64,000 nt of DNA, from the NCBI GenBank assembly GCA_037974965.1, contig JBBPFI010000006.1:1612001-1676000 (forward strand), written 5' to 3'. Positions 1 to 64,000 of this stretch are shown in pieces. Origin of the DNA: Dacryopinax spathularia (Eukaryota; Basidiomycota; Dacrymycetes; Dacrymycetales; Dacrymycetaceae). The notes beneath the pieces were generated by a model that worked only from the letters and a program-made list of their open reading frames with translations, searched no databases and was not told the origin of the DNA. The position numbers and the translations under genes are program-made. The number at the start of each line of letters is the position of its first letter. Position 1 is the stretch's first letter.

Positions 1-110
1 CTTCCTCTGTTGTCGCTGAACTGTCCTCCTCAAGTCCACGACGTGCCACTGTTTTTCGTGGTTCACTGGCATAGGAATCTCTTTGAAAATCTAATCTTGG
101 TTTCAGACGA

Positions 111-2080
111 CTAAACTGATCTCAACAGGTCGAGGTGCCTGTCTATCTGCCCACCAGGCTTGTGCGCCTCCCATATCAGCTGTTTCACCCTCTCAGCGTT
201 CGCTCGCTTCCTCCTGCCATCCTCGCCTTGTAGTGACTGCAGGACACTGTCGATTTCTTGGGCGATTGCTTCGTCTGTTCCTATGATCTCGGTACCATTC
301 GGCCCACCTCGCATGGCTTTACCCTTTACTGGGCCGTCTCGGATCTGCAACAGCTCGTAACCGGTGTCAAGGACTTCGCTCATCCAGAGAGCATGAGCGG
401 GCTGATCCCAAATGAAAGGCCAAGCGATCACTGGAACACCTTGCGATAAAGACTCGAAGGTGCCACCACCACCACAGTGGGATAGAATGGCAGACAGCGC
501 CTGTCACATGTCAGCAAGTCCAACAATAACAGCAATGAGCACGAACCGGATGTGCCAAGACGGCCTGTTGCGGCGCCCAGCTGACGATCAAACCTCTCCC
601 CGTGGACGCGATTTTTCCTTCTAACTCCTCAGACACGAAAGCTTCTGGAGACGAGGTCGTGATGATGAACGGCATGGCACTTTCCATCGCAAGCAGCCGC
701 TCCAGCAGAATCTCAAGGCGCCTCTGTCTCGGGAAGAAGATCGAGCCAAACGAGACGTACAGAACCGAATGGACGCCGTGCTTCTCCAGCGCATTATCCA
801 GAAAGCGGATACATGGGTCGACATCGGCTTCGACGTGACTACGGGGATGGATCGTCGCCCTGTATTCGAACTGCACCTCCTTGGACGTGGGGCAATGCAC
901 GCCATTTGTGCTCGTCCGGTTGGGCTGGAAGAACGCTGGGGGCAACTGCGGGCCGAGGCAAAGCACCTTACGGTCTGTTCCGGCTATGTACCACTCCTTT
1001 ACCCCTTGTATGCTGTCTTCTTCCTGCAGGACATGTCAGCGACGCAAAAACAGAAATATGAAGTGAACGCACGATTGACTCGACAGTCGGCAACAGCACT
1101 CCATCTGTCAGCTGGAAAAGCTCGTATCCGGCGGCGACGGAATCGTAGAACGATGGATTCCACGACTTCTGAGGCGTATCCTCCCACTGATAAATAGGCG
1201 GCAAGCCTTCTATCTGGATCACCTCGCCAAGTGCCTCCGATTTCGCCCAAACCTGCCGGAGTCGTTTGACCTAGGCGTTATGGCGAGAGGCGGAACATCA
1301 CTCACATGGTGGGCAATCTCGGAAAAGGATCTGCCATAACTTCTCTCCGGATCAGCTTCGATGGCGTGGCACTCTTCAACGTACGTTGGCGCTCGACCGC
1401 CTGCTTCAGTTGGTCCGAAGACCCTGGCTTCAAAATTAGACGCGCCTTCTGCAAGAACCGTTCAACCATACCTCGTGAGGGACCCTGCGGATCCCACGTA
1501 CCACATAAACAGAGGTAAGCCGTACTTATTCTTGAGCGCTGGTACAAAGTGTCCCATCATCAGGTCAGAAATCATGAGGCTTGGTTTGCCAATCGCCTCC
1601 CATGTCTTCCCTGCGTCGTCCTGGAACGGTCGCTCCTCCATCATTGCATCAAAGGTAGCACGGATTCTCTCTACGTCCTCGGGGGAACTGTGGGGAGTCG
1701 TGCGTGGATCACATGTGTTCCAAGAAGCTATCACCTCCGGCGTGAACTTGGCAAGCGCATGGCACAGGGCGATAAGCCGAATCCGCTTCAAGAGAGACTC
1801 GTCGCCCCCGAACGACACGTTGCGCTTGATCTCTGCCAGCGACTTTACGGCAAAATCAGCATCCACGATGATCGCTAGCGCATGTCAGTACAGTATATTT
1901 CCGGAGTCCGAAGCACGTAAGCTTACAGACGGTAACATCAGGGAATTTACGGACGATATTGACGGCAAGATTGGACTCCGGTCGAAGATGGCCTGGAGTC
2001 AAAGTCAGAAGCAACGTCCTTACGGCACGGTAGAACGCACCCCACGCAAAACAGCTGAAGATAACCCAGTGAACGGACAT
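111..2080 (-). CDS. UDP-glycosyltransferase UGT-A (GT1 family)
   Basis: Transfers a sugar from a UDP-sugar to a small acceptor; the acceptor is unknown. The start at 2080 gives [14 protein letters not shown]. After a first intron comes HLRPESNLA, the fungal counterpart of the GT1 catalytic-His motif, then an exon carrying [15 protein letters not shown] (1462-1866). A further exon reads [20 protein letters not shown] (about 1310-1430), followed by [14 protein letters not shown]. The C-terminal domain has [25 protein letters not shown] and [11 protein letters not shown], which form the UDP-binding signature, and the protein ends at 111. About seven exons; no break was seen. It is the outermost of three same-strand genes and shares the HCGGGG subtype with UGT-B and UGT-C. 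The family call is firm; substrate and pathway are not readable. Confidence 0.9.
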
Positions 2081-2662
2081 GCTGAGATGCTGGCCTGAAT
2101 GGAACGCTGGGAAGAGGCTAACCGACGTGCTGTACCGACGAACAAGTGTACCGCTTGCTGGCGTCCTTTTATCTACCCAAGACACGGACAACTTGGGCAG
2201 GTTCGGCCGATGGATCCAGATATCATGCCCCAACGTTGGCTAGCGACCCCATCCCGCCCTACATCTGCAGCAATGGTACGGAGATTACGTCGGCACGACA
2301 ATCCTATGACAAAGCAGTTCCCAGGAGAGGCGTCTTCCTTCCTATTCCGATGGCGCCAATCGCGACCATCCATCGATCCGTCTTTATGGATATCACATGC
2401 TTTTCTCTGGGGACATTCTGCAAGGTACCCCGATCCGCATATCGTAGTGGGTGAAAGCATCGGAATGCCGATACGCGGTGCGTACCAGGATCCGTAATCG
2501 TTCGCAATGGTTCTCACGAGTGCCGCCGTGCTCGAATGGGAAACCTGTCGAACATCAAGGTCACCTATACACTCCCTCAAGGTATGTGTCAATTGATAAA
2601 GGGGCTAGTCCATCAGCACAGGGTGCGTGCGTGCCACATTACCGAATCAGAAGGATAGCTCT

Positions 2663-4654
2663 TTACACAGAAGTAGCAAACTGCCTGAAATACTCAAAGT
2701 GCTTCCCCATGGATCCGCCCGCCTCATGCGCATCTCGGATCTTACCCCTGACGATCTGCGCCTTTGCGCGCTTCCTGGCCCCCTCCTCACCCTGCGCAGC
2801 AGCAAGCACCTCGTCCATCTCCTTAGCGACCGCTTCGTTCGTACCTGGGATCTCGGTCCCCTCGGGCCCGCCCCGGTACGCTTTACCCTTGACGGGTCCG
2901 TTCCGGACTTGGAGCAGCTCGAAGGCCGTGTCGAGGACTTCGGACATCCAGAGTGCGTGATGGGGTTGGTCGCACGTGAAGGGCCAGGCGATGACGGGCA
3001 CCCCTTGGGTGAGGGACTCGAACGTCCCTCCTCCTCCGCAGTGGGAGACGATCCACCCCAGGCCCTGTTCGTTACATGAGCTGCATTGATCCAAAGATCT
3101 TCGCTTACTCCGACCCACCTCATGCTGCAGAATGGCCTGCTGCGGCGCCCACGGCACAACCAAATGGGTAGCTCATTATGCCGCAGGAAGGCGACGCTGT
3201 TGAGGGAGTCTCGGACTGGTTCGCCGGGACCACGGGACGCAAAGTCCTTTGTCTTGGCCCGCAACTCCCATCCGGCTTCTTCTCAAGAAGCCTTGTGAAA
3301 GACTCCGCTACTCTTGCCAGCACCGAGGTCCGTTTCGATTACCGCCATGAGACAAGGGGTGGTCTCGATAGGCTCGATCCGTGTATCGTTTTCCTGAACA
3401 AGGCACTCGAACAGTATGGTCCGCACTCAGCTGTCTACATCTCGTTCGGAACGACCTTCTTCCCGGAGAGAGAGCATCTCGAAATCCTCTTTCAAAGATT
3501 GCTCGCGCTGAAGGAACCCATGCCGTTCGTATTTGCGGCCGCTTCGCCGTTTGCCCAGCTTTCGGAGACGCTGCTGGGCCAGATCAAGGAGAGCGGAAGG
3601 GGTTTCCACTCCATTTGGATGACCCCGAAGAGACTCACGATGTCAAGCACGGTCGGAAGCATGATGGCGTCCGCACTATTCACAAGGTCCATGCCGACCG
3701 CCACCGAGTCGTAGAAGGACGGCATCCACGTCATCTGGGGCGAATCCTCCCATGCATAGAGTGGTGGCCAGCCCTTGACTCGAATTATATCATCCTTCGT
3801 CCTTGGCCAGGCAGCCCAGAGCTGTGAACATTGTTAGGTCTGTCATAAGGCCAGGAAGATAGACGTACGTCTTGAGCGATACGCGAATACGACCGACCAT
3901 TTGCTCTGTCTGGATTGGCTTCGATTGCCAGGCACTCTTCGACGAAGCCTGGTCCGCGTCCTCCTAACTCATTCGGGCCATAATATCTGCCATATCCTGC
4001 CCTCAGCGCGACTTAAGGAATAGGAAAGTGAAACGTACCTCGTGAAAGAACCGGCACATCCAACATACCACATGCACAGAGGCAACTTGTATTTCCTCTT
4101 GAGCGCGGGCGTGAAGGCTCCTGTCATCATATCGGCAATGATCAAGTTTGGCTTTGGGACAGCAGTCCAGATACGCCCGGCGTCGTCCTCGAACTCTTTC
4201 TCCTCCATCATCACGTCAAAAAATGCGTGTAACCTCTCAACATGGTCGGGCGGCGTATGCGGTGCTATACGTGGGTCGAGCATGGAGTATGAGGCTGCCA
4301 TTTCCGGTGTAAATTTCTCAAGAATACGGCAGAGCCCGATGACCCGTATACGCTTCATGATGCTCTCGTCGCCGCCGAGCGACGCATTCCGCCGGATTTC
4401 GGCTAACGATTTTGAGGCGAAGTCAGCATCGACAACGATCGCTTTCCCACGTCAGTCGTCAGCCAGTATATCAGGATGAGCACAGGACGGAGGACATACA
4501 TATGGTAACGCTCGGGAACTTGCGCGCCAGATTCGCGGCGAGATTAGACTCTGGGCGGAGATGACCTGGACGGAGATCAGGTCCTGCTCTTTCATAGCCA
4601 GGGGAACACCGAACCCCAGGCAAAGCATGCGAAGATCACCCAGTGGGCACTCAT
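2663..4654 (-). pseudogene. UDP-glycosyltransferase UGT-B, disrupted by internal inversion
   Basis: A GT1 gene with the exon layout of its neighbours. It starts at 4654 with MSAHWVIFACFAWG, then [20 protein letters not shown] and an exon with NLIIADMMTGAFTPALKRKY. The next exons carry WPPLYAWEDSPQMTWMPSFY and LPTVLDIV. The C-terminal part on the same strand is VVPWAPQQAILQHE, then [15 protein letters not shown], ending at 2663. The exon that should join them (EGDAVEGV through IKESGRG) lies on the plus strand at about 3187-3607 with its reading frame fully open. The normal transcript therefore lacks the linker and first half of the sugar-donor domain. Everything else, including splice sites, looks preserved, so the event seems recent. 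An assembly error is the main alternative. Confidence 0.85.
3168..3610 (+). other. Inverted exon segment inside UGT-B
   Basis: This 443 bp block reads on the plus strand as UGT coding sequence: an acceptor site (CCGCAG, 3181-3186), then [34 protein letters not shown] and AAASPFAQLSE, ending at IKESGRG. The flanking gene is on the minus strand. The block is bounded by the 8 bp inverted repeat CCAAATGG (3160-3167) and CCATTTGG (3611-3618). One breakpoint falls in the preceding intron. The other falls between IKESGRG and VVPWAPQQ, with about 10 extra bases at that junction. Confidence 0.85.
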
Positions 4655-5263
4655 GTCGGGTCGGAGACGAGGTAGATAACGAGTAGGTGTTGCAGCGGGG
4701 GGGATCTGAGTAACATTTCGTGCTTTTAACAACCCCTTGAGGACCGGGGCACCGGGGATCGCTTAGACTGGCCGTGGACGAATCGAGCTGTATGATTTAC
4801 CTCGATCCTTGTCAGCATCTGCACCATGTCACCATGACAAGCTAGTGGACGCCAAGAGACGGGGTGATAGCAACATCTGGAGGGCTGAGCTTCCCTAGAG
4901 GGTAGCGTGTCCGCCCTGGTATGAACGGCGACCATCCCGCTCCACAGCCCCAAGTAACTCGCTTCCATTACCGGGGGATTTACTATGACCGATGTGCCCG
5001 GATCCTTCGATTGATGGAACAGGTAATGAAGGGTCCATAAACGGAAATTCCGTACCCCGAGCGTAGTGTACATCGCCTCGTCGTCCCCGTTCAAAAGGCA
5101 TGGGCACGGATCATGCGCCAGAATACCTCCTTGAGTTTCAAAGCGCCGCGGGGCAACACGAGTGGTATCTTGATCACGATTTAGAAGTTGTTACAAGCAG
5201 AGTCTACGGATAAAGCAGCATTTCTAGTATACCAAAGACGATGAACAACATGACACTTCTTTT
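4655..5263. other. Intergenic, UGT-C to UGT-B
   Basis: About 600 bp holding the promoter of UGT-B and the 3' end of UGT-C. Short open frames here have no recognisable protein pattern. I see no repeat or RNA gene. Confidence 0.5.
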
Positions 5264-7302
5264 TCAGGCAACAGTAGCAAACTCCTTGAAATAGTCAAGG
5301 TACTTCTCGATCGACCCGTTCTCCTGATGCGCCTCCCAGATCTTCTGCTTGACAATCTGTGCATTCGCGCGCTTCCTCGCCCCCTCCTCACCCTGCGCAG
5401 CAGCAAGCACCTCGTCCATCTCCTTCGCGACCGCTTCGTTCGTCCCTGGGATTTCTGTGCCCTCCGGCCCACCGCGGTACGCTTTACCCTTGACGGGTCC
5501 GTTCCGGACTTGAAGGAGCTCGAAGGCCGTGTCGAGGACTTCGGACATCCAGAGTGCGTGGTGCGGCTGGTCGCACGTGAAGGGCCAAGCGATGACGGGC
5601 ACGCCCTGGGTGAGGGACTCGAACGTCCCTCCGCCTCCGCAGTGGGAGACGATCCATCCCAGGCCCTATGAACCCCCAATCAGTACTCGACATCATTTCC
5701 TAAATGGGGGAAAGGACAGACCTCGTGGCCCAGGATAGCCTGCTGCGGTGCCCAAGGGACGATGAGCCCCCTTCCGCTCTCCTTGATCTGCGCCAACAGC
5801 GCCTCGGGCAGCTGGGCAAACGGACTCGCAGCAGCAAAGATGAACGGCATAGGCTTCTCCAGCCCCAGCAGCCTCTGCAACAAAATGACCACATGTTCCG
5901 GCTTCGGATAAAAAGTCGTCCCGAACGAGATATACAGCGCCGAATGCGGGCCGTATTTCTCCAAGCTGGAGTTGAGGAACGCGATGCACGGATCGACCGC
6001 TTCGGCATCATGTTGCGTTTTGTACCGGTAGTCGAATCGGACTTCGGTGCCGGCGAGGGTGTTGGAGTTCTTCTCGGTGGAGGAGGTGAAGAAGTCTACG
6101 GGGAGCTGGGGGCCGAGACAGAGGACTTTGCGCCCAGCGGGGCCGGAGAACCAGTCGGCGACGCCTTCGACCGCTTCTGCTTCCTGTGCGCGTGCAAACT
6201 ATCAGCAACTTGTTCTGGTACTGTCAGGGTAGGAGGGAGCGGGACGCACGATATCAACCACAGTAGGGAGCATGATCGCATCCGCCGTCTCCACAAGGTC
6301 CATCCCGACAGCCACAGAATCATAGAACGACGGCAGCCAAGTCATCTGCGGCACGTCCTCCCACGCGTAGAACGGCGGCCAGCCCTTGACCCGGATGATG
6401 TTGTCCTCCGTCTTGGGCCATGCGGCCCACAGATCGTGTGCGATCCTGGTGTACGGGCGGCCCTTGGCACGCTCGGGGTCGGCTTCGATCGCCAGGCATT
6501 CTTGGACGAAGCCGGGACCGCGGCCGCCGACTTCGTTCGGGCCGAAGTACCTGCTTGCGTTCAGCCCGGTGCCCCAGAAACACAAGGACGACGATGCAGA
6601 CGGAGAGGAAGGGGTGTGGGGAAGAGCGAGGAAGGGAAGGTACGAACCTGGTGAACGACCCCGCACACCCGACATACCACATCCACATCGGCAGCCCATA
6701 CTTCCTCTTAATCCTCGGGGTAATAGCGCCCATCATCATATCCGATATCACAAAATTCGGCCTCCCCACTCCCTCCGCCGTCCACGTCTTGCCCAGATAG
6801 TCCGTGAACGCCTCGCAGGCCATCATAGCGTCCATCACTTCCAGCGTCCGCTCGAGGTCCTTGGGCTTGACAGCGGCGCCTTCTTCCCGCGGGTCGGCGT
6901 TGGGCAGGTTGATCGCTTTTTCTAGGGTCATCCCTTCCATCGCGTTGCCGATAGCGATGAGGCGGATGCGGGAGAGACAGGATTCGGCGTTGGCGAGCTT
7001 GGCGTTGCGGGTCATTTCGCCTTGGGCTTTGGCGACGAATCCGGCGTCGACGATACAGGCTGCCCATGCCCGCTCATCAGTATATGCCCTCGTACTTGCT
7101 AGTTGGAGGCATGGGAGTACGCACAGATAGTGACATCAGGATACTTGCGAGCCAGCGTAGCAGCAAGGTTCGACTCGGGCCTCAGATGCCCTGCAACATA
7201 TCGTATCAGTTCCTCTCCCTTCCACACCCCTCATTCTCGGGCTAAGAGGAAGAGGGACGCACCCCAGGCATAAGCCATAAAGAAGACCCAATGAGCAGGC
7301 AT
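5264..7302 (-). CDS. UDP-glycosyltransferase UGT-C (GT1 family)
   Basis: An intact sister of UGT-B. The start at 7302 gives MPAHWVFFMAYAWG. The HLRPESNL catalytic-His exon lies around 7130-7195, and the acceptor-side exon has NFVISDMMMGAITPRIKRKY. The next exon runs without interruption from FGPNEVGGRGPGFVQE through RIAHDLWAAWPKTEDN to MLPTVVDIV. At the matching point (AQD/LWAAWP or AHH) UGT-A and UGT-B have an intron, so this gene has lost it precisely. The donor domain reads LYISFGTTFYPKPEH, IVPWAPQQAILGHE and [15 protein letters not shown]; the stop is at 5264. The last exon is almost residue-for-residue that of UGT-B (VLDTAFELLQVRNGPVKGKA), which points to recent duplication or gene conversion. 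Confidence 0.92.
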
Positions 7303-8559
7303 CTCGTCGTTCACTCGGATTTGGGATCTGGTTGATGAGGCGGAGGGGGTGTTGTAGAAGGGAAGGGGAGGAAGGAGGGGAAGGGAGGAGGGGGAGGATG
7401 AGATGAGCTGAGCTGACAGACGGAATGCCATCAGTTTATCGCGGTGGGTCTTATACCGTCCCCTCATCCTCCTCCCTCTCTCACACTTTCCCCTCGCATG
7501 CGTAGCGGGTGAGCGCCGGAGGAGGAGATGAGCGCTCAACGGGCGTATATGTTGTCTCCAGTTCTCTTCCGGCAAAGGAGCCGATCACCATCGGGCCTCG
7601 CAGAAGGGAGCGGGCGAAGTAGATCGTCGGCCATCAATCCAGGTCCACGCGGGCGCACTCGCTCTCAGACAGAGATCTATCGGCGGTATGCAAGCCTGGC
7701 TTGGCTTCGTTGCAGGGGAGATCTAGAGGAAGACGGAGATGGTTGGGCTGGGAACAGTGAACCGGGCTAGTGGGGGATGGGCGTTTACTGTGCGCCATAA
7801 ACCGCGGCTGATGGGCATCAATCTCAAGGAGAGAGAATCAACGGATCAGACGCGCGCCCGGATAGGGCGAGAATACAGTCAAGTAATCGGCCTGCTGAGG
7901 CCGTGAGCGCAGGCGAAGTATGCGACGTGTGCGACGTGTGCGAGGTTCAGGGCGAACAGAACCGCCGGCATCCTTCCCTGCCACTTGACAGGTGCTTGAC
8001 AGGTGAGAAGTAGGTGCACTGGCAGGGGGTGGTCATTTGCAGAAGGATAGTAGCTGGGTCGGGAGGTATAGAAGAACTTGGTTGGTTCTGGGGGATGAGA
8101 TGGGCGTGTGGTCGGTCGTGAGGATACGCGCGTCCTGAGAGGGTGTGAAGGGGGGGGTTGACGCGCGCACCGCCCATTTTTTTGGGCGCTCATTGCGCGG
8201 CGTCGGAAACGAGGAGACGTGCAGGGGTGTAGGCTAGGGGAGCGTAATTGGATGGATTGGCTCGTGGATGTTACAGTACTGTATTACAGAAGTCATTAGT
8301 TTGAGCATGTAGAATGCTTGCTGGTGGTTTGATAGGCTGATCGTGGTGGACGGAAGGGAGCAAGATGTCAGCAGAGGGAAGCTGGGATGGGTGATTACAT
8401 TGGTTGGCTTCTGGATGTCAAGTAGCCAGGGAGGGGATTTACAGCATGCATGCGGGATCTCTGCTCTCGGACAGCCATGGATGAGAAAATAGATCGACCA
8501 GCCCAGATGCCAAGCAATCGGCCGTCGTGATACTGATCTCGACGTCGACAAGTACCAGT
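7303..8559. other. Intergenic, upstream of UGT-C
   Basis: About 1.25 kb. It contains a polypurine stretch at about 7335-7400 and short G-rich direct repeats near 7918-7950 (gcgacgtgt twice). No convincing coding region was seen on either strand. Confidence 0.5.
7450..7455 (-). promoter_or_regulatory. Possible TATA box of UGT-C
   Basis: TATAAG on the minus strand about 150 bp upstream of the UGT-C start codon. A purine-rich tract lies between them (about 7335-7400 on the plus strand). Confidence 0.35.
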
Positions 8560-9150
8560 CTATTTCTTCTCCTCCTTCCCTGCCTTCCCCGCCTCCGGCC
8601 CCCACTCCTGACTCATCTGATCCAACCAATCCACCCCGCCCTCAGCGAAAAACCTCTCCCCGCCGTCCCCCCTCCCCGTCGCGCCAAACCGTCTCCTAAA
8701 CCTGCCCGTCCGGCCCTCCTCCCCATCCTCGCCCCCCTTCACGTTCCTATCCCCCGGCGTGAAGAGCGGGTTGTTGTGGATGTCGCGCGCGAGCTTGTAT
8801 GCTGAGAGCGGGGAGGTCGTGTAGTGCGTGAAGGTGCTGCCGTCGGAGGAGTGGATGGTTTGGGCGTAGTGGGGGACTACGGGGGGAGGGAGAGGGCGGC
8901 GCTGCTTGACGGGGAGGTGGGAGCGGCCGTATGGCGAGTTGGAGAGGGATCGGCTTTGTCCTTGCCGCTGGGCTTGTCCTTGCCATCCTCCTACTTGCAC
9001 TGCTTGTACATGGCAGCGGGCCCGTGGCGGGAACACCGTCGGCCGTCGAAGTATCATGCTGGTCGACATGATCGCTCTATGCTTGCGACGTCGGTGAGGC
9101 GAGGCGTAGAAAGTGCGCGAAATGCAAGGGACCGAAAAGGGTTGTAACAC
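8560..9150 (-). CDS. Mitochondrial large-subunit ribosomal protein bL31m
   Basis: A structural protein of the mitochondrial 54S subunit, inferred from the core IHSSDGSTFTHYTTSPLSAY followed by RDIHNNPLFTPGDRN, a layout typical of fungal bL31m (yeast MRPL36 family). The frame is a single exon of up to 196 residues. The first ATG is at 9150. A second at 9069 (MSTSMILRRP) begins an Arg/Ser-rich segment without acidic residues that would serve as a mitochondrial presequence, so 9069 is the more likely start. The tail is Gly/Arg/Lys-rich and ends in KAGKEEKK. It is divergent from SNX3 with about 250-330 bp between the starts, so the two probably share a promoter. The assignment rests on one conserved block. 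Confidence 0.7.
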   Translation of the reverse strand: MLQPFSVPCISRTFYASPHRRRKHRAIMSTSMILRRPTVFPPRARCHVQAVQVGGWQGQAQRQGQSRSLSNSPYGRSHLPVKQRRPLPPPVVPHYAQTIHSSDGSTFTHYTTSPLSAYKLARDIHNNPLFTPGDRNVKGGEDGEEGRTGRFRRRFGATGRGDGGERFFAEGGVDWLDQMSQEWGPEAGKAGKEEKK

Positions 9151-9401
9151 TCAATGAAGAAGCGGGATCAATTGCAGCCTTGTGCCGTGCCCGTGCCCGT
9201 GCTTCCTAACTGTAGGCGTCATCAGCAGCGCGTTATCACCCCTCATTCCCCGCAGCATTCGACAATAACCACAACCACGAGCACAACCTCTTTCCCTCGA
9301 GTCTCTGGGCTATCCCCTTCCTTCGGCCTCGTCTGTGTTGACTGTGCTTTTGGACTATCGTGCTTGTGCAGTTGTCTGTGATACTGTAGACGGTTGGGAA
9401 G

Positions 9402-10252
9402 ATGACGACCCATTCCCCGTTCATTCGGTCGCCGTTTGACGAGACGTCGAGGTTGACGTCGCGTGAGCAGACGGTGCGTCCCCTCCTCTTTCCAACCTCT
9501 CAACCTCTTAACCCCTCCCAATCCCCTACCTCTATCCCTTCCCTACCTTTGCCCACTGCACCGCAACATCCCCACCGCCTCCCTGCCTGTCATACCCTGT
9601 TCCCCATATCTCTACTCCAACTCCGAACCAACCCGAGCAACATGCTGACTGAGATGATGATTGGGGCAGATCGAAGAGATGTACTCCGTCCCCGAATCCT
9701 TCCTCGAGATCGAAGTCCGGAACCCGCAGACGCACGGGTTTGGACGGAAGATGTATACTGATTACGAGATTGTTTGTAAGGTGCGCCTCTCTCCCTCCTT
9801 CCCCATCTCTTTTCCTACATCGCCTCCTTGCCTCTGTCACTGAGTTCCAGAATGGGCGGGCTCGGCTAACGCCTCCCTCCGCAGACAAACATCCCCGCCT
9901 TCAAGCTCCGCCACTCCGTAGTCCGCCGCAGATACAGCGACTTCGAAGCCTTCCGGGACATACTCGAGCGCGAGAGCACGAGGGTGAACATCCCCCCGCT
10001 GCCGGGGAAAGTGTTCACGAACCGGTTCTCGGACGAGGTGATCGAGCAGCGACGGGAGGGGCTGGAGAGGTTCTTGAGTATCGTCGCGGGGCATCCGTTG
10101 TTGCAGGTACGTGTGTGCGGGCTCGGGGCTCTGTACTCGGGGCCTTGATTAAATGATGTGGGACGGGATGCTGATGGGTTGTATAGACGGGGAGTAAGGT
10201 GCTGGGCGCGTTCCTGCAGGACCCGAGCTGGGATAAGAGCCAGTGGATCTGA
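9402..10252 (+). CDS. SNX3: Sorting nexin-3 (SNX3/Grd19), PX-domain protein
   Basis: Binds PtdIns(3)P on early endosomes and works with retromer in retrieval to the Golgi. Four exons read cleanly: 9402-9473, 9670-9780, 9885-10106 and 10187-10252, all GT-AG. The protein starts [20 protein letters not shown]. The PX domain begins with [16 protein letters not shown] and YEIVCKTNIPAFK, and contains the phosphoinositide-binding signature [15 protein letters not shown] and the PPLPGK loop. It ends in [13 protein letters not shown]. The length of about 155 residues matches the family, which is a PX domain with almost no extra sequence. Upstream 250 bp separate it from the divergent bL31m gene. Confidence 0.95.
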
Positions 10253-11277
10253 TCTGAGCGACTTCGCCCTGCCTCCTACAATCACCGGCGACCTGTGGAA
10301 CCCCATTGCCGCGTCGTTTCCTGGAAGACCGGTGTCGTGCCCATCCTCGTATCTGGGATCACCCGTTGTGCTATACTCTTCATCTTGCTTTCTTTTGCTT
10401 TCTTTTGTCATGACTCTGCTGTATCACGCTCTCTCAACGTTTATGGAATGAATCGTCTCGTCTCTCTAAACTGCCGTTATATTGCACACCAGTACATTCC
10501 AGATGCCGGTAAACCTTACGGCAACTCGCGAAGAGGGAACAGTTTACCAGGAGAAACGATGCGCAGCGAACAGTTCTTGGACATCGGTCCTGTCTTGACG
10601 GGATGTCTTCCGAAGTTGCGCGAACAACACGGACACGGAGATGCTACTGCCGACGGGAACCTCACATAAACTCCGATTTCATAATCGTTCCTGACAACGC
10701 CCAGTAACTTATTAGTCGTAGGATATCCATGTCTCAAACCTGAAATCTTCACCAGGATGTAAGAGCGAGAGATCCGGACTTCGCCTATGCGTCCTGCTGT
10801 GAGAGGCTGTCCTCTGCCCCCTTATACTTACATACGATCAACTCGCCTGCTTACCGTCTGTTGTGTGCGTTGGCAAGGGAATCGCCGCTCGCAAGGACAG
10901 CAGCAGTCTCTGACGCACGTGCCGTCAATGCCTCCGCCGAAATGCCGGCCGAATCGTCGCAGGGCCCAGCGTGGATCAGCCAGAGAGAGGCCCAACGAAC
11001 GCCCTCAGTTCGCTCGCGACTCTTTCCGGTGCTCGCCGCGGCCGGACGTCATACACAGCAGATATTTTCCTCCGTTCGGTCCCCCCGTTCTCCCGTTTCC
11101 CCTTCTTTCTCCACGCCCGCTGTGCCCTTTGCCCTTTTTCACCGCCCTTCGTCATCGCCGTCCTCAGCGTAGTATATACTACCAACTAGCACATAGCATA
11201 CATCCAGCTGCTACTCCTGCACCTGGGTTAACCTGCTCTAGTACTTCGTTGTCCACCGCGCATACACCTCCACCGAA
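10253..11277. other. Intergenic, SNX3 to phosphate carrier
   Basis: Holds the SNX3 3' UTR and the promoter of the phosphate carrier, with a CT-rich stretch at about 11080-11130 of the kind common upstream of highly expressed fungal genes. No further gene was recognised. Confidence 0.5.
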
Positions 11278-12427
11278 ATGTCACATCTCCTCCCCGCTGG
11301 CAAGTGGGACGCTCGGTACGTTTGTTTAGTTGCTTGCAAAACTTTTGTCGCCGTCGTCGCTGACCACTCGACCCCCTATCCGTGCAGGTACCTCGGGCCC
11401 GTCCCCCACGACTCTGGCTACTACGCCAAGGCTCTCCTTGGCGGTGCGCTTGCTTGCGGTCTGACGCACGCCGCTATCACCCCGCTCGACGTGACAAAAT
11501 GTAACATGCAGGTGCGTCCGCTCACCATCCGCCACATTTAGGTGCATATATGCTGACTTATGCCTCGCGTTGGCGACGATAAGGTCGACCCAGCAAAATA
11601 CCGCGGTCTTACCTCCGGTCTGCGCACCATCATGGCCGAGCAGGGCTCCGGCGCCATCTGGAAGGGCGTCACCCCCACCCTGATCGGCTACTCGCTCCAG
11701 GGAATGTTCAAGTACGGTCTGTACGAGTACTTCAAGGACGCGTACATGAACCTCGCCGGCGAGGAGGGCACCGCCAAGTACAAGCAGCTTATCTGGCTCG
11801 CTGGGTCCGCCTCGGCGGAGGTGTTCGCGGATATTGCGCTCTGCCCGTTCGAGATGACAAAGGTCAAGATGCAGACGTCGCCCCATGGCACCTTCCCGAC
11901 TCAGTTCGGCACTGCTTGGGCTACCATGCGCGCTCAGTCGGCTACTACTCGCTTCCCCTTCGGCTCCCTCGTCCCGCTCTGGTCTCGTCAGGTGCGTTGC
12001 AATCAAGATTTCTCCGCTGTCCAACCAGATTACTGATGAGGTTGTTTTGTAGATCCCATACACCATGGCCAAGTTCTACTTCTTTGAGCGTATCGTCCAG
12101 GCCTTCTACGAGAACGTCTTCACCGCGCCCAAGTCGTCCTACAGCAAGCAGACCCAGCTCGGCATCACCTTCGCCTCCGGCTACCTGGCCGGTGTGATCT
12201 GCGCGATCGTCTCCCACCCCGCCGACTCCGTCGTCTCCCTCATGGGCAAGGAGTCCAACCGCGGCAAGTCCTTCGGCCAGATCGCCTCCGAAACCGGCAT
12301 CGTCAACCTCTGCACCAAGGGCCTCTCCACCCGTGTGCTCATGATCGGTACCCTCACCGGCTTCCAGTGGTGGATCTACGACTCGTTCAAGACCGCCATG
12401 GGCATGGGCACGACCGGTGGCAAATAG
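11278..12427 (+). CDS. PIC2: Mitochondrial phosphate carrier (SLC25A3/Pic2-like)
   Basis: Imports phosphate (and possibly copper, as known for Pic2/SLC25A3) across the inner mitochondrial membrane. Exons: 11278-11315, 11388-11511, 11584-11991 and 12053-12427. The three carrier repeats each show their signature: ITPLDVTKCNMQ, LCPFEMTKVKMQ and the degenerate SHPADSVVSLMG usual for this family. Other family marks are YSLQGMFKYGLYEYFKD, PLWSRQIPYTMAKF and LTGFQWWIYDSFK. The third exon starts after a plain AAG acceptor (11581-11583), slightly unusual but in frame. The protein starts MSHLLPAGKW and has no cleavable presequence. The high C-ending codon bias fits strong expression. Confidence 0.95.
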
Positions 12428-12989
12428 ACGGGCGCTCGCATCTCCTCACTTCGGGCTAGCGCTTTCCCCCTCGTCACAAAAACTCAGTTCCTCCTTGGTC
12501 TCTGATTTCCCCTTCCCTCCCTCTCTTGCTGTCGTCATGAACCTCTTCCATACTGAACCTAACAATAGTGATCTTATTAGTTCCCTATTTGTTGCGCGGT
12601 TCTTCTGGTTCACACACCCACTCACATTCTGTCGAACTCACCCGTCGTCCCCCTCTCACAACCGATCGTAAATATTAGTGATTAGTGCTGTAGCGAGTTT
12701 TTCTTCGAAATTGCATAGACTTCCCTTGGTTATACTTGCTGTGTGCGGGCTTATGGGAGTGTATGCGTGCATGGGTGCGGCGTGAGCCCAGCCGCGTTGG
12801 GTGTATGCGTCTCCAACGTTGTTTCAAACCGGCGCGTCACCTTCAAAGCAGCGAAAAAGACACGACAACCCGTCTAATTAACCCAACCAAGATAAAATAA
12901 TCGAAAATCCACTCTTCTCCATCCCCGTTCCCCTGTTTCACCCGCCTAACCATCCCTTGCACCCCTACCCACGCCCGCTCCCTACTCAG
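12428..12989. other. Convergent 3' region
   Basis: Between the stops of the phosphate carrier (plus strand) and the PhyH-like gene (minus strand). It contains 3' UTR sequence with AT-rich stretches at 12660-12720 and 12870-12910. No gene was seen. Confidence 0.5.
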
Positions 12990-14284
12990 CTAATCCGACC
13001 TCAACCCCACCGCCCTCCTCGCCCAACTCCCCAAGATCGGCTCCCCATACGGAAACAGCAAGTTCCAGTCCGCCTCCTGTTCTGGTCTGAGGAAGAAGTC
13101 GCATGGGTCTGCGGTCGTGCAGTACCCGCGGGCGAAGGCTTCGGTCTTGCGGGCGCGTTGTTGGGGTGTTAGGTTGGTGAGGGGTTTGTAGCATACGACT
13201 GCGGGAAACCATCAGCAGCCGTTTCCGGCCCGAGAGGTCAGGCAAAAGAGAGCGCATGAAGAAGGGAGATGGAGAGAGGAAGAAGATGGAGAAAGAAGGC
13301 GGGGCACGCACAGATTGCAAACCGCTTCGTTTTCCGCTTTGGCACGCCGCCCAGATGCACAGATCTGCTGTCCCACAGCACAAAATCGCCGGGATCCAAA
13401 CTCGGCTTGACCCACTTACACCCCCTTGCATAGAACCACTCCAGCTCGTTCGGCTGCCAAGTATATAGTTCTCGTTGTCGACATGGCCCGCTGCTAGTGG
13501 AAGACGAAGGTGGGTGCTCGGCAAAGTATTGCTCGAAGAGGTTGGCGCTGCCTTTCAGAAGGGCTAGGCCGCCGTCTTCGGGTCCGTTGGGTAACTGTAG
13601 AGCGCGCCGATGAGTCAGAGGGTATACACTTGGGAGCCGAGACATACTAGGTTGAGTAAGCCCTGGATACAGTGTCGTTGTGGACGAGAGGGGCTTTGAT
13701 CAGAATGCGGCCAGGCCGCACCGCCGCCTTGTACTTCTTCCGATGGTAACGGGACGGACAAGTTGGCACCGTCTGCGCGAACATCAGAAGCAGCAGAAGC
13801 ATATCCTCGATCGTCCGTACCGAAAGATACCGTTAGATCTCTCGTGCCCCATAGTCGCTCGAAGATATCCACAACTCCAGGTTCCGTTTTCGCATCCCAG
13901 ACGAACTGAGCATGTGCCATACTGTATTGCAGGTACAGCCCGCCGTTCTCGTGCCTAGGCAGGTTCTTCGCCTTCCATGTCTTCGGGTTATTGCGTTGAT
14001 AGCCGAGATCAAAGCCTTCCAGCCAGGATTCGGCCTGATGAGCATAATACCCTTGTGCTTTGGCTCGCGGGATGACGCCTTTGATGACTGCGTACTAATG
14101 GAAGACGTAAGCGGCAAGACCTAAGGGTCTGATTAAGGTGGAAGTGGAGGGAACGTACACCGTCCCGGAGGAGGTCTTTCATCCACTGAGGGTCGTCTGC
14201 CCGTCCGGCGTTGATTTCTGGACTTGGCATCGGCCCTCCAGAAGGTTTAGCCTCGTTAGATTTGGGATCGTGGTAGATCACCAT
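12990..14284 (-). CDS. Phytanoyl-CoA dioxygenase-like protein (PhyH-A)
   Basis: A predicted Fe(II)/2-oxoglutarate-dependent oxygenase. The start at 14284 gives MVIYHDPKSNEAKP, then DDPQWMKDLLRDG. Exon 2 has KGVIPRAKAQGYYAHQAESW and MAHAQFVWDAKTEPGVVDIF. Exon 3 carries the metal-binding HxD in AAWPHSDQS; exon 4 has the distal histidine in LWDSRSVHLGG and the arginine in KTKRFAI. The last exon reads VCYKPLTNLTPQQRARKTEA, then YCTTADPCDFF, and ends ILGSWARRAVGLRSD at 12990. Five exons match the intron positions of the tandem pair at 36-39 kb, so it is an older dispersed paralogue. A TATA-like TATATA lies near 14415. The substrate is unknown. Confidence 0.88.
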
Positions 14285-15000
14285 GTTGGATCCTCGAGTC
14301 TGAGACAGTTTTGTTCAGCCAGCAAGACGAGGGAACTAGCCAGGAGTTGAGGACAGAGTAGATCGGAAAGCAGGGAGACGCGAAAAGTCAGAGAGGCAAG
14401 GCTTGGCCAGGTGCATATATACCAGCCGTACGCCGCCAACAGGCCGCACTTTTGACAATGTTCACATGATGACGCAGATGCGACATGAAAGCGGCCCCGT
14501 CCCTGAAGTCCAGAATAGGCTGCGTTCGGTTCGCACGCTGGCATGAGGTCAACAACGCGAAACGCCTGTTATCGCCACATCGATGATTTTAGCCGAAAGT
14601 TGCAAGGGGTCGCCGCAGTAACTCATGGACTCGGGCAGCAAGAGCCGTTGACGATATCAGAATGTTGGCAGCTTTGGACATATAAACCGTCTCGGGAAAA
14701 TCAGTCGGAGGCAAGAGCCGGGTCAGTGATTCGCATACCCACGAGCAGACTGCGGGGTCGGCGGACCCTATCAGACGCCCGGCAGGGGCATTCCGCGGTG
14801 TGAGCACACTCGTGATGACCAGCATGGTGACCGCGTCCCCCTTCAGTCCCTCCAACGTTTCCCAGAGCTCCTCCTTCGGACGTTTTAGGAAGGATCGATT
14901 TGTAGTTGCTCACGAGGTTAGCCCGTCTCGCTTCGCTCATCGTTCCTCCATGTGATTTTTCTGCCGGTTTCCCTTTTTATTTAGCAATTCCACTTAAGTC
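14285..15000. other. Intergenic upstream of PhyH-A
   Basis: The promoter of PhyH-A lies at its left end. A minus-strand open frame of 88 residues (14589-14855) looks protein-like but has no family I recognise and no clear start or splice context, so it is not called. Confidence 0.4.
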
Positions 15001-15003
15001 ATT

Positions 15004-15240
15004 AAGTATGCAAGGTAAGTTAGCTAACCATCCAATTGTAATGCAAATCTTCCTTTTAGGTAGATTATTTCTTTCAGGTCCATGCTTGCACACCTCCGCT
15101 GCGCTCCGGTGGCGCATGGTGGTATTTGTCAAGTATGCAAAGTCAGCTAAGGGAGCAAGCATAGTGATAGATTATTCTTTAGGTAGCTTATGTCTCCCAG
15201 GCTCATGCATGCACACCTATGCTATGCTGTGCTCATGGAA
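15004..15240. repeat. Diverged tandem duplication, about 127 bp period
   Basis: Two copies share AAGTATGCAA, AGCTAA, TAGATTATT, TTTAGGTAG, CATGC and GCACACCT in the same order. The first begins at 15004 and the second at 15131. Many differences between them suggest an old event. It lies in an AT-rich gene-poor tract. Confidence 0.6.
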
Positions 15241-15500
15241 AATCCCCTACCCTTGGATACATGGCGTAAATAACTGCCTGTTCATGGTAGTTTATCTTAA
15301 GTAATTTCCTCTTTCATGACTCTTCCTCCTTCTGATAATCGACTTCTTGCATCAGAAAATCCTCCACTCCATGATAAGGGGATTTCCATTCTGATGGAAC
15401 CTCATTTTCCTTTGATTATCTGCATCCACTGTGTCTTGCGACTTTTCCTTCTCTTCCCTTAATCCACCTATCTGCCAATAAGCCCCCTTTCCCCAATTCA

Positions 15501-15578
15501 CCCGTCTCCTGTCTCCCGTCTCCCGTCTCCCATCTCCCGTCTCCCGTCTCCCATCTCCCATCTCCAGTCTCCCGTCTC
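15501..15578. repeat. 7-bp minisatellite (CCCGTCT)n
   Basis: About 11 tandem units of CCCGTCT, with CCCATCT, CCTGTCT and CCAGTCT variants. The strand is strongly pyrimidine-biased. Confidence 0.9.
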
Positions 15579-15732
15579 TCATACCTGACTCACAGACTTC
15601 AAGGAGAAGGAGGATGTCAAGGGCCAACTTAAGATGGTATCCCAAGCAAGTGGGTTTGACCTCTGCACTCGCTGGCACTCCATTTCTGTTCCCAAATTCC
15701 TGTCCCAAATCACTTAGTATCCTCTGACCTAC

Positions 15733-16168
15733 CACAATTGCATGATTTCATTCTAATGTATTTAGTTTGCACAATATTTTGTGTGCTTATTTAACTGTAT
15801 ATTACGTGTTTTCTAATCTATTTCGCAATTTGCGCCAAACCCCTACTAATAAGTCCATAATTAAGTCCCCCCCAGGACCCTAACCTGATTTCTCAGCCTG
15901 TCTCTAGCCCGGATGCCGCGCCGGGCATTTTTGCTTCCGCGCCACGTGCATCACAATTGCATGATTTCATTGGTGTTTAGTTTGCACAATATTTTGTGTA
16001 CTTATTTAACTGTATATTATGTGTTTTCTAATTTATTTTGCAATTTGCGCAAACATTTTACCAATAAGTGTATCATTAAGTCCCCCCAGGACCCTAACCC
16101 CTTTTTTCTGCCTGGTCCCTAGCCCGGATGCCGCGCCGGGCGTTTTTGCTTCCGCTGCCACGTGGCGC
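15733..16168. repeat. Tandem duplication of a 219 bp AT-rich unit
   Basis: Unit 1 (15733-15951) and unit 2 (15952-16168) share blocks such as GCATGATTTCATT, TTTAGTTTGCACAATATTTT, AGTCCCCCCAGGACCCTAAC and CCCGGATGCCGCGCCGGGC (a GC-rich hairpin) and end at GCCACGTG. Identity is high but not complete. Position and composition suggest remains of a mobile element, but no coding part is present and the class is unknown. Confidence 0.75.
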
Positions 16169-17100
16169 CAGAACGTGGCAGCCACGCGCGGTTTCTGCAT
16201 CGCTTTTGGCCGCTTTTCTTTAACTTGTAGATGTCAGCGCATGACATGCGTATTACTTCATGTCATACAGTATGGTACTTGTACACGGAGTCCATGGTGA
16301 CGTCGGCCTGGAGTAAGAAGCTTCTCCGTAAGATCGGCCTTTAGCCCCGTATCTGGTTTGACTCGCGCTAATTGTCTGTGTACAAACACACAACTGACGG
16401 TGGTTGGTAGGTTTGATGTGGAGGGTCGAACATATTCACTAGCATAGTGCTCAGACGAATCAAAGCGGAATTGGCAGAGTGCCCTGCGCAAAGCAATTCA
16501 GCCGCTGATGGTCCGGAAAAGTGCGCCAGCTCATCTGGTTGATCGCCAATATTCGCGCTACTTCATCCTATCCTTGACCAAATCAAAATCGCTGTCGACA
16601 ATGAGAAGGGTCGATTATCTGGTGGAGCTGCGAGGCTTTCCCGCTCCTTCATGATAGTACTCAGACGGTCTTCTTATATATGCGGGCCGTTGTTCCGCGA
16701 TAGTCGACCGGGATGTTGACGCCATGAACGAGCTATCGCCATCAGAGAACATTCCTGGTAAGTGCGGCAATTGTGCGCGGCGTACACTGCCGGGTTGCAC
16801 TTTCGAAACCCCAAACAATTGAAGAGACTCTTTGTAACTGGCGGCTCGGGACCCCATTCCGTAAGTTACTGACGATAGAACCGCTGAAGGTATGCACCGG
16901 CAAGTCTGTCCCGGAGACGACAAACCGAGCTCGGTAGCAACCCTTTGCCTCGCCGACTGCCAAAGTAAGAACTTACATCAGCAAAGTGGGGATCGGGCCG
17001 CCTAAGAAGTACGGAAGCCTTTTGCGGACAGCCTCGTGCGTCTGCATCCGCCAGCGATCCTCGGCGATAAGGGAGGACCCTTTTTGGAAATCCAGACGAT
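16169..17100. other. Gene-free spacer left of the integrase element
   Basis: Only short frames without recognisable protein patterns. No repeat structure beyond the tandem units before it. Confidence 0.45.
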
Positions 17101-17321
17101 GCCTCCGTTAGATTGTAACTCAGCCTGCACAGCCGCTGCATACACATGCCGATCATCTGCCAGCGCATACTCTGCTCCTGCTCGTTGTCACTCCTCTCTC
17201 ACCACCACTGTCGACAATACCCTTGATCCCCTCTCTGCTCATACCCTTTCAGTATCAGTATCAGTCTCTGCTCTCACTTACCTTCCGTCTGCCCTCTCAG
17301 CCTCGGTTTCTCTCTCTGCTC

Positions 17322-19364
17322 ATGGATCCTTCGCGCCTCGTTCTTGCCACTCAACTCCTTCCCAACATCGATCCCGACATCCCTCCTCCAGTGCCTGGTA
17401 CACTGGAGACGATCCACCCCAATGACAAGCGCTACTGGACACTGGGTGTCCAACTGGACATGGACCTCATGGATCAGACACTGGATGTCTGTTATCACTT
17501 GCGCACACCCCAACAGATCATGACGCAGGGACGTCCGCAGTTTGGTGAGTCACGTCTGCTTCAGTCTCTGTACACCTTGCTGACGCTGTACAGTGTGCTG
17601 CTATCATGGCAACTGGGTGGACTGTGGCTACGCAGGTGCGCACTGTAACCCCAGATGGGCAAACAGAATCAGTTGCTGACGCTGTTCACAGAATTTGATT
17701 ACGAACGCCATCGTCGGCGTGCTCAATCCCACCCTCTGCGATTCCCCGATCAGAAGATACTCTTTCCCCCCGGCGAACAACCTCGGTGGCTGCCTCCTGG
17801 CCAGGTCATTGCGGAATGGGGTCAGATAAACCCCCAGCGCTTGCCTCGTGTGCGTGGACAGCGCACCCCGCAGACCCAGCAGACCCATCTGTACCAGCCA
17901 AGCCAGCCGTACCAGCCGACCCAGCCGACCCAGCCGTACCAGCCGATCGCACAGTACCATCCGACCGCGCCAACTCAGCCGTACCAGCTGACCCCGCCGT
18001 ACCTGCCCTACCAGCCCTACCAGCCCTACCAGCCCTCCCAGCCTTACCCGTTTGCGAGCACACTGCCTCAGTATCAGGCGCTGCCTCCAATGCTCCTGGG
18101 CAATGTCGCCCCCTCGATCTCCCCCCATGCTCTGCAGTGGCCAACGCTGCCCACAACCCAACAGCTCCAGCTGTACCAGACGCAGCAGCCTCAGCAGCAG
18201 CTCCAGCTTCCGCCGTTACAGCAACCTCTGACGCCGACGCAGATCCAGCAGCTGCAGCTGCAGACTCAGCAGCTGCAGATCCATTCGCAGCCCCAGACGC
18301 ACTCCCAGACGCAGCCCCAGACGCAGCTGGAGACCCCACTGCGCCAGCGGGCCCAGGGTGCAGACGACGACCCGGACGTGAACAGGCTCACGCCGGGATT
18401 CATCAACGAGTTGCTGGCTCCGAACTTGGTCACTCCGAAGCGGAAGACACCTCCTCGCCAGGCACAGCAAATCGATGACTGGCTGTTCACACCGACCCCT
18501 GCCCAGGGAACGCACCTGGGTGGACCAAGACCACCTCCCCGCACACCTCGTTCTCGGACGAACGCCCTGGGAAAGCCCACGCCGCCTCAGCTGCCTCAGC
18601 AAACAAGGCCGCATCGTGTGCCGCCCGCTCAGCTGCCCCGGGTACCCTCACCCACGCCGAATCAGCCCATTCAGGCCCAGGTAAGTCTGACTCGCTGCTT
18701 GCCTCAGCTGTTGCTGATGCTGTTGCAGTCATTGGTGCCGCTGCCCACGTCAAAGGTCGATGACGAGAACTATGCGAACGAGGACTGGGAGAGGCGGGAG
18801 CAACGACTGCTCGCCTGGTTGGCAGATCCGGAGGGGTCCCAGTATCTGCCCATGTTCGTGCGAGAGGTGATCGAGGACACCAACGCTGTGGGGGGGGATT
18901 TAGAGGAGTGGCTCATGGCTCAGCTGGGAGACGTGGTGCGTCTGATTCATTCTCTGAATCGTCAGCCGTTTCTGATTCTGCAGCAGGGAAGACTGCCTGT
19001 GAAGCAGGCACGTATGCGTCCGAAGTTCATTCCGACCAAGGCAACGCGGATGGACGACATGATCCATTACATCAACAACCCCCCCAGCTCGTACGTCGAG
19101 GACTATCGCGGCGCGCATATGGCTTTCCTGCGCGATATGCTCAAGATCAAGGCGTTGCAGACTCAGCACCCCAATGTCGACTGGATGAAAATGTCCAAGG
19201 AGGTCGAACGGGCTCGGAAGCGTTGGGCAGCAGGGAAGGATGCATACAAGATGGACAGCTCACGCCAGGACCCAAGTGTAGTGGCAGCATGTCGCGAGGA
19301 GATGCAGTGTTCATACCAGCGGCGGTCATCCACTGCTCCAGCGGCATCAGGCAGTTCTGCGTGA
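17322..19364 (+). CDS. Element gene A: Gln/Pro-rich protein of unknown function
   Basis: It starts MDPSRLVLATQLLPNIDPD at 17322. A small exon at about 17595-17634 gives VCCYHGNWVDCGYA, with two introns around it, and joins in frame to EFDYERHRRRAQSHPLRFPD. A long low-complexity region follows: YQP/TQP repeats at about 17890-18060, then runs of QLQ, QTH and QPQ to about 18330. A short intron at about 18681-18728 precedes the conserved-looking acidic and helical C-terminal part (WERREQRLLAWLADPEGSQY, MRPKFIPTKATRMDDMIHYI, RARKRWAAGKDAYKMD). No known domain was recognised. It may be an accessory or DNA-binding protein of the element; that is inference from position only. Confidence 0.6.
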
Positions 19365-19657
19365 TGATCCACACTTGTAGCAGGAACTGTTGTAGTAAAT
19401 GCAGTGTCTGTGTCTGCGTCACGTCCTGACCCATGTGTGCTGTCTGAGTGTGCGACAACTGTGTCAGAGTCAGAGTCTGCTGCAGTGTCGTCAGAGTCTC
19501 ATGCAGACAATGAGGCACATCCAACCAGTGATGCAGTCTCATTGAGTGAGTTATCACGGCGCGAGCGAGCATCTGATGCTGAGCAAGCAGTAGGTGACAG
19601 TGCTCACTCAGAATCAGAGGCAACAGATACGAGGCACAACAACGTTTATTGTATGGA

Positions 19658-21889
19658 TCATGACACAACAGTTACAGTGATAGCAGGCAATTCATGTGGA
19701 TCGCCCTCCGAGGAAAACATATCATCGTCTGGCTCAGAGCCCGCCGTTGCCATACGTGCTGCATCGGCCAAGTCATATGCACCATGTGCACCCACCCAAG
19801 CAGGGCCACGAGCAGCTTGTCCGGGCAGGACATCAACATATTCATGCTGGATGGTTGCCTCCCGCATTTTGTTCAGGCCGGTTGCAGCTTCAAGGTCGTT
19901 AACGTCAGATTCAGGCATGTGTTGCAATGCATCCAGTAATGCACCATAGACCTGCCAAAAGGTTTCGCGAGTGATAGGGGGTCGGTGTAAACCTGCGGTC
20001 CATGGGGCTCAGCTTCAGCATGCACCAGTTCCTCGAGTCTGCGGCTGACCATCATACAGGCCCTCGACATGCTTCTGAAACTCCGGCGGGATGAGCTGAA
20101 AGACTTCATGATCCGGGGGGGCAAATATCTGGGCTGCCTGAGTGAGCTGCTCAGGTGAGACTGCAATCTGTTTGCGGACAGGTATCAGCATGGCCGTCAG
20201 ATCCAGAACCTGGAACTGACCTTATAGTCACAGAATGGTCCATAGTCTTCCGGATGTTCCATAAGCATGCATGGGATTTCAGCCGGCATGCGCTTCTTGC
20301 GGTCCTTTTGGGGCTTGCTGTGGTTGTGAATGCGTGCAAATCAATCAAGGTCTTGTTGGAGCATGGGCACAGCAAGCCAGCGGAATAACAGCCTGAAGAA
20401 ATATTAGTATCAGGCCATGTCACCACAGATTCAGGACTTACAGTTCCAGCTGATCATGCGGGTCATACCAACCCTCAATCAGTCCCTCCTGGAACAGTGT
20501 CTCCCACCCATCAGACCACTGTCGTCGAAGTTTGGACCAAAAGATCTCGGGCTTGATATTCATGTGCCCGCGCATCCAACGGTGTTGTAGCGTCCCTTCA
20601 AGCGTGGGATCCAGAGTGCGTCGCAGTGTTGTTTGGGCATTCGCAACCCCGTGATTCTCAGAGCCAGGATCACTCTGTGTCAGGAGCGGAATGCCTGGAT
20701 ACTGGTCAGCGATACTCAGCAACTGAGACAGAGACGGCTGACCTCCTTGCTGCCTAGCTGCTTGAAGAAAGAAACTGGCAATGAGTCGTGGATTGGAATT
20801 CGTCCACCAGCAACGCAGCCAGAGCACTGCATTGGAAAAGTTCTCCATGCCGACATGGAGAAACAGGCCAAACCGGCGCCATTTGTCATGCTGATCCATC
20901 GACCAGACCTCATGCAGCCCAGTTGTCCAATGGATCTGGCGCACCAGCCGATTTGCGCGACGTTGCTGATTCCCCACAGGATCAGCCAGGCGCAGATATT
21001 GCTGAATCAGTTCGCTGGCATGATGGATCAGCCCTTTCAGTCACAGAGAATGAACATGACCATACCGTGACACCAATACACTGTCCTCACGCAGATGGTC
21101 CCGCATAGACTTTGCCCCCAAGCGGTTGTTAGAATGGACGCGCGCCTTCTCCACATAAGGGGCAATCGTTTCGAGCGTGTGACCCTGCTGCTTGACTGAC
21201 AGCAAACCCATTCCCGCCGTCGACGCTGAATGGTCTTGGTCCTGAGGAAACATGTCATCAAACAGACGCTCATAGTACGGGAACAGTGAACAACACATAC
21301 GACAATGTCCAGCCATGGCTCGCCAAATCAAGCTCCTGTGAGATGGCTGCCAAAATCTTCTTGTCGCCGAACCCCAGAGTATGGTATTTGACCACCAGGG
21401 GTTGCAGTATGTCATCAGGCACTGTGTCTGCGTCAATTGACAGTTCATTGTCACCCAGATTGAGAGCTGACCTGCCTGATAATGCTGATTTATCTGCCTT
21501 GTTGGCAGATCGCTCATCGGTGGTGTGGGCAACAGTCCACCCTGATTGCGACCACGTCGCCAGGACTGAATGAGCAGGGCTGGGGGCGGCGCTCACCACT
21601 GTGGCCTCTGATTGGACACTGGGCTCTGTGATGCCTCCGTGTGAGGCGTCACAGAGGCAGGCAGCTGTTGACTTCGCTGTGGCTCTCCTCCGCACCAATC
21701 GGAATGCCCCGGCTGTGCCTGTTGAGGGGTGCAGACTCCACTGAACAACCTGTCCAGCGGAGGCCTCTGGGCATGCTCCGCAGAGGACATAGACTGGTTC
21801 TGTCTCAGTAGCAGTCTTCCATATGCACGCACCTGCTGTCCATTGGTCAGTACTACGGTACCCTGATCACCCACTAATATCATACGCAC
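19658..21889 (-). CDS. Element gene B: DDE integrase core protein
   Basis: A transposase-type enzyme expected to cut and join the element's ends. The catalytic core reads WSMDQHDKWRRFGLFLHVGM, then WWTNSNPRLIASFFLQAAR, LLTQSDPGSENHGVANAQT and LQHRWMRGHMNIKPEIFW. These supply D (MDQHD), D (QSD) and E (KPE). The pattern is that of the integrase-core proteins common in Agaricomycetes and sometimes annotated only as integrase catalytic core. Upstream is a helix-turn-helix-like region (ILQPLVVKYHTLGFGDKKIL). Downstream IFAPPDHEVFQLIPPEFQKH leads through an intron to PITRETFWQVYGALLDALQH and a tail ending at 19658. The N-terminal exon limits near 21,600-21,889 are uncertain. Confidence 0.75.
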
Positions 21890-24336
21890 CGCTGCTTTTG
21901 CCCGGAATCAGGAAGGAAGCTGAATCAGTACTTGACCCCGAGTCAAAAACTGCTTTCAGTCGAAACGGCTCAGGGGTATATAGTAATGCAGGATCTGGTG
22001 CTGCGTCTGACTCTGCACACTCATCTGGCTCTGTGGATTTGTCTGCCTCTGCAACAGATGGAGGCGATCTCCCCTCTCATCACAGGAGATGGGGGCAAGG
22101 TATGCAGCCGCAAGGCATGCCAAGCACCCATCCCCCCTGGAGCCAGTTGGCAGACCATTGCCCCGCGAGATGAATTGGGCAACCCCCTGCCACTGCAAGT
22201 TGTCTGTGAGGCCTGTTACCGGCATTACCGCAGCAAGCAGGGCACGATTATGCGCACCATCCCCGTACCTGCAGCAGATTCAATCACTGCCACTGCTGGT
22301 CCATTGGCTGATGCCCCAGTTTCATTGAACTCTGTGGATGTTGCAGGCATTCGCCGTCAGACATCCGAAGCACAGCGAGCACAGTTTCATGGTATGTAAA
22401 CTGCTCAACACCATATGCTGCTGCTGATGCCATTTCGGTAGGTGGCAAGTCACCTGTGCACGCAGTGGGTCATGCCTTTGCCCCAGGCCACTGGTCAGCA
22501 GGACCTATTCCATATTCCAGCCACCAGCCCGTGGCACCCGTGCCTCCGTTTCCAGGCTATCCCAGTGCCCAGCTTGCCGGTCCACCTCATGCAGCCCTCC
22601 CTGCGACCGCCGCACCGAATGTCGCAACTGGGTATAATATCAACCATATGATGTACAGTTACAACTGCCAGCGCGTCAAGAGAGCGATGGGGGGGGCCAA
22701 GGAGGAGCTGATGCGCATCCATGCCTCTGTACAGTATTTGGTTGAGGGCAAGCCTAAACCACGAATGCTTGGGGTGAGTCTGGGTCAGTATGCACTACCG
22801 CTGAATCAGTTGCTGAATCTGCCTCAGAACATCTCCGAAAGGCTCAACAACGTACCAGCCAACCTGCTGCCTGCCCAACTGAAGCAATGGGTCTTTCAAG
22901 GTTTGCATTATCAGATTCAGCGTGACACGCATCAATATCCACTGCAACTGAACGATTTCGACCTTTGCAGCCCTGGCCCAACATACCTGGAGAAACAGCC
23001 TGAGATCGCCCCCTTCTACGAAGACTGCTTCAGAGAGCAGACCAAACACGGCATCACCTCGCGTATATTCAACACCAGTCACCTGGCTGAGGTCATCCTC
23101 ATTGTCAAGAAAGAGGTATGGAGGAAACTTCAACCGTGGATTGAGGAAGCGGTATGTGATCAATGACGGAACGTGCATGATCATGGTTGACTAGTGCACA
23201 GGAAGCTCGTGCCTATGAAGCAGATTGTGCTGCTGCTGAAAAAGCAACAGTAGGCAATGTGCTAGGCCGACCTACTCAGCGGTCTCTGGCCTCGCAGGCA
23301 CCCTCAACTGAATCTGTCCGAGCAGTGAAGTGTCCACCCTCAGTAAGCAGTGCAGTACAGATCCGGGCAAGATGTAGACTGATCCTCTATCAGGAGACCA
23401 TCCATATGCTCTCCCGTTCCAGCCACAGAAGCAAGCGCCAGGGGCTCACAGAGACAGCAGCAAACCCAGCTGAGACGGAGATCCGGGACGCCCTTTTGGC
23501 CTCCAACCATCAGAGGGTGCTGGCAGACAATGGTGCGTGTACTGTACCAGGTGATGCGGTGTCTGAAGCTGATTTCCCTCACAGCCAAGCATTTTACCAA
23601 CCGCGGCCTCTTCCTGCCCATTCCTGTTGTCACCTGGGCTCAACTGATTCTGAATCAGCAACGACTGGTCATTGACTATGAACGTCTAGCTTGCGATGCA
23701 ACTCTGCGAATTGATGAAGCAACCCAGAAGATGTTAGGCCAGCCCGGCACTTTCAAGACGGCTCATCCGGGCCAGCTGACTCTGGCTGAGCATCCTGCTT
23801 TATGGGATGACCTCGCTGAACAGCCATTCCCTGTCGCCCGACGAGTCTCAGTCGCTGCAAAACGCTACTACATTAGAAGCTCTGCTGAAGCCGGTCGTCG
23901 TCTACGTGTTTCAGTCGCTGCTGAATCAGCCTTCCTGGAAAAGGAAGCTAATGTACTCTGCTGGGCAACCGCTCTGCATGAGCTTGCCACCGAGTTTGTG
24001 CATGAATATCGCCTGACCTATCCGGACTCTCCTGCATGCTGGCTGGAGATACCTCAGACACGGATGGTGCATGCTGGCCTCTTCAAGAACAGCAATGACA
24101 ATGGGCCAGAACGTCAAGGGTTGATTCTGCTGATTGAAGAACTGATCACGTCCTCCAAAGGACCCGTGGTATTCACCAAGTTTATAGGGAATGGCAGCGC
24201 AATACCCCTTGACCTGGAAGGTGAAGCCGCTGAGGTTGCTCAGTGGCTGTCATTCTATCAGCATGTCCAGTTCCTGAAGACGGGGGGGCAGGCATACATT
24301 TCCGACTATCAGGGTGAGCAGAAACTGCAACAGTAA
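21823..24336 (+). CDS. Element gene C: large protein of unknown function with Cys pairs
   Basis: A multi-exon frame. Early residues are Ser/Gly/Ala-rich. A cysteine cluster follows at about 22100-22235 (VCSRKACQAPIPPG and VVCEACYRHYRSK, a C-x4-C and a C-x2-C) that could bind zinc. After a short intron ending near 22441 comes a Pro-rich linker, then a structured stretch (YNINHMMYSYNCQRVKRAMG, MLGVSLGQYALPLNQLLNLP, SRIFNTSHLAEVILIVKKEV). The last exon has FLPIPVVTWAQLILNQQRLV and ends near IPLDLEGEAAEVAQWLSFYQ. I do not recognise the family. It overlaps gene B head-to-head at the 5' end, so a shared control region is likely. The start is tentative. Confidence 0.5.
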
Positions 24337-24878
24337 TGACTGACGCATGCTCACACCCAAGCAGGTTCTCTGACTCTGCTCAGCGATCCCCAGATCCTGA
24401 CACATCCGTGAGGAGTTTGAGCCCAGCATCTGCAGAGGTTTCACTGACTGAAACTGATAGCGACCTGGGTCCTCTCTTCGGTGATGGCAATGTTGATTCA
24501 TTGTTTTCGGAATTCACTGCTGAGCACCCATGCAACCGATACTGCGAAGCATTTGGTCTGGAGCCATTCAACATCTTGGCAGGCCATGGTACAGCCCAGC
24601 CAAACGGATTAACCAATGCCAACACCTTTACGGCATCAGCCCAGGCAGCTGAGAATGAATCAGGTACAGCAGTCCCTGCCGACGCTGGCTCTGATCAACT
24701 GGAGGCTAGTCCGCAGGCAGCCAGTGAGAAAGGTGACCCAGTTACACATCGCCAGAAAACTGCAGGGGCTCCATTGGTGGGACACCCTGCTGAGCGCCAA
24801 TCTGATCGGCTGAGAGCCAAGCGACAGAAGCAAGGCAGTGGTGACCCCAGTGTTGGTGAGGGACATGGAGATGCTTGA
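24336..24878 (+). other. Acidic Ser-rich open frame next to gene C
   Basis: A 180-residue frame starting MTDACSHPSRFSDSAQRSPD, with an acidic patch (SLTETDSDLGPLFGDG) and a basic end (HPAERQSDRLRAKRQKQGSG). It begins where gene C stops and may be a last exon of gene C rather than a separate gene. No domain was recognised. Confidence 0.35.
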
Positions 24879-25099
24879 AAGCGCCAGGAGCCGTGTTATG
24901 TGTTCAAAGAGTCCTTTTTATTGGTCCCACTTGTGTCTATCGTTACAGTCTAACTCCAGTCATTCGTTTAAGAAAGCAGGAAGACCACGAGCGTCTGAGC
25001 CTGTGGCAGAATCAGCATGGGGATCAGCTGATTGAGCTGGATCTGACGGCCCACCATCTGTCATGACTACCGCATGGCTCCGTGCATCGCATGCCGCAA

Positions 25100-26406
25100 C
25101 CCATCTTGTCCTGCAGCAGACTCAGCATCAATACGAGCTGAATGAGAGCCATCTGACGCACCACTCTACATGCTGTCCACCTCTCCCAATACGGTCTGCC
25201 CAGGAGGGCCAGTCTTGACGTCGACAGCATCCTCAGTTCCTGAAGAGGTACGGTGAATCTTGGGCGACGGAGCTGCTGAGTGATGCTTAGTGTAATGCTC
25301 GCATATGAATGAGTATGAGCGTACAGATGCTGAATCTGTTGCAGCTTCAACCGGGGTGTAGACTAAGTGAGACAAGCAAGACGGACCTGTTCATGACTGG
25401 CCAACTGCTGGCGCATCATAAGGACAATGACCCCGACGATCCAATCCTATGGGGGGGATCAGCGACTGCAGAGACTGAGGACACCATCTCATACTCACCC
25501 GCCCATGTTGATCGGACAATGACGCCAGACAAGATGAGAACAGCGGGCAATGAAGCGGGCTTTCAAAAGTTGAACTCCGCTAAAATGATTTGAAAAAGGT
25601 ACAAGTGGTGTACAGTAAAGCCGATGCGGAGGCGATGCGCCTGTCCAGTCTCAGCTGGTAGTGGAGACGGGTCGTGGACAGGCCACGCGGGCTGTCCGCA
25701 AAAGGCTTCCGTAAAGAAGGGATTCCACGTGTTTCCTGACTACGCCCGCTCTCCCTGACCTTCCGATCTTCGGCCGCCAATGCCAGGTAACACCGCCTCA
25801 AGGGTCTACGTCGATGTATTACATTGCAACCAGAGGTAGGAAAACTGAATAGGCATGAAAGGTTAACATTTCTTTCAAAAGACCGTTTCAGAGGAGTAAA
25901 TCGGCCAAGGTAGCTGGTAGCTAGGGTGCAAGGGTTGAACCGTTGTGGTCAGATCTCACTTCACTTAAGTCCGCGAGATAACTCACCGATTGCCTGCGGA
26001 CTAGTTTTCCGTAGACTTGTTTTTCGGCACTACCAACGGCCTTGATCGGGCTTGCACTAAATGTTCGCCATGGCACTTGCATGGACCATAGTTCTCCTAC
26101 CACCCTCTTGAATACCAGAGAACGAAAGCAGCCGGTCGAAATACTTCATCGCTGTCAACTTACGGCTCAAACGCAACACAGCACGAGCCCCGTAGCCAGC
26201 TTTCACGTCGACACGGGCTCGTTGGATTAGTTGCCTAGCCCGATGGCGACTCGGCAACGCCTAATCATACGATCCTGTGGCGATTCAGATTGACAGAATG
26301 GATCACCGAGCGCAAGTGATTCCTTGACTACCTACGTAGCAAGCAAGGGTACATAAGGGCTGCTCGTTGCGGCTAAGTTACGCCAGAAATACCCTGCATC
26401 TCCACC
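25100..26406. other. Spacer between the mobile element and UGT-D
   Basis: 25,100-25,600 still has the CAG/CTG-rich style of the element with a weak minus-strand frame (25024-25375). From about 25,600 on the composition returns to host-like, with the UGT-D promoter at the end. No clear gene. Confidence 0.4.
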
Positions 26407-28345
26407 ATGCCTCGCCACGTCGTCATCCTGTCCTTTGTTGCTTGGGGTACGTCAGGAATGTTCCTCATATAGAAGCCGCTGATTGCATTTTAGGTCATTT
26501 GCGCCCCGAGTGCAACCTTGCTTTTACGCTCGCCAAGCGTTATTCTGACCTCACGGTTTGTAAGTGCCCTATCGGGTCGGGACGACGCTCCTGCTGACCA
26601 TGTATCACCTTTTTTCATGCAGCCTTCATCGCCGACGTTGATTTCCAAGTCAATGCGCAAGGAGAGATCAATCGGCTTGCCGGCGAGACCGACAAGGAGG
26701 CGGCTGCTCGCGTCCGGGTCATTGCGGGCGGTAACGCCTTGAAGGGCATGACGCCTGCAGTCATGGCAGCGTCCGGCACGCTTAACCCAAAGGACTTCCG
26801 TGCGCCTCCTCCAGACTGCACGCAAGCAGTTGTAAACACCGTCGCCAAGGTCATGACGGGCGAAGACTTCAAAGACGACAATGGTGGTGAATGGAAAGGC
26901 CTCGCAGACAAGCCCACGCTCCTCTTCACCGATATGTTCATGGCCGACGCTTCCCTAGTCATTAAGGAGAAATACAACCTTCCGATCTACCTCGTCTGGC
27001 TCGGATGCGCCGGCGCATGCTCGCGCCTTTTCGCCCCTCTCGCTTTCGGTGGACAGGCCGAAGGATACGTGGAAGAATGCGATGCTATCGAAGCGGATCC
27101 GGCTCGGTCCAAGGGCCGCCCGTTCGTCGATATTGCCAAACAGGTGCGTGGCCCTCAATCTGCCCGCTGCCTCAACTAATCAATTTGTACAGATGTTTGC
27201 CTACTCCGGTCGATACCCCAATGATATTGTCCGAGTGAAAGGCCTCAAGCCGTTCTACGAGTGGGAGGACTTCCCGCAGGACTGGTGGTTGCCGGTCATG
27301 TACTGGTCCATTGCAGGCATATACCCCTTGATAGGAAAGTCGGATGGTATGGTCATACCCACCGTCCAGGAGCTGGTATGTTGCATCAGGGGCCGAGCCA
27401 GCGCATCGTATTCATCAGCTTGCCCAGGACCCAGAAGGTCTGGAAGGGATCAAGGAATGGTACTCCGCAGAGCGATCCCGCCCTGTCCTCCCTATTGGCC
27501 CAATGCTTCCACCCTCCTACCTGGATGCGGCAGGCAGTACAGGCTCAGCGGCCTCGTCGGCGCAGAGCGCAGAAGTTGCCATCTCATATCTTGACGTGAC
27601 TGGACCTGCAGCTCAGACGGTCGACCCATCGCTGGAATTCCTCAATGCGTCACTGGAGAAATACGGCGTCAATTCAGTTCTCTACATCAGTTTCGGAACC
27701 TACTTCGTACCGCGCACGGACCATATTCAGTATCTCTTCGACGTGCTGCTCGGGGTGCAGACGCCGATACCGTTCATCTTCGCCGCCGCATCTCCCATGC
27801 TGCAACTTTCCGAGGAGCTGAAGACGAGAGTCAATGAAAGTGGCCGGGGAATAGTGGTACCGTGGGCGCCGCAGCAATCTGTGCTTCTCCACCCTGTGAG
27901 CTGAGATCTGCCACACCATCCAGGAGCAACGGCTAACTCTATTTCAATTCAGGCAACCAGCTACATCGTCTCTCACTGTGGGGCTGGCGGCTCGATAGAA
28001 GCTCTCACGGCTGGAGTCCCGTTGATTGCGTGGCCGCAGGCAGCTGATCAGCCGCAGAACGCTCGCTGGCTTTCCGAGGTGCTCGACGTTGCCTTCGAGC
28101 TTCTTCAGGTGCGGGCGGGGCCATTCGGCGAAAAGAAGGCTTTCCGGGGTCCGGATACCAAGATCTTGGGCACAGAGGACGCCATTAAGGCGGAGCTCAG
28201 GGACGTACTGTCCAAGCTGAACACCGATGAGGGAAAGAGGAAGCGTGCGAATGCGCAGCATGCGCGCAAGGTTATTCAGGAGGCGAGGAAGGCAGGAGGT
28301 TCGGTTGACCAAAGCTTTGCAGTTCTGGAAAAGGTTATTGGATAG
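26407..28345 (+). CDS. UDP-glycosyltransferase UGT-D (GT1 family)
   Basis: The start at 26407 gives MPRHVVILSFVAWG; the next exon opens with HLRPECNLAFTLAKRYSDL. Exon 3 (from about 26624) runs FIADVDFQVNAQGEINRLAG through TLLFTDMFMADASLVIKEKY to KGRPFVDIAKQ. Then come MFAYSGRYPNDIVRVKGLKP and an exon with VLPIGPMLPPSYLDAAG, LYISFGTYFVPRTDHIQYLF and VVPWAPQQSVLLHP. The last exon begins ATSYIVSHCGAGGSIEALTA and ends FAVLEKVIG. This is a second UGT subfamily: HCGAGG instead of HCGGGG, WPQAADQPQNARWLSEVLDV instead of the WPF..DQPHHALWM type. No break was seen. It converges on UGT-E. Confidence 0.92.
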
Positions 28346-28739
28346 TGACCTTCGGACGTTCATAGTGTGCCATCCAGGGACATATCTCATCAAATGCGGC
28401 CGAAGACAATGCATAATCATGATTGTTGTCCGTGGAGATGCCGGTATTGTGCGATAACACCTACAGGGCCTTGCGGCAATGGAGCATGCGAGAACCACAG
28501 AGGCCGGGGTGCGCTCGGCCAGTGCGGCAGCTGTCCCCTCGCGCACCTCTGTGCTGGGGACAAGCTGGTCCTGATGCATAGGCCCTTCCAACCTAAAGCA
28601 AGACGAGTCACATCGAAACCCACGTTCCACTGCTACAATCGAATAACTCTTTGGTAGCAGGGTATAGTAGAGCGGCTGCACTTCACTTGGGTCGAGCCAC
28701 CAAGGTATCCCTCCACGATCTAGTCTGAAGCAGACCGTA
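28346..28739. other. Convergent 3' spacer, UGT-D and UGT-E
   Basis: A 394 bp region between two convergent stops. Only 3' UTR sequence; no feature seen. Confidence 0.6.
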
Positions 28740-30683
28740 CTATAGAATGGCTTTTCCTAGCGCATCAAAGCTCTGCTCAATCGATCCTCCAGGTCTACCA
28801 GCCTCCTGAATGATGTTCATGACGGCCTGGGCATTCCTTCTTTTCGTCTTGCCCTCCTCACCTGTCATCTTACGCAGCAGGTCCTTCAGTTCGGACTTAA
28901 TGGCCTCCTCCGTACCTATGATCTTCGTCCCTCCGCCGCGGAAGGCTTTCTTCTCGCCAAAGCTGCCGGATCGTACCTGAAGCAACTCGAACGCAACATC
29001 GAGGACTTCTGATAACCAACGAGCGTTCTGTGGCTGATCAGCCGCTTGCGGCCACGCGATGATCGGCAGTCCAGCACAAAGGCTTTCCGTTAACCCGCCG
29101 GCTCCACAATGGGACAAGACGAAGCTGGTTGCCTAGGCAAAGAAACGAGTTAGCTCGCGTGACGTAAATCTCGGCGGTTACGAAGCGTACAGGGTGTAGT
29201 ATGACAGATTGCTGCGGCGCCCAAGGCACAATCTGGCCGAAACCGCTTTCCTGGACGCGTTGCTTGAGATCTTCGGACAAGGTAAGAAGCGGGGAGGCTG
29301 CTGCAAAGAGGAATGGTATTGGTTCCTCCAAGTTCAGAAGCACATCGAAGAGATACCGAATATGGTCGGCACGTGGAACGAAGATGGTACCAAAACTGAT
29401 ATAAAGGACCGACTTCGGGCCATACTTTTGGAGGGCAGCGTTGAGAAAGGCAAGCGATGGGTCCACTTCTCCGTTTACTGGACCGCTCGCATCCAAATAC
29501 GAAATGGCCGCCTCCACGGTTTGCGCAGTCGACGGGGCGGAGACCATATCTTCGGCCGCTTTCAGGTAGGAGGATGGAAGGAGCGGCCCAAGGGGGAGAA
29601 CAGGTCGAGGACGATGAAGGCAGATCCATTCCTTCAGACCTTCCACTCCTTCGCCATCCTGCATGAAGACTCGGGTAAGCATACTAGTCATGGCGGTGCA
29701 GAACGCATACCAGCTCATTGACTGTGGCAACAAGGAAACCGTCTGCCTTCTGCACAAAGGGATATACGCCTGCGATGGACCAATACATCGCAGGTAGCCA
29801 GTAATCTTGCGGGTAGTCTTCCCATTCGTAGCAAGGCGTGAGGCCCTTAACCTGAACGATGTCGTTTGGGTAACGTCCAGAGTAAGCAAACATCTGAAGG
29901 ACGACTTAATATAATGTAATACAACAAGAAAGCGCGGACGTCATACCTGTCTGGCGATATCGACAAAAGCGCGACCGTTTGCACGCTTGGGGTCGGATTC
30001 GATGGCGTCACATTCCTCCACATACCCTTCAGCTTGCCCACCGCAGGCTAACGGCCCATAGAGTCGACCAAAGGCCCCGGCACAACCAACCCAGAGAATA
30101 TATGCCGGAATGTTGTACTGATTCTTGATTGGCAATGCGGCATCAGCCATAAACATGTCCGAGATGAGAAGGCTGGGCTTCTGCATGATCCCCTTCCACA
30201 GCTCGCCGTTTTCGTCCGTGAAGTCTTTTCCAGACATGATCTTCGCGACCACCGCCAAAACTGCTTTGGTAGACTCGGGCGAGGGGGAGCGGTGATCCTT
30301 CGGGTTGAGCGTACCGGCAACCGCCAGCATAACCTGAGGCGTGAATCCTTTCAGAGCGTTACCGGCCGCGATAATACGGACACGCTCGAGTACAATCTTA
30401 TCGGTGTCGTCGGCAACCCGGCTGAGCTCGCCTTTGGCGTTAGCTTGGAAGCCCGTATCCACTATGAGAGCTGTACATGCGTAGCCGTGAGCGACATTTG
30501 AGGGAGATGTTTGCCGACTCACAGACTGTGAGATCGGAGAATCGCTTTGCAAGCCGAAAGGCAAGATTGCATTCAGGACGAAGGTGACCTGTCCGCAGAA
30601 TCAACTCATAAGCCTGGTTATTGGATAGAGACGGAAAGCGTACCCCATGCAACAAATGAGAGAATAAGAACATGGCGAGGCAT
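28740..30683 (-). CDS. UDP-glycosyltransferase UGT-E (GT1 family)
   Basis: The start at 30683 gives MPRHVLILSFVAWG, then HLRPECNLAFRLAKRFSDLT. The acceptor-side exon has SLLISDMFMADAALPIKNQY and GRAFVDIARQ. After an intron come MFAYSGRYPNDIVQVKGLTP and MYWSIAGVYPFVQKADGFLV. The donor domain reads LYISFGTIFVPRADHIRYLF, IVPWAPQQSVILHP and LSHCGAGGLTESLCAG, ending FDALGKAIL at 28740. The intron layout matches UGT-D and UGT-F. It is divergent from UGT-F (1.2 kb between starts), giving a convergent then divergent trio typical of duplication with local inversion. It looks intact. Confidence 0.92.
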
Positions 30684-31883
30684 GATCGCAGTCCAGGAGC
30701 GATACTACGTGTTAGGGAGGATGTGACTTTCGGCAATCCACCCTCAGTTGAGATACTGTCGTCTATATACGTAGCGAAGACAGATGAGGACGGGGCAGCG
30801 CAATTCATACTCTTCATGCTAAGGCGTCAAGGTGCCCATGAGTCGGTCAAGAAGAGACCGCTCGGCGATGGCAGTACACCGACCTCACAACATTCCATGG
30901 TACACAATTTCTCCGGCTCGGCGTCCATTTGGTGTTGACACGTTGGCTGACGGAAGGGTACCCATGCTCAAAACCACCTGGCAACATCAAGTCGACCTGA
31001 GCCTTAATGATTGCGAGTGGAAAGATCATTACAACTTCATTGTTTGCGACGCCGAATGAACCTGATAGGACGGACTCATACGGGATGTGAGAGTGAGACG
31101 CAGTTTTAGTGATGTGTTCAACCTGTTCAAATTGATAAGATATCAGACCCTTGAGGCGGTGTTCGCGGGGCAAATGGGCGGCATCCATGTTAGGATGCAT
31201 GGATCCCCTGTCCTTGGTACCCGGGAACCTTATCTTATGGCTTCCGCGAAAAGATCCTTACGCTGAGCCTTCCTTTCCGCCAACTCTATAGCAGTCTGCG
31301 GCCTATGCTCTCCGGTTGCCACACTACCTCGTCCTCAAGGATCTACGAACAAGACATTCAATAGACACCCATGAGAGCCGATTTGGAATTCCGACACGAG
31401 CTCGCCAGAAGTGATTGTTCAACGTGTATGAAGTATGGCAGGGGCCGCTCATCTCCGTCAGCTTCTCCTTGCACCAACTCGGCGTTCCCACGCTCTTACG
31501 GCTAGCCAGATCCCCAGAGAATGCTATCTGCTCCTCATCCCCTTCTCCTTGTCATCAAGATGACATAACTCTGTGCTTGCGAAGGAACGTGCACCTCTAC
31601 TGCATTTTGTATGCTACTCTCCTCGAATCTGGCCGAGTAAGAGAACTTCCACTGGCTGTGCAAGATAGTCCGACCGAGTGAAGGTAACCAGCGACTATAA
31701 CAGTAGTGCGATACCAAGTGATATGATGGTCCGCCCATTCAAACCCGAAAAACCGCTGTTGTTTTCACACCCTTTGGCTGACTGAATGACCAAGCTGGAA
31801 GATACTTAGGTACAGTGTCAACCGCTTGGCATCCACCCGCGCGCTGACCTTGTTTACCGGTAGCTCTCTCGATCATCTGTTCC
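30684..31883. other. Divergent promoter region, UGT-E and UGT-F
   Basis: 1.2 kb between divergent start codons. Short frames are present but none resembles a protein family. No tandem repeat was seen. Confidence 0.5.
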
Positions 31884-33841
31884 ATGCCGCATCACATACT
31901 CATTCTTTCCTTTCTTGCTTGGGGTATGTAGCTGATCGTCCAATTTACATGTTGCTCTCACTGACTTCGTTCAGGTCACCTGCGTCCGGAATGCAATCTC
32001 GCGGTCATGCTAGCGGAGAGATGTGGCGATCTCACAGTCTGTGAGCAGATGGCGCTTGTTCGCTGCACTCAGGAAGTCTGATCTTCCTATAAACCAGCGT
32101 TCATAGTGGATACGGACTTCCAGGTCAATGCTCAGGGCGAGATCAACCGTGCAGCTGGCAATCATGAGAAAGACGCTCTGGAACGCATTCGAGTCATCTC
32201 TGCCGGCCATGCTCTCAAGGGTATTGGCCCCCAAATCAAGATGGCGGCGCTCGGGACGCTCGATCCCCGGGAGCACCTTCCAGTACCCCCTGATAGCGCA
32301 CGGGCTGTTCGCGAGGTCGTCCACAAGATCATGGACGGCGAGAACTTCGTCGACGAGAACGGTAGATGGTGGGAAGGCCTTGCCCAAAAGCCCGATCTGG
32401 TCATTTGTGATATGTTCATGGCTGAGATCGCACTCATCGTTAAGGAGCAATATCACGTTACCTCGTATTTCCTTTGGGCGGGCTGTGCTGGCGCATTTGG
32501 ACGGCTCTATGGATCAGTGGCTCTTGGGGGACAGGCTGAAGGATACGTTGAGGCATGCGATAGAATTGAGGCCGATCCGGATCTCGCCAAGGGCCGGACG
32601 TTCGCCGATATCTCGAAACAGGCAGGTGGTGGATTGCTCGATCAGGCATGCCGGAGCGCTCAACTTCTCATCCAGGTGTATGCATATTCCGGTCGTTATA
32701 CGAATGACGTCGTGAAGGTGAAGGGTCTTCGGCCCTTCTACGAGTGGGAAGACTTCCCTCAGAACTACTGGCCACCTGGATTCTACTGGACCATTGCAGG
32801 CGCATACCCGTTCATCCAGAAGGCAGACGGCATTCTGATCCCTTCGATTGAGGAACTGGTGCGTAGGGATTGCCTGGCTTGCGACTCCAGCTGATGAGGC
32901 GTATATTAGGACGCGGAGGGCTTCGAAGGGATCAGAGAATGGTGCTGTGGGGATCGCTCCTGCGCGGTTCTTGCCATAGGACCCCTCCTGTCATCTTCGT
33001 ACCTTGACTCTGCCGCGGCAACCGATTCAGTGGAGCTATCCGACCGTAGTGCGGAACTTGCGGTTTCGTATGTGGATGCGACAGGTCCAAACTCTAGAGA
33101 CATTGACCTGTCTCTCGACTTCCTCAGCGCATCGCTGAGGAGATACGGCGCCGGCACTGTCCTCTACATCAGCTTCGGTACCATCTTCGCTCCGCAGGCG
33201 AACCACATTCGTTATCTATTCGAAGTTCTGCTCGAGATGGAGGTACCTATTCCTTTCCTTTTCGCAGCTGCATCGCCTATCCTCGAATTGTCCGACGACC
33301 TAAAAAAGCGCGTCGAGGAGAGTCGCCGAGGGTTGATTGTAGACTGGGCACCGCAGCAATCCGTAATCCTTCATCCCGTGAGCTCGTTATGCCGTTTCAA
33401 GGTCGACTAGCTGCTGAATTGCCTCTCCTGACGTAGGCAACCGGCTTTGTGATGTCACACTGCGGTGCTGGCGGCGCCACCGAAAGTCTGTGTGCGGGTG
33501 TGCCAATCATTGCCTGGCCGCAAGGTGCCGATCAGCCTAGGAATGCTCGTTGGCTATCCGAAGTACTAGATGTCGCGTTCGAGCTGCTGCAAGTCCGGAT
33601 TTGCACGTTCGGAGAAGCGAAGGCATTCCGCGGCGGCGGCACGCAGATCATCGGCACCGAGGAAGCCATTAAGAACGAGCTTCGGGACGTCCTGGCAAAG
33701 ACGAGGGGTGAGGAGGGGCAAGCAAAGAGAGCCAATGCGCGAGAGGCGAGGAGGATCATCCAGGAAGCAAGGAAGCCTGGGGGCTCAATCGATCGCAACT
33801 TCGGCCAGCTGCTGCAGGTCATCGGCCATAGCGACACGTAG
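31884..33841 (+). CDS. UDP-glycosyltransferase UGT-F (GT1 family)
   Basis: The start at 31884 gives MPHHILILSFLAWG, then HLRPECNLAVMLAERCGDL. Exon 3 has FIVDTDFQVNAQGEINRAAG, LVICDMFMAEIALIVKEQY and GRTFADISKQ. At the point where UGT-D and UGT-E have an intron, a 54 bp stretch (32620-32673) begins GC and ends AG and keeps the frame, so it may be spliced as a GC-AG intron or read as 18 extra residues. The gene continues YAYSGRYTNDVVKVKGLRPF, LYISFGTIFAPQANHIRYLF, IVDWAPQQSVILHP (Asp where paralogues have Pro) and MSHCGAGGATESLCAG, and ends QVIGHSDT. The VDWAPQQ change sits in the sugar-donor motif. Confidence 0.88.
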
Positions 33842-34273
33842 CCGGCTAAATCGCAAAGGCGTGAACCAACCGCTGGCATCATCAGTATGTTCGTCTCTTA
33901 AAGCGAAACCGAAGGTGTAACCTCTCTTCCATCGTGCTTGTAGTCCTGGTCAATGGCAATACACGCTTTACTTGTGACGGGCCCATTGCGCAAGCGTCGC
34001 GCTACGCAAGCGTAAAATCGCTTCGGTGTCTTGGCTGACCACCTAGCCATGTGGCGCCGGCGGAATCTCCATTATCTGTCCATTTATATTCAGCATGTCT
34101 TTTACATTGTCAGTACCGAATGTATCGCGGGAGCAAGCGCAAGTGTCCCGACTCTCAGCAGTTACGGTGGCCCCTCTCCCTGGCCCTCATGTCGTGGAGG
34201 TCAGCGAGCTGCAATCGGCCGAATCATCCAGAAGCCCGCGCTCTCCATCATGTTCTCTCCTGTTGTGTTTGGC
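33842..34273. other. Convergent 3' spacer, UGT-F and DUF7053-like gene
   Basis: 432 bp of 3' flanking sequence between two convergent stops. No gene or repeat was seen. Confidence 0.5.
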
Positions 34274-34885
34274 CTATGCGTCTCTGCGGCCGCCCTGATC
34301 ACGCTCTTCTTCCAATCTCCTCTCAAGTGCCTCCATCAAGTCCTCATGTGCCTTGCTCAACGTCTCCTTCACAAAACCGACCGCCCAAAACGGTGCCCAA
34401 ATCTCAGCAGTCTCCGTCACTCTTGTCCGTTCCGCGCCCTTTGCCCCGCCCGCATCCCCAGCTTCTATAGGCTCGATATTCCAAACGTTCTTCAGCCGAA
34501 CTCCCATACCGGCCTTCGGATACGCCACAATCCCGTCGGGGGTGCGTGTGAACGCCGCCGTGTAAGTCCATGTCATCGGGAAGAAGCCGCACAGCAGCAT
34601 TCGATCGTCGATCTCCCATGTCTCCTCCGCTTCGTTTTCGGCGTTCGCTAGCGTCGACTTCCCAGCTGGCTTCGGTGATGTCGAGCTCTCGGAGTTGCCA
34701 GACGGGTTCTGTGAGAGGGAGGGCAGAACGTGGCACTTGATGACAAGCGGATTGAGCCGAATCAGCCGGTCGGGGTTGTGTACGATAGAGAGGACGGCGT
34801 CTTTCGAGAAAGGCAATTCGCGCACGGTCACCACCGTTGCATGTCGTTCGAACATCCTTCTCCGCAAGCTGGAGTCGAAGCACAC
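34274..34885 (-). CDS. DUF7053-like (START/Bet v1-type) small protein
   Basis: A single-exon frame. Of two early ATGs (34885 and 34855), the second (MFERHATVVTVRELPFSKDA) fits the usual start of this fungal family better. The order HNPDRLIRLNPLVIKCHVLP, then a Ser/Pro-rich insert, then LLCGFFPMTWTYTAAFTRTP, GIVAYPKAGMGVRLKNVWNI and WAPFWAVGFVKETLSKAHED is the pattern I associate with fungal DUF7053 proteins, which are expected to adopt a lipid-binding cradle fold. The function of the family is not known to me. It ends in a charged coil (LERRLEEERDQGG). Its place beside UGTs and dioxygenases would suit a ligand-binding helper, but that is inference. Confidence 0.65.
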   Translation of the reverse strand: MCFDSSLRRRMFERHATVVTVRELPFSKDAVLSIVHNPDRLIRLNPLVIKCHVLPSLSQNPSGNSESSTSPKPAGKSTLANAENEAEETWEIDDRMLLCGFFPMTWTYTAAFTRTPDGIVAYPKAGMGVRLKNVWNIEPIEAGDAGGAKGAERTRVTETAEIWAPFWAVGFVKETLSKAHEDLMEALERRLEEERDQGGRRDA

Positions 34886-36139
34886 CCCGGGGGGAGGGAT
34901 CGATGTCGAAAGTGATAGAGCACCGGCGGACCACCGGAGGCAAGCGCTATCGCCCGCATTGCGAAGTTGACCACTGCACAGGAACGAGGCACGGATCGGG
35001 CAGAAGACATCGGAGTCGTTCCGGCAGAATATTCCCAGATCAGACTAGGACCGAATAACGGCAGCTGACTAATCTGGGGATGAAAATAGAACCGGACGTA
35101 AGTTCCGCTCTTTTGATGAAGAGAAGCAGTGAGTCCCATGGCAACCATCTGTTAAAAGCTAGGAGCCGGTTCATTGCGCGAGCACTTGTCTTCTTGCTGG
35201 CCCTGGATCAACTCTAGGAAAGCAGGACAGTGAAGCCGCACCAAGCGGTCAGAGCCAGAAATTAACGCCCAAGCGTTGAGCTATCTCGGGCCGTTATCCT
35301 CCACATTTGCATTTCCAGAAGTTCTGGTCCAGTTATCTGCAAACACTAGAAGAGCCGAGGAGAAGATTACCGGCCAGCTGTTCTCAGCAAGCAAACCGCC
35401 AAACAGAAGAAGTTAAGGCTCTCGACGATTACCTTTTGCTGGGGGAGGGACTGCTCCTCACTTTCGCCTGCCGGGCCGACTTCTATTTCAGGCGCGGCGC
35501 ATGGGAAGAAGTTATGCCGAAGGCCGAGGGCCGAACCCGCGCCGAGTATCGAACGCAAGTTTGGGCGTCATCGCTCCACTAAACAACTCGATCGTGCTTA
35601 TTACTCCTTTACTACTGCGCGATCTTGGTTCATTAACGTGTGGGTTCGTAGGTAAAACCTCGAATTCGAACGCGCGACTCGGATCGCGACCCGAGTCAAG
35701 CGTAAAGCCGTTGCAAACCTCAGGATATCGTCTCGACCTGAACTCGCGAACATCCGCGCATCTTCATTTGTCCGCTGTCAATCGGGCACTATCCCTGGCC
35801 AGACCAGTACATATCGCCAAGATATGGCGCTCTCTTGGCTGTATGTCGCCCTAACTAAACTCTCGGCAACCCCGCGCGTTCCAAAGGCCGCGAACGCGTC
35901 TGCTCCAGTCGCCGTCCCCGCTTCTCCGGAACATCGGGCCGAGCGCGTGCAACCCCCGGTCCCGCTCGCGGCATCCAACCCCGCACTCACCGGTTGACGC
36001 GGCTCCTCGACCTAACTTGGTATCAAGACGGAGAATCACAGGCGATATGTCGGGCCTGTATATATACGGCTCTGCACGGTTCATATGGCTCGTCTTTGCT
36101 CTGGTTTACCCCGCCATCTGCACCGAATTGTAGCCCAGA
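34886..36139. other. Intergenic upstream of PhyH-B
   Basis: 1.25 kb with the divergent promoters of the DUF7053-like gene and PhyH-B. No other gene was recognised. Confidence 0.5.
36059..36064 (+). promoter_or_regulatory. TATA box of PhyH-B
   Basis: TATATA within GTATATATAC, about 76 bp before the start codon, a normal spacing for a fungal gene with a short leader. Confidence 0.5.
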
Positions 36140-37356
36140 ATGGTCGTGTTCTACAACCAGGCGACGTATAAGGAGGCTGCTCCTCCTGGAGCTGACAAAC
36201 CCAGCCCAAGACTCAACACAGGGAAGGAGGATGATCCTCAGTGGCTCAAGGACTTCTTGCGGGACGGCGTGCGTATCCATTCTATCTTTTGCACGACATC
36301 GTCCTGATATCCAGTAGTATGTCGTGGTCAAGGGCGTTGTTCCGAAAGAGAAGGCCCTGAACTACTATGCACCGGCCGCGGAAGACTGGCTGGAGGGCTT
36401 CAAGCTCGGCTACAAGCGTGACGACCCCAGCACATGGGACGTCAAGAACCTCCCAAGGCACAACCACGGTGGTCTCTACTCTCAGTACAGCTTTGCGCAC
36501 GCGCAGTTCGTTTGGGACGCGAAGACGGAGCCAAAGGTCGTCGAGCTGTTTGAGAAGCTGTGGGGGACGAAGGAGCTGACTGTGTCATTTGGTATGCACT
36601 ACTCCTTGCGGCAACTCATCCTTGGGCTGACGAGACATAGATGGCGGCAGTCTTGCTGTTCCGTTACCGCTCGACCAGGTCCAAGGCAATGCCAAGCCGT
36701 GGCCCCATTCCGACCAGAGCGCCTACCGCCCGCAACGGCACTGTGTGCAGGGTATCCTGAACATCGTATGTAGTCCTAGTCATCTTGTCCCAGAGCGCGC
36801 ACCTAACCCACCGCTTAGCTTCCGAACGGTCCTGAAGATGGCGGCCTCGCCGTCCTCAAAGGCTCCGCCAACCTCTTCGAGCAGTACTTCAAGGAGAACA
36901 TGCACCTCGAGCCGCCCGAGAAGTGGCCCACACGCGACGGGTTCTCCTGGACGGAGGAGCAGCTCAAGTGGTTCTACGACCGCGGGTGCGAGTGGGTGAA
37001 GCCGAGTATGGACCCGGGCGACTTCGTACTTTGGGACAGCCGACAGGTCCACTACGGCGCTTTCCCGACCGGCAGGAACAAGCGCTTCGCTATCTGTACG
37101 TCGTCCTCGTTACACTCTGCAAACGTGTTGCTGATGCAGATCTATAGACATCTGCTACAAGCCAATTGCTTTCATGAGTGAAGAACAGAGGGAGCGTAAG
37201 GTTGAGGCATTCAAGCGCGGCTACTGCACCTCGCATGATCCTTGTGACTTCGTCATCAAGGGCGATCAGGATGCGGACTGGAACATCGCCTTCCCGTACG
37301 GGAAACCAACGCTGAACGAGCAGGGCCAGAAGGCGGTTGGGCTGATCCCCTATTGA
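36140..37356 (+). CDS. Phytanoyl-CoA dioxygenase-like protein (PhyH-B)
   Basis: A predicted non-heme iron, 2-oxoglutarate-dependent oxygenase. Exons: 36140-36268, 36318-36591, 36641-36765, 36819-37095 and 37148-37356. It starts MVVFYNQATYKEAAPPGADK. Exon 2 holds KGVVPKEKALNYYAPAAEDW and LPRHNHGGLYSQYSFAHAQF. Exon 3 supplies the HxD iron ligands in KPWPHSDQSAYRPQRH. Exon 4 has the third ligand His in LWDSRQVHYGAFP and the 2-oxoglutarate-type Arg in NKRFAI. The end is IAFPYGKPTLNEQG to VGLIPY. The first gene of a tandem pair; exon 2 differs from PhyH-C at only about three residues. The substrate is unknown. The presence of all metal ligands argues it is active. Confidence 0.9.
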
Positions 37357-38096
37357 TTCGGTAAAGTGTGACTCCGCCTTGTTCTGAAGTGTGCCAAGTG
37401 GGTTGTTGTAATGGCATAGTTGCTTGAAATATCATGTATCGAAGTTGTTATTCAGCTATGCATTGCTGCCAATGTAGAACATCGCCCTCTCATCGGGAAG
37501 ACAATATCGCCCGATCCCCAAGGACCGCGGTGTAAGCTGGAATCACTGGGAAGAACGGGTTGACGTAAGTAGACCCTCAGCAATTCCTTTGCCTTTCTTT
37601 AGACCACCAGCTGCCTCTCTGGTCGACCACATATGATGGACCATGTCGCCCGCTTTACTCAATTATTAGTCTTGTCTTTATCATCGAAAGCCTCGGCGGC
37701 GAACCGAAGGCACTCAAACGCGACTGGCAACTGCATTTGTTACTGCAGAAGCGCAACGACACGCCTCGGCCTCGCGAAAGCATGCAGTACCGCAACGGAA
37801 CATCCACCTCTGCATTTCCGGCAATCGGCCCGACCACATGATCCCCGCACACCGCGCCTTGCCGGCCCCGCAATCGGCGTCCCCTACCTACCAAAGATGG
37901 ACAATCAAGTAATGTAATATACCGCCGTACGCTCGGACCTCGGGGACGATATTCTCCAAAGATACACCGGCTTCGGCGCTTCTTCGGTCTGATCGGTATA
38001 TAGTCCTGCGCCGCACTATACCCCGCCTAGCCCGCTTGCGTCTTACCCACCATCTACGTTACCCCGCACTCGCGAAGGCAGCAGAAATGGTCGTCT
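37357..38096. other. Spacer between tandem PhyH genes
   Basis: Contains the PhyH-B 3' UTR and the PhyH-C promoter. No third copy or fragment was seen. Confidence 0.5.
37998..38003 (+). promoter_or_regulatory. TATA box of PhyH-C
   Basis: TATATA about 94 bp before the PhyH-C start, similar in placing to the one before PhyH-B, so the duplication probably included the core promoter. Confidence 0.45.
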
Positions 38097-39307
38097 TCCA
38101 TGATCAGAGGAACTATAAGGAACCGGTCCCCGTGGGTGCCGATAAGCCTAGCCCGCAGCTCAATGTGGGCAAGGAAGATGATCCGCAGTGGTTGAAGGAT
38201 TTCTTGCGCGATGGTGTACGTATCATCACAGAATCATTCGCTCAGAGACTCATGGTTGCTCCAGTTTGTTGTCGTTAAGGGCGTCGTTTCGAAGGAGAAA
38301 GCCCTGAATTATTATGCCCCCGCAGCAGAGGACTGGCTGGAAGGCTTCAAGCTCGGTTACAAGCGTGATGATCCAAGCACGTGGGATGTCAAGAACCTGC
38401 CAAGGCACAACCATGGAGGGCTGTACTCGCACTACAGCATGGCTCACGCCCAGTTCGTGTGGGACGCGAAGACGGAGCCAAAGGTCGTCGAGCTGTTTGA
38501 GAAGCTGTGGGGAACGAAGGAGCTCACTGTGTCCTTCGGTGAGTCTCCTCCATACATTTGTGCTGAGCGGGTCTGACCGGATTATGCAGACGGTGGAAGC
38601 CTGGCTGTTCCCCTTCCGCTCGACCAGGTGCAGAACAACGCCAAGCCCTGGCCGCACTCCGACCAGAGCGCCTACCGACCTCAGCGACACTGCGTCCAAG
38701 GCATCTTGAACATCGTATGTTCCCATCTCTCCCTCCTCCCCGAAACGCGTGCTCACTCTCTATCAGCTGCCCAACGGCCCAGACGACGGCGGCCTGACCG
38801 TCCTCAAAGGCAGTGCCAACCTCTTCGAGCAATACTTCAAGGAGCACAAACACGAGGAGCCGCCCGAGAAATGGCCTACGCGGGACGGGTTCTCCTGGAC
38901 GGAAGAGCAGCTCCAGTGGTTCTATGACCGTGGGTGCGAGTGGGTCAAGCCGGTTATGGATCCTGGCGATTTTGTCCTCTGGGACTCGAGGGAGGTGCAC
39001 TATGGCGCTTTCCCGCGCTCGCGGAACAAGAGGTTTGCTATTTGTAAGCCTCCCAGCTTCTTTCAACTGGGATTCGGCGGCTGACGGTTGAGTATTAGAC
39101 ATCTGCTACAAGCCCGCTGCTTTCCTCTCGGAGGAGCAGAGAGAGCGCAAGATCGAGGCGTTCAACCGCGGCTACTGCACCACTCACGACCCCTGCGACT
39201 TTATCATCAAGAGCGACCAGGAGGCGGACTGGAATATCCATTTCCCGTACGGCAAGCCGAAGATCAACGAGCAGGGTCAGAAGGCGATCGGGCTGATCCC
39301 TTACTGA
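38097..39307 (+). CDS. Phytanoyl-CoA dioxygenase-like protein (PhyH-C)
   Basis: The tandem twin of PhyH-B with the same five-exon structure: 38097-38215, 38265-38538, 38590-38714, 38767-39043 and 39099-39307. It starts MVVFHDQRNYKEPVPVGADK. Iron ligands are present in KPWPHSDQSAYRPQRH and LWDSREVHYGAFP, and the co-substrate Arg in NKRFAI. The C-terminal exon reads YICYKPAAFLSEEQRERKIE, then YCTTHDPCDFIIKSDQEADW, ending GLIPY. Coding exons are far more alike between the pair than their introns and flanks, which fits duplication followed by purifying selection, or exon gene conversion. Confidence 0.9.
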
Positions 39308-39619
39308 GCGACTTTGATGCGTGGCGTGCAGTAGTCTTTGGCGGTTGATGTGTACAGATGCAGGTGTAACAACTAAGTAGTAAATTGTATCCTGTTTGCG
39401 TTTATAGGTTGCGTACGGTGTGCATTGTCAAATGTGCCCGCTACGGAGACGACTTGCTCGCAGAGAGGGGGAGTACAGCATAATCACTTTCATTTGTTTC
39501 ATCTTGGTTTTAGAATACAACAGCAGGATAACCTATCTAGACCTTAAGAGGCGCATGGCTGGAAGAGATATCGATGGACATCGGGTCCTGCGAAATCCAA
39601 TCAGCTCCAAGTATTGGAA

Positions 39620-41744
39620 TTACAGAACGAGTGAGCTCACCTTGCCAGCCTTCAGCTCCTCAGGCGACGGCATAATCTCGTGCCTCAACAGCTCGGTGCA
39701 CTTCATCACGACGGGGTCATTCTGCATGCTCGCAACCGCGACGACCTTGTCGTCCTTCACGTAGTACGCGATGAACTTGAGCTCCTCCGGGTTGCCCTTA
39801 ACGACAAGGCTGTCGAAACCACTGCCGCCGATGCCGCAGTAGCGCAGTTGCTGGCCCAGAGCGGACCAGAACACGGGTACGCGTGAGTACGGCTTGTGCG
39901 TGCCTGCGATCGCAGCGCCCACCGAGCGACCATGATCGGTGGCGACGTTCCAGTGCTCGACTCTCCGCACGGCTTCGTCGGGGGATTGCGGGTAGTGAGC
40001 AATGTCACCGATGGCGTAGACGTCGTCGTGGCCAATCACGCGGAGCTCTTTGTCGACCTTCAGACCGCCGTCCTTCTCGAGGGTGAAGGCAGGGTTGCCT
40101 TGCAGGAACCCAGTAGCAGGCTTCACACCGACACCCATGACAACGTAGTCGGCCTTCAGCACGGTGCCATTGCCAAGTTCGACTGACTCGACCTTTTGTG
40201 CTCCAGTGACAACGCCAGTCAGCGTAGTCGTGCCGTTGATCTTGGTCGTCTTCTCGCCCATGTGGAAAGTCACTCCGTTCTTCTCGAAGAACTACAGAGT
40301 ACGGTAAGTTATGCTCGAAAGGGGAATCACTGGCATGCAATACCTTCATGAGGCCACCACCGATCTCCTTGCCCAAGATACGCTCGAAGGGCACGGTCTC
40401 CATACCGATAACGTGGAGGGAGGCAGGCTCGTTCTTCATGACCACGGCAACAAGCTCCATGCTGATGAAAGAGCTACCAATAACAACGATGTTCTTGCCC
40501 TTCGACTTCAGGCCTACTCGATAGTCAGCCATCGCGACCGATCCTCATGTGACTGACGCTCACCTTGCATCTTCTTGGTGTCGTCGATGTTGCGCAGAGT
40601 GAAGACATTCTCAAGATCGGCGCCAGGGATAGGAAGGCGGCTCGGCCAGGAGCCAGGAGCAAGCACAAGCTTGTCATATCCGACGGTTTCGCCTCCCTGG
40701 ACCGTAACGACCTTGGAGGCAGTGTCCACAGCAGTGACTTCCGTGTCAAGGCGGAGGTCGACACCGAAGGTGTCCTTCAGCACTGAAGCTGGGCGCCACT
40801 CGAGCTTGGAAGGGTCGTCCAACAGACTCTTCGACAGTTTCGTACGATCGATCGGAGCGTTCTTCTCCTTCGTGAACATAGTGATCGGACCGGCGTAGCC
40901 GTACTGCTCGACTATCAGAAGTCCGGTCAGTCGACGATGGCGTGCGGACGTACCTCCCGCAATGCCTCAGCAACACTCAGACCTCCTGCACCACCACCAA
41001 CGATCACAACGCCCTTCCCCGTCGCAGACTGGCTAGCATTGTATTTGCTCCGCAAGAAAGGGAGACGCTCCTTGTTCGACTTCTTGGTCTTCTCAATTGG
41101 CGCCGTCACAGTAATCTTGGTCTTGTCGTCTGAGAGAACAGCGCGGAAACAGTGGATGGCGTCACGACCTGGGCCGTCCTCGATATCTCCGGTCTTGACA
41201 TCGAAGCAAGCAGAGTGCCATGGGCTGGGAAGTCAGATGAGCGCAACTTTTCAGCCCTTTCGGCACCGTTCTTACCAGGTTACGCGACCGTTCGAAGCAA
41301 GGACACCCTCTACAAAACGCCATCAGCCATCAGGCGCCGGAGTTGCACAAGTGTACGTACTGGCTAACGGGGCGCCGTAGTGGGTGCAGAACGCGCTGGT
41401 AGCGTATACTAAACACGAGATCAGCTCAATCACATATTCTGCTTCTCGTCCAAGTCGTGTGTACCCTTGTCACCGATACGAGAAACCAAGACCTTCTGGT
41501 CCTCGGCCCCGAAGTCGACCTCTTTCCTGTTGGACCTCTTCAGAACGTGATTCCATCAATAGGTAGATATATGCGCATACATCTGGCCATCTTGCACTTC
41601 GCTCGCCGGTAGCTCAACGGTATGTGTCGCCATCGTGTTAGCTGCTCTTGTGGTGGGGAATCCGAGTTGTGAGAGTACTGTTCTTGTTGCGGGACGAGCG
41701 GGACGGAAGAGCGGAAGAGCGCGAGCTCGTGCAAGTCTCAGCAT
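39620..41744 (-). CDS. Rieske AIF-like FAD/NAD(P)-dependent oxidoreductase
   Basis: A disulfide-oxidoreductase-fold flavoprotein with an N-terminal Rieske domain, the AIFM3/Nfrl arrangement. Rieske ligands: CTHYGAPL (C-x-H) and CPWHSACF (C-x2-H), split over three small exons at about 41170-41420. The FAD site is [19 protein letters not shown] (about 40960), the NAD site [18 protein letters not shown] (about 40480) and the second FAD motif [12 protein letters not shown]. The end at 39620 is AGKVSSLVL. Two in-frame starts exist: 41744 ([20 protein letters not shown], an Arg-rich mitochondrial-type presequence) and 41633 ([18 protein letters not shown]). Initiation at the second would give a cytosolic form. 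Confidence 0.9.
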
Positions 41745-42392
41745 ACAGCAGCCCTTTATGGGTCCCTAATAACGCAACGATACGGCCGACAGCTGTGCGG
41801 TGCAAGGTCGCTATATGCCGTATATGCAGGGATTTGGCAGTGCGCGAATGGAGGTTTATATTGTGTGATCGGTGGTTGGCCCATTTCGTACATCGTCCAC
41901 CCAACCAAATCGGCGCGTGATGTCATCGGCACCTTCGAGCGTTTGGCCCCGCACCGATCGAACCTCGACCTTGATGGTTTAGCCAATCAGCGCAAAGACG
42001 TATGTGGGCCAAGACTGGTAATCCAGACTGCCTATTTTCAACCAGCTGTACGCTCCAAACCATTTCCAAACGGCGTCTACTGAGCTCACAGTCTGCAGGT
42101 TCCTGACTCCGAACACCCAGAGCGCCTCTTGTCTTATCCGATTACTCGATCGACAATTTTACATGTCTCACATTTCCTAATAGTAGCATAGCCATGGTAA
42201 GAGTACTTGCTCGAAGCAATTCAGTCTTGTATGAAGAGTCCTTTCTTATGTATGGCCGTTGGAACATATCCCAGTCGTTGATCAAGCTCAATCAGGACCC
42301 TGCTGCGGAGGGCGATGTTCAAACAAGTCAGCAATTTACTCCACCTCTCTCTTGTTATGGGGACAAAGATGATCACGTGTCTCATAAGTGCA
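41745..42392. other. Intergenic
   Basis: The promoter of the AIF-like gene and the 3' flank of the aspartic-protease-like gene. No gene was seen. Confidence 0.5.
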
Positions 42393-43442
42393 CTACAGAG
42401 TCCGAGACGAGTTGAAATGAAATCCCAATTGACCTGCTGCGGCGTTGAACAAGTAGTCGAACTGGCTGAGCGCCCATCGACCAGTATTGATGAATGGTCC
42501 GTTGGCGAGCGCGGCATGTCTCCAGCTGACATACGCAGGCGAGCCGGTCTGACCGGTAGTGAAGTCGTAAAAAGTCTGGTTGTCGAGCTCAGGGAGGGTA
42601 AGGTCGAAGGAAGTTCCGTTCGCGACCATCGTTGTGCCTCCGGTTGCGGTACCAGGTAGATCGTCGCCCACGGGGGCTTGAACGATGGAAAATGTGATAC
42701 CGGTGTCCACGAGCAGGGAGGCGTTGAACGGCGTCCAGCTTGCACCAGGCACCGCGACTTGAACCTTTGGCGCTACCCAGTCGGAATACGATATGTTGCT
42801 TGCATTACCGAGCGGTTCAAGCTGGATCATGTCGAATACCGCACTGTTCTCGGGTGTAATACCAAGTGTGATCGTCCCGTTGCTTGGCGAAATGATGTAT
42901 CCAGGTGTCATGCTTCCTCCAGCCTGCATTTCCTGCAGCTGCAGGAACGCGTTCACTCCCAGTGGAACTGCGTTTCCGCAGCTGTCGACGCCTCCCCAGC
43001 TCATGTTGCCCCGATCGAAGCCGATTCCAAGCATCGTCACGCTGATCTCGCCAGGATCGGTGGTACATTCTCCCGTCGACCCGGAGCAGTACTGCGTCGC
43101 CACCCGAATAGGAATTGGGATGGTTGTAGCGCTCACGCTTCCACTCGATAAGGTGACCGGTGCAAGCACCCAATGGCCTTGGTAGGAATCGTTGCTGCTC
43201 GAGTAGGTGAAGCAGAACGACTCGCCCAAAGAGGTATAGTTCGACCCGAGGGCTCGAGGGCTGATGACGATTCCTGCTGAGCCGGTGTCAATCAGGAATT
43301 CGGCCTTGGGGCCATTGCCAATGCTGCCCATGATATGGTAGCCATTTGAGAGTGATGTGTCATTTGTAAATGGAAAGACGTAAGATGTCGCTTGTGCATT
43401 GCAGACGGCGGCAAGGATGATAACGGACGTGATTGGTCGCAT
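42393..43442 (-). CDS. Secreted pepsin-like (A1) aspartic protease-like protein
   Basis: One exon, 349 residues. It starts with a signal peptide (MRPITSVIILAAVCNAQA). The two-lobed pepsin fold is supported by both active-site motifs: AEFLIDTGSAGIVISP near residue 50 and SLLVDTGITFSIV near residue 245. Cysteines (FCFTYSS, YCSGSTGECTTD, VDSCGNAV) and many N-glycosylation sequons fit an extracellular protein. The second motif has Ile-Thr after DTG where active pepsins usually have Ser or Thr, so activity may be altered. There is no propeptide of usual length between the signal and mature-like start. The end is LGFHFNSSRTL, with no GPI signal. It may be a protease or an inactive homologue. Confidence 0.82.
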   Translation of the reverse strand: MRPITSVIILAAVCNAQATSYVFPFTNDTSLSNGYHIMGSIGNGPKAEFLIDTGSAGIVISPRALGSNYTSLGESFCFTYSSSNDSYQGHWVLAPVTLSSGSVSATTIPIPIRVATQYCSGSTGECTTDPGEISVTMLGIGFDRGNMSWGGVDSCGNAVPLGVNAFLQLQEMQAGGSMTPGYIISPSNGTITLGITPENSAVFDMIQLEPLGNASNISYSDWVAPKVQVAVPGASWTPFNASLLVDTGITFSIVQAPVGDDLPGTATGGTTMVANGTSFDLTLPELDNQTFYDFTTGQTGSPAYVSWRHAALANGPFINTGRWALSQFDYLFNAAAGQLGFHFNSSRTL

Positions 43443-44178
43443 GTTGGACTACTGTTGAAGGTCCAGCTGGTCATCCTACGTCCTCGAAGACCATGAGTAA
43501 GGGTATTTGTGGGCGCTTAACGGGGAGGCATACCTTGGAGGCGGGAGATTCAGGCACATAACGCTGATCTCGAGGGTCTGTCAGCTGGTGCGGTAGACGG
43601 ACAAGCCATCCATTCAGACAGAACATAATCAGACTCTCAAGATGAGCTTGAGGCGCAGACCAACCCAAGGCACCAACTGATTCGAAATGGCTGGCCAGGA
43701 CGGGCGTTTTGTCTCAGGGCTTCAGTGGCGAGACGAGCTAGGAACGCGGGGATTGTAGACCTGCTTCAGGTCAGGGACACGGCTCGATTGCACAGCTGGA
43801 CAGCAATACCAATACAGGAGCGATCCTACCGGCTGGCCACCCCAGTTGGGTTGCCAGGAGACACGCGACATGTAGCAAGGCAGCCGCGGTGCCGTTTCGT
43901 TGGGGGAGCCTCCAGAGATCGTCACAAGTTAAGCATAGCGAACCCTTCAAAATCTAGGTACAGTTGGGGTCTATGCAACCTCCACTGGAGCTCATGTTCG
44001 GTGATGGATTGCAATACAGCTCAGATCATCGAAGAGCAGGTGGTCGTCCAGAAGGAAGGCGCGACTTACATCGCGACCTCGCGCCTAACACGCGGAAACA
44101 AAGTAGTTGATTTTGGTCACATGATCTAGTTAGTGGCGGTGAAATCAGTCACGTCCTCCAATAGCATCGCGCGCGTCT
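43443..44178. other. Intergenic, divergent promoters
   Basis: 736 bp between the divergent starts of the aspartic-protease-like gene and DBF4. No repeat or gene was recognised. Confidence 0.5.
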
Positions 44179-46354
44179 TTGGTTCCATCCACCGCTCTTG
44201 CGCCTGCTCCTCCCAGCGCCGTTGACCTTCGTCTCTCCATCGACGAGCGCACCGTCGAGGAGGGTCGCATGGCAGCCGTGGTAGTCACGCCTCGTCCACA
44301 GCCTCTGCTCCCACGGTCTGTCTGGACACACGACCCTCACCCAACGGCGACGCTCAGCATGGCAGCCCACCTAATGACCCCGTCCCGAGTACCGCGGGCG
44401 GTTGAGCCTGTTGCAGACGTCTTCACAGCGTCCGCACCGGCTCGTATGCCGGCGCGCGCTAAGCGGGGTCGCGAGGATTCCCGCTCGGACGCTGTTCAAG
44501 CCCCGACAGCGAAGCGACCTTGCGCGTCACCCAGCAAGCGACCAGTTAAGAAGGAACCTAGCAAGACGGACAAACAGCGAAAGGAGACACGCGAGAAGTA
44601 TGAGGCTCAAGAGCGAGAGTTCAGGGAGAAATATTCGGCGGCGTTCCCTAAGTGGACGTTTCACTTCGACTCGTTGGATACCGCGACCGCGTCAGTCTTG
44701 ACACAGCGAGTTATGCAGCTCGGAGCGGTGCGCATACACGTAGCTTCTCCACTCAGGCATGAGCTGACTCGTTCTCAAGCGCGTTGACACATTCTTCTCC
44801 AAGAAAGTATCACATGTCATCACCTCGCGTCCCATACCACCCGGAGCAAAGGCGGTCAAGGGGAGCTCCGCTAAGGAGACTACACCGCAGGCGTCCGCCG
44901 TCAAACGAGAGGGAGACAAGGAGAACGTCGCTCCTAGATCGTCCCAGCAAGGCAGTCGTCCACCACAGGCGCAGTCCTCCCAGCAATGGAAGAATGCTGC
45001 TCGCCCTGCTCTCGCCCCTCTGGTCCGCAAAGATGGCAACCTACTCTTCGAAGATTCCACGCCTGTTAAGAATGACCTGCTCACGAAAGCTATGCATTTC
45101 GGAATGAAGGTGTGGAGCGTTGAGAGTGAGCTAGGACACGCCGTTCACTTATGGTCCGCATCTGACTCGCGACTACAGAACTGACATCTGTCCTCGACCG
45201 CATACAGCTACCTGCTTCGCCTATCAACCAAACTCCGAATCTTTCCCATCTTCTCGCAGATGAACGCTTGCATGGCACTCGCGAACGCGATCCTAATGCT
45301 CTCCGGCCAGATTACACCTATTTCCAACGCGGCTCTTATTTCGTTCTAGTAGAAGACATGTCTGGCGAACATTGCCCCATCATGATCAAGCAGTACGAGC
45401 GGCCTGGCAAAGGGGAACGACCACCTTGGCCATGTCTGTACGCCGACAAGAATGCTTCGGGTCCTTTCAGTCCGGGATACGAAGAATCCACAAGCGAAGA
45501 GAGGCCACTCGCCAAGATTAACCAAGAGGTAGCCGCTCGTCCAGTTGCGACTCAGCCCACCACAGCAAGCGCACTGCAGAAGGCGAAGCGTCCAACTGAT
45601 CTTCGCAAGGTCCTGTCGATGAACAACGTCAAGCGAGCTGCTGCTGCGCAGGGAACGCCGGATGCCAGCATGGCCGGGTACGCGTCTCATGACAGGAGCG
45701 CATACATCGCAGCTTCCGGCAACAGCGTCAGTATCACCTCTGCCGTCGCCACCTCTGCTCGCTCCACATCTGGCACAATGCTCCCTGGCGCAATGGTCCA
45801 TACCGCCAACAAGCAGTTGCAGGAGAGGCTTCGCCAGCAAGTCCTGACGAACCGGCTGGCCGCCACGGCTGCTAGACCTGGTCTGCATAAGAGCAAGAGC
45901 ACGAACACGTTGAAGCTACCACCGAGGGAAGAAACTAAGAAGCCGGGTTACTGCGAGAACTGCCGCATCAAGTTTGCCGATTTCTCTCAGGTGAGTGACA
46001 TCTTTTCTGCATCTCAATCAACCTTCTGATCGAAATCTATAGCATGTCAAAACCAAGAAACATCGCACTTTCGCCACCACTCCTGAGAACTTCCTTCAGC
46101 TGGACGACGTTCTCGAGAGACTCCGTCGACCGAAGGCCCATGAGCAGCTCGACATCGGCAAGATGCTGGAGGAAGAGGGACACGTCGAAGACTATGAAGA
46201 CGACTTGCCTGACGAAGAAGCTGCCGGTATGCCTATGGCCTTCGAACCTGAAGGAGAAGAAGAGCACGAGCCACCTGAGGAAGAAGAGCGAAGCGAAGAA
46301 TATGCTCCATACTGGGCAAGCAGAGTCACCGCGATTTCATCAGAGTATCCCTAA
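44179..46354 (+). CDS. DBF4: Cdc7-kinase activator Dbf4/Dfp1
   Basis: The regulatory subunit of the kinase that fires replication origins. The first ATG of the open frame is 44179; later in-frame ATGs at 44269 and 44359 are possible. Motif N (BRCT-like) includes WTFHFDSLDTATASVLTQRV and, after an intron (44728-44779), VDTFFSKKVSHVITSRPIP. Motif M is DYTYFQRGSYFVLVEDMSGE and CPIMIKQYERPGKGERPPWP. Motif C, the diagnostic zinc finger, reads GYCENCRIKFADFSQ, then across an intron HVKTKKHRTFA (CCHH). The N-terminal region is basic and disordered (KRGREDSRSD). The C-terminus is very acidic (EGEEEHEPPEEEE). About 630 residues, the usual range for fungi. Confidence 0.93.
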
Positions 46355-46732
46355 TCGACCAACGCATCGAGTTCCAACGGTCAACGCCTTTTTGAAGTTA
46401 TGGCGACACATCCAACATTTTTCTTTTCTGTATCAATGGCGTCAAGTTTCCTGCGTACGGCGTTCCACAACACTTGCATTGATTCCACAGCGCACGCCCG
46501 GATCCCCCTTCAAGCAATTTTTTATTCACCAACGCAATTCTTTTCTCACATCACTGCACGTTTCTCCTGTCACGTATTCATGGCTGTGAATTGCATAAGT
46601 AGCAATGCGACTTGTTTTCAGTACAAAGATTGAGCAGGAGTGTGGCTTGGCGGTAGTACCATTCTGCCCGGTGCTCTTGGTAGAGAGGGTGGGCTGAACG
46701 CCAGGCTGTGCGAGCTCGCCGACCGGTTGCGC
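46355..46732. other. DBF4 3' region
   Basis: 3' UTR and flank up to the palindromic element. No gene was seen. Confidence 0.5.
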
Positions 46733-47319
46733 GTCGACATCGAGAAATCGTCTCGGATGACCGCCTGGGACCAAATTTCGTCCAAAATGACCGCTCCGTC
46801 TAGAATGACCGGCGTTATGTCGATATGTCCGGTCAATATGTTGCACATAAGTCTGCGCCAGATTATTTGTACAGAGCTTAGACAAATACATGGGCTCATT
46901 TCATTTGCATAACCGGTGCTCATCGCTTGCAAGCATATTTATAGACTTGAATGACTGCTTCCATCCCATGGTAAAATAGGTTGAAGCGTTGTATCCTGCT
47001 CACCTTATAAGATATGTGTTTATCTTAGCATTTTTGCCCTGAGAAATTACTTATAATCGCGCTCAAGTCTCAAAAATAATCTGCTGCCATTTTATATACA
47101 AATCACGAGGGGACATAGCAATATACAGCCCAAAATACTGGACCTTGCTAATGAAACAAACCCATGTATTTGTCTAAGCTCTGTACAAATAATCTGGTGC
47201 AGACTTATGTGCAACATATTGACCGGACATATCGACATAACGCCGGTCATTCTAGACGGAGCGGTCATTTTGGACGAAATTTGGTCCCAGGCGGTCATCC
47301 GAGACGATATCTCGTCGAC
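46733..47319. mobile_element. MITE-like palindromic element with long inverted repeats
   Basis: The left arm (46733-46908) and right arm (47145-47319) are near-perfect inverted repeats of about 175 bp around an AT-rich loop of about 236 bp. Both arms carry several ATGACCG motifs (for example 46757-46763, 46787-46793, 46805-46811) and an inverted CGGTCAAT (46830-46837). No coding capacity beyond a short frame mirrored in both arms. It looks like a non-autonomous DNA transposon (MITE). Exact ends and target duplication are not certain. It sits between the DBF4 3' end and the LETM1 promoter. Confidence 0.75.
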
Positions 47320-47524
47320 ATCAGCCGGGACCGGGAGCAAAGCGAGAATTGAGAACCCTTAGATGGCCTCGTCGTGCGCCTGCTCACCAACTGAACGCCG
47401 ACCAGCATTATCCACATCAACTTCTAGAGTTCTGCAGTATATTCTCTCCTGCTTTGGCATACATAGTCAGCATCTTAGAAGAAAGCTTGAAGACACGCTC
47501 GTTGCCAAATCATCACACCCTATA

Positions 47525-49046
47525 ATGTTCTCCGCATTGGTTGTGCAGCGTCATGCGTATGTTCATCTACTGTTCCGCTTCCTCCGGTGGCTGACTCCGC
47601 ATATATGCGCATAGTGTGCACCTCTGCCGGACGAAGTCTGTCGTTGTCTATTCCATTAATGACCTTTCTCTGCGGGCATTTCATGGGCGACCGAACGCCT
47701 CACATTTTGCCGCCATTGGACGCGGACGACTGTATGCGACTGTGCCTGACGCTGCCACCAATCCAATACCGCAACCTGCGGGTATGCCGCCACCGGAAAG
47801 CAAGAAGAAGGCAAAGGTCGAATTGAGACCAAGCCCCAAACTGCCTGAGGTATCTGGGGCGTCAACTTCGTCCATTCTGACTCAGCCGGTGCCGTCGACT
47901 GCACCTTCCGCAACTACTGCGACGACCGCTGCATCAACCGCTGCAGTAGATGCCGCACCCCAGCCCTTACCGATACCGCCATCCACTGCTGAAGTACCGC
48001 AAGCGAAGGGCTTGCGGTCGTCCCTAGACCAAGCCATCGCCGACGTCCTGAAAGCGACCAGAGAAGGCGAAATAGCGCCTATAGATCCTACCCTACCATG
48101 GTTACGTCGAATGTTTCGATGGGGTCTCGAGCTGGGGAAGTTCTACTGGCGAGGAATCAAGCGTATCAACGAGCATCGGAAGATTGTTGCTGAGATAAAG
48201 AGACGGTGTAAGGAAGAGGGGAGGGAGATGACATGGCGGGAGGTCCGGTTCAGACAGCTGTACAGGAGAGACGCTATCAAGTGAGTCTGCACGTTCAGAC
48301 CACAACGTCACCTGCTGACGCCTGATGCTTCTAGGCTCCTACCTTTCGTTCTGACTCTCCTGATCCTGGAGGAAGCCATCCCCGTCGTCGTCATTTGGGC
48401 GCCGTTCCTTCTGCCGTCCACCTGCATCCTGAAGTCGCAGCAAGAGCGCATGGAGGCAACAAGGCTGGCCAAGCAGCGAGCAGCTGTAGCACAACTCGGT
48501 TCCGTATTGAATGGAGATTCTGGTAGTGCTGCCTCTGGCGCGGAAAAGGCCACCAGCGTGATGCAACAACTGAAGGAGGGCCAAAGGGTGAGCAGCCTTC
48601 TAGAAACTGGCATCTCCTGTACAATCCTGCTCACACTTGCTCAGTTGCAACCAGAAGTCGTCAAGAGCTTATGCGGGTATGTCCCGTCTCACAAAGCTAC
48701 TCCTGTACTGGCTGACAGCCCTCCCAGCTTGCTTGGCATCAGCACATACTTCCCCACACCATTCCTCAGAAGTCGACTGCAATCACGTTTGTCCCAGCTG
48801 GAGAAGGACGACGCTCTCCTACAACCCGCGCTTCCTGGTCTCGACATCCACGAGCTACGAGAAGCCGTAACCGAGCGAGGCGGTCTGGCTGTCGGAGCGC
48901 CGGAGAGCGAGCTGCGGACGTGGCTCTCCCGCTGGTTGAAGGCCGCCAACAAGCCTGCAGAAGACGGAAAGGAAGATGCTCGGGAAGCGCGGCGGATAGA
49001 GTTGATGCTGGAGTACGCCTTGAAGCAATGGGAGAGCAAAGCATGA
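47525..49046 (+). CDS. LETM1-domain mitochondrial inner-membrane protein
   Basis: The LETM1 family maintains mitochondrial K+/H+ balance and binds mitochondrial ribosomes. The start at 47525 gives MFSALVVQRHA. A 58 bp intron (47557-47614) joins it in frame to VHLCRTKSVVVYSINDL, and together they form a plausible presequence. After a Pro/Ala/Thr-rich linker comes WLRRMFRWGLELGKFYWRGI, then the family hallmark VRFRQLYRRDAIKLLPFVLT, continuing into a hydrophobic segment (ILEEAIPVVVIWAPFLLPST). Short exons carry LQPEVVKSLCG, and the ribosome-binding-like domain has GLDIHELREAVTERGGLAVG and LRTWLSRWLKAANK. It ends QWESKA. There is one membrane span. The start exon is inferred from splicing logic. 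Confidence 0.87.
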
Positions 49047-50461
49047 AGGCTGGCATAGAGGGGGGTTGCTGTACAAGCTACACTGGGTTGAGCTGTCGAC
49101 CGTCTGGGTCGAGCGTGCTCGTGCGAACAGAATGCAACTGCACCGCTCCCGCTTGCATCCGGATAAGATCTGGTTTGATTCAGTTGCTCCATACCCTTAC
49201 TATACCTCAGGTGGGCCCACCCTTTGTGTCAAGCACCTCTGAAGTGCGGGGCAGTGGCCGAGGAATGGAAGCGGGCTCTGGTATGACGCTCATTGTTGAA
49301 GCTTAAGGGATTGTCGCGTCAGTCCTGACAATGAATGTCATGTCGAGATTGTTTCGGCTGAATCATTGTTGGTATGGGCAGTGGTTCGAGAGGCATTCGG
49401 TGATGGAGCCGCGATATTGCGGTCATCGAAGCCTGAGAAACATATTTCCTGCAGTCAATGATTCGAGAAAGACGGTGTTCGCAACTAGCAACGATGCGAA
49501 CGCGAGAATAGCTCACGCACGACGATGACTGACCAGATCAACCCTTCTGACAACGGACCGGGTTCGCTCGGAGCGGAGTCGCCGCCTGGCTACCGTAAGT
49601 CTAACGGCATTGCTCCCCTGCTTCGATCACTCGCTTCGAATCATGCTACCCACCTGACGGGAGAGTGATCATCCTCAGAATCCAGGGTTCGTCCCAGAAG
49701 CCGGACTCCTATCGGGGTCTCCAAGATCTTGATCGCAGAGCAGATTCTAGTTGGCCCCGTCACACTTCACGTGCGCTGTGAAGAGCGGAGCAGAGAAGCA
49801 GGAGACTTCGTCCCCCGTTTTGGAAGGTCGGGTTATCCACCGCGGGTTTCCCATTGATGAAGGTCTTGAATTCCCGTAACATCCTGCGAATTCTTCCGGA
49901 GGCTGTCGAAGCGGGGGCAAATAGAAGGTTGTCAGCGAAGGTCTAGACATCATCGAACCCCAGACCCATTCGGTTCTTTCCCGTTGAGCACGGGTCTCGG
50001 ATCCACCATCATTTCTGTATGCCTTCACACCCTACGGTTCATGCTGATCCAACACGTATGGGATAGGCACACGAAAACGCCTCTGGGAACCGACTGCCCG
50101 CCATGCTTTCCCTCGGAGCACCCACCAGTCTCATTATAGATTCTGGAAGCCAGCAAGTCTGCTCTCCTCATGACAGGTCCATGTGAACTCTGAGGCTTGC
50201 CGACGACTTCCTGTGCGCCCTCATGTCTGGATCAGCTACAAAGGATGGTCGAGAACCCTCGATATCAGTTGGCCGTCATGGTGGCATAACTACCGAGAGT
50301 CGGCAGCATCATGCTTCTGGTGATAATGGAGTACAGTACTGCCGACCACGCGCTGTATCCCTGGTTATATAGTTATTGCAACTGCTTGTCAGAGCGCCTA
50401 TAGTCTCTGCAACTCCACCCTCGCTTCGACATCCTCCATTCCTACGTCTTCCAATCTCAAA
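49047..50461. other. Intergenic, LETM1 to methyltransferase MT-A
   Basis: 1.4 kb. A possible mini-exon beginning ATG at 49525 (MTDQINPSDNGPGSLGAE) with a GTAAG donor is present, but I could not follow it into a convincing second exon. The rest holds nothing I recognise. Confidence 0.4.
50366..50371 (+). promoter_or_regulatory. TATA box of MT-A
   Basis: TATATA about 95 bp before the start codon, followed by a CT-rich leader. Confidence 0.5.
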
Positions 50462-51467
50462 ATGGCCGTCGCTATCGAGTCTTCTCAGGTCCCTGCTTCG
50501 TCCAAGGAGAACGGCACAACCGCTGCCAACGAACACCGCAAATATCACAACGCTGAGACGCCGTATTCATTGCCCGTATGTACCATAGTTCATCCTCCGT
50601 GAACCTTTCTAACCATTGCTATAGAATGACGAGGATGAATGGGAACGGTTAGACGTGCAGCACTACGGCATCAAGGCTTACTTCGGGGGCAACAACGCTG
50701 GCGCCGACTGGCCCCAGAATCCTCGCAAAATCCTCGAGATTGGTGCTGGAAGCGGAGCTTGGGCATCCGAGGTTGCGCAGCAGTATCCGAATGCGGAGGT
50801 GATTGGCATCGATATCTCGGAGGTCAAGCCTGAGTGAGTTCGCTGTCTGCGTAGCTGGAGAAGGGTGCTGAGCCATTCCAGTCGCAAGCCCGCGAACCTC
50901 ACGTTCAAGGTTGTCAATGTTGTCAAGGACGCATGGCCCTTCGGACCGAACGAGTTCGACATCGTCCACTGCCGCTTCGTGACCGTCCACGTGCCGAATT
51001 TCAAGGCACTGCTGGACAAGGCGATCGAATCGACCGCACCCGGCGGTATCCTCATGTTCGAAGACATCGACTGCGACTTCGTCTCCGACCTCGCTCCCGT
51101 TCCTCCGGCCATTCCCAACTTCTTCAACATCTACCGCGAGTTCTTCGGCTCTGTTGGGGTAGATCCACGACCGGGTCCGCAGCTCGCTCCGCATATCATG
51201 AGCAGCAAGAAGTTCATCGAGACGCACGAGCACGTCCTCCCTGCACCAATGGGCGCATGGACGCGCGACGAGAAGCTGAACAACGTCGGCCTCGCTATGC
51301 GAAATGGGCTGGTTCGGGCTGGGCAGAGCCAGCATGCCAAGCTGTACAAGTTCGGCATGACGCAAGAGATTGTGGACGAGTGGGCCAAGGCGGTTTACGA
51401 CTCGGACAACAAGCTGTACATGGACATCTACTTTGTCTGGGCGAAGAAGAAGGCGCCTGTTGTATGA
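50462..51467 (+). CDS. LaeA-like SAM-dependent methyltransferase MT-A
   Basis: A class I methyltransferase of the fungal LaeA-like/type-11 group. Exons: 50462-50575, 50625-50833 and 50882-51467. It starts MAVAIESSQVPASSKENGTT; the family entry motif is QHYGIKAYFGGNNAGADWP. Motif I is KILEIGAGSGAWASEVAQQY, then the acidic EVIGIDIS. Motif II/III is FDIVHCRFVTVHVPNFKALL and APGGILMFEDIDCDF. C-terminal region: RPGPQLAPHIMSSKKFIE, LPAPMGAWTRDEKLNNVGLA, and the end DIYFVWAKKKAPVV. The same layout as MT-B and MT-C but clearly more distant. The substrate is unknown; family members include both regulators and small-molecule methylases. Confidence 0.9.
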
Positions 51468-52354
51468 GGTGCTTGGAGCACTGGGCCGGCTATTTTGTTA
51501 CTGAATGCAAATGGGATCTATGGAGAATCTGTAATGCGGGACAACCTGAATTTGGAAGATACCTTTTCCACATCACTTTATGCATCACTTCGTTGCACCC
51601 GCAATTCTGCCGGGAGTGATGATATGATCCTCCTCAGCAGCATCACTGCCTCCGGCCGACTTTCCATTTGCGTTCACATTGACCCCTTTAGCAACAGGGT
51701 CCTCGCAGCCTTGGAGCCGCGTATCACATCAATTGATCATCGCAGCCACCGCCAATAATGTGTGGCAACCGATTGGTGTCGGATCGTTTACAGAATGTTC
51801 CTGTGGTTTCCAAAGGAAAGGGCGCCTCTCGGGCATGTCCGATTCAAGGCACGGATGAGATCTCCAATCGATCCTGGCCCGTTTGTATCGAAAGGAGTCT
51901 CCCAATCCAAAAGGAATTCACACGGCCTTCACACATGGAAAGCTGCCTATGAAGAGCACCTGGATTCCGCCTCGTGCTGCACTGTTGCGTGTTACTTGCG
52001 CATGATCTGATAGAAACCCTCGGTGGGAAAAACGATACCTGCTCCCTTGCTTCGGGTTGCCCATTTAGGCACGAGCGGCTGAGGTGGCAGCAGTTGCCTG
52101 AATATCTCGCCGAAACTGAGAAACGAGGCAGTGATCATCATAAAACGAAGTTGTATTGTTCGTCGCATCAGCTATGCTACACTGGCAACCGAATGAAGAG
52201 CAAAGGAGCGTCTTGATCGTCAGTGGGGATATATCAAAAGGTAACGAGGGAATAGACGACCAAGAGATATGCGAGGCTCGACAAAGCGAAGCTACTTTTA
52301 CAAGATGGAACCCGAATGAAATGCAAAAATAAGGTGACAGTCCTGCTGGTGTGC
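51468..52354. other. Convergent 3' region
   Basis: Between the MT-A stop and the stop of the membrane protein. Only short frames; no gene or repeat was recognised. Confidence 0.5.
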
Positions 52355-53505
52355 CTACACAGCAGAATCGCTGTCTTTTTCGATGCCCGAATGTTTGTGC
52401 ATCACAAGGTCTGAGTTGGCGTCATTGTCGTACTGTTGGTTGTCGAGGTCGACATGGCGATTCACCGCAATGGAGATCGGTTGCATTGGGTGAGAACCGG
52501 GGTGCGAGTTATAGTAGGAGTTGTTGGTGGGGCCATTGGATGAGCTGGCGGTCAAACCGAGACCAACGCGAACAATCATCATGGTGAAAGCGAGACCAAT
52601 AATGCCGTTTAGCTGTCGATCATCAGTATTTGACGTGTGGCATCAAACACGGGTAACTCACGCAATCCACCATGATCCACTGCGCGTTGCTCTTCGTGAC
52701 GTAGCACACCAGGAAGATGAAGAGGGACATGACGTAGAGTGCGCCTGACTCTATAATGACCGCGATCGTGGAAGTCAGGCTGGCACCGACACCACTGCGA
52801 TATTTCGCAGCAGCACGGTTGACTTGAAGGATACGGAATACAATCATGCCTGTGACAATGAAGTTCTGGGCGAGAGTGAAGCTGACGACGGCAGTAACCC
52901 AGCGGGCGATGGTGTCGGCAAAGACCGAGGAACTAGTTGTCTTCACCATCGTGACGACAAGCGCAATGACGACCGCTGGAGTAGGGTTTAGCAATGGCAA
53001 GGGAAGGAGACAGGAAGGAACATACCAATATCCGCCATGAACAGGCAGAGGGGAAGGGCAATGATGTAAATGTTCTTCGACCAGACGATCCAGCATCGGT
53101 AGACGAGGGCACCATCAGCGCACAGGAGGTAGCAGCAGATGAGCGCCGTCCGGGTGACCTCCTTCCAGTTGGAGATTTGAGCGAAGTATCCGATTGGCGT
53201 GAGCGTATCGCGGTAGACGATGAAGGCGTCCATTATTCGAGACCATGATAATGCTTCTATAACCGTTGCAAGGGTGAACATGCTGCATGCCACGCCAACA
53301 AGCACCCAGTTCGGCTGGGGTGTCTTGCGCTTGTTGAACAAGACATAGAGGGAGGTGAAGAAGAACACGGCAAAGGCACCTGCGTTTCGTGTGAGCCATT
53401 GACTGGAACGATAGCTCATCGACAATTACCGTAGAGAATGCTGCTGGAGACGAGGCCAATGAGAATGGCCTCGTCCAGCATGAGTCCAGTAGCGTCCGAT
53501 GCCAT
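52355..53505 (-). CDS. Seven-helix membrane protein, basidiomycete-specific type
   Basis: The start at 53505 gives MASDATGLMLDEAILIGLVS. Splicing joins SSSILYG to AFAVFFFTSLYVLFNKRKTP. Hydrophobic segments follow in order: LVGVACSMFTLATVIEAL, ALICCYLLCADGALVYRC, IYIIALPLCLFMADIG, AVVIALVVTMVK, FTLAQNFIVTGMIVFRIL and SALYVMSLFIFLVCYV-like. With the N-terminal helices this makes about seven spans. The cytosolic tail is polar with Asp/Asn/His runs and ends KDSDSAV. The overall shape resembles orphan receptor-like proteins common in mushroom genomes. I cannot name a ligand or Pfam family. Four or more exons. Confidence 0.75.
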
Positions 53506-55726
53506 GTTTTGGTAGGGGATAGGTGACACCAGAGACAAGAGTAATGCCAAGGGACAGCGGGAACGAGCGTAGGGGGCGGAAAGTTATATAGCCGTTCCGG
53601 CCGCTGCAGAGAATTATGTAGTTTCGGCCAGATAGCTGCAGCGTCTCCATTGCTGGTGGCATACACGGTCTGGATACTGATGCCACACGCACCGTTGCGT
53701 GGTGTAGACCACCATGCTGCTTCTCCCGATTTGCAGATTTAGTGCCGAATAGGCTCTGGGAGCAGGGTCCGGGAGCGGAGAGCGAACACATTGTCGGCCG
53801 TCCAGACCCCTTTTCGTATGTCACTCAAAAGCCTGACAGGAATTGAACTGAATGGCGACAGAAGTCGGTTGGACAGCGATGACGAGGACAGGGCCGGACA
53901 CGACCGGGATGGGAAGCCTGAACCCTGCTTCTTGATAGTGATGAAGGCGCGCTTGCCATGACCTTCCTACAAATTCCCGCATCTTCGTCGCCTAGCACCA
54001 GTTTCGAGAAGATCGCCCCATCTCCAAGTGATCGAAAAGTTACAATGTCCATGCGCAGTGCAGCAAACGGTCATGCGGCCAGACCCATGTCGGAAAATGG
54101 GGCGCGTATGGCGGCGCCGGCGGTTTGTTGGCGTTCAAGTTCCCATAGGGCGGTCGTTGGGGCGCTCCGATGCGTAATTCAAATGCCTCCGCTTGGCAAG
54201 GCAGAATCTAGTCTGGTTCCGACCGTGATTCTGCATCAAAATGATGAAGTTTACGCGGCGCATCGCTCGGCCCTTCTTCCAACCGCGTCCCTCTGCATTT
54301 TTCTGATACGCGACCCTCCCCTATCACCGAACGTTGCTTTAAATACACTAGCCAATCAGCATGCCCGTCGTGTGACCCGTTATCCCGATTGAGACGGTGG
54401 GTGTATGACACGACAATGCCACCAGAATGTGGTGGTGGGGCGGCTCATATTGTTGGGTTTCAGCCCCGCAAAATAGACATCGTACAAGCTTCAAAGCTGC
54501 TATCCGCGACTACCCACCGAGCCAGAGCTCTTGGCCTATAGACTCGTCTAGGAGAGCATACAAAGTCGATGGAATAGTGCCTAGGCAGGGATGTAGCTGA
54601 CGGTCCAGCCTGTGGCCGACCGACTATTCAAGCCGAACGCCACGCATTCATCTAAGGAAGGCGTGCTCAACCAGGCTTTCGAAACGGTCAAGCTCTCGTC
54701 GTCTGTGTGCTGACTAACCTGAGAAAGTCGAAGACGAGGAACCGAGTGTGACCTGAAAGATGTGCGACGGGATTTGCCGGCTTGAAGACGATTCTGATAG
54801 CCCTGGTTTACGAAAGATCACCCTTGCAACGGTCGTTCACAGAACGATCTGCAGAAGAAGCTGAAGAAGCTGGGAGTGACCTCGAGCTTCGCACCTTCAA
54901 GCACGTGCAGCGGGTTGCTGCAGGAAAGCCAAGCCTTCCGCATTTACCCGCGGCGAAGTCCTCTTTATCCGGAAGAAGTTCGGCGTATGACTGGCAGGTA
55001 ACAGTGCAGTGCCAGTATTGTTGGAGTCCTGTTGCCCTTCCTAAGCATGCTGACCGTCTTCTTAGCGACGTGCAAATGAGGTGAGTAGCATGATGCATTC
55101 GTCCACAGCCTCTTCCTGCTTTTCGATGTGAAGCACGATTGCACGGCTGAACATACTGCCTGCCAGATTGTTCTTGATTCTCGTCGCTGAACACGACTAG
55201 GCCTGGGATTTTTATGATTCTGATTGGCAACGATCAGCTTCTGGCCCACGCGAGTCCTTCTTTCGAGCGGGACCTTCTTTTTTCTTCTGATGATCAACTC
55301 TCTGAATGCTGCTGGAGTCTAACACCTGAAAGCTCTGCCTGCCGTCACAATATGTGTAAGAGTGTGGAGCGCACCGGTTGACGGCTTTCGAAGATAGAAT
55401 TCCGGTAGGCCAGAGGCGCATGTGCTTGACACCGTCGAGCTCGCTTGAAGATCGCGATCGAGCAGTTGCTGTCCCTGACAACCGGTAAGGTAGGCGTGCG
55501 GTGCGTTGAGTCGTACGTTGTGGCGATAGGCGGACTCCTGACCACTAGGTCCTATGGCACCCGCTTAGTCGCGTGGGGACTGTCGTATGAGAAATAAAGT
55601 GCGCATTCGCAATCCCTGTTGTGCAAAGACCATGTTGGGAGCTTCAGGTTGTTAACCGAGAACATGGATAAAGATAGATCCTGCCAACCCAACTTGGCGA
55701 ATTGTTACGCAGAGCAACCACTTTGC
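53506..55726. other. 2.2 kb gene-poor spacer
   Basis: The promoter of the membrane protein at the left, and the MT-B 3' flank at the right. A plus-strand frame at 54782-55084 ends with CQYCWSPVALPKHADRLLS, which hints at a zinc finger but has no continuation. No gene called. Confidence 0.4.
53585..53590 (-). promoter_or_regulatory. TATA box of the seven-helix protein gene
   Basis: TATATA 80 bp upstream of the start codon. Confidence 0.45.
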
Positions 55727-56796
55727 TCACACGATGTTCTTCTTTCTTCCCCAAACGCAGTAGAAGTTCAGATAGAGCTTGTTGTCCTCGTTCATCATCT
55801 CCCTGATCATCGGCTCCACCACTCGCTCGTCAAACCCGAACCTCTTCACCGGCTCACTGACTGTCCTCGATGCATGCACGAGACCCTCCCTCAGGCCTCT
55901 TCCGATCATATGTAACCGTTTGTCGGCGGTCCAGTCTCCCATTGGTGCTGGGACGATTGTCTCGCACACCTGCGAGAACTGCTTGCTCGCCATGAAATGT
56001 GGTGCAATCTTCTCGCCAGGACGCGCATCCACCCCCTCCCGCTCGCAGTAAGCGTGGAAAATCGGCAGGGCAACGGCTGCAGCGTCGGGTACTCGCTTGC
56101 CCGGAGCCGCACGCAGGATGAGGTCGTAGTCCTCGAACATCACTATTCCGCCGGGAGCGGCCGAGGCGATGGCCTTGTCTATAAGGGAGCGGAAGTTGGG
56201 TATGTGCATGCATACCAGCCGGCAGTGAATGATATCGAACTCGTTATCGGGAAACGGCCAGGGGTCGCGGATGATGTTCAATAGTTGGAGAGTGAAGTTC
56301 GGAGGGTTCTCTCTGGACAGGCACGTCAGTAACACCCTCAAGTCCATGAACACGCCACATTTCATGCTGCCAACCGAGTGGAGCAGGAGTATGGTCAATT
56401 ATCGAACTGGAGGAAAGACGTACGCAAGGACAGGTTCCACAATATCCACACCAACAACCTCAGCGTCTGGAAATTGACGTGCGACTTCGGTAGCCCACGC
56501 TCCACTCCCTACACCAATCTCGAGTACCCTCCTCGGGTTCTCCGGCCAAGGAGCACCGGCATTATTACCGCCGAAATACGCTTTGATAGAGTCGTGTTGT
56601 ACGTTCAAGCGGTTGATCTCTGGTTTGGTCACTCCTGCCTGTCATCCCGTCAGGAAGTTTTACCGCAGGACCGAAGAAAGCAGGGCCAGGGACGTACCGG
56701 GAGCGTGTACGTTGTGTCCGCTTTATGGTACTCGATCTCCATCTCGGCGTTCTTGTGAGCGGTCCCATTTGCGGGTTCTTGAGCGTCCAATGCCAT
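55727..56796 (-). CDS. LaeA-like SAM-dependent methyltransferase MT-B
   Basis: The start at 56796 gives MALDAQEPANGTAHKNAEME, and exon 1 ends TTYTLP. Exon 2 carries RLNVQHDSIKAYFGGNN, motif I RVLEIGVGSGAWATEVARQF and AEVVGVDIVEPVLA. The long last exon starts near NPPNFTLQLLNIIRDPWPFP, has FDIIHCRLVCMHIPNFRSLI and APGGIVMFEDYDLILRAAPG, then RPGEKIAPHFMASKQFSQ and APMGDWTADKRLHMIGRG. It ends FYCVWGRKKNIV. It is a tandem same-strand neighbour of MT-C with the same three-exon plan and very similar residues, so a recent duplicate. The acceptor is unknown; a small-molecule or regulatory role are both possible. Confidence 0.9.
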
Positions 56797-57519
56797 AGCT
56801 CGCTTCGAAGCAAGGTCGTTCAAGCGGCAGTAAGAGCTGAGCTAAGTTCGAGGAAAGCAGCATTTCAACATTGTCGAGCAAGCTTCATATACTCTGCAGA
56901 GCGACGACCCGACCGTATCCTCGCCAGAGCACGGTCGGATGTTGCCGTCCGCCTAGCGAGGCACACGAGCACACGAGCACAGGTCGAGGAGCATCAAAGG
57001 AGCACCAGATCAATATCGCCGACAGACAGACTGAATTGTTACTTGCGCGTTCGCGTACCCAAAAGCTACCCCACAGAGGGTAGGAAGAGCGGAGGCGCCT
57101 ATTTATGGAATCGTTGGAATGTCGGCTGTTTCACTCCTCGGCGCGCAGGAACGTTCTACCCGCTGAGCAGGACGTCGTGGGCACCAAGCACGTCGCATCG
57201 CCGACCGAAACTTGCGGTATTATGATCCAGTCCGACTCCGATCGAGCGATGTTCGTATGGAGAGTTCGGACCTCGCGGTGGGGATTACATAGCTGCGGCG
57301 TGGATGATTTGTCGGAGATGGCCGAGCCGAAGGAGCGGATTTATGCTTCCGATCTATCGGACGTAAGAGTCGAGCTTTCGGCGATAAGGAGAGGGCATGC
57401 AAGCGGGTTTTGTTTTTCTAGAAAAACAACATGTTTTACATGTCCTCCAACCAGCTACCTCTTGCCGAGCACAGCCAACCAAGGAAACAAAGCCTCTAAA
57501 TCCGACGAATAGTCCGAGA
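56797..57519. other. Spacer between tandem methyltransferase genes
   Basis: 723 bp containing the MT-B promoter and MT-C 3' flank. A short repeat GAGCACACGAGCACA occurs near 56965-56980. No gene was seen. Confidence 0.5.
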
Positions 57520-58556
57520 TCAAGCGATGTTCTTCTTCCTCCCCCAAACGCAGTACAGATCCACATACAACCCGTTCTCCGGATTCATGATCTCCCTCAC
57601 CATAGGCTCCACGACCCTCTCGTCAAACCCGAACCTCCTCATGGGTTCGCTGACCGTCCGTGCAGCATCGATGATCCCGTCTCTCATCCCTCGCCCGATC
57701 ACGTGCAGGCGTTTGTCGGCGGGCCAGTCGCCCATCGGTACAGGGACTACGGTCTCGCACGTCTGGGTGAACTGATGACTTGCCAGGAGATGCGGGGCGA
57801 ACTTCATCCCGGGTCTGCAGTCAACGCCGTTCTTCTCTCCATAAGCGTTGAAGATCGCTAGTGCGAGAACGCAACAGTCGGGAACGCATTTACCGGGTGC
57901 AGCGCGGTACACAAGGTCTTGGTCTTCGAACATCACTATTCCCCCTGGGACGGTCGAGGCGATCGCTTTGTCCATGAGGGAGCGGAAGTTGGGTATGTGC
58001 ATGCAGACGAAGCGGCAGTGGACTATGTCGAAAGTATTGTCGGGGAAGGGCCAGGGGTCGTGGATGATGTTCAGGTTGTGGAAGGTGAAGTTCGGTGGTT
58101 TGTCCCTGCGTCCTAGGTCAGCCAAATGCAACATCACCCCGCCGGCTTCACGCCGCCTACATGGCCCGATGGAGGGCAGAACGTGGAAGAGAGAGACATA
58201 CGCAAGCACAGGCTCAACAACGTCAACCCCAACAACCTCCGCTCTCGGGAACTGCCTCGCCACCTCCGTCGCCCACGCACCCGTCCCAACCCCGATCTCC
58301 AGTATCTTCTTCGGGTTCTCGGGCCAAGGAGCACCAACATTGTTCCCACCGAAATAGGCTTTGATGGAATTGTGCTGCGCGTTTAGGCGTTGGATTTCAG
58401 GGGATGTTATTCCTGCCTTGTGCCGATGTTAGATTGGCTTGGGGGAAAGCGGGAGGGACGTACGGCCAGAGGATAGGTCGTGTCGACGTTATGGTACTCG
58501 AGGTTCTTCTCCCCGTTCTGCACCGACGCATGGGCAACACCAACACCAGGTGCCAT
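57520..58556 (-). CDS. LaeA-like SAM-dependent methyltransferase MT-C
   Basis: The start at 58556 gives MAPGVGVAHASVQNGEKNLE, then YHNVDTTYPLA. Exon 2 has RLNAQHNSIKAYFGGNN, the SAM-binding KILEIGVGTGAWATEVARQF and AEVVGVDVVEPVLA. The last exon has KPPNFTFHNLNIIHDPWPFP, FDIVHCRFVCMHIPNFRSLM, VPGGIVMFEDQDLVYRAAPG, RPGMKFAPHLLASHQFTQ and PMGDWPADKRLHVIGRGMRD, and ends LYCVWGRKKNIA. All SAM-fold motifs are present and the frame is open. It is divergent from the SLC35F6-like transporter. Two cysteines in GKCVPDCCVLALA are specific to this copy. Confidence 0.9.
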
Positions 58557-59407
58557 CGTTGCGAAAGACCGTAGAGCAGGACGTTGCAGACGGGCAGCCT
58601 GAGCGCGAACTGTAACTGGCTCAACGTCCGTTCATACAGGCCGTATAAGTACACCAACCCATCCCACATCCGCGGAATAGAGGGCGGATGTCGCTACCCC
58701 AAGCATAGATCACTCGAACACAGAGAGACATGAGAGACAAGTAATAAGCTGACAAGTCCAGACGTCGCCGGCCGAAGAATCTAAATAGTAAGCCCTGGTT
58801 GGCATGGTTCGCTGCGACTTCCGCAGAGAGTGCCGAGCTGGATCAGATTCTATAGTATGTTGCGGGCTTCATTCTTCCTGCATCAGACAGCGTTGCATAA
58901 CGGTTCATCCAGAGCACATGAAGCTGAATACACCAACAAGCGCCGGGCGGGGAAGCAAGACGTTTCGAGCGGCAACACCGGAGATTCCGATCGAGCCCGT
59001 ACCCCGGTCGAGACAAGATATATGGTCGCACCGGCGCCTAAGAGAGGGCAAGATAACAGAGCATAATTCTAAGCCAGACTGCAGACTTTCAATTGCGCCG
59101 GCCGAAACAGGCAACAAGGGAGTCAAGAGGAAGGAAGGGAAGGAAGACTCCACCTCGAAGGCCAACTCCGCGGGGTATGTTATTGCTGGCTGTGTGCTTA
59201 CGTGAGGTACATAGCCACTGAAGTAAACAGGGATCAGCCGACCTCCTGATGAGTAGGGGTTCGGATCAGGGGAGGCGTGTTTGGGGTTCGAGGTGTACGT
59301 ACTCGCCTTGCTCTATACTCCTGCTAGTACTGGTACAACTGTCTTGAACACCTGTCTGCTGCTTAGCTTGAGAGTCTATTGCATTACTCCGAGAGACAGT
59401 CGCAAAG
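58557..59407. other. Divergent promoter region, MT-C and transporter
   Basis: 851 bp between divergent starts. TATAAG-like sequence lies near 58645 on the plus strand. No gene called. Confidence 0.45.
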
Positions 59408-61043
59408 ATGCCGCAGCCTGCATATGTGCCGTTCCTCGTGGCGGGCATGCTCATCACCGGTAAGTCATCCAACCGAGCACAGTCGCTCGAAATAGGCACG
59501 AAGCTAACGTGGCCCTCTACGTGCAGGGTGCTCCAACTCCCTCCTCTCCAAATGGCAAGACATGATCTGCGTCGAGGGCTGCACGCCCTCCGACGACCGG
59601 CCCATCATGCTTTTCGAGCAACCCGTCTGGCAGACGCTCCAGATGTTCGTCGGGGAGATGCTCTGCTTCCTTCCCGTGCTTGTGCAGTATATCCAGTCCC
59701 GCCGGACGCGCATTCAGCTGTCGGAAGGGACGAGAGCGACCGTGCCGGTGGACGATGATGAGGATTTGGAAGAGGTGGCGGAGGAGAGCACGTTGACTAG
59801 TGTGGAGAAGGCCAGGCCGATGACGGGGTGGAGGATGTGCTTGTTGTTCTTTCCTGCGTTCTTCGATATCTGCGGGACAACTGTGCGTTCTGCTCTCTCC
59901 CCCCAACCCATATTCCGAAATTTACTGACATGCGCGTAGTTGATGAACGTCGGCCTGCTCTACACGCCAGTATCGATCTACCAAATGACGCGCGGCGCGC
60001 TCGTCCTCTGGGTCGGGCTGTTCTCCGTCCTCTTCCTCCGCCGCAAACTCTGGCTCTATCAATGGCTCGCCCTGATCACCGTGATGACCGGCGTATGCAT
60101 CGTCGGTATCGCCGGGAGCTTCGCCAAGGAGAGGGGGATCGTGCCCCAGAAACCGGAGGAAGTGGGCGAGGCGGTTAGGATGGTCGTGAGGTGGTTGATT
60201 AAGGTTAGGGCGGAGAAGGAGGAGAAGCCGGCTACGGCTGTGGCTGTTGGGGTGCTCTTCGTGCTCTTTGCGCAGATTTTGTTCGTCTCTCCATTTTCTT
60301 TCCAGTAGTACCAGGCTGACGCTCGGCCAGCACCGCCTGCCAATTCGTCGTCGAAGAAAAGATAATGGAACGCTACTCCATCGGTCCCCTCCTCGCCGTC
60401 GGGCTCGAAGGCTTCTTCGGCGCCCTAACAACCCTCATCGGCATGTTCCCGCTCTCGTTCCTCTCCCACCGTTCTCCATTCTTCGACTTCCCCCGTGGGT
60501 GGGCCCAGATCATCAATTCTCCGCCGGTGTTGTGGGGGAGCGTGGCTATTGCGTTGAGTATCGCGATGTTTAACTTTTTTGGGTTGAGCGTTACGCGGCA
60601 TGTGAGCGCTACGGCCAGGAGCACGACGGATACGTGTCGTACGCTCGGGATCTGGTACGTACATCCTTCTCTCTCATATACGGAAGAGCAGAGGTGGCTG
60701 ACCTTATGCGTGCAGGCTCGTCTCCCTCGGCCTAGGCTGGGAACACCTCACCTACCCCTGGTCCCTCCTCCAAGTAACCGGTTTCGCCCTCCTAGTATAC
60801 GGCACATTCCTATTCAACAACCTCGTCTCACCTCCCCGTTTCCTCCGTCCATCCACTACACCGCTCGAGGACGAAGGGCTGGTAGCGGGGAGGGATAGGG
60901 AAGATAGAGAGGAGGAGAGGGGGCTGTTGAGCGAGAGGGTGTTGAGGGATACGGCGGTGCTGCCGGCGGATTTGGGGCAGGCGGGGTTTGATGTCGAGCC
61001 GCCGCCGGCGTTGGGTCAGCCGGCTAGGGCGAGCACGGACTGA
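59408..61043 (+). CDS. SLC35F6-like membrane transporter (DMT superfamily)
   Basis: A multi-pass carrier of the drug/metabolite-transporter superfamily, likely in Golgi, lysosome-like or vacuole membranes. It starts MPQPAYVPFLVAGMLITG, then across an intron CSNSLLSKWQDMICVEGC. The next segments are LQMFVGEMLCFLPVLVQYIQ and CLLFFPAFFDICGTT. After an intron comes the family core LMNVGLLYTPVSIYQMTRGA, then WVGLFSVLFLRRKLWLYQWL, ITVMTGVCIVGIAGSF, VEEKIMERYSIGPLLAVGLE, and WGSVAIALSIAMFNFFGLSV followed by TTDTCRTLGIW. The last exon reads LVSLGLGWEHLTYPWSLLQV and ends in an acidic tail at 61043 (QPARASTD). About ten spans; the substrate is unknown. Confidence 0.88.
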
Positions 61044-61858
61044 GCGCGGTCAGAAGGACCGCTTCAGCTGGATCAGGACGAGCCCTCTGTGATCGTGCGG
61101 TCGAAATCATACCGGACTGCCTGTAACTTGGATCGCATATCGTATTTCTCACTGAACATTGTACTATACACCCTTGAATGCATTCCCATCACTCCATTAG
61201 CTGCAGAATTCATTCATCCTTCTCAGACCTGTGGTATTCCTCCCTGGGGCGAACAACGCTCGTCAGTTAGCGAGCTTGCAAGGCCCGTCGTAACGTGACC
61301 TCCCAAGCCCTACCCAAGTCTCACGCACGTTCCTGACCGCATCTCGATAATCCCCTCGATCAGCTCTGTCAGCTTCTCTTACTCTCTTCCGCATTGTCCA
61401 GTCAGCGGGTCCGAAGCACTCCAGCTTCGATCACAAACGCACGTGACCAAAAGTCACCTTAGACCCCTCTCCTCGTCAGATCACGTTCCCCTGACGCGAA
61501 TGACGGCCTATGACCTCACCCTCTTCGCACTCTACGCTCACCTGCGCTCATCTCGACCCCGACTCTCCAAGCACTTCCTCGTGAGTGCGGAGAATGAATA
61601 ACTATGAGCACATGAACCACGCTCATTCTGGCGCGATCACTACGCTCCAGAGCTCCAGAGGGAGGTTTGGAGCGGGCGATGCGATGGTGTGATCCCCCAG
61701 AAGGGGGAACGTGACCCAGCTCTCCCCCTTCTCGAGAGCATATAAGAACCCCCAGCCACGCCCTCCCAGAAGGGCAGATCGATCATCTGTACTACCACCA
61801 ACACCCCAAGAACTACTACTATCACTACCAAGAACCTTTGATCACAAACTAACCAACC
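61044..61858. other. Promoter region of the glycine-rich protein gene
   Basis: 815 bp. It contains STRE-like sites AGGGG (61702-61706) and CCCCT (61725-61729) just before a TATA box, suggesting stress-responsive expression. No gene was seen. Confidence 0.5.
61741..61746 (+). promoter_or_regulatory. TATA box of the glycine-rich protein gene
   Basis: TATAAG 118 bp before the start codon, followed by an A/C-rich leader (ACCACCAACACC) with no upstream ATG between it and the start. Confidence 0.6.
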
Positions 61859-62864
61859 ATGTCTGATAACTACGGAAACGTGGGCGACCGTTCGCTCGGC
61901 CGCGATTCAGGTTCGTTCCCCGCACTTCTCTCTATGCATATATGTGCATATATACTGATACTTGCGGGGCGTAGGCTACGACCGTCAACAGAACTTCGAC
62001 TCCACTGGTGCTTACGGAAGCTCGACGAATCAGGGCGCTGACGAGTCTTTCGGCCGGGGCGGAACCGGCGCCGGTGTGGCCGGCGGCTACTCTGGCCAGG
62101 GGAACTACCAGGGCGGTGACAGCAACCAATTCGGGTCTGTTAACACTTCTGGCGGAGACTCGGGCTACGGAGGGAACGCCGGAGGGCCCGGGAATACGGG
62201 CGCGTTTGGAGGACAGGTGGGGGATGATACGGTTGGTGAGGGGAGGAGGCACGGGCACCATCATCAGGGGCGGGACGAGGCCTTTGGAGGCGGGAACCAG
62301 GGTACCGGCGTAGCAGGAGGAGGATACGGAGGAGCCGGTGATTCTGGGTTCGGCGGCGCTGGGGACTCTGGGTTCGGTGGGCAGGGCGGCGGACCCGGGA
62401 ATGCTGGTGCCTTTGGCGGGCAGACCGGAGGTGACTCGGGCTTTGGGTCGAGCGGTACTGGCACCGGCGGGTTCGGGAACACCTCTGGAGGAGGGTACGG
62501 TGATCGTGCGCAAGGGGGTGGGTTCTCCAGCTCTGGAGGGACTGGGGTTGGCCCTGCTGGGGATGCGGGTGATGGAGGGTACGGCGCCCAGGGCGGGCGA
62601 TACGGTACCGGCTCCGGCTTCGGCGATACAACTGCCGCCAGCGGGCAGACGGGCCAGGCGTGGGACACTACGAACGCCACTGGTACCTCTTCCGGTGATC
62701 CCACCTATGCGGGCGGCGCTGGTGGTCGTTCCGGAGGATATGGCGGTGACTCCGCTGACGACTCTGGCTATGGAGGCGACTCGGGCTCTGGCCAGCAAGG
62801 CGGGAAACCGGGGATTGGGGAGAAGATCAAGCAGAAGGTGCAGGAGGTTAAGGAGAAGTTCTGA
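61859..62864 (+). CDS. Glycine-rich low-complexity protein
   Basis: Exons 61859-61910 and 61975-62864. It starts MSDNYGNVGDRSLGRDS and continues GYDRQQNFDSTGAYGSS. Nearly the whole chain is Gly/Ser/Asp/Gln-rich with imperfect repeats such as AGDSGFGG (twice in a row near 62335-62385), GGPGN(T/A)GAFGGQ and GGYGGDS. Only the last 18 residues differ, a short amphipathic basic helix (GIGEKIKQKVQEVKEKF). There is no signal peptide or RNA-binding domain. The composition resembles stress-induced hydrophilic proteins of mushrooms, and the strong TATA and STRE-like promoter supports inducible expression. The function cannot be read from sequence. Confidence 0.85.
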
Positions 62865-63206
62865 GCTGGGGCGAACGCGCCTTTTTGTGGTGTATGGATA
62901 TGACTGAGGTAAAAGTGAACGTGTAACAGAGTAGCTGTATGAAATAAGAAGAATGCGCGCCTTGCAGGATATATGCTCCAGTCTCAGATGGCCAGGCTGC
63001 GTCATGAGGTCTGCTGCCCCCAACCCTCCTCCAGGCTTATGGTGCACGGATTATAGTGGGTACATATGCATGCGCGATAAAGTGATGATATAGTACAATG
63101 CCTCGAACAGACTCCTCACACATCATACACCTTCAACCTCCAACCGTCCATCGACGTCCAGCCAGCCCCAGGTCAGCCCAGCCCAGCCCGTTCAGAAAGA
63201 GCCGGC
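62865..63206. other. Convergent 3' spacer
   Basis: 342 bp between the glycine-rich protein gene and RPC11. 3' UTR sequence only. Confidence 0.5.
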
Positions 63207-63791
63207 CTAGTTCTCCCGCCAATTATGTCCACACATCGAGTTCGTACACCGATAGACTACATCCCAGTCAGCATGTTCCTTTCCACCCGGATCGAAAGGA
63301 GAGAGCTGGTGGGAAAGAATAGGTAGGTTGACACTCACAAGTCGTCATAGGCTCATCCGCACTCCTAATCTGCATCTGCATAAAATACGCCCTATCATTC
63401 CCGCATTTATCGCATTGCGCTACACGCCCAATCAGTCAACTCATCCAACTCATCCAGCCGCCCGTACACCCGGCGGAGGCTACGAGGCGGGAGGTAGAGA
63501 AAGGGGGACGCACCTGATGTCGAGTCGGCGTCTTTCCAGGCCTCTTCACCACCTAGGACGTCGTCCACCTCTTTCCGCTTTAACCGGGTGCGGGAAGACA
63601 TCTGTTTTGTGATGGGGAACTCGTAGGGACAGGTCGGGCAGCGCCATTTGTTTCTCTGCGCGCAAGCATCAGCACATCTGCACCAGTCGCTCCAGGCTGT
63701 AGGAACGGGGACGGATGGGGAAAAGGTAGGGACGTACACCTGTGTCGGCAGCGATGATGAGGATGTTGGCGCAGTTCGGGCAGAAGAGCAT
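63207..63791 (-). CDS. RPC11: RNA polymerase III subunit RPC11 (C11, POLR3K)
   Basis: The small zinc-ribbon subunit needed for transcript cleavage and termination by RNA polymerase III. Four exons: 63791-63738, 63655-63514, 63419-63339 and 63256-63207, all GT-AG. It starts MLFCPNCANILIIAADTG with the first zinc pair. Exon 2 has RNKWRCPTCPYEFPITKQ and the invariant LKRKEVDDVLGGEEAW. Exon 3 reads AQCDKCGNDRAYFMQMQIRS then ADEPMTT, which carries the catalytic acidic hairpin (RSADEP). Exon 4 gives FYRCTNSMCGHNWREN and the stop. The length of about 109 residues is the family's normal size. This is a solid single-copy eukaryotic marker. Confidence 0.96.
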
Positions 63792-64000
63792 CGTCGTCTG
63801 CCTCGAGAGCAAGGACCGAAAGAGGTTGACCACAGGGAGGACAGAGGGAGAGGACGGGCGCCTAAACTCGAAAAGAGCGCTGGAAAGTGCACGGAGGCAT
63901 TCCCAAGCGCTTCTCAGACGCGCCTCTCCCTCGCGCACGACCATAGCGCGACCATCCGCTCCGCTGAACAGCAGCAGCAAAATCAACAAGGATGGTACGC
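63792..64000. other. RPC11 upstream region
   Basis: 209 bp to the window edge. An open frame continues upstream of the RPC11 start but lacks family features, so it is treated as 5' UTR or promoter. Confidence 0.4.

Follow-up and report, generated by a model that had tools for sequence, protein, structure and literature searches.

UGT-B, one of six UGT-like genes (A, B, C, D, E and F) present in pieces in a 64,000-nucleotide stretch of Dacryopinax spathularia DNA (the window), reads from the minus strand except for most of its exon 6, which reads from the plus strand. This raises the questions of whether the exon was turned around in the genome itself, by which route that could have occurred, and whether the gene still works. 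The inversion is present in the sequence as given. The reading favored here, with a probability of roughly 0.8, is that the assembly is correct and that UGT-B is a young pseudogene, in which a stretch of the gene's own exon was inverted by faulty repair.

Gene Organization

The window has a GC content of 55% and introns of about 50 bp. Its UGT-like genes, and the parts of UGT-B as located by translations and TBLASTN with exon borders refined by sequence reading, are as follows:

within 0–7.3 kb, minus strand: UGT-A, UGT-B and UGT-C
about 27.0–28.3 kb, plus strand: UGT-D
30.1–28.8 kb, minus strand: UGT-E
32.1–33.8 kb, plus strand: UGT-F
5267–7302, minus strand: UGT-C, a colinear, intact-looking paralog used as the yardstick for UGT-B (BLASTN, translation)
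2663–4654, minus strand: UGT-B gene body
4654–4615, minus strand: UGT-B exon 1
4565–4500, minus strand: UGT-B exon 2
4441–4039, minus strand: UGT-B exon 3
3986–3869, minus strand: UGT-B exon 4
3821–3639, minus strand: UGT-B exon 5
about 3119–3163, minus strand: last codons of UGT-B exon 6, left in place (translation, TBLASTN)
3064–2663, minus strand: UGT-B exon 7

UGT-C reads colinearly in six exons, to which the exons of UGT-B correspond with the exception of exon 6; one UGT-C exon region is split in UGT-B by an extra intron. Exon 7 of UGT-B and that of UGT-C match the Pfam family UDPGT (PF00201) with 20.7 and 20.9 bits, respectively (curated cut-off 19.5). Exon 6 of UGT-A scores 17.1 bits against the same family, which is under the cut-off, and the exon 6 pieces of UGT-B and UGT-C, when scanned alone, give no PF00201 match.

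Intron 4 of UGT-B (3822–3868) is apparently also present in UGT-A and is absent from UGT-C. Farther along the window, UGT-D (plus), UGT-E (minus) and UGT-F (plus) lie in mixed orientation across 27020–33802.

Identity of the Reversed Segment

The region of the inversion comprises the following elements:

3162–3605, plus strand: inverted segment, consisting of the 3' part of intron 5 and exon 6 codons 1–139
3619–3638, minus strand: donor side of intron 5, left in place (GTGAGT from 3638)
3160–3167: left copy of an 8-bp block, CCAAATGG, exact
3611–3618: right copy of the block, CCATTTGG, the reverse complement of the left copy and directly adjoining the donor side of intron 5
3606–3610: 5-bp filler CCACT at the right junction, part of neither side (sequence reading)

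The first-pass annotation had described a 443-bp inversion of one exon. The inversion itself stands, but it does not take in the whole exon: only the intron tail and codons 1–139, out of a total of about 154, are flipped. The 443 bp separate the 8-bp arms (3168–3610), the flipped segment being about 440 bp long. Exon 6 codons 1–139 occupy 3187–3603 on the plus strand and codons 140–153 occupy 3163–3122 on the minus strand; the left edge of the segment is ambiguous (about 3159 to 3164) because of microhomology. Other elements of that description agree with the present results. The flipped piece has an open frame, with no stop in 3187–3603. The acceptor of exon 6 is intact (CAG, 3184–3186) and is carried, together with the intron tail up to 3186, inside the flipped piece. 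The rest of UGT-B keeps its splice sites, the donor upstream of exon 6 (GTGAGT from 3638) being in place.

The alignment with UGT-C, which had been suggested as a check, finds this neighbor colinear and codons 1–139 of UGT-B alone reversed. The only opposite-strand BLASTN match between the two genes pairs plus-strand 3184–3602 with UGT-C 6186–5768 (69% over 419 bp, E 2e-46). Same-strand matches are found at 2672–3066 (exon 7), 3112–3157 (end of exon 6), 3632–3821 (exon 5), 3873–3990 (exon 4), 4033–4133 (part of exon 3) and 4489–4568 (exon 2); exon 1 and the greater part of exon 3 lack a BLASTN match to UGT-C and are recognised by translation. TBLASTN with UGT-C exon 6 places residues 1–144 at 3187–3618 on the plus strand (68%, E 1e-66), where the part beyond residue 139 is junction sequence, and residues 140–153 at 3163–3122 on the minus strand (86%, E 8e-4).

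Codons 139 and 140 abut across the break, with none missing and none doubled. The two halves of intron 5 (donor 28 nt, acceptor 27 nt) add up to 55 nt, or 47 nt when the 8-bp block is counted once, and the other five introns of UGT-B measure 47–58 nt. Because the codons adjoin and the intron halves sum to a normal length, the flipped piece would most simply be the own exon of UGT-B. Its amino acid identity is 70% with UGT-C versus 49% with UGT-A, and exons 4, 5 and 7 are likewise closer to UGT-C. The locus thus has the features of an intragenic microinversion, namely a short reversed segment with colinear flanks that is probably made of the gene's own sequence, as judged by codon fit and intron length.

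Junctions and Proposed Origin

Each copy of the 8-bp block passes into intron 5 sequence, the right one into its donor half and the left one into its acceptor half, which suggests that a single intronic block is now present in two copies. The block is seen at both junctions, and a single ancestral copy would follow from the frame argument. The first five bases of the left copy double as resident exon 6 sequence of the minus strand, constituting a 5-bp microhomology (sequence reading). The 8-bp inverted repeats had been taken to bound the segment. The repeats do exist, but they are more likely to be a product of the inversion, i.e., a duplicated intron block, than repeats that bounded the segment beforehand. 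When 20000 random interval pairs are drawn from the window (intervals 37 bp and 39 bp long, with starts separated by 450 bp), 259 contain an inverted match of at least 8 bp, so that the arms are only mildly unusual and their presence is not decisive. In the 1.8 kb around the inversion there are 21 inverted pairs of at least 8 nt, and the longest inverted pair within 2600–4400 is a 21-nt imperfect palindrome.

The 8-bp duplication, the 5-bp microhomology and the 5-bp filler are consistent with the simple repair-type origin put forward in the first-pass annotation, which had also noticed a few filler bases at one junction; these are the five at the right side. Starting from a working, tandemly placed UGT-B gene, one break would have occurred in intron 5 and another after codon 139 of exon 6, and the intervening fragment of about 440 bp would have been rejoined in the wrong orientation. 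Fill-in of a staggered break in the intron might have left the 8-bp block at both junctions; alternatively, a copying polymerase that switched templates twice with a small overlap could have produced the same arrangement. The left junction could have exploited the 5-bp inverted microhomology that exon and intron share, and the right junction would have gained the five filler bases. Staggered-break joining and template switching both fit the junctions and are not told apart by them.

Alternative Explanations

An assembly or consensus error, with the exon colinear in the real genome, is an unlikely explanation. Local misassembly could affect a segment of 440 bp, and the absence of stops elsewhere in UGT-B would suit a gene that is in fact intact. 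However, the window contains no N, and with the 21-nt palindrome as the longest inverted pair there is no long repeat that could prompt an assembler to flip the segment. In addition, an 8-bp duplication accompanied by five filler bases is a signature of repair, and assemblers do not normally add such features.

The flipped piece might instead have been copied from a different UGT paralog or allele and inserted in place of the own exon of UGT-B. The paralogs seem to exchange sequence, as indicated by a tract in exon 7 shared with UGT-C and by an exon 3 closer to UGT-A (see below), but it would then be a coincidence that codons 139 and 140, like the intron halves, fit each other exactly, and this explanation is very improbable. 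Nor is there a close donor within the window: the best matches are those to UGT-C (419 bp at 69%) and UGT-A (101 bp at 69%), and further window matches of the flipped piece are limited to 44 bp at 75% (E 0.024) and 39 bp at 74% (E 0.29).

The first-pass annotation had raised the possibility that the segment switches orientation. A reversible switch at the 8-bp arms, like that of bacterial phase variation, would suit the inverted repeats at the junctions and the open flipped frame; yet a flip between the arms does not yield a working state, as it puts 11 extra bases between codons 139 and 140 and thereby shifts the frame, and TBLASTN finds no extra residues there in any of the five other UGT genes of the window (A, C, D, E and F), so that this proposal has a negligible probability. 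Recombination at the arms would accordingly not link the present state to a working gene, and as they stand the arms are not a programmed invertible element. Known recombinase sites are longer than these arms, and the 15 window pieces scanned with Pfam, which are far from a full annotation, include no recombinase match.

Age of the Inversion and Selective Constraint

Several features bear on when UGT-B, read here as a young pseudogene, would have lost its function. The eight exon pieces of UGT-B contain no stops in their own reading frames apart from the final one; neither stops nor frameshifts of the kind that mark a decayed pseudogene are found in the coding pieces, and the inversion is the sole defect seen. 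In exon 7, the tract 2768–3064 (UGT-C 5369–5665; 297 bp) differs from UGT-C by 19 synonymous and 0 nonsynonymous substitutions (dS 0.32). The tract is 94% identical between the two genes, whereas the other compared pieces are 55–78% identical, and dS is 2.0 in exon 5, 1.9 in the flipped piece, and saturated or not computable in exons 2, 3 and 4 and the end of exon 6 (exon 1 being left out of the comparison). Gene conversion between UGT-B and UGT-C best accounts for the tract, which we infer to be older than the inversion.

If both genes were neutral, the chance of 0 nonsynonymous changes among 19 would be 2e-12; this indicates that constraint acted on UGT-B during most of the period after the conversion. 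The absence of nonsynonymous differences in the tract, combined with the absence of stops, gives a 95% bound of 0.011 per site on the neutral divergence since loss of function, a value that leans on the exon 7 tract. The bound is 0.0075 when indels are included at an assumed rate of one per ten substitutions, 0.05 from stops alone and 0.014 from stops and assumed indels.

These data agree with the recent age proposed in the first-pass annotation, and the inversion is likely, but not proven, to be recent. The last 34 codons of UGT-B (2666–2767, 102 bp) fit less well: unlike the rest of exon 7, they show dN 0.31 and dS 0.49 relative to UGT-C, with 8 residues unique to UGT-B versus 3 unique to UGT-C (n = 29). 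Exon 5 has 2 versus 0 such residues (n = 61), exon 6 has 7 versus 11 (n = 139) and exon 3 has 13 versus 35 (n = 133). The last 34 codons and exon 5 would fit an older relaxation of constraint, whereas exons 6 and 3 do not. The counts in exon 3 reflect the likeness of UGT-B to UGT-A in that exon, for which UGT-C is a poor yardstick.

UGT-B is a mosaic in that exon 3 (4039–4441) shares 64% of its amino acids with UGT-A versus 48% with UGT-C, and exons 4–7 are closer to UGT-C. A common origin of the inversion and the exon 7 tract in one event is unlikely: the 19 synonymous and 0 amino acid differences suggest that the tract predates the loss of function, and the tract ends about 100 bp from the break.

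Predicted Consequences for the Gene

In the unspliced reading, exon 5 extends for 48 codons and then meets a stop, and the predicted protein would thus be devoid of exon 7, which bears the UDPGT match. As far as can be judged from the sequence, the inversion probably killed UGT-B. Skipping of the flipped part is unlikely to yield a working product, as splicing at 3136–3139 would cost about 150 residues and require an intron about 10 times the normal length. The enlarged intron (about 500 bp) contains 37 AG dinucleotides, of which three, at 3139, 3136 and 3124, are in phase 0.

The inversion also creates the following open frame:

3178–3714, plus strand: 179-aa frame comprising flipped exon 6 and the antisense of exon 5

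Nothing in the sequence suggests that this frame is in use. Transcription of the flipped allele would yield an antisense RNA covering about 417 nt of the exon in its intact form. The idea that the flipped allele could thereby silence an intact UGT-B partner by RNA interference, should the strain carry one in a dikaryon or acquire one by mating, such that one inversion brings about a dominant loss, is highly speculative and has only a slim chance of being correct.

Relation to Known Inversions

The UGT-B event is of a known kind, intragenic microinversion, and is notable for its coding-sequence target and its readable junctions. Drosophila microinversions described in and near genes include similarly small, intragenic ones; that survey reports 143 inversions, of which none overlaps a host-gene exon and 7 overlap an exon belonging to a nested or overlapping gene, whereas the UGT-B inversion reverses host coding sequence (PMC1779558). 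The same report states that a general sequence signature was not found at the edges of the Drosophila microinversions (PMC1779558). Human–chimpanzee microinversions, which measure 17–33 nt and are for the most part exact, are described as having short inverted repeats of 3–75 nt at their edges and are attributed to template switching or microhomology-mediated break-induced replication (PMC8755829). The UGT-B event shares the short edge repeats with these, but is about 440 bp long and has filler at one junction. In the account given for Drosophila subobscura, chromosomal inversions formed through staggered breaks leave inverted duplications (PMC5080602). The presence of a block at both junctions of the inverted arrangement is common to these and UGT-B, although the UGT-B block is 8 bp long and would derive from only one of the two breaks.

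Inverted exons are also reported in human disease genes, namely PRKN (PMC8421701) and in Rotor syndrome (PMC7005217), and as in those cases an exon is inverted and the gene affected in UGT-B. The Rotor syndrome case is described as accompanied by a LINE-1 insertion (PMC7005217), whereas no mobile element was recognised at the UGT-B junction, a statement made without a dedicated search. Among the literature matches listed, as represented by titles and abstract beginnings, none describes a fungal intragenic exon inversion, which is no proof of absence.

UGT-B is a well-preserved case in which inversion of coding sequence has probably killed a gene, with both junctions readable and a rough bound on its age. 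Inversions of this kind are easily overlooked, since the exon may just be omitted by a gene predictor. UGT-B illustrates short-range repair signatures in a fungal genome and leaves the general view unchanged.

Other Features of the Window

A tRNA scan of the window gave no tRNA. Relatives were sought with UGT-C exon 6 in viral_contigs (33 pattern stretches) and with UGT-C exon 7 in genome_contigs, which covers bacteria and archaea only (52 stretches); none of these stretches was confirmed. An open reading frame resembling an aspartic protease had no match among PDB sequences that would point to an organism. The open reading frame at 23383–24336 has a weak alpha-kinase match of 19.5 bits, under the curated cut-off of 21.3. 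At 15733–16164, a 215-bp unit is present in two tandem copies that match at 86%.
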